From Candidatus Scalindua sp. (GTDB lineage: Bacteria > Planctomycetota > Brocadiia > Brocadiales > Scalinduaceae): a DNA stretch of 50,911 nucleotides. The stretch is taken from the NCBI GenBank assembly GCA_021776915.1, contig JAIQZU010000089.1, positions 1-50,911 on the forward strand, given 5' to 3'. Each line of letters opens with the position of its first letter. Positions within the stretch are counted from its first letter, which is position 1. Shown one piece after another: positions 1-50,911 of this stretch. The translations under genes were made by a program, and so were the position numbers. The notes under the pieces were generated by a model, which did not search any database, had not been told where the DNA came from, and saw only the letters and a list, made by a program, of their open reading frames with translations.

Positions 1-2040
1 AGTTATATTTATGTGCCTGTAAAGTTCCTTTGTATCTTTTGAAAATAATGCGTGTTGTATCTCCGAATCAGGAACATTTTTGAAATGTCCTTCAAATTCT
101 GTAATATTATTCCATAACCTGTTCAGGAAGCGGTATGAACCAATGACACCCCGATCGTTCCATTCAGCATCCCTCTGTGGCGGGGCGATAAACAACGTAT
201 AGAGCCTCTGTGTATCAGCGCCATATTTTTCTGTGATCAGGTCAGGATTAACAACATTGCCCTTTGACTTGGACATCTTGGCGCCATTCTTGATGATCAT
301 GCCCTGAGTAAAAAGATTTTTGAAAGGCTCATTGAAATTAATGAGTTTAAGATCAAAGAATACCTTTGTTATGAACCTTGAATAGAGGAGATGCAGGATT
401 GCATGTTCGATACCGCCTATATATTGGTCAACAGGCAGCCATTTATTTACGTCTCCCGTATCAAATGCCTGAGTATTATCTTTCGGAGAAAGATACCTCA
501 GGTAATACCAACTGGAATCAACGAAGGTATCCATCGTATCAGTTTCCCTCTTTGCGCTGCCGCCACACGTCGGGCACGTCGTGTTGACGAATTCGTCCAC
601 ATCGTCAAGAGGGCTCCGGCCATGAGGCTTGAATTCAACTTTCTCCGGAAGGAGCACCGGAAGGTCACCTTCAGGTACCGGCACAGCGCCGCAGCTCCCG
701 CAGTATATGATTGGTATCGGCGCTCCCCAGTATCTCTGTCTTGAAATTAACCAGTCTCTCAGCCTGAAATTAATGTTTCTTTCTCCCATACCTTTTTCTT
801 CAAAAAAGGTTATAATCTTTGGGATAGCTTCCCTGTTAGGTATTCCGTCAAACTGACCGGAATGAACCTGTACCCCATCCTCAACGTAGGCTTCACTCAT
901 GTCTTCAGGGTTCAGCGTGGTATCGTTGCCTGGAGGCTGGATGACTATCTTTATAGGCAGATTGTACTTTTTTGCAAATTCAAAATCTCTCTGGTCATGA
1001 GCGGGTACAGCCATAACGGCTCCGGTTCCATATCCCATCAGTGCATAATTCGAAACCCATAAAGGCACTTTCTCACCGTTAACAGGATTAATGACATATC
1101 TGCCGGTAAATATTCCCTCCTTCACAGTACCCTCAGACGTTCTTTCTATAGTGCTCTGGCCTCTCACTCTGTCTACAAATTCAGATACAGGTTTTTCATG
1201 ATCAGTACCATTTATCAATTCGTTTATTATAGGGTGTTCTGGGGCCAATGACATAAACGTAACACCGAAAATAGTGTCAGGCCTTGTTGTGAAGCATGGG
1301 ATTATCTCGCCGGTTCCTTCTAATTTAAAATTTATCTTTGCACCTTCGCTTCGGCCAATCCAGTTAGCCTGCATTGTTTTAACTTTCTCCGGCCAACCAT
1401 CAAGTGTTTCCAGGTCATCAAGCAATCTCTGAGCATAATCACTAATCCTGAAAAACCACTGTTCAAGATCTCTCTGCTCTACCCTGGTATCACATCTTTC
1501 ACAAAGGTCATCAACAACCTGTTCGTTTGCCAGTACAGTTGCACAGGAAGGGCACCAGTTTACGGCTGCTTTCTTCTTGTATGCCAGCTTACTCTCGTAT
1601 AGTTTCAGGAATATCCATTGCGTCCATTTATAATAACCCGGTTCACAGGATGTAACTTCCCTCTCCCAATCGTAACCTACTCCCCATCTTTCGAGCTGCA
1701 CTTTCATCTTCTTGATATTGCTCTTTGTGTGAATGGATGGGTGAATGCCATTGGCAATTGCTGCATTTTCTGCCGGAAGGCCAAAGGCATCCCATCCGAT
1801 TGGAGAAAGGACCTTGAAACCCTTCATGATCTTGTAGCGGGAGACAACGTCTCCGATTATATAGTTACGCCCGTGTCCAACGTGGAGTGTGCCTGAGGGA
1901 TATGGAAACATAACGAGGCAGTAAAACTTGTCTTTGTCACACTCATTATCGATCTTGAACAGGCCGTTATCTTCCCAGAAATCCTGCCATTTCTTCTCTA
2001 TTTTGCCGAAATTATATTCTTTATTACTCATCGTTGTCAT
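1..2040 (-). CDS. leuS: Leucyl-tRNA synthetase, N-terminal 680 residues (3' end beyond window)
   Basis: This class I aminoacyl-tRNA synthetase charges tRNA-Leu in the cytoplasm. Reading the minus strand from 2040 gives 680 uninterrupted codons running off the window start. The ATP-binding HIGH signature appears as HVGHGRN at residues 53-59, and the second signature KMSKS is at residues 588-592. Cysteine pairs CPSC and CERC in the insert are of the zinc-binding kind seen in bacterial LeuRS. The CP1 editing domain is recognisable by its [12 protein letters not shown] stretch. An ATG at 2040 is followed by a second in-frame ATG at 2031. Neither has a clear Shine-Dalgarno sequence, so the exact start is open. 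A CGCAGATTAA-type intergenic repeat begins four bases upstream. Only the anticodon-binding C-terminus is missing because of the window edge. Confidence 0.97.
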
Positions 2041-2318
2041 TAGTTTGGACGCAGATTAAGAGGATTTGAAAGAACTAAAAGATAAGGATATTATCCGTGC
2101 AAGTCTATACAAATCTGTGTGCAATTCTGTATTTAAGTTAGGTCGCTATCAAAACAAAAGACTATCCTTCGACTCCGCTCAGGATGACGTCACACGTTCG
2201 CACACTCAGTATAAACTCCGTCGAAGTGCTACCAACATTGAATTTCCAATGCATTAGATTGACAGTTGGGATTATACCAGTCGGCATTCGATCCTACTAC
2301 AATTTTTTTACAATAGAC
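2041..2318. repeat. Intergenic region with dispersed repeats upstream of leuS
   Basis: No gene is seen here. At 2044-2059 lies TTTGGACGCAGATTAA, identical to 19253-19268. It is followed at about 2108-2131 by the divergent partner sequence (CAAATCTGTGTGCAATTCTG), giving a loose inverted-repeat layout. Around 2166-2189 is a second dispersed motif, TTCGACTCCGCTCAGGATGA, of a type common in intergenic regions of many bacteria. The remainder to 2318 shows no feature I can name. Confidence 0.55.
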
Positions 2319-3098
2319 TTATTTCCTGTAATTCCATTCATTACTGGCATATTTCTTGTCTCTTATTGCATTTGCTAAACTCTTTTCATCTTCTGTCAGT
2401 TGTGAGGAAGTGAGTGTGATTCCAAAAACATCCTTGAAACTACCTGCAAGATTGTCAAATAACAGGTGAATTGCCTTCTCATGCGAACCCTCATATTGTT
2501 CCTTCCATCTCTTATGCACGTCTAAATATCCCTGACAGAGAACTGTCCCCTGAGACTTTCTTGCCGCATAACCTGCCACCTTGCTGCCGGCAATCATAAT
2601 GTCATATTTAGCAGGTGTTACAGAGCAAAATGACTGTTGAGAGTGGAAATTATTCAAAGGTTTTCTTTCTTGTGCTGAACGGTGTGATTCATTTTCCGGA
2701 AGATAGAATGTGCCTGTAAAACCAAGTCTTTCCAAACCTCTTAGTAATGATTCGCCAATAAGTTTATAAAAAGATGTGATATTTTCCTGCCTGTTGGATG
2801 GTATCCTTTTCTTAACTATTGAAAATGTGATATCATTACCGTGACAAACTATACCGCCACCCGTGGGTCTGCGTACAATCGGGACTCTTTTGTCACTTGG
2901 AGCCTTTAAGACGTCTTTCATCTTTTGAAAATAACCAATAGAGCAGGAAGATTCTTTCCATGTGTAAAAACGTATTACTGCCGGCCTGTCTTCGGAATCG
3001 ATGCATTTTCTGGTCAGCGCCTCATCAATTGCCATATTCATGTATGGATCGACGTCAGGGGTAAATAACAATCTCCAGTTATTTCTTTTTGTTTTCAT
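2319..3098 (-). CDS. Lipoyl(octanoyl) transferase / lipoate-protein ligase family (LipM/LplA-like)
   Basis: The 259-residue protein belongs to the biotin/lipoate A/B ligase family, which attaches octanoyl or lipoyl groups to lipoyl domains such as that of GcvH. The family motif RRPTGGGIVCH is at residues 76-86, and the conserved acyl-binding lysine region GSKVAG is at 171-176 (K173). C158, in the FCSVTPAKYDI context, sits where LipM-type octanoyltransferases carry their catalytic cysteine, so an octanoyl-ACP transferase is somewhat more likely than an ATP-dependent ligase. It is the last gene downstream of gcvT-gcvH-gcvPA-gcvPB, which supports GcvH as its substrate. It starts at ATG 3098 and is of normal family length. 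Confidence 0.88.
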   Translation of the reverse strand: MKTKRNNWRLLFTPDVDPYMNMAIDEALTRKCIDSEDRPAVIRFYTWKESSCSIGYFQKMKDVLKAPSDKRVPIVRRPTGGGIVCHGNDITFSIVKKRIPSNRQENITSFYKLIGESLLRGLERLGFTGTFYLPENESHRSAQERKPLNNFHSQQSFCSVTPAKYDIMIAGSKVAGYAARKSQGTVLCQGYLDVHKRWKEQYEGSHEKAIHLLFDNLAGSFKDVFGITLTSSQLTEDEKSLANAIRDKKYASNEWNYRK

Positions 3099-3116
3099 TA
3101 TAAAGAAATTATTTCA

Positions 3117-3266
3117 CCACTGAAAGACACTGAAATACACGAGAAATTATAAATATAAACAGAAATTAATTAATCCATAAGTTACAAGAGTTAATAATGA
3201 TCTATTATTTTCTAATCTGTAGAAGAAGCTTTTCTTAATTCAGTGTAATTCTGTGAGATTCCGTGG
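3117..3266. repeat. Inverted-repeat element between lipM-like gene and gcvPB
   Basis: The two ends are related as imperfect inverted repeats. The left end at 3117-3143 contains CACTGAAAGACACTGAAATA. The right end at 3239-3266, on the opposite strand, reads CCACGGAATCTCACAGAATT and onward. They enclose about 95 bp of AT-rich DNA without a reading frame. The layout resembles a small non-autonomous (MITE-like) element, but no target-site duplication was confirmed. Confidence 0.45.
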
Positions 3267-3273
3267 TAAACAT

Positions 3274-4722
3274 TTAAGAAGAATCTTTCCTCCACCTCAG
3301 ATCTGGTTTTCTGGCGGCTTGCACTTCATCAAGTCTTGAAGCTGGAGTGTTATGAGGTGCTTTTTTTAATATCTCCGGATTGGTTTTGGCTTCTTCCAGT
3401 ATTTTAATTATAGCGTCAGCAAACTCGTCGAGTGTTTCTCTTGTTTCAGTATCCGTTGGCTCAATCATAAGAGCGTCCGCAACAATCAATGGGAAATATA
3501 TTGTTGGTGAGTGAAATCCGTAATCCAGAAGCCTCTTTGCTATATCCAGTGTTGTTATGCCGTTTGCTTTAAGCTTTCTTGTTGACGCTACAAATTCATG
3601 CATACATCTTTCACCGTAAGGTATTTCAATATGACCGGAAAGTTTCTTCCAGAGATAATTAGCGTTTACAAGGGCGCTTTCTGAAATCTTTCCGAGTCCT
3701 TCACTGCCAACTGATACTAAGTAAGCGTATGCTCTTATAAGCACTCCGGTGTTTCCATGAAATGGCTTTACACGCCCGATGGAGTCAGGGCGGTCATCTT
3801 GCCAGTTATACGAATTATCCTTTTTTATGATTCTGGGAGCAGGTAGAAACGGTATAAGTTTCTTTACTACACCCAACGGGCCGGCGCCCGGACCTCCGCC
3901 GCCGTGCGGGGTGGAAAAGGTCTTGTGAAGGTTCAGATGCAAAATGTCGACACCCATATCACCGGGTTTTGCAATTCCCAGCAATGCATTCATATTTGCG
4001 CCATCAAGATATAACAGGGCGCCTGCATCGTGTACAATTTCAGCGATCTTTAATATGTCCTTTTCAAACAACCCGAGGGTGTTAGGGTTGGTAAGCATTA
4101 AGGCGGCAATGTCACTATCCATGTTCCTCTTTAAAGTTTCTATGTCAATAAGACCATGACTATTTGATTTTATCTCTACAATATCGAAACCGCACATTGC
4201 AGCCGAAGCGGGATTTGTACCGTGTGCGGAGTCAGGTATAATTATTTTGTTCCTTCTTTTGCCGTTTTTAACATGGTAAGCGTGAGATATCAGCATTCCG
4301 ACAAACTCACCGTGTGCGCCGGCTGCTGGTTGCAGTGTAAACTCTTCCATGCCGCATATTTCAGTAAGAGTTTTCTCTAATTCGTACAGGATTTGGAGAA
4401 TGCCCTGACACTGTTCCTGACTTTGATATGGATGAAGATTTACGAATCCCTCATACCTGCTGACGTCTTCATTAACCTTCGGGTTATATTTCATTGTACA
4501 CGAGCCGAGCGGATAAAAATTTGTATCGACGCTGAAGTTTAATTGACTTAACCTCGTGAAATGTCTTACAACGTCAATCTCGGCTACTTCAGGTAGTTCA
4601 GCAGGTTTAGACCGCAGATGACGTTCAGGTATTGGCAGGGGCGTATTGCAATACGCCCCTACAGGCAGTGAATATGCCGTGCGTCCCGGTGATGATTTTT
4701 CAAATATCAGTTTTTCAAGCAT
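3274..4722 (-). CDS. gcvPB: Glycine dehydrogenase (decarboxylating) subunit 2
   Basis: This is the PLP-containing half of a split P-protein. With GcvPA it decarboxylates glycine and passes the aminomethyl group to lipoyl-GcvH. The 482-residue length is typical. The PLP-binding lysine is K267 in LHLNLHKTFSTPHGGGGPG. The family sequences SHAHGTNPASAAM-like (around 166-177) and NPNTLGLFE are clear. Residues 21-29 (VGAYCNTPL) are unusual. They are encoded by a 24-bp perfect palindrome (4637-4660) of a dispersed REP-like family, and they lie in the variable segment just after the conserved LIFEKSSPGRTAYSLP start. The insert keeps the frame open. The gene is separated from gcvPA by the transposase element. 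ATG 4722 lacks an obvious Shine-Dalgarno sequence. Confidence 0.96.
   Translation of the reverse strand: MLEKLIFEKSSPGRTAYSLPVGAYCNTPLPIPERHLRSKPAELPEVAEIDVVRHFTRLSQLNFSVDTNFYPLGSCTMKYNPKVNEDVSRYEGFVNLHPYQSQEQCQGILQILYELEKTLTEICGMEEFTLQPAAGAHGEFVGMLISHAYHVKNGKRRNKIIIPDSAHGTNPASAAMCGFDIVEIKSNSHGLIDIETLKRNMDSDIAALMLTNPNTLGLFEKDILKIAEIVHDAGALLYLDGANMNALLGIAKPGDMGVDILHLNLHKTFSTPHGGGGPGAGPLGVVKKLIPFLPAPRIIKKDNSYNWQDDRPDSIGRVKPFHGNTGVLIRAYAYLVSVGSEGLGKISESALVNANYLWKKLSGHIEIPYGERCMHEFVASTRKLKANGITTLDIAKRLLDYGFHSPTIYFPLIVADALMIEPTDTETRETLDEFADAIIKILEEAKTNPEILKKAPHNTPASRLDEVQAARKPDLRWRKDSS
4637..4660. repeat. 24-bp perfect REP-like palindrome inside gcvPB
   Basis: AGGGGCGTATTG is followed directly by its reverse complement. 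The same 24 bp, extended to 28 bp, occurs intergenically at 46346-46373. Here it is translated in frame as part of V-G-A-Y-C-N-T-P-L in GcvPB. Confidence 0.9.
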
Positions 4723-4744
4723 GTGTGTCTAACCATTATAAATT

Positions 4745-4799
4745 GTAGGGGCGAATGGCCATCCCCGGACAAATTACGCCGAGGACTTTTCGCCCTTAC
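4745..4799. repeat. REP-like element, downstream boundary of the transposase module
   Basis: The ends GTAGGGGCGAA and CGCCCTTAC are inverted repeats around the core CCCCGGACAAATTACGCCGA. A close direct-orientation copy is at 5390-5445 on the other side of the transposase. The transposase stop codon (4796-4798) lies inside this repeat. Confidence 0.8.
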
Positions 4800-5361
4800 T
4801 TAAAGATTTCTTCTTCCAGTTTATCACTGCCTTTTCGATCAGGGTTTTCCCTGTCCAATAACCATTTTACTGGATTGCTTATTATATATTCTCTTATTTT
4901 GTTTAATTTTCTTTCGTTACGAATGATATGTTCATAATAATTACGTTGCCATATATTGTAGACATTGGTGTTTTTCCTAAACCATTTAGTGACACCAATT
5001 TTAAATCCACGAATCATTGAACCAATGGTTTTGGATGGCGATCGAAATTGGTTTATTTGTAAGGGCGAATAATTATTCGCCCCTACATTTATATCGTTAA
5101 TGATTATAATGCCATGAATATGATTAGGCATAATAATGAATTCATCTAATGCTACATGCGGGAAATGCTCTGGTATTTCTAACCAACATTTATTTACAAA
5201 TCTCCCAGCATTATTCAATATCATTCTATCTTCTGCAATATGTCCAAACAAAAAATGGTGATTATTCGTACATACTGTTACAAAATACATACCCTGCTGT
5301 GAATAATCATAATCTTTTAGCCGTATGGTTTTCTCTTGTGTACTTTAGCATTGTATTTCAT
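4796..5361 (-). pseudogene. REP-associated tyrosine transposase (RayT / Y1_Tnp), frameshifted near its N-terminus
   Basis: The largest open part, from ATG 5290, encodes 164 residues of a Y1-type HUH transposase. It has the His-hydrophobic-His motif in MPNHIHGII and the catalytic tyrosine region WQRNYYEHIIRNE. Members of this family are linked to REP sequences. Upstream, ATG 5361 opens MKYNAKVHKRK in another frame. The expected continuation TIRLKDYDYSQQG is in the frame of the main part. Together they match the family N-terminus, joined by one missing base in the A-run at 5329-5332. Residues 69-77 of the open part (VGANNYSPL) come from an internal palindrome at 5059-5086. The unit sits between gcvPA and gcvPB, between two REP-like repeats. 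It could still be translated from 5290 if the shift is real, or be intact if it is a sequencing error. Confidence 0.85.
5059..5086. repeat. 28-bp palindrome inside the transposase gene
   Basis: GTAAGGGCGAATAA and its reverse complement are joined, with a single mismatch in the outer arm. It belongs to the same family as 4637-4660 and 46346-46373, and is read in the same phase as the gcvPB copy (GTA-GGG-GCG on the minus strand). Confidence 0.85.
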
Positions 5362-5389
5362 GCTTAACCATATTGGATATTATTTCTTT

Positions 5390-5445
5390 GTGAGGGCGAA
5401 TTGCAAGTCCCGGACAAACTGCGCCGAGGACTTTACGCCCCCTAC
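5390..5445. repeat. REP-like element, upstream boundary of the transposase module
   Basis: It has outer arms GTGAGGGCGAA and TACGCCCCCTAC, and a core CCCGGACAAACTGCGCCGAG shared with 4745-4799 in the same orientation. It lies between the gcvPA 3' end and the transposase 5' region. Confidence 0.8.
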
Positions 5446-5454
5446 AACATTACA

Positions 5455-6810
5455 CTAAATAATCTTAGCGATAGCATCAATAAAATCGTCTATATCCTTT
5501 TTTGTTTTTGTTTCTGTTACACACAGAAGCATGGCGTTATTAATGTCCGGATAGAAGCGTGATAAATCAAGGCCGCCTATAATACCTGATTCAAAAAGGC
5601 GTCTGTTTATCTCTTCTATTTTGCAGCTATCAGAAATCTTTATGGCAAACTCGTTAAAGAATGGTTTGTCGAATAAAGGTTCTATTCCGTCAAGTTCGCA
5701 TATTTTGTCTATTGCGTAATGACTTTTGCTTATGTTCAGATTGCCTATGTCTATCATGCCCTCTTTGCCTAGTGTCGAAAGATAGATGCATGTTCTGAGC
5801 GCCATGAGTTGTTGATTTGTGCAGATATTCGATGTTGCTTTGCCCCGCCGGATGTGTTGCTCTCTTGTCTGGAGTGTCAGCGTAAAAGCACGCCTGCCTT
5901 TAGTGTCTGTAGTAGCGCCAGCAAGTCTTCCCGGCATCTTCCTCATAAGCTCATTGCTGACCGCAAAAAAACCTGCATGCGGGCCACCGTAATTAATATA
6001 ATTACCCAATGCCTGAATATCTCCAACTGCTATGTCAGCGCCGTATTCTCCCGGTGGTTTGATTATGCCTGACGACATGGGATTAACGTTTGCAATAAAA
6101 ATGGCCTCATTCTTGTGGGTTAATCCGACAAGTTCTTCAGTCTCTTCAAGACATCCAAAAAAGTTTGGTGTCTGTATCAGGACACATGCTGTATTATTGT
6201 CAATTCTGGACTCAAGATCAGAGAAAGATGTAATGCCGTCCTCCATTTCAATCTCAATAAGTTTGACATCCAGTTCCTGCAGGTAAGTTGACAACACCTC
6301 TCTGTATTCAGGATGAACGGTTTTTGAGACCAGGACGTTCTTTCTCTGTTTGTGTCTTATGGCCAGTACAGCAGCTTCCGCCAGGGCCGAGGCTCCGTCA
6401 TACATTGAGGCATTGGCTACGTCCATTGCCAGCAACTCACACATCATACTCTGAAACTCATAAATTCCCTGCAGGGTTCCCTGGCTAACCTCAGGCTGGT
6501 AGGGGGTGTAGCAGGAGTAGAATTCTCCTCTACTGCTTAGATGGTCAACCACACTTGGGATAAAGTGCTCGTATGCACCGGCGCCAAGATAAGAAGTGTA
6601 TTTGTTCAGGTTTGCGTTTTTGTCACTTAATGCTTTAAGGGAATGTTTCAACTCCATTTCGGACATACCGGTTGGAATGTTTATCTGTTTACATATTAAT
6701 TCATCCGGTATATCTGCTAAAAGGTCTTCAATTGAATTAACGCCGATTTCCTTAAGCATTAATTTAATGTCAGACTCAGTGTTGGGAGTATAGTTTATTT
6801 TACCTGGCAC
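5455..6810 (-). CDS. gcvPA: Glycine dehydrogenase (decarboxylating) subunit 1
   Basis: This is the N-terminal half of the split P-protein, 451 residues, the usual length for GcvPA. It pairs with GcvPB to form the glycine-decarboxylating enzyme. Recognisable family sequence includes the start YTPNTESDIKLMLKEIGV, YTPYQPEVSQGTLQGIYEFQ, and IQTPNFFGCLEE. Translation most likely begins at GTG 6810, overlapping the end of gcvH by 16 bases, which implies coupled translation. No other start gives the conserved N-terminus. It is the third gene of gcvT-gcvH-gcvPA. Confidence 0.96.
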   Translation of the reverse strand: MPGKINYTPNTESDIKLMLKEIGVNSIEDLLADIPDELICKQINIPTGMSEMELKHSLKALSDKNANLNKYTSYLGAGAYEHFIPSVVDHLSSRGEFYSCYTPYQPEVSQGTLQGIYEFQSMMCELLAMDVANASMYDGASALAEAAVLAIRHKQRKNVLVSKTVHPEYREVLSTYLQELDVKLIEIEMEDGITSFSDLESRIDNNTACVLIQTPNFFGCLEETEELVGLTHKNEAIFIANVNPMSSGIIKPPGEYGADIAVGDIQALGNYINYGGPHAGFFAVSNELMRKMPGRLAGATTDTKGRRAFTLTLQTREQHIRRGKATSNICTNQQLMALRTCIYLSTLGKEGMIDIGNLNISKSHYAIDKICELDGIEPLFDKPFFNEFAIKISDSCKIEEINRRLFESGIIGGLDLSRFYPDINNAMLLCVTETKTKKDIDDFIDAIAKII

Positions 6811-7181
6811 AGTTTTTCATAATCCTTGTTTGACAGAAGTTTGGTTAATTCTTGAGGGTCTTCCATTTCAATAATAAAAAACCACCCCTTGCCATAAGGG
6901 GCTTCGTTTACTAATTGTGAATTGGTCTCAAGGTCGCTGTTTGTTTCAATAACCTTACCGGATACAGGTGAATAGATGTCGTATGCAGCCTTAACTGATT
7001 CGACAACAGTACATGCTTCACCGGCTTTAACAACTCTATCTAAAGCAGGTAATTCTACAAATACAACATCACCAAGCTCGCTTTGAGCGTGTGACGTGAT
7101 GCCAATTCTGGCCTTATTATCTGCCTCTTTCTTTGCCCACTCATGGGTTTTTGTATAGAATAAATCTTTTGGAAATTTCAT
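6795..7181 (-). CDS. gcvH: Glycine cleavage system H protein
   Basis: The 128-residue lipoyl carrier protein shuttles the aminomethyl group from the P-protein to the T-protein. The lipoylated lysine is K64 in VVESVKAAYDIYSPVSG. The start at ATG 7181 follows AAGGCGG at good spacing. Its 3' end overlaps gcvPA. A lipoyl transferase gene lies further down the same strand. Confidence 0.97.
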   Translation of the reverse strand: MKFPKDLFYTKTHEWAKKEADNKARIGITSHAQSELGDVVFVELPALDRVVKAGEACTVVESVKAAYDIYSPVSGKVIETNSDLETNSQLVNEAPYGKGWFFIIEMEDPQELTKLLSNKDYEKLCQVK

Positions 7182-7213
7182 TTAGCCGCCTTTCGTTACA
7201 TAAACATGAGTAG

Positions 7214-7261
7214 CCTCTCTTTCGAGAGGATTCCAGAATTGGAATCCTCTCGAAAGAGAGG
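7214..7261. repeat. 48-bp hairpin (22-bp perfect stem) between gcvT and gcvH
   Basis: The 22-bp arms begin CCTCTCTTTCGAGAGG and flank a GAAT loop. The arms are perfectly complementary. A near-identical element is at 41701-41752. There is no U-tract, so it is not a standard intrinsic terminator. On the gcv mRNA it would form a very stable stem between the two coding regions. Confidence 0.9.
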
Positions 7262-7269
7262 ACTTCCTC

Positions 7270-8394
7270 CTAATCTTTGTGCTTATAAGGGGTAATAAAG
7301 GGTGTATCTACAATTTGAGCAGGGTAATCTATCTCCCTGATTTTTATATTAATCAGACTTTTGTGTTCTGCAAAGCGCTTGAGAACATAACCAAGACCTA
7401 TGCCTATTTCAAGAGAGGGACTGAACGTCCCACTCGTAACCTTTCCTATCACATTGTTATTATGTGTTATTCCATTGTCTGTCCTTGGTATTCCCTTATC
7501 ACGCATCTTAAATGCAACAATCATTCGTTTTAATCCATACTTCTTCAGTCTTACTAAAGATTCTTTGCCAATAAAGTCTGTCTTATTAAACTTCACAGTC
7601 CAGCCTATGCCGGCTTCCAGCGGCGTTATAAATTCATCGATATCGTTTCCGTAGAGCAGGTAACCGGCCTCTAATCTCAAGGTGTCCCTTGCACCAAGAC
7701 CTGCGGGTTTCAGGTCCATGTCTTTACCTTTTTCAAGTAACATGTTCCATAAGTTTACGCAATGTGAATTGTTGACAAAGATCTCAAATCCATCCTCGCC
7801 CGTGTAACCTGTTCTGGATACTGTTAATTGCATTTCGCCCACAGTTAATTCCATAAATTGAAAACGAGAAAGCCCTGTACAATTATCTCCTGATACCAGC
7901 CGTATGATCTCTTCAGACTTTGGCCCCTGAAGAGAAAGAAGGGATATTTGATCACTTACATCGTTTATGTTCACATTATCTGTCTTATGATTGTTTATCC
8001 ATTTATTGACTTTTTTAGTATTGCCACAATTTACTACGAGCATAAATTTGTCAGGATTGTATTTGAAAACAACGATATCGTCAATAATTCCTCCTTCTTC
8101 GTCGCAGACAGGAGAGTATGCAGCTTTGTAGTCCGGCAGGAGACTGACGTCGTTTGTTATAATCTTTTGGACTAACTCAGTCGCTCCTTTGCCCTCTATA
8201 ACAATTTCTCCCATGTGTGAAATATCGAAGATGCCGGCATTGTTTCTTACGCATTTGTGTTCACTTATAATGCTGCTGTATTGCAGAGGCATAAGAAAAC
8301 CATGGTAATCTGTAATCTTTGCCCGGAGATCTACATGTACGTCATATAATGGTGTCTTCTTGTCATTATCGGACAACTGAATATCCTCTTTCAT
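7270..8394 (-). CDS. gcvT: Aminomethyltransferase (glycine cleavage T protein)
   Basis: GcvT transfers the methylene group from aminomethyl-lipoyl-GcvH to tetrahydrofolate, releasing ammonia. The family start KKTPLYDVHVDLRAKITDYHGFLMPL is present. So are FDISHMGEI and the glycine-rich SRTGYTGEDGFEI segment, together with GLGARDTLRLEAGY. I place the start at ATG 8394 (374 residues). An in-frame ATG at 8454 would add 20 hydrophobic residues not seen in the family and would nearly meet the divergent gene at 8466. No clear Shine-Dalgarno sequence precedes 8394. It is the first gene of the gcv operon, separated from gcvH by the 7214-7261 hairpin. Confidence 0.95.
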   Translation of the reverse strand: MKEDIQLSDNDKKTPLYDVHVDLRAKITDYHGFLMPLQYSSIISEHKCVRNNAGIFDISHMGEIVIEGKGATELVQKIITNDVSLLPDYKAAYSPVCDEEGGIIDDIVVFKYNPDKFMLVVNCGNTKKVNKWINNHKTDNVNINDVSDQISLLSLQGPKSEEIIRLVSGDNCTGLSRFQFMELTVGEMQLTVSRTGYTGEDGFEIFVNNSHCVNLWNMLLEKGKDMDLKPAGLGARDTLRLEAGYLLYGNDIDEFITPLEAGIGWTVKFNKTDFIGKESLVRLKKYGLKRMIVAFKMRDKGIPRTDNGITHNNNVIGKVTSGTFSPSLEIGIGLGYVLKRFAEHKSLINIKIREIDYPAQIVDTPFITPYKHKD

Positions 8395-8465
8395 AAAAAT
8401 TTGCTTGTAATGTTTATGTAGTATTAATATATTAAACTTGATCAGAAATATCAAAGAGAATAATT

Positions 8466-9062
8466 ATGAAAGTTATGGAATCAGGGCAGGATGATAAAAT
8501 CAAAAGGATTCTTGTTGCTTGTGTTGTATTAATCGTTATATGCGTAGTGTGCATATTTATCTCCATAAGGTTTGTGGATAAATACAGGGACAAGGCTGCT
8601 GAGACTGCATCATTAAAGCAGAAACTGGTTGATTTTGAACAGGATATTAAAAGGCTGGATATCAAGATTAAAGAGCTGGAAGTCATGCGATATGATCTGA
8701 GTCTGGAGAAAAGGGGAATAACCAAAGATTATTCAACCATTAAAGATAAATATGCTTCCCTTGGAAAGACGATAAAGACATTGGAAAGGGATATCAACAA
8801 TTTACAGAAAGCATTTAAGATGGTTGGAGTGAATGAAACTGAACAGGTAATAGGTGATGAAGATAGCAGTGGAAATAAATCGCAATTGAGAGCGCTGCAA
8901 AGCCGAAATGATGAGTTACTGAGAGAACTGGCCGTTAAGACGAAGGAAAAGATGATACTTAAGATTGCATTAGAGTCACAGGCAAAAAGATTGGGCCTGT
9001 CAGAGCAGTACGATCCCGAACTAAAAGAAATATTAAAGGAGTTTGTGACAAGTTTGCAGTAA
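8466..9062 (+). CDS. Membrane-anchored coiled-coil protein, function unknown
   Basis: The protein has 198 residues. Residues 13-35 form one transmembrane segment, and residues 40-125 and 140-190 are strongly heptad-like, charged helical sequence (for example LKQKLVDFEQDIKRLDIKIKELE). This predicts an inner-membrane anchor with a long coiled coil. I recognise no family. It is divergent from gcvT. Its last codons (FVTSLQ, stop) lie in the 26-bp repeat that is duplicated after the HicAB cassette, so the cassette appears to have inserted at this gene's 3' end without changing the protein. Confidence 0.8.
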   Translation: MKVMESGQDDKIKRILVACVVLIVICVVCIFISIRFVDKYRDKAAETASLKQKLVDFEQDIKRLDIKIKELEVMRYDLSLEKRGITKDYSTIKDKYASLGKTIKTLERDINNLQKAFKMVGVNETEQVIGDEDSSGNKSQLRALQSRNDELLRELAVKTKEKMILKIALESQAKRLGLSEQYDPELKEILKEFVTSLQ

Positions 9063-9066
9063 TAAA
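9041..9066 (+). repeat. 26-bp direct repeat, left copy, at the HicAB cassette edge
   Basis: It begins GTTTGTGACAAGTTTGCAG and ends AATAAA, and is identical to 9704-9729. It contains the last codons and stop of the coiled-coil gene. Confidence 0.9.
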
Positions 9067-9186
9067 TCATTTCAATTTCAACGTGATAAGGTAATAAATA
9101 GTATTGTCATGTACGTAAAAAACAGTCTAATTCACGTGTATAGTAAAAACTCAACTAACATAAACAACTATATGTAAGCATAAAAA

Positions 9187-9393
9187 GTGAGTTATAAAAG
9201 GCTGAAAATTATCAAAGTGTTGAAAGAATATGGGTTTGAATTTCTTAGAGAAGGACAAAATCATACAATTTTGACAAATGGTAATATTAAAATTCCGATA
9301 GGAAGACATAAAGAAATTTCTCCCGGAACCGCTCAAAAAATAGCAAAAGAAATCCGCGTTCCATGGGCAGAATTTATGTCAAAAATCAATTAA
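9187..9393 (+). CDS. hicA: HicA-family mRNA interferase toxin
   Basis: The 68-residue protein has the compact double-stranded-RNA-binding-like fold signature of HicA. It begins YKRLKIIKVLKEYGFEFLREGQNHTIL, with the catalytic histidine at H26, and ends in a conserved AQKIAKEIRVPWAEF region. HicA cleaves mRNA and is neutralised by HicB. The start is GTG 9187, and an in-frame stop at 9181 rules out anything longer. No Shine-Dalgarno sequence is evident, so expression may be weak. The hicB gene follows 12 bases later. The pair lies between 26-bp direct repeats, suggesting recent acquisition. Confidence 0.9.
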   Translation: MSYKRLKIIKVLKEYGFEFLREGQNHTILTNGNIKIPIGRHKEISPGTAQKIAKEIRVPWAEFMSKIN

Positions 9394-9405
9394 AGGAGGC
9401 TCGTC

Positions 9406-9606
9406 ATGCAAATATTTACAATCGAAATAGAGAAGGATGAGAATTTTTACGTAGCAAAATGTAAAGAACATTCAAATTGTTTTACTCAAGGTAAAACTAT
9501 AGAAGAGGCAATTCATAACATTAAAGAGGTTTTAGAGCTTATCCTTGAAGTTAAAAAACCAAAACTAAAAGTCATTTTAAAGGATGAACTCATAAATGCC
9601 ATTTAG
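9406..9606 (+). CDS. hicB: HicB-family antitoxin (short form)
   Basis: This 66-residue protein has the HicB N-terminal partial RNase-H-like fold (FTIEIEKDENFYVAKCKEHSNCFTQGKTIEEAIHNIKEVLELIL). It has no room for the C-terminal ribbon-helix-helix or HTH DNA-binding domain of long HicB proteins, so it probably neutralises HicA without being a full autorepressor. A strong ribosome binding site (AAAGGAGG, eight bases before ATG 9406) contrasts with the poor one of hicA. That is consistent with an excess of antitoxin. Confidence 0.88.
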   Translation: MQIFTIEIEKDENFYVAKCKEHSNCFTQGKTIEEAIHNIKEVLELILEVKKPKLKVILKDELINAI

Positions 9607-9919
9607 AGAAACATAGTCTTTTTCGTAACTATTCAGCAAAAAAAATATAAAAAAGTTTAAATTTTTCTTGACAGTGTTTTTGGTTAGAAATTGTGATTTT
9701 GTTGTTTGTGACAAGTTTGCAGTAATAAAAGATTTTCTTATTTGCCGTAATTAGCATTTCAGAGAAATAAAATGTATATTGATTAGCGTTAGAAGTTAGT
9801 ATACTATAGGGCTAATTATAATATTTCAAGTGCATGGAAGGCACGAATTGTTTGGCAGGGTTTACGTGTTAACGTAATAAATAATTTTCAAACATTTTTT
9901 TCTAAAGGAGGCATTTTAA
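9607..9919. other. Intergenic region between hicB and the cytochrome gene
   Basis: The cassette's right repeat is at 9704-9729. A TTGACA at 9668-9673 has no convincing -10 partner. Closer to the cytochrome gene, TATACT at 9800-9805 and TATAAT at 9827-9832 could be -10 elements, but no strong -35 is placed correctly for either. Otherwise the region is AT-rich and featureless. Confidence 0.4.
9704..9729 (+). repeat. 26-bp direct repeat, right copy
   Basis: Identical to 9041-9066. The 637 bp between the two copies contain hicA and hicB and no transposase. Confidence 0.9.
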
Positions 9920-10462
9920 ATGAAGAAAATTAGTCAAGCATGTATAGTTGCGCTTTGTGCGTTCGTTGTAACCACCGGAGTAATCACGTACGGTTGGAAC
10001 GGTAGTAAGGCGCTTGCAAAAGAGACTGGAACTCAGCATATAAGTAAATCTACACCTACCCGCTCTCTGATGCGATTAATAAGTACACATACATCTAAGA
10101 TACTGGATGCAATAATGGTTGGTGATTTCAAGGCAGTTGCGAGAGAGGCCAATGCGGTTGCTGAAAACAGTGAAATCGTTATGGAGATGTTCTTCTCAGC
10201 AGACGGAAAGTCAGGGGAGTGGAATAAAGAAGCTGGCGGCGATTCAAAAGCTACCGCGGAAATGAAGGCTGAATTTGAAAAGTACCTGAAAATTACTATT
10301 GATTCCTCAAGGAATATTGCTGAAACTGCCGGAAAGAAGGATATTGTGGAAACCTATAAAAGCTTAGACGAAATGTTGCAAAAGGCATGTTTTGCCTGCC
10401 ATGCGGTTTCTAGAAATCCATGGCCGGACTGGCCGGACTGGATGAAGGCAGCTGGGGGTTAA
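9920..10462 (+). CDS. Secreted monohaem cytochrome c (cytochrome c'-like)
   Basis: The 180-residue protein starts with a Sec-type signal peptide (MKKISQACIVALCAFVVTT, then a tyrosine/glycine stretch and a likely cleavage near ALA-K). It has a single C-terminal haem-binding motif CFACH at residues 157-161. The helical body with haem attachment near the C-terminus resembles cytochrome c' or cytochrome c556-like four-helix bundles, which are electron carriers or NO/CO-binding proteins of the periplasm or, in anammox cells, the anammoxosome. A strong site TAAAGGAGGCA precedes ATG 9920. A hairpin follows the gene at 10468-10511, so it is probably monocistronic. Confidence 0.85.
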   Translation: MKKISQACIVALCAFVVTTGVITYGWNGSKALAKETGTQHISKSTPTRSLMRLISTHTSKILDAIMVGDFKAVAREANAVAENSEIVMEMFFSADGKSGEWNKEAGGDSKATAEMKAEFEKYLKITIDSSRNIAETAGKKDIVETYKSLDEMLQKACFACHAVSRNPWPDWPDWMKAAGG

Positions 10463-10467
10463 TTAAT

Positions 10468-10518
10468 ATGAGCTATTGTGTGCGCTGGAAAAGGCGCATG
10501 CAGTAGCTCATTATTTTA
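10468..10518 (+). terminator. Probable transcription terminator of the cytochrome gene
   Basis: An imperfect stem has ATGAGCTA pairing with TAGCTCAT and TGCGC with GCGCA around the loop TGGAAAAG. It is followed by the T-rich TATTTT and lies five bases after the stop codon. Confidence 0.65.
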
Positions 10519-10673
10519 AATGAGTCCCGCTGGTATCTTCAAACGGTTTTGGTTGTATCTTGAAATATCTCTTCATCTCCATTATGCCGCAGACATTATC
10601 CTCCTTCGGCATTAATTCTCTCAAATGTTACGATCCTTTTTCCTTTATAATCCCCACCAGATGTATAACAGTG

Positions 10674-11483
10674 TCAATGCAACTTAAAGAATCTGAAAGG
10701 TAACGTCAGGCATAAGATTGCAAAGAGCGTTGCTACTATGCAGGGTGATATTGGCAGATCGAAGTAATACGAAAGATAAAATCCTGTTAATGCAGATATT
10801 ATGCCGACCGTTACAGCTATAATAAAGACATTCTTCATCCTGTTTGCGATGAGTAATCCATTTGCTGCGGGGATAATTAAAAAGGTCGTAATAAGCAGAT
10901 TGCCGGATGTTCTCATGCCTATGGATATGGCAGCGCCAATCGTTAGATAAAGCATAAGCTCCCAGAATCTTGCGTTGATACCGGATGTCCTTGCCATCTC
11001 AAAGTCAAGAGTGACTGCAGCAAACTCTTTGTAAAAGAGGAAATGTGCAATAAATACACACGCTATAATTCCGATCATAATATATATCTGGAATGGAGTT
11101 GCAGCCAGAATATTCCCATAAAGAAGATCATCAATTTCATGTATTCCTTTGGCACTCTTTGAAACTAAAAGAATTGAGGCTGCGCTTGAGACTACAAAAG
11201 CAATACCTATCATGCATTCATTTGACAGTCTCCTTTCTGTGAATCTGATAGAAAAGATGGCAACTCCAAGAAAGGTAAATAATAGTGAGATAAGTGTAGG
11301 GTTCAGGCCGGCTATAAAGGCTATTGCTATACCTGCTGACGAGATCTGTGTAACCGCTACGCTGACAAAAACAATCCTTTTGAGCACGATATAAACGCTC
11401 AGGAATGAACATACCAGCGCCATGAGCACCAGGCATGCTATAGAGTATTTAAAGAATTCCAGATTTATAAGAAAGTCAGTCAT
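10674..11483 (-). CDS. Metal ABC transporter permease (ZnuB/MntB family)
   Basis: The 269-residue integral membrane protein has about eight hydrophobic helices. Its family sequence includes LKRIVFVSVAVTQISSAGIAIAF near the N-terminus and TSGNLLITTFLIIPAAN in the second half, typical of ABC-3 permeases for Zn2+ or Mn2+. It forms the channel for the adjacent ATPase (overlapping by eight bases) and binding protein. The specific metal cannot be decided from the sequence alone. Confidence 0.93.
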   Translation of the reverse strand: MTDFLINLEFFKYSIACLVLMALVCSFLSVYIVLKRIVFVSVAVTQISSAGIAIAFIAGLNPTLISLLFTFLGVAIFSIRFTERRLSNECMIGIAFVVSSAASILLVSKSAKGIHEIDDLLYGNILAATPFQIYIMIGIIACVFIAHFLFYKEFAAVTLDFEMARTSGINARFWELMLYLTIGAAISIGMRTSGNLLITTFLIIPAANGLLIANRMKNVFIIAVTVGIISALTGFYLSYYFDLPISPCIVATLFAILCLTLPFRFFKLH

Positions 11484-12231
11484 TTAATTCAGGAATAATT
11501 GCCTTTTGACCGGAAATGTTGACAATCTTAACCTTTGTCCCGTACACCCTGGCCATGGTCTCTTCATTAAGTATAGAATCAACCGGTCCCAGTTTCAGAG
11601 TGTTATTGTGGATAATAGAGAGTGTTTTTACGTAATTGGCTATGATATTGAGGTCGTGGCTGACGAGTACTACAGTGAGTGCGTATTCAGTGTGCAGGAC
11701 CTTGATAAGCTCCATTATAGCTATCTCGCCCTGAATATCCATTCCTTCTACCGGCTCATCAAGTATTAGAGTGTCCGGCTCGCCTACCATTGCCCTTGCA
11801 ATCAATGTGCGCTGTTTCTGCCCACCGGAGAGTTCTCTGTAGTTTTGTTCTGCCAGATCTTCCATACCGACATTTTTCAACATTTTCTCTGCTATTGTGT
11901 AATCTCCTTTTTTTGGCCGTTTAAAGATGCCCATCTTTGTATACCTTCCCATTAGAACCATATCAAGTACAGTAATAGGAAATATTTCGTCGACAGATGC
12001 ATGCTGAGGTACATAACCAACATTTTTTCTATGTCCGTTTTTAATATTAAGAAAGTTGATTTCCCCTTTTACCGGTTTAAGCAACCCCAGTATTGCCTTC
12101 AGGAGGGTAGTCTTTCCTGCGCCATTTGGTCCAACTATTCCAAAGAAATCGCCTTTTCGAATTTCAAAGTTAAGTGAATTAAGTACCGGCCTTCCGCTAT
12201 AGCCAAGTTGTACATTGCAGAACTTAATCAT
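11476..12231 (-). CDS. Metal ABC transporter ATP-binding protein (ZnuC/MntA family)
   Basis: The 251-residue ABC ATPase has Walker A GPNGAGKTT (about 34-42), a Q-loop in YVPQHASVDEIFP, the signature ELSGGQKQR, Walker B DTLILDEP, and a switch histidine in VSHDLN. YVPQHASVDEIFP is characteristic of the manganese/zinc importer subclass. It overlaps the permease at its 3' end and the binding-protein gene at its 5' end (start 12231, binding-protein end 12224). Such tight packing implies one transcript. Confidence 0.95.
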   Translation of the reverse strand: MIKFCNVQLGYSGRPVLNSLNFEIRKGDFFGIVGPNGAGKTTLLKAILGLLKPVKGEINFLNIKNGHRKNVGYVPQHASVDEIFPITVLDMVLMGRYTKMGIFKRPKKGDYTIAEKMLKNVGMEDLAEQNYRELSGGQKQRTLIARAMVGEPDTLILDEPVEGMDIQGEIAIMELIKVLHTEYALTVVLVSHDLNIIANYVKTLSIIHNNTLKLGPVDSILNEETMARVYGTKVKIVNISGQKAIIPELND

Positions 12232-13186
12232 TTGGATTTATTCCTTGCTCTGTAAAAGCGCTTATTAGATTGTCAATAATATAATCAAAGAGATCAAAAT
12301 AGTCTTTGGCTTCCTTTACTCCTTCGACTGAAACAGGCAGTACTAAAACACTTGCGCCTGTTTTTGAAGAAATGAAGCTTGGAATCTTGCTCTCGTAGCA
12401 TGGTTCCCTGATTATTACTTTAATACCTTCTGCATTCATCTTTTTTATAAGAGCCGCAATATGAGCAGGTGAGGGTGCGATTCCGGGCTTTAGTTCTACA
12501 TAATCCGCTACATTGATCCCGAACCTCTTTGAGAAGTTTGGCCATGATCTGTGATAGGCGACTATTTTAGTGCCGGAATAAGGTTTTATTCTTTCATCCC
12601 ACCTGGCCAGACGTTTGTCAATTTCCTTGTCGAAGAGCCTTTTGTTCTCGTCAAAATATCCAGCATTTTCCGGAGAAACTCTTTTTAATCCCTCCAGAAT
12701 ATTCTTTGCGATTATCTTGCCGTTGAGAGGATCCAGCCAGTAGTGAGGGTTGCCGAAAATATGGACGTCTCCCAGAGACCTGTCAACCATAGCCCCAGTC
12801 AGAATACCTTGAATATCAACGCCTACCGAGGCAACGACATGACCCGGTGAACCAAAACGTATCCGTGGATTTCTTGCGCCGTCTATCAGCAGTTCTGCCC
12901 ATTGTTCAAGGTCCAGGCCTATTCTTATAAAGAGGTCTGCCTTGCTGAGCTTTACCATGAAGCTTGGTTTCGGATCAATTTCATGAGGATTTGAATAACC
13001 TTTTGTAATGCTTTCCGCCTTGACTTTGTCCCCGCCTATAAATTCAGCAATCGATCTCAAATCTGTCGATGTCGTTATAACTCTTATTTTCTTTGCAAAA
13101 GCATGTTCAGGGCTGAAAATAAGAAAAAAAAGGAGCATCGAAGGAAAGAGCATGTATGTAAACCGTAAAACCTTTTCTTTTAACAT
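12224..13186 (-). CDS. Periplasmic metal-binding protein of the ABC importer (ZnuA-like)
   Basis: The 320-residue cluster A-I solute-binding protein has a signal peptide of about 31 residues ending AFA-K. Metal-coordinating histidines are visible in NPHEIDPKPS, NPHYWLDPLNGK and AYHRSW. It lacks a long His-rich loop, which is often present in ZnuA and absent in MntC-like proteins, so zinc or manganese both remain possible. ATG 13186 follows GGAG about nine bases away. The gene lies 21 bp after the porin-like gene and overlaps the ATPase gene. Confidence 0.92.
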   Translation of the reverse strand: MLKEKVLRFTYMLFPSMLLFFLIFSPEHAFAKKIRVITTSTDLRSIAEFIGGDKVKAESITKGYSNPHEIDPKPSFMVKLSKADLFIRIGLDLEQWAELLIDGARNPRIRFGSPGHVVASVGVDIQGILTGAMVDRSLGDVHIFGNPHYWLDPLNGKIIAKNILEGLKRVSPENAGYFDENKRLFDKEIDKRLARWDERIKPYSGTKIVAYHRSWPNFSKRFGINVADYVELKPGIAPSPAHIAALIKKMNAEGIKVIIREPCYESKIPSFISSKTGASVLVLPVSVEGVKEAKDYFDLFDYIIDNLISAFTEQGINPND

Positions 13187-13207
13187 TCCATTTCTCCATA
13201 AAAATAT

Positions 13208-14608
13208 TTAAAACTGATGCGGCCTGTGAGAGCCGAGTGAAAATGTTGCCTGTAATGTGAGTGAGTTGTCACCCTCTTCTACAGGCACGGTTACAGAATT
13301 TCTTTCTGAATGGCTGTATTCCAGCCTCAGGCGTGAAAACTCACTCTGCCAGAAAGTCAGGTAAGGAGAGATAGACCATTCACTGTCCTTGTCGTTTGTT
13401 GGAAACTGTGAGTAGTCAAATCTCAATCCCGCAAATAGCCTGCGGGTAAGTTGATACTCACCAAATGTATAAAAGCCAAGACTGTTAATGTCTTTAACAT
13501 CTACAGTAGCTCCTGATTCATCAAAACTACCGGCTTCCCTCTGGCTGGCAAAGAATTCAGTCTGCCAGGTAAATGATTTATATAATCTCTGTCCCGGTGG
13601 TCTCCATCTGAAGGTGAGATCCACTCCTTCCATTGTTTGTCTGAAATTCCTACTTGTCAGTGTTGTATCATCCGTATCGCTGATATCACGCGTCTGAAAA
13701 CTCAAACCAAGTTCAATGGATGAGCTATCTGTGACTGCAAAGAAATTCTTTAAATGTGCCAGATATATCTGATCCCTGCCCTTTGCGCCATCCTCTGATG
13801 GTGTAAGTATCTCCCCGACTAGTTCAGAGTAAATATCCCACGGATTAGGCAGCATCTTGCTTATAGAGATTCCAGGTTCACTCTGGCCTTCTTCGCCCAG
13901 AAAATTCTTTAACGGCCTGGGGTAATCTATCTGGTCAATCTCAGGCCTGTGAACCCTGTTCATCTTTCCAAAATTAGTTCTGAAGATACCTGTCTTTGCC
14001 TGTAAACCAAAAGGTAGATAAAGCCACGTTATATATCCTTCTTCTATAGTTGGAGAGCCTCCATCTTCAGACGAGATGAAGAAATCTGCCCGTGCGTAAG
14101 GATCCAACACTCCCTGAAGGCCAAGCTCCATTTCTCTCAAGCTGATTCTGTCCGCAAATTCATTCTCGGCAAATGGGCTGCCTGCGCGGCCGGTATCAAT
14201 ACTCTTTTCCGGCCATGTAACATTGGCAACAGAATCTCCAATGACGCTAACGTCCATCATGAGGTTCCGGAACATACTTCCTCCTGTAAAACCTCCTGGT
14301 GCAGCCGGTACAGAAGTTATTGCCTGTTGATCATTAACAGTAAAGTGTTCCTCGCTGTCATTAAATAATGACTCCAGTTCGTTCTTCAGTGCACCCTCTT
14401 CTTCATTACTGTAATTTATCTTCTCCAGCTTTGCAATCTTCATCTGCATGTCATTAATCTTTGTCTCGTAGCCATCTTTCATTTCCATAATCAAGGCTCT
14501 TAACTCCTGAACTTCCCGGCTCAAGGCATCCTGATTTGCCAGAACAATGTCCGGCATAAAGATAAAAAATGACATAACACAGTACAGATAGATAAATATT
14601 TTTCGCAT
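13208..14608 (-). CDS. Outer-membrane porin-like beta-barrel protein with N-terminal coiled coil
   Basis: The 466-residue protein has a signal peptide (to about residue 24, VLA-N) and a coiled coil (residues 30-75, EVQELRALIMEMKDGYETKINDMQMKIAKLE). A long beta-rich region then alternates polar and aromatic residues and ends QATFSLGSHRPHQF, consistent with an outer-membrane barrel ending in phenylalanine. Similar proteins commonly stand next to zinc or metal importers and may pass metal through the outer membrane. That role is inferred from position here. GGAGGT precedes ATG 14608. It heads the operon with the binding protein, ATPase and permease. Confidence 0.8.
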   Translation of the reverse strand: MRKIFIYLYCVMSFFIFMPDIVLANQDALSREVQELRALIMEMKDGYETKINDMQMKIAKLEKINYSNEEEGALKNELESLFNDSEEHFTVNDQQAITSVPAAPGGFTGGSMFRNLMMDVSVIGDSVANVTWPEKSIDTGRAGSPFAENEFADRISLREMELGLQGVLDPYARADFFISSEDGGSPTIEEGYITWLYLPFGLQAKTGIFRTNFGKMNRVHRPEIDQIDYPRPLKNFLGEEGQSEPGISISKMLPNPWDIYSELVGEILTPSEDGAKGRDQIYLAHLKNFFAVTDSSSIELGLSFQTRDISDTDDTTLTSRNFRQTMEGVDLTFRWRPPGQRLYKSFTWQTEFFASQREAGSFDESGATVDVKDINSLGFYTFGEYQLTRRLFAGLRFDYSQFPTNDKDSEWSISPYLTFWQSEFSRLRLEYSHSERNSVTVPVEEGDNSLTLQATFSLGSHRPHQF

Positions 14609-14713
14609 ATTAAACCTCCATTTTCATTTTCAGCATTAATCAGTTACATTTCTTAAAACAGTGTGTATCTGGATCGCTTCGTATACAGCAACCAGCATGA
14701 ATGTAAGATAATG

Positions 14714-14765
14714 TGTAGGGTGGAATGTCCTCGGCGTTTTTTGCCCGGGGATTAATGGCATAGGC
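14714..14765. repeat. REP-like element upstream of the porin-like gene
   Basis: It contains GTAGGGTGG, then GTCCTCGGCG and GCCCGGGGAT. This is the opposite-strand form of the CCCGGRC...CGCCGAGGAC core seen at 4745-4799, 5390-5445 and 38641-38670. Confidence 0.6.
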
Positions 14766-14832
14766 CAAGCCCACCTTCATCACTTAAACTGATGTTCAGA
14801 TCTGGTAATTATGAGTTTCTAAATAAATTGAA

Positions 14833-15225
14833 CTATGAAATGGTTGATGGAGGACTGCGTGAGTGGAATTTCCAGTTATTCAGGAAATAATAGGATTGTA
14901 TGTCGTTTAGATATAAACCGGATGTGTCCGGTATGAAGTGAGATGAATCCAGGGATAATTGTGTTTTCTTGGGCGAACTCTTAAGCCATTTACAGATAAT
15001 ACAATTGTCTTCGTTGTGGACATTGTCACAGAGGACAGGAGTACTGTTACAGATGTCATTGATATCCGAAACAGTATTTTCTGAATGATTGCTGTCGGCA
15101 TGGTTGTGATATGCTGACTCGTCGAATGCATGGAATCCGCCTGCCGTTATGCACAGGATGACATACGGTACCAAGACGAGTATAGACAGTTTTTTAAATC
15201 TCTGTTTTGAATTTAATGAGTACAT
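14833..15225 (-). CDS. Small His/Cys-rich exported protein, function unknown
   Basis: The 130-residue protein has an N-terminal signal or membrane segment (residues 13-29, LSILVLVPYVILCITAG). A His/Asp-rich stretch (AYHNHADSNHSEN) and cysteine motifs including CIICKWL follow. Small proteins of this build are often encoded near metal transporters and bind metal, and it is transcribed in the same direction as the metal-import operon next to it. The family is not recognised with certainty. A TTGACA-17-TAGTAT promoter ends only about ten bases before ATG 15225, so the mRNA would be nearly leaderless. Confidence 0.65.
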   Translation of the reverse strand: MYSLNSKQRFKKLSILVLVPYVILCITAGGFHAFDESAYHNHADSNHSENTVSDINDICNSTPVLCDNVHNEDNCIICKWLKSSPKKTQLSLDSSHFIPDTSGLYLNDIQSYYFLNNWKFHSRSPPSTIS

Positions 15226-15234
15226 AACTTGTCA

Positions 15235-15263
15235 ATACTATTTACTATTTCATGGGTTGTCAA
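15235..15263 (-). promoter_or_regulatory. Candidate sigma-70 promoter for the small His/Cys-rich gene
   Basis: On the minus strand, TTGACA (15263-15258) is separated by 17 bp from TAGTAT (15240-15235), ten bases upstream of ATG 15225. The -35 lies inside a 17-bp repeat that recurs at 15714-15730. Confidence 0.45.
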
Positions 15264-15274
15264 ATATTATTTCA
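15258..15274. repeat. 17-bp direct repeat, left copy
   Basis: TGTCAAATATTATTTCA, identical to 15714-15730. The two copies flank the small exported protein gene. Confidence 0.7.
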
Positions 15275-15408
15275 TAAAGTTTCTATGCATATCCATATAA
15301 TTAGGTAGAATTGAAATGGAAGCGAAGGATCTTGAGGATAAAATGGTCACTTGTATTGGAATATCTGGTAATTTCAGGAAAAGTTAAGATTTAAAAGAGG
15401 AAAGTATT

Positions 15409-15711
15409 ATGTATAAACTTTTGAGTTCAATAAAATCTCCATTAACAGCTTTACTCCTTATGGTTTGTATTGGTTGTTTTGGAGTATACAGTTTTGAGAA
15501 TGTAGCAACAATGAGTGATTCTAAATTGAAGAGTGAATATTCGGACATTGAGCATAAATTAGGAAAAAGACATACGCTTTATTTTGGTGAACGAACATAT
15601 GGCAGTCCTGAAGGGCTGGAAAGTGTCAGTTTAAAACGCGATATAGATAAGTTTGAATCCAGACTTTATGAGTTGAACCTGGAAATGTCAAATCGTGGGA
15701 TTGTTCCTTGA
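15409..15711 (+). CDS. Small exported protein, function unknown
   Basis: The 100-residue protein has an N-terminal hydrophobic segment (residues 11-28, PLTALLLMVCIGCFGVYS). It could be a signal peptide, with cysteines suggesting but not proving a lipoprotein. A short hydrophilic helical region follows (MSDSKLKSEYSDIEHKLGKRHTLYFGERTYGSPEG, then SLKRDIDKFESRLYELNLEMSNRGI). No family is recognised. The site AAGAGGAAAG precedes ATG 15409. It is enclosed by 17-bp direct repeats. Confidence 0.65.
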   Translation: MYKLLSSIKSPLTALLLMVCIGCFGVYSFENVATMSDSKLKSEYSDIEHKLGKRHTLYFGERTYGSPEGLESVSLKRDIDKFESRLYELNLEMSNRGIVP

Positions 15712-15713
15712 AG

Positions 15714-15730
15714 TGTCAAATATTATTTCA
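15714..15730. repeat. 17-bp direct repeat, right copy
   Basis: Identical to 15258-15274. It starts two bases after the stop of the small exported protein gene and contains the stop codon of the convergent acidic-protein gene. Confidence 0.7.
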
Positions 15731-15973
15731 AAATTTTATTACATCATCTTTTTCTTCATCATCCTTTTTTCTCTCTTCAAATTTTGACTCATATGCATAA
15801 CAGATAAACTCTTTCTCACCGGCTTGGTCAAGCCTGTTTAGATTACATAATATCTCTTCATCTTCATCCTCGTCATTTCTGCATGTCGCACAAAGGTCCG
15901 GTTTGGAAATAAGATTTGGATTCAGCTTTTCTCCATTGTCATCATAATACCCGGAATCTTCATCATCATTCAT
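15728..15973 (-). CDS. Small acidic protein with cysteine pairs, function unknown
   Basis: This 81-residue protein is very rich in Asp and Glu and contains CATC, a single C in EILCNLNRLD, and C in EFICYAYES. The four-cysteine layout is consistent with a small metal-binding or regulatory protein. A strong ribosome binding site (CAGGAGGATG) precedes ATG 15973, which supports it being translated. The adjacent upstream gene is the endonuclease/exonuclease/phosphatase protein on the same strand. Confidence 0.7.
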   Translation of the reverse strand: MNDDEDSGYYDDNGEKLNPNLISKPDLCATCRNDEDEDEEILCNLNRLDQAGEKEFICYAYESKFEERKKDDEEKDDVIKF

Positions 15974-16017
15974 ATCACATCCTCCTGAATATTCGGTCTT
16001 TTCTTCTCATAGCCAAT

Positions 16018-16983
16018 TTACGATATTTCTTCTATTTGAACAGCAATCGGAAAATGGTCGCTGTATCCATTTTCTTCAATCGATTTCCCCCGCCCATATC
16101 TGATAGGAGCCGGGTAGGCGCCTTTACTGACCATCTCAGGGAAACGGACGACTTCAACACTGTCGAATAATACTTTGAAATTGGAATTGCCTGTTAAAAG
16201 CCCCTTGGAGGCAAGAAACTGATCGAGCATGTTGGGGCGGTTATTAAAATAATGAGTCCCTATCCCTTTTCCCAACATTGGCCACATCAGGTTTAGAAAT
16301 TTGGGAGATCTTGCCCTGGTCACTTTAGCCCTGATTCTTTCACTTAAAGCATACTCGACAAGCGAACGGCTGAAAGGTTCGTCGTTGAAATCACCCATTG
16401 CCAGGACGGCCACATCATTGCTTCCTTGCGTCTCCCTAATGCGCTGGTGGAAATATGCCAGGGTTTCTCCTGCGATAATACGATAAGGCTCGGAACTATA
16501 CTGTCCTGCGCTGCGCGAGGGCCAGTGATTGCCTATCAGTACAAGAAGGTTATTGCCTGCGGAACGGAAGTTCACCTGAAACAGGTCACGAGTTGCAGAC
16601 CTCTTTACGATATAATGAGAAAACTGAGCTTCCGCTGTAAAGTAGTTCCGGTCATAAATAAATGCAACATCAATCCCGCGCTTGTCTGACATGTCATGAT
16701 GCTCAATTGCATAATTTCTGTCTGGAATATTCAGGGTATCAAGTAAAAGTCGCAGGACATAATCATTTTCAACTTCACAGACTCCGAGGATGTCCGGTCC
16801 TCGTCCCTGGTTCATTTGCCGGATAATCGAAGCTAACTGTCGAATCTTCCGGTTGAGGACAGGGGTTGTCCATTTACTCAATTCGCTTTTAAGCGTTCTC
16901 TGAAGCTTATCCGACCTGCGCGGTGAGTTGTTAATATCGAACAGATTCTCAAGATTCCAGAAAGCAATATAATAATCCGGCAT
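16018..16983 (-). CDS. Endonuclease/exonuclease/phosphatase family protein
   Basis: The 321-residue protein belongs to the DNase I-like metallophosphoesterase fold. Motifs in order are FWNLENLFD, GVCEVEND (metal-binding Glu), GNHWPSR, MGDFNDEPFSRS (Asp/Asn active site) and YSDHFPIAV (catalytic Asp-His). Substrates in this superfamily range from nucleic acids to phospholipids, and none can be assigned here. I chose ATG 16983 because AGGAA lies just before it and the conserved core begins at once. An upstream ATG at 17043 would add 20 residues that run through the repeat region. There is no signal peptide with this start. Confidence 0.87.
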   Translation of the reverse strand: MPDYYIAFWNLENLFDINNSPRRSDKLQRTLKSELSKWTTPVLNRKIRQLASIIRQMNQGRGPDILGVCEVENDYVLRLLLDTLNIPDRNYAIEHHDMSDKRGIDVAFIYDRNYFTAEAQFSHYIVKRSATRDLFQVNFRSAGNNLLVLIGNHWPSRSAGQYSSEPYRIIAGETLAYFHQRIRETQGSNDVAVLAMGDFNDEPFSRSLVEYALSERIRAKVTRARSPKFLNLMWPMLGKGIGTHYFNNRPNMLDQFLASKGLLTGNSNFKVLFDSVEVVRFPEMVSKGAYPAPIRYGRGKSIEENGYSDHFPIAVQIEEIS

Positions 16984-17029
16984 TGTGATTCCTATAAAAA
17001 AGTAAAATTCTATACGATATTCTGTGGCC

Positions 17030-17132
17030 ATGTACCAAGTCAAGACCTGACACTATTTTTTTCCGAACGGCTTGGCCGGGCGGGTGCCATTCAGGCGGAC
17101 GCCTATGTATCAAGTCAAGACCTGACACTATT
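17030..17132. repeat. Pair of 28-bp direct repeats around a short GC-rich palindrome
   Basis: The copies at 17030-17057 and 17105-17132 share CAAGTCAAGACCTGACACTA and differ at one base over 28 bp. The 47 bp between them contain CCGAACGGC, GGCCGGGCGGG and GGCGGACGCC, similar to sequences at 26188-26242 and 41062-41100. Confidence 0.8.
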
Positions 17133-17143
17133 CTACTGCTATT

Positions 17144-17868
17144 CTACTGTTCTATTCTCTTATGAAGTTCAATTAACGGTACTTCAAATCTTGGTCCGAC
17201 CTGAAATGGTACATCATATATGTAACGTCCATACCATATATCTTGACCATTAACGGTTAAAACTGTCTCAAGAAGTGTAAATTTCTGTAAAGATTTTCCG
17301 TATACAACCGTTACGACAGGAACTGATAAGTTTTCATAATTTTTAAAACTTTTAATGGTTTGTGCAGTAATTCAGAACCCGAATCCATAGAAAAGCGATT
17401 AATAACCACAATTTTGTTTGGGTCTTGTCTACGAAAACGAACTGGGGATTTAAATTCCAATCGCGTTGTTCCTGCTGGGCCCTTGAAATAAGAATGTGAA
17501 TCGCCTACTGGCATGAAAATTACTTCTGCAGGAGGGATTTCAGCGCCCTCTTTTAGATCACAAGTTAGCCTGACTTCAATGCTAATTGATTGAATAGTAT
17601 CAATTGTTATGTCAGTAGATTTGTTATTGATATTTATGTCACCACCAGCTTGATATACATTGCCACCATTTGTTTTATCTATAGAGACCTTCTGTGTTAT
17701 ATCTGGTGAATTATTATTGTTCTGCAATTTAGAAGTGCGACCAAATAATAAACAAATCACCATGATTGCAGTAAGAATAATCCATGCTGCCACAATTGAT
17801 TTAATCCAAATTGGATATGGTGCTATAAATGGAATGGCAGAAGAAAGTAAGTTAATGAAGTTATTCAA
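17144..17868 (-). pseudogene. Membrane protein with VYQAGGDI motif, split by a single-base frameshift
   Basis: From TTG 17868 (preceded by GGAGAT) the reading frame encodes a transmembrane segment (residues 22-43), a low-complexity linker, and NVYQAGGDININ at about 70-81. A beta-rich domain follows (IEVRLTCDLKEGAEIPPAEVIF and VRFRRQDPNKIVVINRF) before a stop at 17311. In the next frame a coherent continuation follows (NYENLSVPVVTVVYGKSL, then IWYGRYIYDVPFQVGPRFEVPL) to a stop at 17144. The two halves join if one A is added to the A-run at 17350-17353. Similar NVYQAG(G/R)DI motifs occur next to predicted sensing or defence-related domains in various bacteria, but no effector domain is seen here. 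The function is unknown. Confidence 0.7.
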
Positions 17869-17951
17869 ATGTATCTCCTATGCGGCCCAACAGTTAAATA
17901 GTCATGGTTTATATTATACAACCTGAAGGCTGCGGCTATTCAATCTATAAA

Positions 17952-19235
17952 TTATTTTTTAGAATCGTCTTTGTGGTGGATGCCGAAGAGGTGTTTTATG
18001 GTTTCTACGTATTGATAGCCACCTCCGTTTTTTGCTTTTTCTTTTCCTACCTTGGCGGGTTTGTGGAGGATTTTGTTGAGTGTTCGCTGCATTGAATAGA
18101 CTATATGTTCCCACTCTTCGTGTGCAATTTCTCCCAGTTTTGGACGCAGTCTTTCAAGTTCTTGCTCACCTATTTCATGGAAGTGGTTTCTCAGTTGAGC
18201 GATAGCAGGCCCGATCTTCAGTTCTTCAAACCATGCCATGAATTTCTCTACCTCTTTGTCGATGATTACCACGCAATTGCCGATATCCTTCTTTCTGTCC
18301 TCTGCGTTACTGTTAGCGACTTTATTCAGGTCGTTTATGTCGTATAGGTAGACGTTGTCTATCTTTGCTATTTCAGGGTCAATATCCCTTGGGAAGGCAA
18401 TGTCTATAAGCAGCATTGGATTACCTCTGCGTGCCTTTATAGCATTCCTTATGTGTTCTGTGTGGATTACATGGCGAGGGGATGCGGTAGAACTGATGAT
18501 TACGTCTGCCTGTGGGAGATAATCATCAAGGTTTTCGTAATTTATGGCCTTCCCGTCATATTCTTCAGCAAGGGACTTTGCTTTGTCGTAGTTTCTGTTT
18601 GCTACTATTGCCGTCTTTGCGCCGCGTTCCACCAGGTGTTTTAATACAAGTTCGCACATCTCTCCAGCGCCTATTATGAATATCGTCTTCTCTGAGAAGT
18701 TCTTGAATATCTTGATGGCAAGGTCAACGGCTACCGTGCTCACAGATATATTGCCTTTGCCGATGCTTGTTCTTGTATGTACGTCCTTGGCAACGTTCAA
18801 GGAACGCTGGAAGAGCTGGTTAAGGATGCTGCCGGTTGTCTCTGCGGTAGTTGCTGTTATGTACGCCTCCTTTACCTGGGAGATGATCTGTGTCTCGCCA
18901 AGAACGCCTGAGTTGAGGCTGGAGGCAACAAAGAACAGATGCCTGACGGCATCCATATCCTGATAATGATACATATGGTCAGCAAATTTCTCCTTTGGCA
19001 GGCCATGAAATGCTGAAATGAAATCCAGCAGGGATTCCTTATTCAGGCTGTTATCAGATGAAGTGGCATATATTTCAACTCTATTACAGGTAGACAGTAT
19101 AACTGCTTCTGACAAAGGGAAAGAGTGTACAAAGGAAGAGAGTGCGATAGGTACGGAGGAAGCGCTGAAAGCAATCTTTTCCCTGATTTCGACAGGGGCA
19201 GAGTCATGATTAAGACCAACAGTATGTAAGTTCAT
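17952..19235 (-). CDS. hemA: Glutamyl-tRNA reductase
   Basis: The enzyme reduces glutamyl-tRNA with NADPH to glutamate-1-semialdehyde, the first step of C5-pathway haem and corrinoid synthesis. It has 427 residues. The catalytic cysteine is C50 in ILSTCNRVEIYA. The NADPH-binding GAGEMCELVLKHL and the C-terminal dimerisation helix are present. The start HTVGLNHDSAPVEIREK matches the family. The neighbouring gene upstream encodes a HemX/CcsA-like protein, as in other hemAX loci. Demand for haem and cobamide is expected from the cytochromes and the corrinoid ACS system in this genome. Confidence 0.96.
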   Translation of the reverse strand: MNLHTVGLNHDSAPVEIREKIAFSASSVPIALSSFVHSFPLSEAVILSTCNRVEIYATSSDNSLNKESLLDFISAFHGLPKEKFADHMYHYQDMDAVRHLFFVASSLNSGVLGETQIISQVKEAYITATTAETTGSILNQLFQRSLNVAKDVHTRTSIGKGNISVSTVAVDLAIKIFKNFSEKTIFIIGAGEMCELVLKHLVERGAKTAIVANRNYDKAKSLAEEYDGKAINYENLDDYLPQADVIISSTASPRHVIHTEHIRNAIKARRGNPMLLIDIAFPRDIDPEIAKIDNVYLYDINDLNKVANSNAEDRKKDIGNCVVIIDKEVEKFMAWFEELKIGPAIAQLRNHFHEIGEQELERLRPKLGEIAHEEWEHIVYSMQRTLNKILHKPAKVGKEKAKNGGGYQYVETIKHLFGIHHKDDSKK

Positions 19236-19252
19236 TTTATAGTAATTTCCAT

Positions 19253-19325
19253 TTTGGACGCAGATTAAAAGTATTTAAGCAAACCTGAGACAAAAAAAGT
19301 TTTTATCTGTGCATATCTGTAAAAT
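19253..19325. repeat. Dispersed CGCAGATTAA repeat upstream of hemA
   Basis: TTTGGACGCAGATTAA at 19253-19268 equals 2044-2059, and TTTTTATCTGTGCATATCTG at about 19302-19321 is the inverted partner. It stands just before hemA, as the first copy stands before leuS. Confidence 0.65.
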
Positions 19326-19326
19326 C

Positions 19327-19360
19327 CCTGCCCGACAAATGGCAGGCGGACGTGTCCTGA
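19327..19360. repeat. Short GC-rich palindromic repeat (CCTGCC...GGCAGG)
   Basis: CCTGCCCGACAAATGGCAGG is an imperfect hairpin related to the CCTGCCCGAATAGGTAC repeats at 26188 and 41062. It lies just downstream of the HemX/CcsA-like gene. Confidence 0.5.
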
Positions 19361-19386
19361 TAATTCTTTGTTGGGATTATTTATTT

Positions 19387-20289
19387 CTACGATTTAACCT
19401 TTGTTATGCCGGTTGTTTCCGGCGCTATCTCCTGCTCGAGCGTCAACGAACGCTTTTCATAGCCATGATTATGCCCCATTAAGAATGGGCCGATAAATGT
19501 AAGTAATACGATAATAAAACCTGCTATAGTAACCAAAGCGACCCTTGTTCCATGAAAGGAGGCTCCCAGCCTCAAGTGTAAGATTGCAGCATAAACGAGC
19601 CACGTAAGTGAGCCTAGTAGTACTTTAGGGTCCAGATACCAGAGTAAACCTAAAATGTTAGATGTCTTTGCCCATACGGTACCAGAAACAAGGCCAATTG
19701 TCAGGAGAGGAAACCCAAGCGTGATGGTTTTCCACATTAGTGCATCAAGAGTCTCAAGTGAAGGCAAACTATCGAAAAGGGGGCCAAATGCCTTTTTCTT
19801 TAACTGTCTCTCTTGCGTCAGGTACATTATACTGAGTATAAAAGAGACCGAAAAAGAGGCGTAACCAAGGAATATTGGAATTATGTGGGCATATAGCCAG
19901 AATGTCTTTAAATTATAAGTTAGAGTCAGGTCGTTTCTTACGAGCGCGACTGATGCAATCGAGAATCCGGTGACTATAGGCATTACAAATGGGGTGAGTG
20001 ATTGCAGCCTGTATAAAAATTTGAGTATCACTGAGAGTAAGACAATCAGAGAGAGGTAGAAGGTGGACGACTCAAAAAGAGTTGATATCGGCAGTGTGCC
20101 TGATCTTATACTTACAACTATCAAGAATGCGCAGTGAAATGATAGACCTGTAAGAATAAAGTAATCGGCCAGTCTTTTACTGAATCTTCCCGGGCGGAAT
20201 AAAGAACCTATCTCCCAAATTGAATCCAGGAGGTATAATACGATTGTGACTACAAAAATGTATTGAATCGGACTGAGTATATTTATCAT
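19387..20289 (-). CDS. Cytochrome c assembly-type membrane protein (HemX/CcsA-like)
   Basis: The 300-residue integral membrane protein has about eight transmembrane helices and belongs to the CcsA/CcmC/HemX superfamily. The haem-handling tryptophan motif of that superfamily is only partly kept: WAKTSNILGLLWYLDPK here against the usual WAxxxWGxxWxWDPKE. This points to a HemX-like role next to hemA more than to a full System II haem lyase subunit. The C-terminal HLRLGASFHGTRVALVTIAGF is typical. A hairpin at 20309-20342 lies in its 5' leader. Confidence 0.85.
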   Translation of the reverse strand: MINILSPIQYIFVVTIVLYLLDSIWEIGSLFRPGRFSKRLADYFILTGLSFHCAFLIVVSIRSGTLPISTLFESSTFYLSLIVLLSVILKFLYRLQSLTPFVMPIVTGFSIASVALVRNDLTLTYNLKTFWLYAHIIPIFLGYASFSVSFILSIMYLTQERQLKKKAFGPLFDSLPSLETLDALMWKTITLGFPLLTIGLVSGTVWAKTSNILGLLWYLDPKVLLGSLTWLVYAAILHLRLGASFHGTRVALVTIAGFIIVLLTFIGPFLMGHNHGYEKRSLTLEQEIAPETTGITKVKS

Positions 20290-20758
20290 AATTATCAGGT
20301 ATTAAACGAAACCTGCAATCGAGAGATTTATCAAGCAGGTTTGTCTCTGTGTTTAGAGGCTTACATTAATTTCCAACATTCCTGCCAAGGTTGTTTTTAG
20401 CCTGTTATATATGTCCAAATGCCAGGTTATTAAGACAGTCTTTAATACGCATTCGTTATTGTGAATGACGTGTGTTCTTGCCAGTTTGTCCTACACTGTT
20501 TTTGCCTTTATCTTTCTGATATCATTTAACGTTATGCTTATGCCAGGTAAACATTTGCATAAAAAATCTCAATACAGGTAAAAAAGATTTAACATTTAAG
20601 TTTATAAGAAATATAGGAATTAATCAAACAAAAAAATGGGATCGTTCAGGAGTCATTTTTCTATTGACAAAAGTCAGAATTTGAGATATTTTGTGAGATA
20701 TTTTGAATGTTTAGATATATTTCAGTAGTATTTTATATTTATTAGGGGGAGGTATAAT
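20290..20758. other. Divergent intergenic region between the HemX-like gene and the redox/sulfur operon
   Basis: A hairpin at 20309-20342 has AAACCTGC pairing with GCAGGTTT in the leader of the minus-strand gene. At the right side lies the plus-strand promoter described separately. The middle is AT-rich, and I see neither a reading frame with a ribosome binding site nor a structured RNA family that I recognise. Confidence 0.5.
20664..20705 (+). promoter_or_regulatory. Candidate promoter with 12-bp tandem repeat for the plus-strand operon
   Basis: TTGACA (20664-20669) is spaced 17 bp from TATTTT (20687-20692). Overlapping the -10 and start region is a tandem repeat GAGATATTTTG at 20683-20693 and 20695-20705, exactly 12 bp apart. 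It could be a regulator site on one DNA face. Confidence 0.5.
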
Positions 20759-21142
20759 TTGGATCCAGTAGCGAAGAATTTTATACGTATGAGTGTCATA
20801 TATTTTGCCATTGCGGCGGTCATTGGAACTTATTTTTTGTTTCATAGACACAATCAGTTGACATATGTACACTCCCATTTAATGTTGTTAGGTTGGATCT
20901 CTATGATGATTTATGGGGTAGGGTATCATATATTACCGAGGTTTAACGGAAACCCCGTAGCCTTCCCCAAATTGGCTATTGTTCACTTCTGGTTAGCAAA
21001 TGTGGCTTTAATCGGCCTTGTAGTTTCGTGGCTGCTTGGTTTGGATGTGATGATAGGGGTATTTGCAATCCTGAACGCAATAGGAGTTATTATGTTTACT
21101 ACTAATATTCTTTTTAGCATAAGAAAACCAAAGGAAGATTAA
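20759..21142 (+). CDS. Small oxidase-subunit-I-like membrane protein
   Basis: The 127-residue protein has four hydrophobic segments. The stretch YVHSHLMLLGWISMMIYGVGYHILPRF resembles one haem-ligand helix pair of haem-copper oxidase/NO reductase subunit I, but it is far shorter than a full subunit (about 450 residues or more). Such proteins are annotated as single-domain oxidase-I-like proteins of unknown activity. They may bind haem through the conserved histidines. The start is TTG 20759 after a strong GGGGGAGG site. The DUF1858 gene follows after 23 bp. Confidence 0.75.
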   Translation: MDPVAKNFIRMSVIYFAIAAVIGTYFLFHRHNQLTYVHSHLMLLGWISMMIYGVGYHILPRFNGNPVAFPKLAIVHFWLANVALIGLVVSWLLGLDVMIGVFAILNAIGVIMFTTNILFSIRKPKED

Positions 21143-21165
21143 CCTGGAAATTGAGGTAAAAATTT

Positions 21166-21399
21166 ATGAGTGATGAACCGCTTACGATTACAAAGAAGTC
21201 AACTATTGGAGAGGTTTTTACGAAGCATCCTGAAACAGAACCGGTTTTCAAAAAATATTTTGGCTCTGGTTGTTTTACTTGTCCAGGTTCGAAGACGGAA
21301 GACATAGCTTTTGGCGCTATGATGCACAATACTACTCCAGACAAGATTATCGATGAATTGAATGAAGCAATTCAAAATAAGGTTAACGAAGGCAAGTAA
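21166..21399 (+). CDS. DUF1858 domain protein (hybrid-cluster-associated redox disulfide type)
   Basis: The 77-residue protein is a single DUF1858 domain: TIGEVFTKHPETEPVFKKYFG, then the CFTC pair at residues 36-39 and a PG turn, and a helical C-terminus. The family is known from ScdA/RIC-like iron-sulfur repair proteins and from neighbours of the hybrid cluster protein. The cysteines are thought to be redox active. It lies between the oxidase-I-like and Nfu genes. Confidence 0.88.
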   Translation: MSDEPLTITKKSTIGEVFTKHPETEPVFKKYFGSGCFTCPGSKTEDIAFGAMMHNTTPDKIIDELNEAIQNKVNEGK

Positions 21400-21496
21400 A
21401 CACATTACAAGAGGTTTCTCCGATTAATCAGGAATTACTATTCCTTAATTAGAAACTAAATTACTTGTTTAATATTAAAAAGAAGGAGTACAGACA

Positions 21497-21727
21497 ATGT
21501 CAGAAGATTTGATGGAAAGAGTAGAGAAATCTTTGGATACTATTAGACCCGCCTTAATGGCAGATGGCGGAAACGTTGAGCTTGTTGCCGTAGAAGACGG
21601 CATAGTTAAGGTTAGATTGCAAGGTGCCTGTGGCACCTGTCCCAGCGCCCTCATGACGCTCAAACAGGGAATAGAGGTTAGAGTGAAGGAAGATTGTCCT
21701 GAAATTCAGGAAGTAGAAGCTGTTTAA
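21497..21727 (+). CDS. NifU C-terminal (Nfu-type) Fe-S carrier protein
   Basis: The 76-residue single Nfu domain begins VEKSLDTIRPALMADGGNVELV and has the cluster-binding pair C45 and C48 in GACGTCPSALMTLKQGIE. It can carry a [4Fe-4S] cluster to target proteins. The full NifU scaffold domain is absent. Its ribosome binding site AGAAGGAG precedes ATG 21497. Downstream lie the ATC-hydrolase-like gene and, after a terminator, a cysteine desulfurase that could supply sulfur. Confidence 0.93.
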   Translation: MSEDLMERVEKSLDTIRPALMADGGNVELVAVEDGIVKVRLQGACGTCPSALMTLKQGIEVRVKEDCPEIQEVEAV

Positions 21728-21766
21728 CTCATTTTTTTCACATTTAAAGATTAGGAGTTGTTAATA

Positions 21767-22438
21767 ATGAGTCTGGTACTAGGCCCCGTACATCACTGGA
21801 TGTACAATAAGATAAAGACTACAGAATCAAGAGAGGCAAGTATAGCCGGTGCATTGAAGGCAAAATATGGACAGGAGGCTGAAGAAATTTTGAATTCAGT
21901 TTACGGGAAACATCCAATCTCAAAGCCGGATACGCCACTTGAGGAATTGCTCGGAGATATGCCAATCCATGCGGGGATACAAGAGTTGATTATAAAGGCG
22001 GAAACACGAGAAGCTGCTACAGTTGCTGCTTTTTGCGACAAGTATGGTGATGAAGCTAAAGATCTGATAATAAAGACTGCTCATGATAATGGTGTGGCAT
22101 TTGGCAAAAAAGCACTCGAAGAAAAAGGAGTTACTGGTGACTGTGATGCCGAAAAGGCATTTGAGCTTATTCAGAGTTATCTGTGCGATGGGATGCCCTG
22201 CGACAGGGGCGCTCAGGTACAAAGTGAGGCCGCTGACCGCACTACGTGGGACCATACCGAATGTGTACATGAACAGTACTGGAAAGATGCAGGCGCATCA
22301 TTTGAGACAATGTGCGATATGGTAAATTCATGGATTTCAGGATTCGGAGAAGGAGCGAATCCAAAGATAAAGCATACGAGGGAAAAGGCTATCGCTGTTG
22401 GAGATTCAGGTTGTTTAAACGCCTTTGAATTATCATAA
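21767..22438 (+). CDS. Protein with C-terminal ATC-hydrolase-like domain
   Basis: The 223-residue protein has two similar helical units in its first half: ESREASIAGALKAKYGQEAEEIL and AETREAATVAAFCDKYGDEAKDLI. Its second half resembles the L-2-amino-thiazoline-4-carboxylate hydrolase family (Pfam ATC_hydrolase). That part has YLCDGMPCDRG, then CVHEQYWKDAG, CDMVNSWISGFG and a C-terminal GDSGCLNAF. ATC hydrolase opens a thiazoline ring to release S-carbamoyl-cysteine in cysteine metabolism. Whether this protein does so is not known. ATG 21767 follows TAGGAG at good spacing, so I prefer it to a TTG nine bases earlier. A strong terminator follows. Confidence 0.7.
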   Translation: MSLVLGPVHHWMYNKIKTTESREASIAGALKAKYGQEAEEILNSVYGKHPISKPDTPLEELLGDMPIHAGIQELIIKAETREAATVAAFCDKYGDEAKDLIIKTAHDNGVAFGKKALEEKGVTGDCDAEKAFELIQSYLCDGMPCDRGAQVQSEAADRTTWDHTECVHEQYWKDAGASFETMCDMVNSWISGFGEGANPKIKHTREKAIAVGDSGCLNAFELS

Positions 22439-22503
22439 TCGCCGGCAAAGCTGTACTTAGCTCTGCAAAACTAAGAATCTATTTCTTTTAATACATGTCT
22501 TAC

Positions 22504-22541
22504 AAAAAGCTTGCAGCTTAAACAACTGCAAGCTTTTTTTT
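22504..22541 (+). terminator. Intrinsic terminator after the ATC-hydrolase-like gene
   Basis: AAAAAGCTTGCAG pairs with CTGCAAGCTTTTT around a nine-base loop, and the run of T continues to 22540. This is a textbook rho-independent terminator ending the first plus-strand transcription unit. Confidence 0.93.
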
Positions 22542-22619
22542 GTATATATTTGCCATTCATTGACTTTGCATTCCTTTTAAATTACATTTTGTAAAAAATG
22601 GATTCTCCATAAAGAAATA

Positions 22620-23654
22620 ATGGATCAACCACTTGAAAGATTTTCACGCCAGATTCTTTTTCAACATATAGGTGAGAAATCCCAAAAGATATTAATGGAC
22701 AGCTATACAGTTGTAGTAGGCTGTGGGGCGCTAGGAACTGTTTCTTCAAGTTATCTTACAAGGGCCGGTATTGGACACATAAGGATTATAGACAGAGACT
22801 TCATTGAAGAGAGTAATTTGCAAAGGCAGATACTTTTTGATGAGAATGATATTGCGGAAGGTCTGCCCAAGGCAATAGCAGCTCAAAGAAAACTTCGGCA
22901 GATTAATACTGACACGACAATAGAAGGAATTGTTGCTGATGTTAACTATGCAAATATAGAAGAATTAACTAAAGATGCTGATATAATTGTGGATGGCACT
23001 GACAACTTTGAAACAAGATTCTTGATTAATGATTTCTGTGTAAAGAATAATATTCCATGGATATATGGAGCATGCATAGGGAGTAGGGGGTTGACAATGA
23101 ATATTATACCTTCGAAGACTCCCTGTCTGAGGTGTGTCTTTGAAACTATGCCTCAAATGGGTACATTTCCAACCTGTGATACTGCCGGTGTTATCGGGCC
23201 AATTGCAGGAATTATAGCATCTATTCAGGTAACTGAGGCAATCAAAATTCTGACTAAAGATTACGAATCTGCAAATAGGACACTTCTTGATATTGATGTG
23301 TGGGATACAAGGTATAAGCAGATAGATATTTCAGATTTGAGGAGCTTAAATGATTGCCCAGCATGTAAATTACACACTTATAAGTTTCTGGAGGCAGAGG
23401 ATGGAGTTATGGCAACGCTCCTTTGCGGTAAGAATGCGGTACAGGTGATGTGTCGAAATATCAGTAATATTGATTTAGATCAACTGGCAAAGAGGCTGGC
23501 GTCTATAGCTGATATAAGCAGTAATGAGTTTATGTTAAAATTTAAGGTTAAAGATAATGAGTTTACAGTCTTTCCTGATGGAAGGGCCATTATTACGGGT
23601 ACTAATGATTTGGGTACTGCAAAAAGTTTGTATTCAAAATATCTCGGTATGTAA
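22620..23654 (+). CDS. ThiF/MoeB-family E1-like adenylyltransferase with C-terminal extension
   Basis: The 344-residue protein adenylates the C-terminus of a small sulfur-carrier protein in the way of MoeB or ThiF. Nucleotide-binding VVVGCGALGT is at residues 31-40. The two structural zinc cysteine pairs are C169/C172 (CLRC) and C246/C249 (CPAC). The conserved cysteine C186 in FPTCDTAGVIGP matches the MoeB/ThiF catalytic-loop cysteine. Residues from about 258 form an extra domain of unknown role, not a rhodanese by eye. No ThiS/MoaD-like gene is nearby. The cysteine desulfurase gene begins five bases after its stop, so the two are cotranscribed. Confidence 0.9.
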   Translation: MDQPLERFSRQILFQHIGEKSQKILMDSYTVVVGCGALGTVSSSYLTRAGIGHIRIIDRDFIEESNLQRQILFDENDIAEGLPKAIAAQRKLRQINTDTTIEGIVADVNYANIEELTKDADIIVDGTDNFETRFLINDFCVKNNIPWIYGACIGSRGLTMNIIPSKTPCLRCVFETMPQMGTFPTCDTAGVIGPIAGIIASIQVTEAIKILTKDYESANRTLLDIDVWDTRYKQIDISDLRSLNDCPACKLHTYKFLEAEDGVMATLLCGKNAVQVMCRNISNIDLDQLAKRLASIADISSNEFMLKFKVKDNEFTVFPDGRAIITGTNDLGTAKSLYSKYLGM

Positions 23655-23658
23655 TTCT

Positions 23659-24804
23659 ATGATATATTTAGATAACGCAGCAACAACGTTTCCAAAACCT
23701 GAGTGTGTTTATTCCACAATGGATAAGTTCCTGAGAGAAAAGTGTGCAAATCCGGGACGTGCCGGGCATCGCATGTCAGTTGAAGCAGAGCAGGAGATAG
23801 AGAAGGCACGGGTGACAGTAGGAAAGTTTCTTGGTGTAAAGCATCCTGAGAGAATGATATTTACCTTCAACGCAACGGATGCACTTAATATGGGCATAAA
23901 GGGATTATTGTGTGATGGTGATCACGTAATAACGAGTAAGCTTGAACATAACTCCGTTTCAAGGCCATTAGCCGGTTTGGAGAAGCAGAGAGTAATCACC
24001 GTAACGAGAGTGGCAAATTCAGATGATGGATTTATCAATGCTGAAGACATAAGGAATGCCATTAAATCAAACACAAAATTAATAATCTGTACTCATGCTT
24101 CTAACGTTTTGGGAACAATTCAGCCGATCAGGGAGATAGGGGGGTTAGCTCGTGAGAAAGGGATTTTGTTTATGGTAGATGCTGCACAGACCACAGGTGT
24201 GTGTGATATTGATGTTGAGGAGCAGTATATAGATATGCTTGCATTTACTGGGCACAAGGGGCCTTTTGGCCCACCGGGTAGCGGGGGGTTGTATGTAGGG
24301 GAAAATGTGAAACTTCAGGCGTGGAGAGAAGGCGGTACAGGGTTTGAACCTGAGTCACTTTCACAGCCGGATACGCTCCCGTTCAAGTTAGAAAGCGGGA
24401 CTCCTAATTCAGTTGGGATAGTTGGCTTGAGAACCGGTATAGAGTTTTGTCTTAAAGAGGGTATAGATACAATAAGAGCACACGAACGTAACCTTGCGCT
24501 GAGACTGGTAATGGCATTTGAGACTGATGACAGGTTTGTGATATATGGTAGTAGAGATGAAAACGAGAAGGTTGGAATTGTCTCACTAAATATTAAAGGA
24601 CTTAATCCTAACGAGGTTGCTGCTATTCTGGATAATAGATTCAATGTAGCCGTAAGGCCTGGCATGCATTGCGCCCCGCACATTCACCGTGAAATAGGTA
24701 CATTTCCGGAAGGGACGCTGAGAATAAGCCCCGGGTATTTCAATACTGTGAATGATATTGAAGAAACGATCTCAGGGTTGAAGAAGATTGCAGATACTAC
24801 GTGA
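23659..24804 (+). CDS. Cysteine desulfurase family protein (PLP aminotransferase class V)
   Basis: The 381-residue class V PLP enzyme takes sulfur from cysteine to form a protein persulfide. The start IYLDNAATTFPKP is typical. The PLP lysine is in FTGHKGPFGPPGSGG and the sulfur-accepting cysteine is C338 in RPGMHCAPHIHRE. It resembles the SufS/NifS-like subgroup often found with sulfur-transfer genes. The true start is ATG 23659. A longer in-frame start at 23557 would overlap the ThiF-like gene and add 34 unrelated residues. Together with the E1-like protein it suggests a sulfur-transfer pair. Confidence 0.93.
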   Translation: MIYLDNAATTFPKPECVYSTMDKFLREKCANPGRAGHRMSVEAEQEIEKARVTVGKFLGVKHPERMIFTFNATDALNMGIKGLLCDGDHVITSKLEHNSVSRPLAGLEKQRVITVTRVANSDDGFINAEDIRNAIKSNTKLIICTHASNVLGTIQPIREIGGLAREKGILFMVDAAQTTGVCDIDVEEQYIDMLAFTGHKGPFGPPGSGGLYVGENVKLQAWREGGTGFEPESLSQPDTLPFKLESGTPNSVGIVGLRTGIEFCLKEGIDTIRAHERNLALRLVMAFETDDRFVIYGSRDENEKVGIVSLNIKGLNPNEVAAILDNRFNVAVRPGMHCAPHIHREIGTFPEGTLRISPGYFNTVNDIEETISGLKKIADTT

Positions 24805-24854
24805 TCACTGACAACATGGTATGTCGTCTATAACAAATTGGGGATGTTTTCTAA

Positions 24855-26015
24855 TTACTTCCCAACTGCATAAACCTTCCAGTCTGTACTTCCTGCATAT
24901 ACAGAACCTTGTGAGCCGATTGCCGGTGATGAAAGAATTGGAAAGCGTGATAAAGCCTGTTTCCATTTCAAAGCTCCATCAGGCGTTATAGCATACAAAT
25001 TTCCATTCCATGAGCCTGTAAATATTGTCCCATCAGCGCTTATGGCGGCAGACGACGTAATGGTGTCACCAGTGTCGTAAGACCATTTCAGTGTTCCGTT
25101 GGAATTGACAGCATAAAGTTTACCATCCTTTGCTCCTGTATATATAGTACCATCAGGGCTTATGGCTGGTGTAGAATCTATTCTGGATCCAATATTGTAT
25201 TTCCAAATTAGTTCACCCTTATTATTTGAATCAAGAGCATACAATATTCCATTATGAGATCCAATGAAGACAATACCATTTTCATTGATTGATGGAGAAG
25301 AATCAATTTTAGCTTCTGTCTGGAAACTCCATTTGATTCTTCCTTCCTGGCTTACAGCATACAGTCGTCCATCCTGTGATCCGAAATACACTATTCCGTT
25401 ATCATCAATAGCTGGTGATGATGAAAGTATGTTACTGGAAGTTCTGTAAGACCACTTCTTTGTGCCATTGGGATTAATAGCGTAAAGTTGTCCATCCCAT
25501 GCTCCTATGTATATCGTTCCGTCCTTACCAATTGCAGGGGATGAATATACATCAGACCCGAGAAAGTATACCCACTTAATCTTGCCGTCAGATTTTAGCG
25601 CTATAAGTTTTTTGTTTTTTCCGCCAACATATATGGTTCCGTCAGCACCTATGGCAGGAGTACTGAATAGCTCATCTCCTGTTTTATAATGCCATTTTTC
25701 TGTTCCACCTGAATCCAGCGCATAGAGCTTGCCGTCTGTGCTGGCAACATAAATAGTATTGTCAGTGCCTATTACAGGTGAAGACCAGATTTCAGCACCT
25801 GATAAAAAGGTCCATTTGATTTCATTTGAGTCTGTCCCCTGATAAGAGCTACGACCTGTATGTTTAAGATCGTGCATAAACATGGGAGAAAAATTATCAT
25901 AAATTTGAGCTGAACTTGAATTAATGCTGATGTTTAAAGGTATTAAAAAAGTTGCCAGAATGGCCAACTGTTTAGTTGCGAAGGCTATATTACTGTTTAA
26001 AATGCACAATCTCAT
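24855..26015 (-). CDS. Exported PQQ-like beta-propeller repeat protein
   Basis: The 386-residue protein has a signal peptide ending near SSA-Q and about eight repeats of roughly 40 residues with the pattern SSPAIGxDGTIYxGxxDGxLYAL, a quinoprotein-type propeller (for example SSPAIGKDGTIYIGAWDGQLYAINPNG). Dehydrogenase catalytic residues are not apparent, so it is more likely a binding or scaffold propeller than a PQQ enzyme. ATG 26015 is chosen because AAAGGA lies six bases before it and it directly starts a signal peptide. An ATG at 26081 is too far upstream. Confidence 0.85.
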   Translation of the reverse strand: MRLCILNSNIAFATKQLAILATFLIPLNISINSSSAQIYDNFSPMFMHDLKHTGRSSYQGTDSNEIKWTFLSGAEIWSSPVIGTDNTIYVASTDGKLYALDSGGTEKWHYKTGDELFSTPAIGADGTIYVGGKNKKLIALKSDGKIKWVYFLGSDVYSSPAIGKDGTIYIGAWDGQLYAINPNGTKKWSYRTSSNILSSSPAIDDNGIVYFGSQDGRLYAVSQEGRIKWSFQTEAKIDSSPSINENGIVFIGSHNGILYALDSNNKGELIWKYNIGSRIDSTPAISPDGTIYTGAKDGKLYAVNSNGTLKWSYDTGDTITSSAAISADGTIFTGSWNGNLYAITPDGALKWKQALSRFPILSSPAIGSQGSVYAGSTDWKVYAVGK

Positions 26016-26387
26016 ATTGAGTCCTTTCATTACGGAAATATCTGTATGTATCCGCAAAATTATGATTAATTTAAACTGCAAGCTTAAAAGTATGGCGGAT
26101 TCAGGCTGAGTGCCGAATCCGCCGACAATGAATAAAGAATTAAACCTGAACTGAGCGATTTTATATTATATGCCATTGTAGCCGAAGGCTTCCTGCCCGA
26201 ATAGGTACCCGTCCGAACGGCATTGCCGGGCGGGCAGGCTGAGTTTCTCAGCATTTGGTGTGCTCACGTAAGTTACGCAACCTCAAGGTTGCGGCTACAA
26301 AATCGCTCTATTCAGGTTTAATTAAGAATATAATATTAACAGACAAAAAAACGGAATTCGCTCTAACTCAACGCATCCTGTCCCTGA
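26016..26387. other. Gene-free stretch with MITE-like and REP-like repeats
   Basis: The inverted-repeat element at 26138-26323 and the GC-rich palindrome around 26188-26242 fill most of this gap between the propeller gene and the LysM gene. The rest has no reading frame with a ribosome binding site. Confidence 0.6.
26138..26323. repeat. MITE-like element with 26-bp imperfect terminal inverted repeats
   Basis: The left end begins AATTAAACCTGAACTGAGCG. The right end, read on the other strand, begins AATTAAACCTGAATAGAGCG. Both continue GATTTT, with about three mismatches in 26 bp. Inside are GTAGCCG-type inner arms and the CCTGCCCGAATAGGTACC palindrome. No coding capacity is seen. Confidence 0.7.
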
Positions 26388-27245
26388 CTATTCCGGAATA
26401 ATCAGGATTTGGCCTTTTACCAGTAAGCTTTTATCCTCTATTGTGTCTTCATTAGCTTCGTATATTTTATACCACATTGTAGGATCATCGTAATATTTCC
26501 TTGAAAGACGGTAAAGTGTGTCTCCTGACACTACTGTGTGTTTGGTAGTTTTTATGGACATTTTGTTGTCCTGCTTTATCTTAAGTGGCGTTTCCATAGA
26601 CAGAGTTACTTTTTTTGCAAGCGTAATTTCTGGTATCAATATTTCTTGTCCAACGTACAGGGCATCTGGGTCTGACATTTTGCCTTTGTTTGCTTCATAT
26701 ATCTTATACCATTTAGCTTCGTCACCATAATATTTCCTGGATATTTTAAAGAGACTATCATTCGGTTTAACTTTATGAATAACTTTGGCAGCTGCATCTT
26801 CCTGTTTTGTCTCCAATACGGCTATTGTCTTTTCATCCTCGGGTATGATTTGTTCTGCTATTTCAGGTTCTTCTGTTATCACTTCTGCAATAGTGATTTC
26901 TGACAATGTCTTTTCAGGTTCGATAGAGGCAGTTTTCATTCCTTCCCATTTACCTTCTAATGTGACATTGTCATTGGAAGGATCAACATATGTTTCTTCC
27001 ACTAACTCTTCGTCTGGCTGAACTTCTTCCGTAGGAGTGCTTTTCTGTGCTATTGTAGTCTTTGTCTTTTCGATAAGTTCATTTATATCAATTTCTTCAA
27101 TTTCTGATTCTACTGCACCTTCTTCAGCTAAATTTAAATCTTGCGTTTTTGTTTCATATACATTTGTCCTTGTACTAAGAAAAATACCAATTACTACTAG
27201 TATTACTACACCGAGTATTATTCCGATTTGTGTGTCTCTTCGCAT
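26388..27245 (-). CDS. Membrane-anchored protein with two LysM domains
   Basis: The 285-residue protein has one N-terminal transmembrane helix (residues 6-25, QIGIILGVVILVVIGIFLST) and a long acidic Glu/Thr-rich linker. Two LysM domains follow, at about 160-205 (VKPNDSLFKISRKYYGDEAKWYKIYEAN) and 236-283 (VVSGDTLYRLSRKYYDDPTMWYKIYEAN). LysM domains bind peptidoglycan or chitin-like GlcNAc polymers, so it probably ties the membrane to the cell wall. It lies 34 bp downstream of secDF on the same strand. Confidence 0.88.
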   Translation of the reverse strand: MRRDTQIGIILGVVILVVIGIFLSTRTNVYETKTQDLNLAEEGAVESEIEEIDINELIEKTKTTIAQKSTPTEEVQPDEELVEETYVDPSNDNVTLEGKWEGMKTASIEPEKTLSEITIAEVITEEPEIAEQIIPEDEKTIAVLETKQEDAAAKVIHKVKPNDSLFKISRKYYGDEAKWYKIYEANKGKMSDPDALYVGQEILIPEITLAKKVTLSMETPLKIKQDNKMSIKTTKHTVVSGDTLYRLSRKYYDDPTMWYKIYEANEDTIEDKSLLVKGQILIIPE

Positions 27246-27279
27246 ATTTTTTGTTCCTTTCTTCGTATAAAAAGGTTGA

Positions 27280-30200
27280 TTATGCTCTAGAAGGTTTTAA
27301 TTTTTTATCTTTTGTTACTGGCGGTGCTTTATGTAATAGTTTATATGCAATCCAGATTGGAAAGAATATACAAATTGTAATTATTTTGAAGACCTTTTTA
27401 ACAAATTCCCAGTCAAGCAGGATAGGGCTGGCAATGAAAATAGAAGAATATGTACCGACCACAACTCCGATCATCATGACAAACGCAAATCCATGTATCG
27501 CCGTTCCTCCAACAGAATAAAGGGCAAATACTACACCAAATGTAGTTAGAGATGTGAGGATAGTTCTGTTCAGGTTCTGGTTAATACTTTTATTTATTAA
27601 GTCCTTTGTTATTGTTATATTCTTGCCGGCAAGGTTTTCTCTGATGCGATCAAATAATACAATTGTATCATTTAATGAATACCCAATCAGTGTCAGGAAG
27701 GCCGCGACCATTGGCAGGTTTAGTTTTACATCACCAAATATGTTTCCATAATGATCAGCGATTGCAACTGCCCCAACAGTGATTAATACATCATGAACAA
27801 GAGTTAATACCGCAGAAACTCCAAATTTCAGTTCACCGAATCTAAACCATATATAAATAATTATTGCCAGGCAAGCAAAAAACAGGGCAAGGGCGGCTCT
27901 ACTTTTCATTTCACCGGCTACAGTTGAACCTATGCTTACCACTCTCTTGAACGGGTCTGGCTTCGACATTTCTGAGCTTGTGCCTTCAGCGTAAATCTTG
28001 TCCTCAAATGTCACAAAAATATCTTCACGTATCTTTTCCTGTATCTTTGATGCATTCAACGCCTTGATGCCAATCATGTAGTCTCTGGCAGTTATATCCA
28101 AACCAGTAATTTCACCAACTGAGTTTCTCAGTTGTTTAAAGCCGGAAAACATCTCCCTTAAAGAAGCCTCATCAATGTTATCCTTTAGCTCAATCTGGAT
28201 TGATGAATTGTCGACTATTCTGATCGGAGGTATATTCAGGGATGCTCCCATTAGTTTGATTGTTTCCAGTACATCTCTTGCTCCCGCAACTTCTAACTTT
28301 TTAGAGGCAGCCTTTCTGCTTGTTGTTTCTCTTGTCGACACCATAATATCTTTGTATCCTTCTTTCTTCATTACTATTTCAAGAATGTTTGGGTCAACCG
28401 GTTTTTTTGTATCCATGCTCATGGTTGATATCGCTCTGTATTGTGTATTCCTCGGATCGTCTGTAATAGAAGGAAGGTCATCTTTAATATCACCATATTG
28501 CGGTTTTACTGCTGAAATATCAAGATGACCTGCAAGGAGAGTGGTTACGTTGCTTATTGTTTCTGTTCTTGATTTATCCTGTGCTAGTCCGGAAATATTT
28601 ATTGAATATTTTTTGCCTGATTTCTCAATAGGATATAAAGAAATAATACTGTCGCTCCTATATCCAGCCTTGTTGAGGTAATCCTGAATGGTAAATTCAT
28701 CTAAGGGTTCATTCAAGGTTAGCTGATAGTTTGAAGAGTCACTATGGTTGATTTTGCTGAACAACTTCTCATCAATTACGTTTTGTATGTCATTCTCTAT
28801 TTTTTGAACGGTTTTCTCATTGTTCAGGCTCTTAATCCTGATTCCAAATTCAGTTGAATCGTTTGTTGTACCAGTGGCGTCTCCACTTGCCCATATATTC
28901 TGCACTTCCGCATTGGGATAACCTGTTACTTTCAGTTTGTTTCGTACCTCCACAACAGGCATAGGTTTATTCAGCTTTAATTGAATAAGTGTTCCTCCAG
29001 TAAAGTCTATGTCATAATTGTCTTTGCCTCGAAATACAAATACTGAAATACCAATTATGATCAAGACAAGTGAAGCTGTCATGGCAATGCGCCTATAAGA
29101 CGCAAAGGATGTTTTCGGATTTCTAAACATCTGCAACATTGAGAAACTGCGCATAATGTTTATACCCAGTAATATCTCAAAGATTACCCTTGATACGAAT
29201 ACGGCAGTAAACATGTTGATCAAAAGACCGGCAATCAATACTATTGCGAATCCTTTTACAGGTCCGGTTCCCACTGCATATAAGATAAGTGCAGTGATCA
29301 AGGTTGTTAAATTTGAATCTACGATAGTTGTAAAGGCTCTTTCGTAACCATTCTTAACAGCAAGTCTCATTACCTTGCCTTTGGCCTTCTCTTCTCTTAT
29401 TCTTTCAAAGATCAAGACATTAGCATCAACTGCCATACCTATCATTAAAACGAGGCCGGCGATACCGGGCAGTGTGAGTGTTGCATTCAGGATGGCTAGA
29501 GTTCCTACGACAAGGAATATGTTTAAGATGAATGTAACATTTGCTACTACCCCCGCTCCCAGGTAATAGATGCACATAAACAGTATAATAAATATTCCCC
29601 CAATGATACCGGCGAGAAGCCCTTTTCTAATTGAGTCTTTACCCAAGCTTGGGCCAACGGTAGTCTCCATTTCCAGTTCAAGGTCTGCAGGAAGGCTACC
29701 TGCACGCATCACGGCGATCAGGTCGTTAACTTCCTCCTGGGTAAAATTACCCTCTATGATTCCTTTGCCGGGAATTCTGTCACGTATAATCGGAGCAGAA
29801 TAAAGAGTTCCGTCCAGGATTATTGCTAATGGCTTTCCAATATTACGTTCAGTTAAACGTCCAAATTTAGCCCTGCCTGCCTGGTCAAATTCAAATCCGA
29901 TGACCGGCTTAATATCTTTGCGGTCCGGGAAAACCCTTGTAAGGTGCTCTCCCGTTATTTCGATCTTGTTTTGTACAAGATGCCAATCCTGGTTTTCTGC
30001 CTCTTCTCCCTTCTTCTTTCTGAGCCAGTGCTTGTAATAGCCTGGCACAGTTCTTCCTGCTTTAGCATCACTGTATTCGGTGCTGTCCGGGGGTGCTGCC
30101 AGTCTGAATTCAAGTTTTCCGAGCCGGGTTATTCGCTGCTTCAGACTCTCGGTTTCGCTTTTAGTTGCTCCGGGAACCTGTATAAGGATTCTTCGCATAC

Positions 30201-30633
30201 CCTGCTGTTGCAGCCTGTACTCTAATACACCCTGTGGATCAATCCTTTTTTCTAATAATGCTATTATTTCATCTGTGAGGCCAGGGTGCAGTTCTCCTTC
30301 TTCTGCCTTTATTTTGTACAGAAGTTCAGAACCTCCTCTTAAATCGAGACCAAGTTTAATTTGACCTCTGGCGATGTATTCAACATTTTTCTGGATTACA
30401 GTTTCGCCTTTTTCGTTAGTTTCTTTCTTTAAAATTGTTTCATTTATTACTGGACTTTTAAACAGGAAGCTAAAGAGTGCCTCTTTTACAATTGTACGGT
30501 CGACTACTTTACCGTCTATTTCTGTAATCGTTTCTGTTTTTATTGGTGCATCTGCCGGCGGGTATAACGCCGTTATTGCAATAGCAATAATTATTACGAT
30601 CAGTGGTATCTTCCATTTCAAATTCTTTGGCAT
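27280..30633 (-). CDS. secDF: Protein translocase SecDF, fused SecD-SecF
   Basis: The 1117-residue fusion carries the SecD part (start KWKIPLIVIIIAIAITALYP, the LGLDLRGGSELLYK motif and first membrane bundle at about 335-490). The SecF part has DIDFTGGTLIQLKL and a second bundle with SLNDTIVLFDRIRENL. SecDF uses the proton gradient to pull exported proteins on the outer side. A long region of about 300 residues between the two bundles carries extra periplasmic sequence and makes the protein longer than common SecDF fusions (about 750). The yajC gene lies 40 bp upstream. Confidence 0.95.
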   Translation of the reverse strand: MPKNLKWKIPLIVIIIAIAITALYPPADAPIKTETITEIDGKVVDRTIVKEALFSFLFKSPVINETILKKETNEKGETVIQKNVEYIARGQIKLGLDLRGGSELLYKIKAEEGELHPGLTDEIIALLEKRIDPQGVLEYRLQQQGMRRILIQVPGATKSETESLKQRITRLGKLEFRLAAPPDSTEYSDAKAGRTVPGYYKHWLRKKKGEEAENQDWHLVQNKIEITGEHLTRVFPDRKDIKPVIGFEFDQAGRAKFGRLTERNIGKPLAIILDGTLYSAPIIRDRIPGKGIIEGNFTQEEVNDLIAVMRAGSLPADLELEMETTVGPSLGKDSIRKGLLAGIIGGIFIILFMCIYYLGAGVVANVTFILNIFLVVGTLAILNATLTLPGIAGLVLMIGMAVDANVLIFERIREEKAKGKVMRLAVKNGYERAFTTIVDSNLTTLITALILYAVGTGPVKGFAIVLIAGLLINMFTAVFVSRVIFEILLGINIMRSFSMLQMFRNPKTSFASYRRIAMTASLVLIIIGISVFVFRGKDNYDIDFTGGTLIQLKLNKPMPVVEVRNKLKVTGYPNAEVQNIWASGDATGTTNDSTEFGIRIKSLNNEKTVQKIENDIQNVIDEKLFSKINHSDSSNYQLTLNEPLDEFTIQDYLNKAGYRSDSIISLYPIEKSGKKYSINISGLAQDKSRTETISNVTTLLAGHLDISAVKPQYGDIKDDLPSITDDPRNTQYRAISTMSMDTKKPVDPNILEIVMKKEGYKDIMVSTRETTSRKAASKKLEVAGARDVLETIKLMGASLNIPPIRIVDNSSIQIELKDNIDEASLREMFSGFKQLRNSVGEITGLDITARDYMIGIKALNASKIQEKIREDIFVTFEDKIYAEGTSSEMSKPDPFKRVVSIGSTVAGEMKSRAALALFFACLAIIIYIWFRFGELKFGVSAVLTLVHDVLITVGAVAIADHYGNIFGDVKLNLPMVAAFLTLIGYSLNDTIVLFDRIRENLAGKNITITKDLINKSINQNLNRTILTSLTTFGVVFALYSVGGTAIHGFAFVMMIGVVVGTYSSIFIASPILLDWEFVKKVFKIITICIFFPIWIAYKLLHKAPPVTKDKKLKPSRA

Positions 30634-30673
30634 CTAAATTGTCTCCTTAGCTCTTATAGTATGTTTACTCTGT

Positions 30674-30991
30674 TCAGTTATCTTCTTTTTCATCTCTCGG
30701 TGCGGCTACGGATGTTATAGCACTTTTATCAATTCTCAATTTTACATCCTTGGCATCGTCTACCCGGACTACGACTTCATTTTCTTTTACTGATACGACG
30801 ACACCATGCACGCCTCCAGATGTTACTATTTTATCCTGTTTTCTTACGTTTGAAATCATTTCCAGTCTTTTTTTCTCTTTTTGTTTCTGGGGCCTGATGA
30901 TAAGGAAATACATAATTGCAAACATTATAATCAAAAGCGGTAAAAATTGCATCATTGGATTTCCCTGTTGTGCTGCCATTAAGAAATTCAT
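30674..30991 (-). CDS. yajC: Preprotein translocase accessory subunit YajC
   Basis: The 105-residue protein has one transmembrane segment (residues 17-33, FLPLLIIMFAIMYFLII) followed by RPQKQKEKKR and a small basic/acidic cytoplasmic domain (SGGVHGVVVSVKENEVVVRV). These are typical of the SecDF partner YajC. AAGGAGC precedes ATG 30991. It stands between tgt and secDF, the common bacterial order. Confidence 0.96.
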   Translation of the reverse strand: MNFLMAAQQGNPMMQFLPLLIIMFAIMYFLIIRPQKQKEKKRLEMISNVRKQDKIVTSGGVHGVVVSVKENEVVVRVDDAKDVKLRIDKSAITSVAAPRDEKEDN

Positions 30992-31039
30992 TTAAAGCTC
31001 CTTTTAAAAAATGTGTTTAATTGGAATAAAATTATTTTT

Positions 31040-32332
<1,293 letters not shown>

Positions 32333-32419
32333 CAATTCCTCAATATTATAATTCCCACCTGAGACCTTTGGTTGCTCACAGGGGCGAATTTAGCTGCCGA
32401 CTCGTTCGGGTTATGTTCC

Positions 32420-33652
32420 TCAATATATTTTTACCAAGTCCATTTCCGGATAGTAGTGTTTTAAGATATCGTACCATTTAAATCCGGAATTTGCCATGCC
32501 TTGTGTTCCATACTGGCACAATCCAACTCCATGTCCCCAACCTCTTCCATCAAAGATTAGCGAGCTACCATTATTCTTAACCTTAAAAGCTGTGCTACGC
32601 AAGTTTTTTGGTCCTACTATAAGTCGAAACTCGTTTGCATTCACTCTTTTTGTTCCTCCTGAATGCTCAATTTTGATTGTAGAGCAGTGACCGCCGGGTC
32701 CGATTTCTTCAGCAACTATATTGGTTATTTTTTTTACATTTAAGTTGGCCTTTCCCAGTTCTTTTCTAATCTCGTTCTTTTTAATATCCTGTTTCCAAAT
32801 ATAGTATTTTGATTTATTGCAGTACCCGCAGTCTACGCCACTTAAAGGCGGGATGTTCTTGAGATTAAACACTGTATTGACGTCTTCCGTGTGCCCTCCA
32901 CATGTACTGTGAAAATATCCTGGAAAAAGTTCCCAATTATACACCATTACAGTTCCTCTGGATTTATCTACTATATCTTTTGTCTTTGTTTGGTAATTGT
33001 ACGAGCCATTATATGCAAGGTCCAGTTTGCCTATATGATACAGGGCATTGTTATTGGTTTTTTTCTGATAAATTGCATAAGTACGCGCGGCAATTACCTG
33101 TGCCTGTATTGCGTCGTCCTGCCACAATGTCGGCATCTCTTCCTCTATAACACCGGGTAGGTATTCTTCAATACCTATTTCTTCCAATACAGAGAATCTG
33201 TCCTGCTTTTGTGGTACTAATATGAGCTTACCACGATACTTTGATTTATCAATTTTGATGAAACCATTATCAGAAACAATGCCGACGTTAGTGTTTGTTT
33301 TCACAAAAGTAGTAGAGTTCTTAGATGCTGAATGAGAGGCTTGTGGCCTTATTCGAAACTCTCCTGATTTTAAGAATATGACTGACTTTGGTAAATTAGT
33401 TCTACTGGCCAGAATTTTATTACTGTCAAGGTCTGAAATACTATATGGCTGACTAATTTCTATTTCTGTTTCTTTTATATCTTTTTGTAACAACACACGA
33501 ATGTCCGGCTGGGTTTTCAGGTATTTGTCGTATTTGTATACGGTTTCTATTTTCGTGCCGGTACTGAGACAGGAAACAAGCAGTGCAATTAATAGAAAGA
33601 TAAAAGCCAGGCCAAATAAGACGTATTTAATCTTTGAAGTAATTATGAACAA
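32420..33652 (-). CDS. SpoIID/LytB-domain lipoprotein
   Basis: The 410-residue protein has an N-terminal lipoprotein-type signal (hydrophobic residues 12-27 and lipobox LVSC with cysteine 28). A SpoIID domain then contains EYLPGVIEEEMPTLWQDDAIQAQVIAARTYA, YFHSTCGGHTEDVNTVF and a C-terminal GRGWGHGVGLCQYGTQGMA. SpoIID proteins are lytic transglycosylases or peptidoglycan-binding proteins. The catalytic-type glutamate region EEEMP is present. In a non-sporulating lineage it probably trims the cell wall. Its start overlaps the end of queH by ten bases. Confidence 0.92.
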   Translation of the reverse strand: MFIITSKIKYVLFGLAFIFLLIALLVSCLSTGTKIETVYKYDKYLKTQPDIRVLLQKDIKETEIEISQPYSISDLDSNKILASRTNLPKSVIFLKSGEFRIRPQASHSASKNSTTFVKTNTNVGIVSDNGFIKIDKSKYRGKLILVPQKQDRFSVLEEIGIEEYLPGVIEEEMPTLWQDDAIQAQVIAARTYAIYQKKTNNNALYHIGKLDLAYNGSYNYQTKTKDIVDKSRGTVMVYNWELFPGYFHSTCGGHTEDVNTVFNLKNIPPLSGVDCGYCNKSKYYIWKQDIKKNEIRKELGKANLNVKKITNIVAEEIGPGGHCSTIKIEHSGGTKRVNANEFRLIVGPKNLRSTAFKVKNNGSSLIFDGRGWGHGVGLCQYGTQGMANSGFKWYDILKHYYPEMDLVKIY

Positions 33653-34260
33653 TTTATTTGTTCCTCTTTCAGGGAGTTATTCTTAGTCATATTTTCTTTT
33701 AACTTCCAACCTTCGTATAAATTACGCGTTGTATCTTTGTATCTTTCATATTCACTGAAAATACAACCACAATACGATTGTCTATATAGCATCTTCTTTT
33801 TTGCGATCTCACGGCTGCATTCACATAGATGCCTGTAGTCCTTATATTCGAAAGTGATGCCAACTTGCTCTGATATTTGTTCGCCGATCTCTTTGATCTT
33901 CTCATGGTCCTGTTGTTTGCTGAAGAGTAACGTTGAACAAAATGCATCGAACCCTTTTTCTTTTGCATAATTGGCTGTATTTCTAAGCCTTAATCTATAA
34001 CAATCTTCACATCTGTTATTTCCTTCATAGTCAACTTCCTTCAGGTATTCCATTAGTCCATATTCTTCGCAATAATCTATTTCTATCGGATCACTTTCCT
34101 GGAATATGCGCATTGCCTTGAGTCTTTTTCTGAATTCCAATAAGGGATGAATATTGGGATTATAAAAATAACCATGAACATGGATTTTGTCCTTTCTTAA
34201 CTCTTCAAGTGGCGCACAAAGACAGCCTGCACAACAAATATGTAGTAAAAGATTTGTCAT
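33643..34260 (-). CDS. queH: Epoxyqueuosine reductase QueH
   Basis: QueH converts epoxyqueuosine to queuosine in tRNA without cobalamin, unlike QueG. The 205-residue protein carries cysteine pairs near its start (HICCAGCLCAP, C9, C10, C13 and C15) and in the middle (CEDCYRLRL), which bind an Fe-S cluster and form the redox disulfide. It starts at ATG 34260 directly after the ruvB stop. The downstream tgt on the same strand supports a queuosine role. Confidence 0.93.
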   Translation of the reverse strand: MTNLLLHICCAGCLCAPLEELRKDKIHVHGYFYNPNIHPLLEFRKRLKAMRIFQESDPIEIDYCEEYGLMEYLKEVDYEGNNRCEDCYRLRLRNTANYAKEKGFDAFCSTLLFSKQQDHEKIKEIGEQISEQVGITFEYKDYRHLCECSREIAKKKMLYRQSYCGCIFSEYERYKDTTRNLYEGWKLKENMTKNNSLKEEQINCS

Positions 34261-35292
34261 TTAATCAAACGAAAGTATAGTTTGTTTTCCAGCAACGGCC
34301 TTATGGCCCATATATTCATATGCCAGTTGTGTTGCGATTCTGCCTCTAGGTGTTTTGCTTAAATAGCCCTTCTGAATCAGGTAAGGTTCATAAACTTCTT
34401 CTATCGTATCTTCCTGTTCATTTACGGAAACGGCAATTGTTTTCAAGCCAATCGGTCCTCCTCCATGTTGTATTATTGCCTGTAGTATTTTTCTGTCCAA
34501 GTTTCCAAAGCCGTCATGGTCAACACCCAACATATTGAAGCCTAACTTTGTAATGTTTTCTGTAATTTTGTTACTGCCTTTTACCTGTGCAACATCCCTG
34601 ATTCTTCTAATAAACCTATTTACAATCCTTGGTGTGCCCCTGGAGCTTTTTGCAATCATCTCGGCGCTCTTCTCATCAATTTCTACTTTCAGTGTTTTTG
34701 CAGATTTAATGGCAATTTCTCTCAATTCCGCCCATGGATAGAAGTCCAATCTTTCCAGAACTCCGAACCTGGCGCGAAAAGATGGCGTTAACATCCCTTC
34801 GCGTGTAGTTGATCCTACAAGTGTGAAATGCGGGAGATTAATCTTGACAGATCTGGCGCTAGGCCCCTGGTCAATCAAGATATCAATTGAATAATCTTCC
34901 ATTGCCGAATAGAGATATTCCTCCGTGGTTTTGTTCAATCTGTGAATTTCATCTATAAAAAGGATGTCTCCCTGTTTTAAATTAGTCAGTATACCGGCCA
35001 AATCGCCAGGCTTGTCAAGCACCGGTCCAGAGGTCGCTTTGATGTCTACTTTAATTTCGTTGGCAATGATTTGCGAAAGAGTTGTCTTTCCTAATCCTTG
35101 CGAACCTGAAAATAAAATATGGTCAAGCACATCACCTCTTTTTTTTGAGGCTTCTATATAAATATGCAGGTTTTCTTTTATCGGCTCCTGTCCAATAAAA
35201 TCAGTAAATCTTTTTGGCCGCAGTGCGATATCAAGAGTCTTATCTTCAGGATCAACATCGCAGGAAAGGACGTTATTGTCAGACATTTTCAA
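34261..35292 (-). CDS. ruvB: Holliday junction branch migration ATPase RuvB
   Basis: The 343-residue AAA+ motor drives branch migration with RuvA. It has Walker A GSQGLGKTT, Walker B in FIDEIHRLNKTTEEYL, sensor 1 LVGSTTREGML, and a C-terminal winged helix (EPYLIQKGYLSKTPRGRIATQLAYEYMG). The length is normal. It is followed with no spacing by queH and preceded by ruvA, 42 bp away. Confidence 0.97.
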   Translation of the reverse strand: MKMSDNNVLSCDVDPEDKTLDIALRPKRFTDFIGQEPIKENLHIYIEASKKRGDVLDHILFSGSQGLGKTTLSQIIANEIKVDIKATSGPVLDKPGDLAGILTNLKQGDILFIDEIHRLNKTTEEYLYSAMEDYSIDILIDQGPSARSVKINLPHFTLVGSTTREGMLTPSFRARFGVLERLDFYPWAELREIAIKSAKTLKVEIDEKSAEMIAKSSRGTPRIVNRFIRRIRDVAQVKGSNKITENITKLGFNMLGVDHDGFGNLDRKILQAIIQHGGGPIGLKTIAVSVNEQEDTIEEVYEPYLIQKGYLSKTPRGRIATQLAYEYMGHKAVAGKQTILSFD

Positions 35293-35334
35293 GGCACCAT
35301 GATATTTTGTTTATAAAAAGTAACGGTCAGTAAA

Positions 35335-35922
35335 TTATACGCGGCTTAGAGCCTCTTTGATGAGTACTTCAACGCCATCTGAGACGTCAATATTTCCGGA
35401 CGCTGAGTTTACGGCCTTTTCTGATTCTAACCTTGTATAACCGAGTGAAGTCATCGCCATTATAGCATCTGAAACAATTGCCATCTTCTCTGTTTCAGCA
35501 GAAGATACTGTTTCAGGCAAAATATTTTTTATAGTTTCTTTCAACTCTAATATTATTCTTTCAGCAGTCTTCTTTCCTATTCCCTTGATATGCTGTAGAG
35601 ATTTTGGGTCATTTCCAACAACATATTTTTCAAATTGGCTTATAGAGCTGCTTGATAGTATTGTAAGCGCCATGTTTGGGCCTACACCATTAACTGAAAG
35701 AAGCAAATTAAACAAGTCTCGCTCTTCCAGTGAAAAAAACCCGTAGATTTTTAATTCATCATCTCTTATCGAGAGTTTTGTATATAACTTAGCAATTTTT
35801 TTATTTGAAATCCTCTCAAATGTTGATAGTGGTATGTGCATTCCGTACCCAATACCGTTGGTTTCGATTGTGGCAGTGGTAGGCGTTTTATGTACTATAT
35901 TACCATGAATATAATCAAACAT
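35335..35922 (-). CDS. ruvA: Holliday junction DNA-binding protein RuvA
   Basis: The 195-residue protein binds four-way junctions as a tetramer. Domain I is the OB fold (MFDYIHGNIVHKTPTTATIETNGIGYGMHIPLSTF). Domain II has helix-hairpin-helix motifs (LLSVNGVGPNMALTIL and LQHIKGIGKKTAERIILELK). Domain III, which binds RuvB, ends the protein (AIMAMTSLGYTRLESEKAV). No ruvC is in the window. Confidence 0.96.
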   Translation of the reverse strand: MFDYIHGNIVHKTPTTATIETNGIGYGMHIPLSTFERISNKKIAKLYTKLSIRDDELKIYGFFSLEERDLFNLLLSVNGVGPNMALTILSSSSISQFEKYVVGNDPKSLQHIKGIGKKTAERIILELKETIKNILPETVSSAETEKMAIVSDAIMAMTSLGYTRLESEKAVNSASGNIDVSDGVEVLIKEALSRV

Positions 35923-36135
35923 TAAATCAATGTCAAATGAACCTGCATTATTACATTATAAAGGGATTTAAACTATGACGTGTCTGTGGAATAACCAGAA
36001 ACAGCTATAAGCTTTATAATAGTGGAATAATTAGGTACTTTAGTAAAATTCGTGGGTGAGATAGCTAAAGAAGCCCGACATTTGTTTCATGAGATTTGTT
36101 ATATGCGCGGTTTGATCTTAAGCTTATATCAAAAT

Positions 36136-37473
36136 CTATCCTTTGTCGTTTTCGCTATAAAGCTCTAAACCAAGCCCATCAAGCTGGCCCTTTATTTCAT
36201 CAATATCTGTCTGCTTAAAACCATTTTGTTCTAAGAGTTCAGTTTCTGTTTTAGATGCTAATTCGCCTATGGTTTCTATTCCCAACTTTTCAAGCGCTTT
36301 ACTGCAATGCTTGGAAAGTTCCATTTCTGAAATTGCTTTTGACAGGTTATCCTTGTTTTCATCGGTATCAGTATCAATAAAAATATCCGCATGTTTCTTT
36401 TCATCTACGGACTGCCCGAGACGCAGGCCTTTTTGGTTAAGTATATTTGTTATTTCTGTTAATGAAGTTTCTCCGAAATTTTTGTATGATAATAGTTCAA
36501 GTTCGGATACTCGTGTCAAATCTGCAAGAGTTTTTATATTCATGCGTTCCAGGCAATTTTTACTTCTAACAGACAGTTCGAAATCTGAAATTGGAATATT
36601 TAAGACTTCGGTCTCTATGTCTTCTTTCTTTACCTTATCCTCATCGTAAAGCATGTTTATGCCGGCTCTTGCATCTTTGAGATAAAGCTTCGCAGTTTCG
36701 TGATTCGGATATGATTGTAAAACTGCTTCATAACAAGAAATAGCTTTTTCATAATCATCGTTGTCTTCATATAGCAGCCCCAGGTTAATCATTGCATTGG
36801 TGTGTACAGGAACTTCCTTGACACATTTTTCATAGTATTCGAGTGCTTTTTCGTCTTCTCCGCTAAGGTCAAAATCGTAAGCAAGGCGAAATAATGTGTC
36901 AGGGTGGGAGGGATCAATTTCCAGTGCGCGATTATAATGTGTTAAAGCATCTTCAGCTTCGCCAAGATCATCAAGGCAATGTGCCCATTGATAATGAAGG
37001 CTGGCTTCGTTATCATATGTTTTTGATAATTTTTCGATTGATTTTAGAGCGCTTTCAAGGTCGCCGGACATTCTCTGTGTTTCAGCGATATCTATTAGTA
37101 TCTCAAACTCTTTAGCGTCTGATCGTTTCGACCGTTCAAAGTAATCTATTGCCTTTTCATAATCTTTAAGTTCCTGATAGCATTTACCAAGAAAGTAACA
37201 TGCAACCTTGCGGGACTTTAGTTCGGTAAGTATTTCTATGGCTTCCTCCTGTTTTCCCGCAATCCAGAGGCATATACCTAGAATCAATGTGTTCTCCTTT
37301 GTCTCTTCATCATTAGCACTTTCGATAGATGATCTGAGCGCCTTAAGCTTTTTCTCCAGTTTTTCATAATTCTCTTTAGTTGTGTAAACTTGTCTTTTTA
37401 ATGTGTTTATGTTCTCAATTGATAGTTCATCTTGAGAAAAAGCTTCTTTGAAATCCAGTTCACTGCTCACCAT
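36136..37473 (-). CDS. TPR protein with two C-terminal RNA polymerase alpha-CTD-like domains
   Basis: The 445-residue protein has a helical N-terminus (about 20-50) and then six or so TPR repeats (about 60-265, for example PDTLFRLAYDFDLSGEDEKALEYYEK). Residues 291-353 form a clear alpha-subunit C-terminal domain (ISDFELSVRSKNCLERMNIKTLADL and SLTEITNILNQKGLRLG). Residues 380-438 form a more divergent second copy. Of the DNA-contacting positions in E. coli alpha, R265 and N268 are kept (R303, N306), and S299 of the GKKSLTEI loop is kept, while K298 is replaced by threonine. The protein may contact promoter DNA or RNA polymerase-associated factors. No experimental role is known to me. It is encoded alone between ruvA and kdsA. 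Confidence 0.85.
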   Translation of the reverse strand: MVSSELDFKEAFSQDELSIENINTLKRQVYTTKENYEKLEKKLKALRSSIESANDEETKENTLILGICLWIAGKQEEAIEILTELKSRKVACYFLGKCYQELKDYEKAIDYFERSKRSDAKEFEILIDIAETQRMSGDLESALKSIEKLSKTYDNEASLHYQWAHCLDDLGEAEDALTHYNRALEIDPSHPDTLFRLAYDFDLSGEDEKALEYYEKCVKEVPVHTNAMINLGLLYEDNDDYEKAISCYEAVLQSYPNHETAKLYLKDARAGINMLYDEDKVKKEDIETEVLNIPISDFELSVRSKNCLERMNIKTLADLTRVSELELLSYKNFGETSLTEITNILNQKGLRLGQSVDEKKHADIFIDTDTDENKDNLSKAISEMELSKHCSKALEKLGIETIGELASKTETELLEQNGFKQTDIDEIKGQLDGLGLELYSENDKG

Positions 37474-37801
37474 TAACTTTGCTCCCTTATTTTAAATAAT
37501 TATGCACTTCGTAAGATTATCAGAATTAAAAGATTTGTGCTATTACAGATTATAAATATTGGCAATTGGAAGGTGTCATAAGTTTAGACAAACCAACTAT
37601 ATTGATGAAGTTAATATATATCAGATATATTCCAAAATGCAAATGAAAATTTGTCGGAAATTAAAGGTTTGACTAATACTTATGACTATGATATAGATAA
37701 ATTCAAGCCTTCAGTTAATCGAAATTATACCAGATTCATACCTTTCCTGATAAACTTTTAAGATATCCTCAATTTGCATCACTAAAATATATTGATTTAC
37801 C
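37474..37801. other. Intergenic region upstream of kdsA
   Basis: The region separates two divergent genes. The plus-strand promoter candidate at 37669-37697 is the only signal I can support. A 22-codon frame on the minus strand at 37711-37779 (MQIEDILKVYQERYESGIIS...) looks protein-like but has no further continuation, and may be a decayed remnant. Confidence 0.4.
37669..37697 (+). promoter_or_regulatory. Candidate sigma-70 promoter for kdsA
   Basis: TTGACT (37669-37674), 17 bp, then TATAGA (37692-37697), about 105 bp before ATG 37802. Confidence 0.45.
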
Positions 37802-38632
37802 ATGAAAAACAAGTTTGAAGTAAAGGTCAATAACCTTGTCTTCGGAGAAAAACATCCATTAGTCTTGATTGCAGGGCCATGTGTAATTGAAACGGAAATA
37901 GAATGTTGCCGTATTGCTGAAAAATTGAAAGATATAGCCGCCAAGGCAGAAATTCCATTCATTTTCAAGGCTTCATATGATAAGGCAAACCGTACCTCCA
38001 TAAAGTCTTATAGAGGTCCGGGTGTTAAAAAAGGTATTAAGATTCTAGCGAAGATTAAGAGGCAAATCGGAGTGCCTGTCCTTTCAGATGTTCATTGTCG
38101 CAGCGAAATTGATGAGGTAAAGGATGTTTTAGATGTCATCCAAATACCTGCATTTCTTTGCAGACAAACAGATTTAATTATACATGCAGCTAAAACAGGA
38201 AGGCCCATAAACATTAAAAAGGGGCAATTTCTAGCACCGTGGGATGTAAAGAACATAGCGGAAAAGGTGCTTTCAACTGGCAATAAGAACATAATATTTA
38301 CTGAAAGAGGCACAATGTTTGGCTATAACAACCTTGTAGCTGACATGCGTTCTATAGTTATTATAAGGAAGATGGGATTCCCTGTAGTTTATGATGCTAC
38401 ACACAGTATTCAATTACCCGGCGGAAAGGGCTCGGCCTCCGGCGGGCAGAGGGAAATGATTGAGCCTTTGGCAAGTGCTGCTGTTGCTGTAGGTTGTGAT
38501 GGGTTATTTGTTGAAACACATGAAAAACCCGGAAAGGCATTGTCGGATTCTGCCACAATGTTGCCGTTAAGGCAATTACTGCCTCTAATTAAAAAGGTAA
38601 TAAGAATACGGGAAGCCTTGAAGTCTGAATAG
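37802..38632 (+). CDS. kdsA: 3-deoxy-8-phosphooctulonate (KDO-8-P) synthase
   Basis: The enzyme condenses phosphoenolpyruvate with arabinose-5-phosphate to make KDO-8-phosphate for lipopolysaccharide. The 276-residue length is normal. The family start IAGPCVIETEIECCRIAEKLKD, the substrate-binding FKASYDKANRTS and the C-terminal DGLFVETHEKPGKALSD are all present. It supports a Gram-negative-type envelope with LPS. The start at ATG 37802 has no good Shine-Dalgarno sequence. Confidence 0.96.
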   Translation: MKNKFEVKVNNLVFGEKHPLVLIAGPCVIETEIECCRIAEKLKDIAAKAEIPFIFKASYDKANRTSIKSYRGPGVKKGIKILAKIKRQIGVPVLSDVHCRSEIDEVKDVLDVIQIPAFLCRQTDLIIHAAKTGRPINIKKGQFLAPWDVKNIAEKVLSTGNKNIIFTERGTMFGYNNLVADMRSIVIIRKMGFPVVYDATHSIQLPGGKGSASGGQREMIEPLASAAVAVGCDGLFVETHEKPGKALSDSATMLPLRQLLPLIKKVIRIREALKSE

Positions 38633-38640
38633 ACACTGAT

Positions 38641-38670
38641 TCCCCACGGACAAAAAGCGCCGAGGGCGAG
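38641..38670. repeat. REP-like fragment downstream of kdsA
   Basis: CCCCACGGACAAAAAGCGCC followed by GAGGGCG is the core of the GGACAAA...CGCCGAGG repeat family. It lies between kdsA and the next gene. Confidence 0.55.
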
Positions 38671-38743
38671 TAAAAGGCACGTATTTACACTAAGTTAACT
38701 TTCATTTAATGTTAGGCGCTTTTAACTTGGAACTTCTGGTATT

Positions 38744-39058
38744 ATGCAAAAGAACGAAACATTGGCTGAATCAATCGAAATAGTAAAAAACTTAGGTGAA
38801 ATATATGACGAGGAAAATTTAAGGGTTAATATCGATTTTGATCCAAACGATGGCATGACTATTGTTAAATTTCAGGACATAAATAGCAATGAAAATACCA
38901 TATTTATAAATTCAAATAATAAGACGATAAGCGGTATTGATGCTACTAAATTCTGGTTGCCGGACTATTCCAATACACAGAAAGCAAATAAGCGGGTTCT
39001 CAGGTTTCTTGAGGATAAAGGCTATTCTCTCTCAAATATTACGTATAGAAAATCGTAG
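38744..39058 (+). CDS. Small protein of unknown function
   Basis: The 104-residue soluble protein has an acidic helical start (MQKNETLAESIEIVKNLGEIYDEE) and a beta-rich centre (LRVNIDFDPNDGMTIVKFQDI and NTIFINSNNKTISGI). Its basic C-terminal half ends KRVLRFLEDKGYSLSNITYRKS. No family is recognised. Codon pattern and amino-acid composition look like real coding sequence. The upstream region carries no obvious ribosome binding site. Confidence 0.6.
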   Translation: MQKNETLAESIEIVKNLGEIYDEENLRVNIDFDPNDGMTIVKFQDINSNENTIFINSNNKTISGIDATKFWLPDYSNTQKANKRVLRFLEDKGYSLSNITYRKS

Positions 39059-39168
39059 TATTATTTTCAAATCTCATCCCATATTTTCTTAATATTGTTT
39101 TTTCTAATTTCGAACCGGTTGATATCTGCACCACACAAAGAAATGAAATAATGGCGGAATCTCCCAAT

Positions 39169-40902
39169 TTATCTCCTGTTTTCGTTACAGCCTTTTAAAA
39201 AAGCTCTTGACCCACTGCGTATGCCTCTGATGTTGTAACCTCCTTCCTGGATAACAAGTAAAGGCTTCTTTGTCGATATCAGACGGTTTCCGATACTCTC
39301 AAATATTTTAGGACTCAAAAGAAACGTGCCTGTCGGGTCTCCTTTAAGAATATCAAATCCGAGGGAAACAACCAGAATATCCGGATTGAAGTTCAAAATC
39401 AGTTTTAACGCTTTGCCAAACACACGAAGATATTTATCATTCTCTGTTCGCGGCGCCAGAGGAAAATTCCTGTTAAAATCAACGCCTTCACCTTCACCTC
39501 TCTCAGACTCATAACCGGAAAAGTACGGATATGAGTAATCGGGATGGCCATGTATAGATACTGTCAGGACATCCTTTCTATGATAAAAAATATCCTGAGT
39601 ACCGTTGCCATGATGAAAATCAATATCAAGAACAGCCACCTTTCCCTCCTGACTGAGATAGTTTGCCGCGATAGCCGCATTATTAAAATAGCAGAATCCG
39701 CCGAAGAAACGTTTTCCGGCGTGATGTCCGGGAGGCCTGCATATAGAGTATGCCAGCCGTTTCCCTGACAGGATTTCATCCGCGCCTGTCAAGGCGGTAT
39801 TTACGGCTGCACGCGCCGCTTTGTAAGCATTGGCGTTTAATGGAGTTCCGGTATCAATGCAATAATAACCTGCCTGTACCGGCAACTCCTTTGGACGATT
39901 ATCCGGCCTCCTGATAGGAAACGTATCCGGGTAAACAGGGCGCCCCTGCCGCAGTGAAGCGCAGACCGTACGCAGGTAATGAACAAATATTTTATCGTGA
40001 ACGGCAAGTATCCATTTCTCGCCGTATTCACGCGGAGGCGTAGACACAAAACCGCCGACATCTCTGATAATATCCCTGATGACTTCCACCCGTATAGGAC
40101 GTTCGAAATATCCGCGTTCCTTAACATGATGAATTTCGTGTTTAGGACTGAACACGGAAGTATACGCGAGAGGTGAATTAAAGTTCCGTATTATCCGATG
40201 CTCCTTTCCAGCCTTAATATAACGAAGAGGACGGAAATTAACAGGATCGTCACTGAAGGATTCAATAACCTGATCAACGTACTCTGAATCGGCAACCCTG
40301 GCAAAACGGGTTGTAAGAATCATCTTAACAGCCTCCTGAGCCTCCTTCCTGGCAAGAGTATGGGTAACACCCAGGCCGTCGAATAATAAAATGGCAGTTG
40401 TCGGCGGATCACCTACAGGAACAGAATATGCGTGATTCTCTATCTCCCTTACACCATGCAATTCGTAAAAGCGAACGGTCATCTGAGCCTGTTTTAACTC
40501 TACAGGGTTGGTGGTTAATTCCGGCAAATCCGGCTGCACTTCAAAATAGAGCCCTTTAACGGAAAGGTTTCTGCAGTATTCACTGACCACCGCCTCATAT
40601 AGCGCGCTGCCTACGCCCCTGCCGCGCAACCCTGATCGAGTGGCAATGAAATCCAGGAAACAGAAGTTTATCTCCGGAAAATGCATGACAAGGGCAAACC
40701 CATCCACCCGTCCCAGAGCGCCTTCCGCGACAACCAGAATTGTACAATATCTGTGCCGTATTGGATCACGAATCAGCAACGGAATCTTTTCCGCGTATCC
40801 TGCCAACTTTGGAAAACTTTGTACAAAAATTTCCTGAATCTGTTTCACACGGTCCCTGGATATAAGCGAGCCGGTATCTCTTAAAATTCTTATTCTGATC
40901 AT
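39169..40902 (-). CDS. Fusion of GNAT acetyltransferase and histone-deacetylase/acetylpolyamine amidohydrolase domains
   Basis: The 577-residue protein joins two opposing activities. The N-terminal part (about 1-155) is a GNAT N-acetyltransferase, with acetyl-CoA-binding RSGLRGRGVGSALYEAVV at 89-106. The C-terminal part (about 245-570) is a zinc deacetylase of the histone deacetylase/acetylpolyamine amidohydrolase family. It keeps RPPGHHAG (H393, H394), zinc ligands D428 and H430 in DIDFHHGNGT, D517 in GFDILKGDP and the catalytic tyrosine in EGGYNI (Y556). The stretch YYCIDTGTPLNANAYKAA is typical of acetylpolyamine amidohydrolases. The substrate is unknown. This gene looks more G+C-rich than its neighbours, which may point to transfer. 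No partner gene is evident. Confidence 0.9.
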   Translation of the reverse strand: MIRIRILRDTGSLISRDRVKQIQEIFVQSFPKLAGYAEKIPLLIRDPIRHRYCTILVVAEGALGRVDGFALVMHFPEINFCFLDFIATRSGLRGRGVGSALYEAVVSEYCRNLSVKGLYFEVQPDLPELTTNPVELKQAQMTVRFYELHGVREIENHAYSVPVGDPPTTAILLFDGLGVTHTLARKEAQEAVKMILTTRFARVADSEYVDQVIESFSDDPVNFRPLRYIKAGKEHRIIRNFNSPLAYTSVFSPKHEIHHVKERGYFERPIRVEVIRDIIRDVGGFVSTPPREYGEKWILAVHDKIFVHYLRTVCASLRQGRPVYPDTFPIRRPDNRPKELPVQAGYYCIDTGTPLNANAYKAARAAVNTALTGADEILSGKRLAYSICRPPGHHAGKRFFGGFCYFNNAAIAANYLSQEGKVAVLDIDFHHGNGTQDIFYHRKDVLTVSIHGHPDYSYPYFSGYESERGEGEGVDFNRNFPLAPRTENDKYLRVFGKALKLILNFNPDILVVSLGFDILKGDPTGTFLLSPKIFESIGNRLISTKKPLLVIQEGGYNIRGIRSGSRAFLKGCNENRR

Positions 40903-41205
40903 AGGTAACTCTTACTGGAAATTAACAGGACTTTCGCTTTAACGGATCTGGCCGTAATGGTTTTATGTTTAATAATGAATGGTTCTATTTACAGAGCTAA
41001 GCTCAGCTTTGCAAGATTGAATCGACATGTTGGGCTTTGTCTTCTCTGTTGATTAAAGACGCCAGTTCCTGCCCGAATAGGTACAGGCGGGTAGCCTTGC
41101 GCTTAATGTACGAAAGCAAACCTAAAGGATTGCCCTACGTGTTACATGCAAAAACCTAACCGGACACTACTGATAAAAACTATAATATTTTCGATTCTTA
41201 TTTCA
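40903..41205. repeat. Intergenic stretch with GC-rich repeat
   Basis: At 41062-41100, AGTTCCTGCCCGAATAGGTA, then CAGGCGGGTAGCC, matches the repeat at 26188-26242. The rest of the gap to the thioesterase gene shows no reading frame with a ribosome binding site. Confidence 0.5.
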
Positions 41206-41601
41206 TCACATGAGGGCATTCTTGACCTTTTCCGGTATCGCCATAGGTTTTCTGTTTATATCCAGGCATGCAAGGAGGGTTGTGCCTTCTGCAATCAGTT
41301 TTTCTTCATTATTACGCCTGATCTCATAACAAAATTCAATTCTTGCATGTTTCATCTTTGATAAACATGTTTTTATGACGAGTAGATCATCGAACATTGC
41401 CGGCGCCCTGTATTTACAATGCGCTTCCGCTACAGCCAGAAAAATATTTTCCTTCTCAATCTCTGCGTATGAGATTCCGTGATTGCGTAAGAATTCTATC
41501 CTGCCCATTTCGAAATAAACAAAGTAGTTAGAGTAATACACAATGCCCATCTGGTCTGTTTCCTGGTACCTTACTCTAACGTTAATTTCATTGCATTTCA
41601 T
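41206..41601 (-). CDS. Acyl-CoA thioesterase (YbgC/4-hydroxybenzoyl-CoA thioesterase family)
   Basis: The 131-residue hotdog-fold protein has the family motif YQETDQMGIVYYSNYFVYFEMGRIEFLR (catalytic Asp in DQMGIVYY). YbgC-type enzymes hydrolyse short-chain or acyl-CoA thioesters and are sometimes linked to phospholipid metabolism. The start at ATG 41601 is followed at once by the conserved NVRVRYQETD region. It is transcribed in the same direction as the acs genes but is separated from acsE by a strong hairpin. Confidence 0.88.
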   Translation of the reverse strand: MKCNEINVRVRYQETDQMGIVYYSNYFVYFEMGRIEFLRNHGISYAEIEKENIFLAVAEAHCKYRAPAMFDDLLVIKTCLSKMKHARIEFCYEIRRNNEEKLIAEGTTLLACLDINRKPMAIPEKVKNALM

Positions 41602-41700
41602 AGTTGATTGTCTTCAAAAAGCTGAGCTTAGCTACTTGAAAACGGGGTACACATCAAGCAGTATTATAATTTAGCTATCATTAGTTATATAACGGTGACA

Positions 41701-41752
41701 GGCCTCTCTTTCGAGAGGATTCCAGTTCTGGAAACCTCTCGAAAGAGAGGCC
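41701..41752. repeat. 52-bp hairpin after acsE
   Basis: The 25-bp arms begin GGCCTCTCTTTCGAGAGG, carry one mismatch and flank a two-base loop. It is nearly identical to 7214-7261. It lies 18 bp after the acsE stop, where it could end or stabilise the acs mRNA. Confidence 0.9.
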
Positions 41753-41769
41753 TGCTTGACCAGGTTGGT

Positions 41770-42555
41770 TTATGACTTGGCAGCCTTTAGGAATGAATCA
41801 CTGTAGATTTGCTTATTAAGAAGCATTTCAGAGCAGATTGCAGCATCCATGAGTTCGGTATCAAGTACATCCATGAGAGCCGTGTCCATACCCGCAGCAA
41901 TTGCCATTGTTAAGAACGTTCTGCTTATTAAAGATTTCTCCTTCGTTCCCTGAGACAAATTGCTTAAACCAACAGTTATGTGTGGAGGGGGATCGGAGAT
42001 AAGTTTTATCTGATTAAATACCTCCAGCATATAAGCGGGTTGTTTCTGGTCAACAGTTATCGTGAACAAAATAGGATCAATAAAGATTTTGTCCATATCA
42101 ACATCATGTTCCATAGCCTTTCCGGCAATCTCAGCTGCTATCTCAACGCGAGTGTCTATGTTTTGGGGAATACCGTCCTTATTCATGGTAAGACAAATTA
42201 AAGCAGCATTATGCTGTTTTGCAAGCTGCATGTATGTGTCAAGTACTTCAGGATCACCTTGAGCAGAATTAATCATAACGTCATTTTTGATTACCTCCAG
42301 GCCAGCCTTAATAACACTCAATTTCTGGCTATCTATTGAAATAGGCGTCTTTACCGCTTCCTGTGTCGACTCTACCAGCCATCTCATGGCATCCTCTTGA
42401 TCCGCAGCAGCAGTGCCAACGTTTATGTCCAGATATGTAGCGCCTGCTTCAGTCTGTTTTTTTGCTAATTCATGGATTACAGAGGGATCCCTTTCTTTAA
42501 TAGCCTTCTTTACATCCAGAAACATTCCATTAATTCTTTCAGCCAGGGTTATCAT
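41770..42555 (-). CDS. acsE: Methyltetrahydrofolate:corrinoid/iron-sulfur protein methyltransferase
   Basis: AcsE moves the methyl group from methyl-tetrahydrofolate to the corrinoid Fe-S protein. The 261-residue pterin-binding TIM barrel has the characteristic GATYLDINVGTAA, DSQKLSVIKAGLEV and NSAQGDPEVLDTYMQLAKQH segments and is of normal length. AAGGAG precedes ATG 42555. It is the last gene of the acs operon, 12 bp after acsD. Confidence 0.96.
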   Translation of the reverse strand: MITLAERINGMFLDVKKAIKERDPSVIHELAKKQTEAGATYLDINVGTAAADQEDAMRWLVESTQEAVKTPISIDSQKLSVIKAGLEVIKNDVMINSAQGDPEVLDTYMQLAKQHNAALICLTMNKDGIPQNIDTRVEIAAEIAGKAMEHDVDMDKIFIDPILFTITVDQKQPAYMLEVFNQIKLISDPPPHITVGLSNLSQGTKEKSLISRTFLTMAIAAGMDTALMDVLDTELMDAAICSEMLLNKQIYSDSFLKAAKS

Positions 42556-42567
42556 CTTCTTCTCCTT

Positions 42568-43524
42568 CTATGTAAGATTTTCTATATGTTTTTTTACAAT
42601 TGAAACTGCTTCAGGATGGTTCATCCTGATTATATCAACACCGGATTGAATCAAGGTTGTGGCGGTAATTGCTTCCCACATGCTCCCTCTGTCAGCAAAA
42701 GATCCCCAATTAGGAGCTTCGCTGTCACTGGCCTTTGCTTCTTTTGCACGCCATGCTTCATGGCCAACATCACAGATAACCGGGGTTGCCATCTGGCGGT
42801 CTCCGGACAATGCTGCAATCCTCACTCTTTCATGTATTGAATAGCAGTACTCAATACCATAACCAAGAGCGCCGGTAGTCTGAAACATTACAATCCTGTC
42901 GGTAGGAAACCCCAGGTCGGTAACCAGGATGTTAATTTGTTTCCCAATGTTTATGTCTACAGGCGCTTGTGTTATCAGGTTGTGTCCGTCTGCAAGACAT
43001 ACAGCAGTGATTGTTTTGTAATTTTCCTGTGTAGCGCCTCCAATGAGACATCTTTCTCCCTTTGTAGCCTCACTAACCTTTGGCAATATCTCGTTGTCCC
43101 TTTCATCATTTTCACAACCCCAGATTATAAGAGGTATATCAACGGCTTGCAGGATAGATTTAACCGTATTTACTGTTTCATCGGCGCCTATATTTCCCTT
43201 ATCCGGGTGTATCCCGTCAAGTTTCAGACAAATTAAGTCAGCGCCAAATTCAGCACACTTCCTGGCCCAGTTTGCAGGGTTGTCGACAACATCCGCATAA
43301 TGCTTCAAAAGTGGTTCAGGCCAATCTTCAGGTGGCGCGTCATAAACATCCATTGCAATTGCCGGCTTGTGCCCGGGATTACCATCAAAATCCATAAACG
43401 GAAGGCTGTTTGCACCACCAATGGTTACAGTTTTCCCCCTGGTTCCACCCTCTTCTTTAGTTGCTCCGATAGTAACTTCCTGTACGACTCCAGTCCACTT
43501 CTCTACTACATTTGCTATTTCCAT
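42568..43524 (-). CDS. acsD: Corrinoid iron-sulfur protein small subunit (CODH/ACS delta)
   Basis: The 318-residue TIM-barrel subunit pairs with AcsC to hold the corrinoid that carries the methyl group to acetyl-CoA synthase. Recognisable sequence includes KTVTIGGANSLPFMDFDGN, AEFGADLICLKLDGIHPDKG and MFQTTGALGYGIEYCYSI. GGAGAG precedes ATG 43524. It lies between the CooC-like ATPase gene and acsE. Confidence 0.96.
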   Translation of the reverse strand: MEIANVVEKWTGVVQEVTIGATKEEGGTRGKTVTIGGANSLPFMDFDGNPGHKPAIAMDVYDAPPEDWPEPLLKHYADVVDNPANWARKCAEFGADLICLKLDGIHPDKGNIGADETVNTVKSILQAVDIPLIIWGCENDERDNEILPKVSEATKGERCLIGGATQENYKTITAVCLADGHNLITQAPVDINIGKQINILVTDLGFPTDRIVMFQTTGALGYGIEYCYSIHERVRIAALSGDRQMATPVICDVGHEAWRAKEAKASDSEAPNWGSFADRGSMWEAITATTLIQSGVDIIRMNHPEAVSIVKKHIENLT

Positions 43525-43551
43525 ATGTTTTCTCTCCAGACTAAAATGTAA

Positions 43552-44325
43552 TCATTTATCAGTTGAAACCAGTACAAATTTATCCATTAGATTTCTAATT
43601 TCGCTATAAACTGCATTTTCTTTACTTATTTCTAATAGCGACTCACCGGAAGTGATGTGTTCAAAAATTTCGTCATCAAATGGTAGTTTAGCAGATATCT
43701 CAAACCCTGATTTGGAAATTTCTGCTTCGACCTTTTCGTTAACTCCTTTTTTTGGGACTTTACACATTACGTATATTACTTCTTTTATCTTTATAGGCAG
43801 GCTCACGATTAATTCCGTTATCCTTTTTGCTGTATGTACGCCGATGATTGTAGCTTCAAATGCAATTATGAGAAGGTCAACATCATTCGTAGTCCTCCGT
43901 GACAGGTGTTCCATACCGGCCTCGGTGTCAATTACTATAAAAGGGTAACTCTGTTCAGCTTTGTCAAGATATTTACGAAGTATGTTGTTGGCATAGCAAT
44001 AACATTTTGGCCCCTCAGGTCTCCCCATCGTAAGCAGATCAAATTTGCTTTCCTCAACTATACAATCTTCAATACAGTATTCTATGTATCTGGCCTTTGA
44101 CATGGATGCTGGAATCTCCACTCTTTTTTCGACTACGTCTTCACGTATATCTGCAATTGTTCCCTTTACATCCACTCCTAATGATATTCCCAGGGATGAG
44201 TTAGGGTCAGCGTCTACCGCCAGTACAGCTTTTCCAAGTTCTTGTGTTATATAACGTATGATCAGGGTTGCAGTGGTTGATTTGCCTGTGCCACCCTTTC
44301 CCGCCATTGCTATAGTATATGACAT
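43552..44325 (-). CDS. CooC/AcsF-type nickel-insertion ATPase
   Basis: The 257-residue deviant Walker-A ATPase of the MinD/CooC group has P-loop GKGGTGKST at residues 9-17 and MGRPEGPKCYCYANNILRKYL. The CooC/AcsF family uses ATP to load nickel into CO dehydrogenase or acetyl-CoA synthase. The C-Y-C pair is expected to bind metal. Here the gene is within the acs operon, with a start one base after the corrinoid activator's stop, so coupled translation is likely. Whether it serves CODH, ACS or both is not decidable. Confidence 0.9.
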   Translation of the reverse strand: MSYTIAMAGKGGTGKSTTATLIIRYITQELGKAVLAVDADPNSSLGISLGVDVKGTIADIREDVVEKRVEIPASMSKARYIEYCIEDCIVEESKFDLLTMGRPEGPKCYCYANNILRKYLDKAEQSYPFIVIDTEAGMEHLSRRTTNDVDLLIIAFEATIIGVHTAKRITELIVSLPIKIKEVIYVMCKVPKKGVNEKVEAEISKSGFEISAKLPFDDEIFEHITSGESLLEISKENAVYSEIRNLMDKFVLVSTDK

Positions 44326-44326
44326 T

Positions 44327-46285
44327 TTAATTTATTCCTGTTAATTGCGTATTTTGTGAAGCTAATTCTTTTTGTACTGAAGGAAATGCATCAAGGTCAG
44401 TATGCGGAAGAAAATTGGCTGACATAAACTCTTCCATATACTTCTGGTTTCCCATAAGATCAAAATATGTCATTTGTGAGGCTATGTTCTGGACAACCTC
44501 AAATGCTTCTTCGGATATTAAAGCCATCTTTGCACCGGTTAAGGATGTATTACCAACAAACTTTATCCGTGACGTCGGCATATCCGGTAACATGCCGATT
44601 GTTATGGCATTTCTGACATTAAGGTAATTTCCAAATCCGCCGGCAAGATAGACACAATGTACTTCGTTTATGCTTAAGCCCATAGATTCTACGAGGATTG
44701 AAACTGCTGCATAGATTGCACCCTTGGAACGCACCAGATTTGCGATATCAGCCTGTGTTATTACTATCTCGCTATCTATGCCCGTCTCTTCTTTGTCAAC
44801 TAAAACAAATTCATATTCATCGTCTTTTTTCCTTAATTTGTCAGTTTTCATGCCTTTTTGAAAATTTCCTGATTTGTCGATAATTCCGCTTCGTAACATT
44901 TCAGCGATACAGTCCAGCAAGCCGGAACCGCATATCCCCCTCGGCGGGATATTTCCAATGGTGGAATAACTTACTTCAAAATCCTTTGTTATATGCATAA
45001 TTTCAATGGCGCCTTTAGCCGCCCTCATTCCATGTTTGACGCCGCTTCCTTCAAAGGCCGGCCCTGCAGAGGCGGAACAGCAGACCATCCACTCTTTGTT
45101 TCCAAGCACCACTTCGCCATTAGTGCCAATGTCTATGAAGAGGGAAGGCATTTCCTCTTTATCGAGTCTTATGGCAGCGGCTCCTGAAGTTATGTCCGCA
45201 CCCACATAAGCCGCTACACTTGGAAGTGTGTAAAGAAGCCCGCGGCTGTTTATGTTTATTCCCACTTGAATTGCCCTTATGGGTGGGATAAAGTTGGCAG
45301 TAGGAATATATGGTTCTTTCCTGATACGTTCCGGGTCCAGGCCTAACAGGAAGTGGTGCATTGTTGTATTGCCGGCACATAATATGGAAGTTATGTCTTC
45401 CAGATTTATACTGTTTCTCTTGACTAAAGTCGAAATAAGATTGTTTATATCTGACACAATTGCCGTTTGCATTTCAGCAAGGGCTTCATTCTGCATTGCG
45501 TATATTATCCTCTGGATGTAGTCTTCTCCAAATTTCATTTGCGTATTATAAATAGCTTCGGAGTCAACTACCTTTGATGTTTCAATCTCAAGCAGGCTTG
45601 CTACTACAGTTGTGGTTCCAATATCTATTGCAATGCCATAATTCAAGTGACTGGTATCACCCGGCTGGACGTCAACAATTTCAAGCGTACGGCCGCGGTG
45701 TCCTAATGTAACGGTTACTGTCCAGTCATTTTGCCTCAGTACTTCCGGGAGTTTTTTCAATATACTGTATCCCGTTTGCATAACGTTCAGTTCCACTCCC
45801 TGTTTCATCATTATCGCCTGACAAAGGCGTTCGTGGTCAGCAACGTTATCGTCCATTGACGGCGGCTCTAATTTAAGACATACCTTTTTAACCAGGGGAT
45901 CATGCTTGAATTGTGCTTGATCCAGGATCGCCTTCCATGTCATGAAATGCTGTTCATTCTGGTCTAAAAGTATTTTCTTTCCTTCAAGCCTTGTCTCCTT
46001 GGGGATTAGAATCTTCAGGTCACTGGTAATCCGTGCCTCACATGCAAGTATATAATTCTTTTCCGCCTCGTCTTCGCTCAGTAATTTAGTTGGTGGTGCA
46101 TCGACATTCCCGCTTGAAAGAATAACCTTACATTTTCCGCAAATGCCGTCTCCCCCGCATATACTGTTAATGTATATATTAGCCTTGTGTGCAGCATCAA
46201 GAACCGTGTTTCCACTCTTGACCTCTACAGTCTTATCGTTGGGCAGAAAATGTATCTTGAAAGTATTATTATCGTTTTCAGACAT
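44327..46285 (-). CDS. Reductive activator of the corrinoid protein (ferredoxin-ASKHA, AcsV/RACo-type)
   Basis: The 652-residue protein has an N-terminal plant-type [2Fe-2S] ferredoxin domain (C43, C49, C52 and C82 in the ICGGDGICGKC and ILACEAR regions). A linker and an ASKHA-fold ATPase follow (GIAIDIGTTTVVASLL, SLFIDIGTNGEVVLGNKEW, YLAGGFGNYLNVRNAITIGMLP). RACo-type enzymes use ATP to drive one-electron reduction of inactive Co(II) in the corrinoid protein. It stands between acsC and the CooC-like gene in the operon. Confidence 0.93.
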   Translation of the reverse strand: MSENDNNTFKIHFLPNDKTVEVKSGNTVLDAAHKANIYINSICGGDGICGKCKVILSSGNVDAPPTKLLSEDEAEKNYILACEARITSDLKILIPKETRLEGKKILLDQNEQHFMTWKAILDQAQFKHDPLVKKVCLKLEPPSMDDNVADHERLCQAIMMKQGVELNVMQTGYSILKKLPEVLRQNDWTVTVTLGHRGRTLEIVDVQPGDTSHLNYGIAIDIGTTTVVASLLEIETSKVVDSEAIYNTQMKFGEDYIQRIIYAMQNEALAEMQTAIVSDINNLISTLVKRNSINLEDITSILCAGNTTMHHFLLGLDPERIRKEPYIPTANFIPPIRAIQVGININSRGLLYTLPSVAAYVGADITSGAAAIRLDKEEMPSLFIDIGTNGEVVLGNKEWMVCCSASAGPAFEGSGVKHGMRAAKGAIEIMHITKDFEVSYSTIGNIPPRGICGSGLLDCIAEMLRSGIIDKSGNFQKGMKTDKLRKKDDEYEFVLVDKEETGIDSEIVITQADIANLVRSKGAIYAAVSILVESMGLSINEVHCVYLAGGFGNYLNVRNAITIGMLPDMPTSRIKFVGNTSLTGAKMALISEEAFEVVQNIASQMTYFDLMGNQKYMEEFMSANFLPHTDLDAFPSVQKELASQNTQLTGIN

Positions 46286-46345
46286 GGTAAATTTTTAAAG
46301 TGGGTAAATTAACATATGAGGGATTTCAATATTGATACAAATAAT

Positions 46346-46373
46346 GTAGGGGCGTATTGCAATACGCCCCTAC
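46346..46373. repeat. 28-bp perfect REP-like palindrome between acsC and the corrinoid activator
   Basis: GTAGGGGCGTATTG is followed directly by its exact reverse complement. It shares its central 24 bp with the copy in gcvPB at 4637-4660. Confidence 0.92.
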
Positions 46374-46402
46374 GTGTGTCAAATTATACTTTTTTGTGTA
46401 TA

Positions 46403-47740
46403 CTAATGCCATGTAGTTTTAAGGTACGTTGGTAATCCGGAGGCCTCTTTTGGCCCGACGAGCACTTCCCAATTTGTTTTTTCCTGTATCTTGGCCGAAA
46501 GCACTGCTACAAGTCCGGGAATTATTAGTTTTTTGTGTTTAACCTTTTCTTCTATCTTAGCATCTGTCATAGCCTTTGAAATAACGTCTTCGTTAAGTTT
46601 ATCACCGGAATACGCTGTCAGGACGGAAGTCCCTTCAGTTCCGACCGCCAGAATAAATGCCGGTGTACGGCTTGCTTCCACCTCTCCTTCAACAGTGTAA
46701 TACGTTAGTGAGAAGTTTGTCGTAAAGAGGACAGGTGAATTGTCGTTTACCTGGCCAACTTCATAGAGCTTTGGTTCAACTTGAACAGGTTTCTGCGGGT
46801 CAGTGAAAATGTTCTGGCGTACGGTCAGCAGCGGCATGATCTGCCATGGTTCACATGAATCAACTACCACTATTCCCGCATACTTTGACATAAAAACGCT
46901 GGCGCTTGCAATCTCCTGTTCTGGGTTACCGTTTGGCATATATGTTAAGGCAGGGAAGCCAAGTTGTCGAAATGCCTTTTTTAGCGCCGCTCTTCTAATC
47001 TTTGTAAGACCCTGCAGTATCTCTTTAGCGCTTTCTGAAACCTGGTTCAAGACTATTTCTGTAACACCAACTCCCTTAATCTTCTCTGTCAGATCTGCCA
47101 GTTCCTCCAGAGTAGGGGCGCTTATTGTCATTGGGCAGTTCTTTTCTTTTGCTATAGTAGCCATAGCTTCCCAGTTTTCTGAATTCGCTCCATAGATTAA
47201 TGGTTTTTTATCCGCACAAGTCTCTAAAGCCGCCTTCATATTATCTGCTGATTTACTCTCCAGTATTATGGACAAATGCGTGTTTTCACTGACGGTCTTT
47301 GCTCTTTCCACAAACTTTGACGCATCGCCGCTATTATTTTGCAGTACAATAAGATCTATTTCAATTTCTGTCCCAACTCGTGTGAACTTGAGACTGTTTA
47401 TTTTTTTCAGCCTTTCATTAAATGCTGTATCGTCGAGGTCGTCACTTAAGGTTACTGCGACTCCAGTAGGGTTATAGAATTTTTCGTCGTGCCTGAATAG
47501 TACGTTCTCTTCACCTATGCTTACCTGTTTTTCACCACTTCCTATTGTAACCAGCTTAATCGGTGGCGCCGATGCTTCGCCTAGTATGCTTTTTGCCTCT
47601 TCGCTTACGTCAGGGCAGTCTTTCAGTTCAGCCTTCTTTTGTGCCAATTGCATTGCGAATGCCAGACATGTTGCTCTTCCACATTTCTTACAGTTTGTTT
47701 TTGGGAGAAGTTTAAATATTTCAAGACCTGTCAGTGCCAT
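46403..47740 (-). CDS. acsC: Corrinoid iron-sulfur protein large subunit (CODH/ACS gamma)
   Basis: The 445-residue protein has the N-terminal [4Fe-4S] domain (C17, C20, C25 and C42 in TNCKKCGRATC and KDCPDVS). A TIM barrel and C-terminal corrinoid-binding domain follow. With AcsD it transfers methyl groups from AcsE to ACS. The start is ATG 47740, with AGAGGA about ten bases before it. The preceding gene is clpP. Confidence 0.96.
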   Translation of the reverse strand: MALTGLEIFKLLPKTNCKKCGRATCLAFAMQLAQKKAELKDCPDVSEEAKSILGEASAPPIKLVTIGSGEKQVSIGEENVLFRHDEKFYNPTGVAVTLSDDLDDTAFNERLKKINSLKFTRVGTEIEIDLIVLQNNSGDASKFVERAKTVSENTHLSIILESKSADNMKAALETCADKKPLIYGANSENWEAMATIAKEKNCPMTISAPTLEELADLTEKIKGVGVTEIVLNQVSESAKEILQGLTKIRRAALKKAFRQLGFPALTYMPNGNPEQEIASASVFMSKYAGIVVVDSCEPWQIMPLLTVRQNIFTDPQKPVQVEPKLYEVGQVNDNSPVLFTTNFSLTYYTVEGEVEASRTPAFILAVGTEGTSVLTAYSGDKLNEDVISKAMTDAKIEEKVKHKKLIIPGLVAVLSAKIQEKTNWEVLVGPKEASGLPTYLKTTWH

Positions 47741-47771
47741 ATGTCCAATCCTCTATATTTTGTAAAGTTAA

Positions 47772-48365
47772 CTATAATAAGTCGCTTTGTGTTTTAATTA
47801 TTTTGCTGATTAACCCGTATTTAACTGCCTCTTCGGCAGACATCCAGTAATTTCTTCTTGTATCATTTTCTACTTTTTCAAACGCTTGGCCTGTTTCTTC
47901 GGATATCATCCTGTTGATTTTTTCACGGCATTTCAGTATTTCACTAGCCTCAATTTGTATATCTGAGGCTGTGCCATGAACTCCAGTTGACGGTTGATGA
48001 ATAAGTATTCTGGAATTTGGCAGGCTGACCCTGTTTTCTTTGCCGGTGCCTAGAAGGATTATTACTGCCGCGCTTGCAGCAACACCCGCACATATATTTA
48101 TGATGCCAGGTTTTACAAATTTCATCATGTCGTATATTGCAAATCCCGCATCCGCATCGCCTCCGGGGGAGTTAATGTATACTTTTATTTCTTTTTCCGG
48201 GTCTTCCTGTTCCAGTATTAGAAGTTGTGCAATTGTCCTTTGAGCTAATCGCTTGGTAATTACGTCTGTAATCATTATTGTGCGGCTCTTCATAAGCTTT
48301 TCGCCTATGGGATCGACACGCTGATTCTCTTTTTTGTCATCGTCTTGAAAATTTGTTTCTTTCAT
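47772..48365 (-). CDS. clpP: ATP-dependent Clp protease proteolytic subunit
   Basis: The 197-residue serine peptidase has the catalytic triad S98 (ICAGVAASAAVI), H123 (RILIHQPS) and D168 (VENDTRRNYW). The substrate-groove sequence INSPGGDADAGFAIYDMM is present. The usual Met after the catalytic Ser is alanine here. The enzyme needs a Clp ATPase, which is not in the window. GAAGGGG precedes ATG 48365. Its place between acsB and acsC is unusual and may be a shared-transcript accident or a link to turnover of acs proteins. Confidence 0.94.
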   Translation of the reverse strand: MKETNFQDDDKKENQRVDPIGEKLMKSRTIMITDVITKRLAQRTIAQLLILEQEDPEKEIKVYINSPGGDADAGFAIYDMMKFVKPGIINICAGVAASAAVIILLGTGKENRVSLPNSRILIHQPSTGVHGTASDIQIEASEILKCREKINRMISEETGQAFEKVENDTRRNYWMSAEEAVKYGLISKIIKTQSDLL

Positions 48366-48433
48366 TTTTCCCCTTCATTTTAAAACATAGGTTCCATTGC
48401 CAGCGCCGGATGATTTACTTTTTGCATGTGCTC

Positions 48434-50560
48434 TTAAACTTCCTCTTCTGTCTGGGCAATTGTTTCGTCTGCAATCTTATTAAGGAAATCTTCCAGGCCT
48501 GCTTCTTCTGCCGCTTCAGTGATTGCATCTCCTATCTCGTCTTTAAGCTGTTTTGGCATCCAAACCTGCCTGGCAAGGCCACCGTCTCCTGATATAAATT
48601 TACTGCTGCTCATGTAAAACTTACTATGCCCTACGAATCCAGGTGTTTGTATGCCGCCTCCCACGGTTCCCGCAAGCGTTGAGAACTTCATTCCGCATGG
48701 AGTCATTCCTGTGAAGTCTCTATCTACCGTCATTATTCCGTTGGTCATCGGCAGCATTGCAGAAATACATTCGAAACAACCGCAACTTGTCATTGGATTT
48801 GTAACCATGCTGTACATGCTTACCTGTTCAAACTCTTTGTTGGAAGCCTGGTACAGGAAGTCATTTGTCCCTTCCCAAAGCCCAAGCTTTTCATCTATCA
48901 ATTTGCCTTTTTCAATAGGCTGGTTAGGTCCTGTTGGAGTTATTTCGTAACCTGCCTTACCGTCCAACCAGCTTACGGCTCCACATAACCCAGAACGCTC
49001 AGGTGAAATTATACATACGTGGCTGGGTGCAAAACTCTGGCATAATGTACAGCTATAAAACTGGTTTACCGATGTGTCCGTCATTCCGAGAGCCCTTTCA
49101 TCACGTTCGGTAAACGCTGCCTTAACCTCATCGAGTTTCTTCTCGACATCCTCCTTCTTTGTAAACAATGTAACCTGAACCTTATCCAATAATGCGCCGT
49201 ATTCTTCATGATATTTGGCATGGATTATCTTGCCTATGTGTAGTAATCTAAATCCTTTATTATAGGCATCTTTGCTGATTCTGTGCCTGATAATGTCTCT
49301 CTGTCCCATATGAAAAAAGCCCTGTGCTTCTCCCAGAAAATGATGCGTTCTTCGCTCAAAGATAGGTTCAAACTCACTCTGCATCTTGCGCCCCGATACT
49401 TCTACGTAGACTCCTAACGGTTTGCCGGGACCCTGTTCCATTTCATCCATATCAGGGCCAACGACTTCTATCTTGCCATCTTCAATTTCGCTGTTATCTC
49501 GCATTACAACATATTCAAATGATGGTGTGCCAGGGCCGCCTATCTCTATCTGCATGTCTTCCTTTCTGATCCTTTCACCTTCAAAAGCAGGGCCATACGG
49601 CACCGGAATGTCTACCTTGGCAGCAGCTACCTTGAGGCCCCTTACTTCTATACATTTCTCAACAATCTTGTCATGAGGAACAAGCGGAACGACATGCTCG
49701 TATGTGCAAACACCCGTAGGCAGGATTTTTGGTATGTCTGTATCTGCAATTGTCGGGAAGCCATAATTTATTGCGCCTGCTGCATTGGCATACTTCTCAT
49801 CATCAACTTCTCCCAGCGCCATTACAAATGCAAATATCCTGTTCTTGTTATAAATCAGATTCTTTGTAAAATCAGCCGGCGGTATACCTCCAAATGATAG
49901 AGCCGCTTTGTTTGCGAAACCAAGAGAGTAAATAGTAGAGGTTATACTTTTGCCGAATGGTACTAACCTTGTTTCCCATCCAAGCTGTACTCCCTCTTCA
50001 TCAAGTTGTTCGGCAAAAGACTTTCCGTCGGTGTTTCCAGAAATAAAAATGTATAAGTTTTTTTCCTGTAATTCGCGTGCTATTTGTACCGCAATCTCGT
50101 TTGTCGGCGCAGCTCCTACAACTGCCGCAAATCCAGGCGCTGTGCCATCAACAAACTCTATACCTCTTTCTCGTAATATGACATCCGCAGCAGCGCCTAA
50201 CCATATACCTTCAACAGGGTTAGGGCCAATCAGGTATTTGCATGCCTCTATTACCTCTTCTGCAAAAAGGGTAGCAATGCCTGCATCTAGCGCCCAGCCA
50301 AGATACGGAAGGTATATCTTTTCTTCAGGTATTGGCGGCAACAAAGCTCTTGCGTGTCCAAGCGCCACCTCACAATCCTCCAGCGTCTTCACTTTAAAGG
50401 CTGTTGCTGAGTAAATTATTGGTAGATAGTATCCCGTATCCGGAAACTCAACCTTAGCGTCTTTTCCCTTTGATTCTATCGCCTCTCTTAACTTCTCTTC
50501 TGCCTGTTTTACTATACTGTGCGCGCCCCTTATTGCAGCAGTGGCTATTATTCTAGACAT
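48434..50560 (-). CDS. acsB: Acetyl-CoA synthase subunit (CODH/ACS beta, CO-methylating)
   Basis: The 708-residue enzyme joins CO, methyl and CoA to acetyl-CoA at the A-cluster. The [4Fe-4S] ligands C504, C507, C516 and C526 (CTLCQSFAPSHVC and GLCG) and the nickel-site cysteines C593 and C595 (SCGCFEC) match the spacing known from the Moorella enzyme. The N-terminal domain that docks to CODH is present. AGGAG precedes ATG 50560 by about 11 bases. It follows the CODH gene at 50605. Confidence 0.97.
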   Translation of the reverse strand: MSRIIATAAIRGAHSIVKQAEEKLREAIESKGKDAKVEFPDTGYYLPIIYSATAFKVKTLEDCEVALGHARALLPPIPEEKIYLPYLGWALDAGIATLFAEEVIEACKYLIGPNPVEGIWLGAAADVILRERGIEFVDGTAPGFAAVVGAAPTNEIAVQIARELQEKNLYIFISGNTDGKSFAEQLDEEGVQLGWETRLVPFGKSITSTIYSLGFANKAALSFGGIPPADFTKNLIYNKNRIFAFVMALGEVDDEKYANAAGAINYGFPTIADTDIPKILPTGVCTYEHVVPLVPHDKIVEKCIEVRGLKVAAAKVDIPVPYGPAFEGERIRKEDMQIEIGGPGTPSFEYVVMRDNSEIEDGKIEVVGPDMDEMEQGPGKPLGVYVEVSGRKMQSEFEPIFERRTHHFLGEAQGFFHMGQRDIIRHRISKDAYNKGFRLLHIGKIIHAKYHEEYGALLDKVQVTLFTKKEDVEKKLDEVKAAFTERDERALGMTDTSVNQFYSCTLCQSFAPSHVCIISPERSGLCGAVSWLDGKAGYEITPTGPNQPIEKGKLIDEKLGLWEGTNDFLYQASNKEFEQVSMYSMVTNPMTSCGCFECISAMLPMTNGIMTVDRDFTGMTPCGMKFSTLAGTVGGGIQTPGFVGHSKFYMSSSKFISGDGGLARQVWMPKQLKDEIGDAITEAAEEAGLEDFLNKIADETIAQTEEEV

Positions 50561-50604
50561 TTGTAAATACTCCTATTTAAATTAAGTGAACTTTAATCTT
50601 TTTT

Positions 50605-50911
50605 CTAATGAGAGTGAGCAGCGCCAGGCTCAGATCCTGCCTGTGCTGTTTTCAGGTTTTCAGCATCAAGCGCACGCCTGTCAGCCATGTCATAAAGCTT
50701 TCTCTCCTTCTTCTCATTTATGCCCAACGCATCCCGCTTCTTCTCTATGTGATCTATTACGAGTTTCACAACCTTATCAACGTCCGGTTCAAACGCCCAT
50801 TTTCCACCCACAATATCTTCCAGCCCCTCACTCAGGAATTTATCTACTTCCGGCGCTCCGGCTGCCGGTGACTTAGTCCCGAATATCGTAAAGACTCCAC
50901 TGGAAACAAAG
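50605..50911 (-). CDS. acsA: Carbon monoxide dehydrogenase catalytic subunit, C-terminal part (5' end beyond window)
   Basis: About 100 C-terminal residues are visible. They include SGVFTIFGTKSPAAGAPEVD, GGKWAFEPDVDKVVKLVIDHI and EKKRDALGI, matching the Ni-CODH C-terminus. The last 30 or so residues are charged and end PGAAHSH, an extension that could bind metal. The gene continues beyond 50911. Its order before acsB is the standard acsA-acsB pair. Confidence 0.88.
   Translation of the reverse strand, partial: FVSSGVFTIFGTKSPAAGAPEVDKFLSEGLEDIVGGKWAFEPDVDKVVKLVIDHIEKKRDALGINEKKERKLYDMADRRALDAENLKTAQAGSEPGAAHSH

Follow-up and report, generated by a model that had tools for sequence, protein, structure and literature searches.

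How a toxin-antitoxin module without a recombinase came to lie behind an intact gene, followed by a second copy of that gene's last bases, is the question raised by this locus of the marine anammox bacterium Candidatus Scalindua. The spread of chromosomal toxin-antitoxin modules that lack a recombinase of their own is an old open question. The window analyzed here is a stretch of 50,911 nucleotides from a binned assembly of 3.79 Mb in 89 contigs, metagenome-derived to judge by its relatives. Candidatus Scalindua arabica is a relative within the genus, which identifies this as an anammox genome. The cassette and its borders comprise the following features.

8466 to 9062, plus strand: intact gene for a coiled-coil membrane protein of 198 aa, without a Pfam family above cutoff and with orthologues in relatives
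9041 to 9066, plus strand: repeat copy 1, made up of the final 22 coding bases of this gene (stop included) and the next four bases
9093 to 9186, plus strand: region upstream of hicAB, partly common to the hicAB loci of the relatives G008 and G014
9187 to 9393, plus strand: hicA, putative toxin gene, 68 aa (PF07927)
9406 to 9606, plus strand: hicB, putative antitoxin gene in its short form, 66 aa, with family scores below cutoff
9704 to 9729, plus strand: repeat copy 2, interpreted as the coiled-coil gene's 3' end after displacement

The coordinates and the sequence of the exact 26-bp direct repeat (GTTTGTGACAAGTTTGCAGTAATAAA) that ends the coiled-coil gene and returns after hicA-hicB were confirmed, with the starts of the two copies 663 bp apart. 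The repeat lengthens to 32 bp if two mismatches are allowed. No other exact direct repeat in the window is as long, and the maximum in 40 Markov-simulated windows was 17 bp. Its 25-mer core has no third site in the 3.79-Mb genome with up to three mismatches allowed, and a search of viral contigs with the 26-mer returned no match. The cassette holds no recombinase ORF between the two copies, as originally predicted. Further short repeats around the locus (D2 to D7) are likely due to chance and were set aside.

The identity of the module was examined using Pfam. For hicA, the match to HicA_toxin (PF07927) reached 37.8 bits against a cutoff of 27 (E = 2e-9). The hicB product scored 23.0 against UPF0150 (cutoff 27.3) and 22.2 against HicB_lk_antitox (cutoff 27), both under the curated cutoffs, and its position adjoining hicA together with its conservation fits a HicB antitoxin. 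The pair shares with the HicAB type II toxin-antitoxin family the HicA domain, the hicA-hicB order and DNA similarity to the order's other hicAB units; it differs in the short form of hicB, which scores slightly under the family cutoffs. Similarity to the related units in G001, G008, and G014 ends at 9600 to 9607 and, in the case of G008, begins at 9093. The 26-mer is absent from the related hicAB units elsewhere. Direct repeats enclose 3 of the 19 related hicAB or hicB loci, each time with an unrelated sequence, and at least those in G026 are a dispersed repeat, pieces of which recur nearby. Enclosure is therefore not inherent to HicAB, and its reading as a property of these modules was rejected. 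Several relatives (L129, L140, L080, and L090) have retained hicB with hicA truncated or lost.

Five related genomes (G001, G011, G005, G002, and G003) have the coiled-coil gene followed by a short intergenic stretch, a convergent epimerase gene and then an operon for a zinc-type ABC transporter, and hicAB is absent at this site in all five. Since the relatives have the gene without hicAB, the original prediction that the module was acquired at the 3' end of a gene that was spared holds. It had attributed the acquisition to target duplication or to an att-like exchange, and this part was not borne out by the sequences that adjoin the two copies.

9067 to 9092, no strand: flank 1, similar to the sequence that natively follows the gene in G011 and G001; aligned in register, it agrees with G011 at 20 of 24 positions
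9625 to about 9711, plus strand: truncated left-end remnant of the IS66 family with the terminal sequence GTAACTATTCAGC; in G008 the same terminus lies upstream of DDE_Tnp_IS66 transposases
9704 to 9711, no strand: 8-bp microhomology GTTTGTGA, common to the IS66 end (G008:C72) and the gene 3' end, at which the join is placed by inference
9730 to 9743, no strand: flank 2, similar to the sequence that natively follows the gene in G005; with the count begun at 9726, it agrees with G005 at 16 of 18 positions

Flank 1 is matched in its agreement with G011 by 1 of 65,187 AT-rich 24-mers, and flank 2 in its agreement with G005 by 3 of 56,326 AT-rich 18-mers, in control sets that include the test sequences themselves. 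Two native-type flanks that differ in type thus follow the two copies, and therefore both copies look like genuine gene 3' ends. Target duplication would give a native flank after copy 2 only, and an att-like exchange would likewise leave a single native flank.

Two features go beyond what had been predicted: an IS66-type end remnant precedes copy 2, and the acquired DNA extends past it. Where the closest relative of the IS66 end (G008:C72) reads GTTGTTTGTGAAACGTT, the window reads GTTGTTTGTGACAAGTT. Copy 2 opens with eight bases that fit the IS end and the gene end equally, which points to a join at an 8-bp microhomology, as judged against one IS66 copy from another species. This arrangement is a further indication against target duplication and att-like exchange. 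An IS66 composite transposon was also considered and rejected, given that the repeat is 26 bp long and begins inside the IS-like sequence; only one truncated left end was found, with neither a second flanking IS nor an 8-bp target duplication. A short palindromic MITE-like element with GTAACTATTCAGC ends on both sides was seen in G036 (L089, about 1414 to 1618).

The region beyond copy 2 contains three further features.

9744 to 10500, no strand: second insert, which carries a cytochrome c' gene, is bounded by TTATTT and splits the junction between resident flank and epimerase gene
9920 to 10462, plus strand: cytochrome c'-like gene, 180 aa, with a Cytochrom_C_2 score slightly under cutoff
10507 to 10688, minus strand: remnant of the epimerase gene, which in relatives comes directly after the coiled-coil gene and of which most is deleted here

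With the cytochrome c' insert and the epimerase remnant, the acquired DNA reaches past copy 2 and has a mosaic structure. The cytochrome c' gene of the relatives sits on other contigs with varying neighbors, and a search with the segment upstream of this gene (9726 to 9910) gave no relative. Once the cytochrome insert is removed, copy 2 and flank 2 are collinear with the epimerase remnant, as in G005. The eroded epimerase gene persists as two short pieces, and the gene is intact in relatives.

We consider it probable that the 26-bp repeat is a displacement scar, produced by one homologous and one illegitimate join. The donor segment would have come from a sibling lineage and comprised the terminal part of the coiled-coil gene with the flank that followed it there, hicAB and the IS66 fragment. 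Homologous recombination, inside the coiled-coil gene or upstream of it, would have brought the segment in, and its other end would have been joined illegitimately to the 3' end of the resident gene at the 8-bp microhomology. The coiled-coil gene would in this way be kept whole, and the last 26 bases of the resident allele would be shifted downstream together with their native flank. A single event could account for the window locus, the DNA may have entered by, for example, transformation, and selection may have favored the toxin-antitoxin cargo, because losing the module would kill the cell. What speaks against displacement at the window is that the copies agree over 26 bp although their flanks differ, which is odd for two alleles. 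No genome was found with an allele of the donor type, in which flank 1 and hicAB follow the gene.

Other cassettes bounded by copies of gene 3' ends were searched for and found in this genome. The scan for low-copy direct repeats covered 1.68 Mb, or 44% of the genome, and flagged 13 loci with a repeat at a gene 3' end. Eight were retained, the window included, and five were dropped after their contents had been seen: the repeat starts past the stop in L187 and L207, L233 consists of tandem paralogues, and L250 and L198 have no real gene end. At L198 (G000:C18, 10405 to 11343), a HigB-HTH module has the 3' end of its own antitoxin gene copied (99%) ahead of it. The retained loci are listed with their contents as determined by Pfam; the names recG, dinG, leuS, holB, ubiD-like, and nifS were read from the sequences and not from Pfam.

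Window: HicAB between the copies
dinG-like helicase gene (C22): Phd/YefM and ParE
recG, two fragments (C36): HigB, HTH, and MazE-like, then DUF2442
leuS (C34): PIN, Phd/YefM, and an addiction-module component
holB (C27): VapBC and ParD/ParE
ubiD-like gene, two fragments (C14): HicA with a partner, and DUF4258
Gene of 360 aa (C77): ParE-like
nifS (C14): AAA_14-DUF4143 ATPase, not a recognized toxin-antitoxin system

Toxin-antitoxin genes occur in seven of the eight retained loci and in 1 of 20 random regions downstream of genes that served as a by-eye control (hypergeometric p = 5e-5); the loci were selected post hoc, so this value is only a guide. The gene-end copies at the other loci are about 70 to 350 bp long, and their sequences differ between loci. 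Copies of 5' ends were seen too, for example with an addiction-module/ParE pair on C33.

The way in which the copies differ was then compared with what is expected of duplicated DNA. Between gene end and distal fragment, the seven genes outside the window have 29, 17, and 79 differences at first, second, and third codon positions, respectively (pooled p = 9e-12, or 2e-6 once the largest recG fragment is left out), and the aligned coding part of the seven pairs contains no indels. An excess at third positions is not what drift of a noncoding duplicate would leave, so the copies at the tested genes diverged in working genes, as coding alleles, and came to lie downstream only afterwards. The two copies in the window are identical, so this test is uninformative there.

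The host genes recG and dinG are mosaic. recG goes from clade-B-like at the 5' end (G004, 90%) to clade-A-like at the 3' end (about 86%), a mosaic in which the native part is not distinguishable from the incoming part. dinG shares 91 to 92% identity with G001/G011 over 1.6 kb and then 81 to 82% near its 3' end. For leuS, identity falls from about 89% to 83 to 84% in the last 120 bases, and the distal leuS fragment stands at 88 to 89%. The coiled-coil gene of the window has no clear mosaic breakpoint. At the dinG site and for hicAB, the toxin-antitoxin modules are more alike between genomes than their host genes: the Phd/ParE pair at dinG and its counterpart in G004 share 87% identity, with dinG itself at 73%, and hicAB is 88% identical to the unit that G008 has at another locus, versus 70% for the coiled-coil gene of G008.

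The same arrangement was found in relatives, which were searched using the joined C-terminal pieces. Fragments lie downstream of the whole gene for recG in G003 and G002 (two each), for dinG in G004 and G001, and for nifS in G008. leuS is a weaker case, with a short piece in G002 only and an interval without toxin-antitoxin-like genes. Most of the relatives' intervals contain toxin-antitoxin-like genes (MazE-like with a PIN-like partner, an HTH antitoxin, Phd/ParE, and probable DUF433/DUF5615 pairs), named by sequence similarity and not by Pfam. In G002 (L312, G002:C98, reverse strand), a recG 3' fragment and a truncated mazE-like antitoxin gene form an in-frame fusion. Both parents of this junction are known, so the illegitimate junction is resolved to the base level, and it has almost no shared bases. 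In G005, recG directly adjoins the gene that is next to the first recG fragment in G003, which gives the site without the cassette.

Insertion with long target duplication has been described for restriction-modification genes (Nobusato et al. 2000, as cited in PMC1643837 and PMC3031569). There, a selfish module without a dedicated recombinase lies between direct repeats of variable length and is recognized by comparing genomes. A target-duplicating insertion of this type, with the copies diverging afterwards, would give a picture that is alike overall, with addiction modules as cargo between variable-length direct repeats (PMC1643837, PMC3031569), and the relatives do have a module-free site. 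We nevertheless regard it as unlikely. The repeats do not behave as duplicates of one target, to judge by codon positions at the seven other genes, where differences fall chiefly at third positions without indels, and by the native-type yet different flanks at the window; the host genes, moreover, are mosaic. Compared with the restriction-modification examples, the cases presented here differ in having toxin-antitoxin cargo, in lying mostly at gene 3' ends and in having tested repeats that differ like alleles and not like drifted duplicates.

An intrachromosomal duplication that involves no foreign allele is somewhat harder still to support. In this case, replication would slip from the IS66 end to the gene end at GTTTGTGA, copy 26 bp and jump again. 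The 8-bp microhomology at the left join and the identity of the two copies agree with such slippage, but the second jump that it requires is unexplained, flank 2 is similar to what natively follows the gene in G005 and is collinear into the epimerase remnant, and the coding-type divergence at the other loci is left unaccounted for.

If a small element with an att core of 26 bp had integrated site-specifically, by an integrase acting in trans or by an Xer/dif-like system, the insertion would have restored the gene 3' end and left an exact repeat, as seen at the window. This reading is improbable in view of the missing recombinase between the copies and of a core without dyad symmetry (57% at best). 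Furthermore, the repeat is unique in the genome and is lacking at related hicAB loci, flank 1 is gene-flank sequence, and the copies at other loci have different sequences and lengths. The dif modules of Acinetobacter plasmids are similar in being small, often toxin-antitoxin modules between short repeated sites (PMC13141974, PMC6449649); their sites are Xer sites, whereas the 26-mer lies at the end of a coding gene and has no such symmetry. An assembly chimera of two metagenome strains, for which the binned assembly and the two allele-like flanks could be invoked, is very improbable, as the join before copy 2 has 8 shared bases, below usual assembly overlaps, and the pattern occurs at many loci and also in relatives assembled separately.

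Displacement by one homologous and one illegitimate join has a counterpart in homology-facilitated illegitimate recombination, of which we know no demonstration in anammox bacteria. This type of recombination is known in competent bacteria, with a usual microhomology of 3 to 10 bp (PMC3240628). It combines one homologous with one illegitimate junction, as is proposed here, and the 8 bp of the window lie within its range; it differs in that a deletion of similar size is typical, whereas here a short resident gene end is retained and gives rise to the repeat (PMC3240628). A model close to displacement has also been proposed for orphan immunity gene arrays (PMC5361080). In these T6SS arrays and in orphan Rhs 3' ends, an incoming module finds its anchor in homology upstream and pushes the resident 3' part downstream, and the arrays build up, which may be compared with the stacked recG and ubiD-like fragments described above. 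There, the displaced part is the effector gene's own, whereas the anchors here are core genes such as recG, dinG, and leuS and the cargo is toxin-antitoxin (PMC5361080). The toxin-antitoxin content, the recurrence and the evidence for repeats as displaced alleles are new here.

These results suggest that imprecise recombination at gene ends, and not an integration machinery of their own, carries toxin-antitoxin pairs from one lineage to another. More tentatively, the 3' ends of Scalindua core genes may serve as landing sites for modules that travel between lineages as units of gene tail plus module, each arrival displacing the resident tail, with stacked fragments recording successive arrivals. 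The displaced gene tails would then be readable scars, in which length gives the breakpoint and sequence gives the displaced lineage. If general, such tails would make it possible to count arrivals in any genome and to put them in order. They would then also link the movement of toxin-antitoxin modules with the mobility that has been proposed for restriction-modification genes.

Other repeated elements were observed in passing. Two long near-palindromic hairpins (CCTCTCTTTCGAGAGG...) at 7180 to 7264 and 41669 to 41753 are 80% alike, and the first adjoins gcvT, where alignments with relatives break. Palindromic repeats (AGGGGCGTATTGCAATACGCCCCTAC) occur at 4637 to 4662, 5061 to 5086, and 46348 to 46373, one copy being a variant; near them, the ORF at 4796 to 5290 has the look of a REP-associated transposase and no Pfam match. 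A CRISPR-like array with 32-bp repeats (GTTTCAATCCACGCCCCCGCACGGGGGGCGAC) occupies positions 1 to 1150 of L240 (G000:C60).
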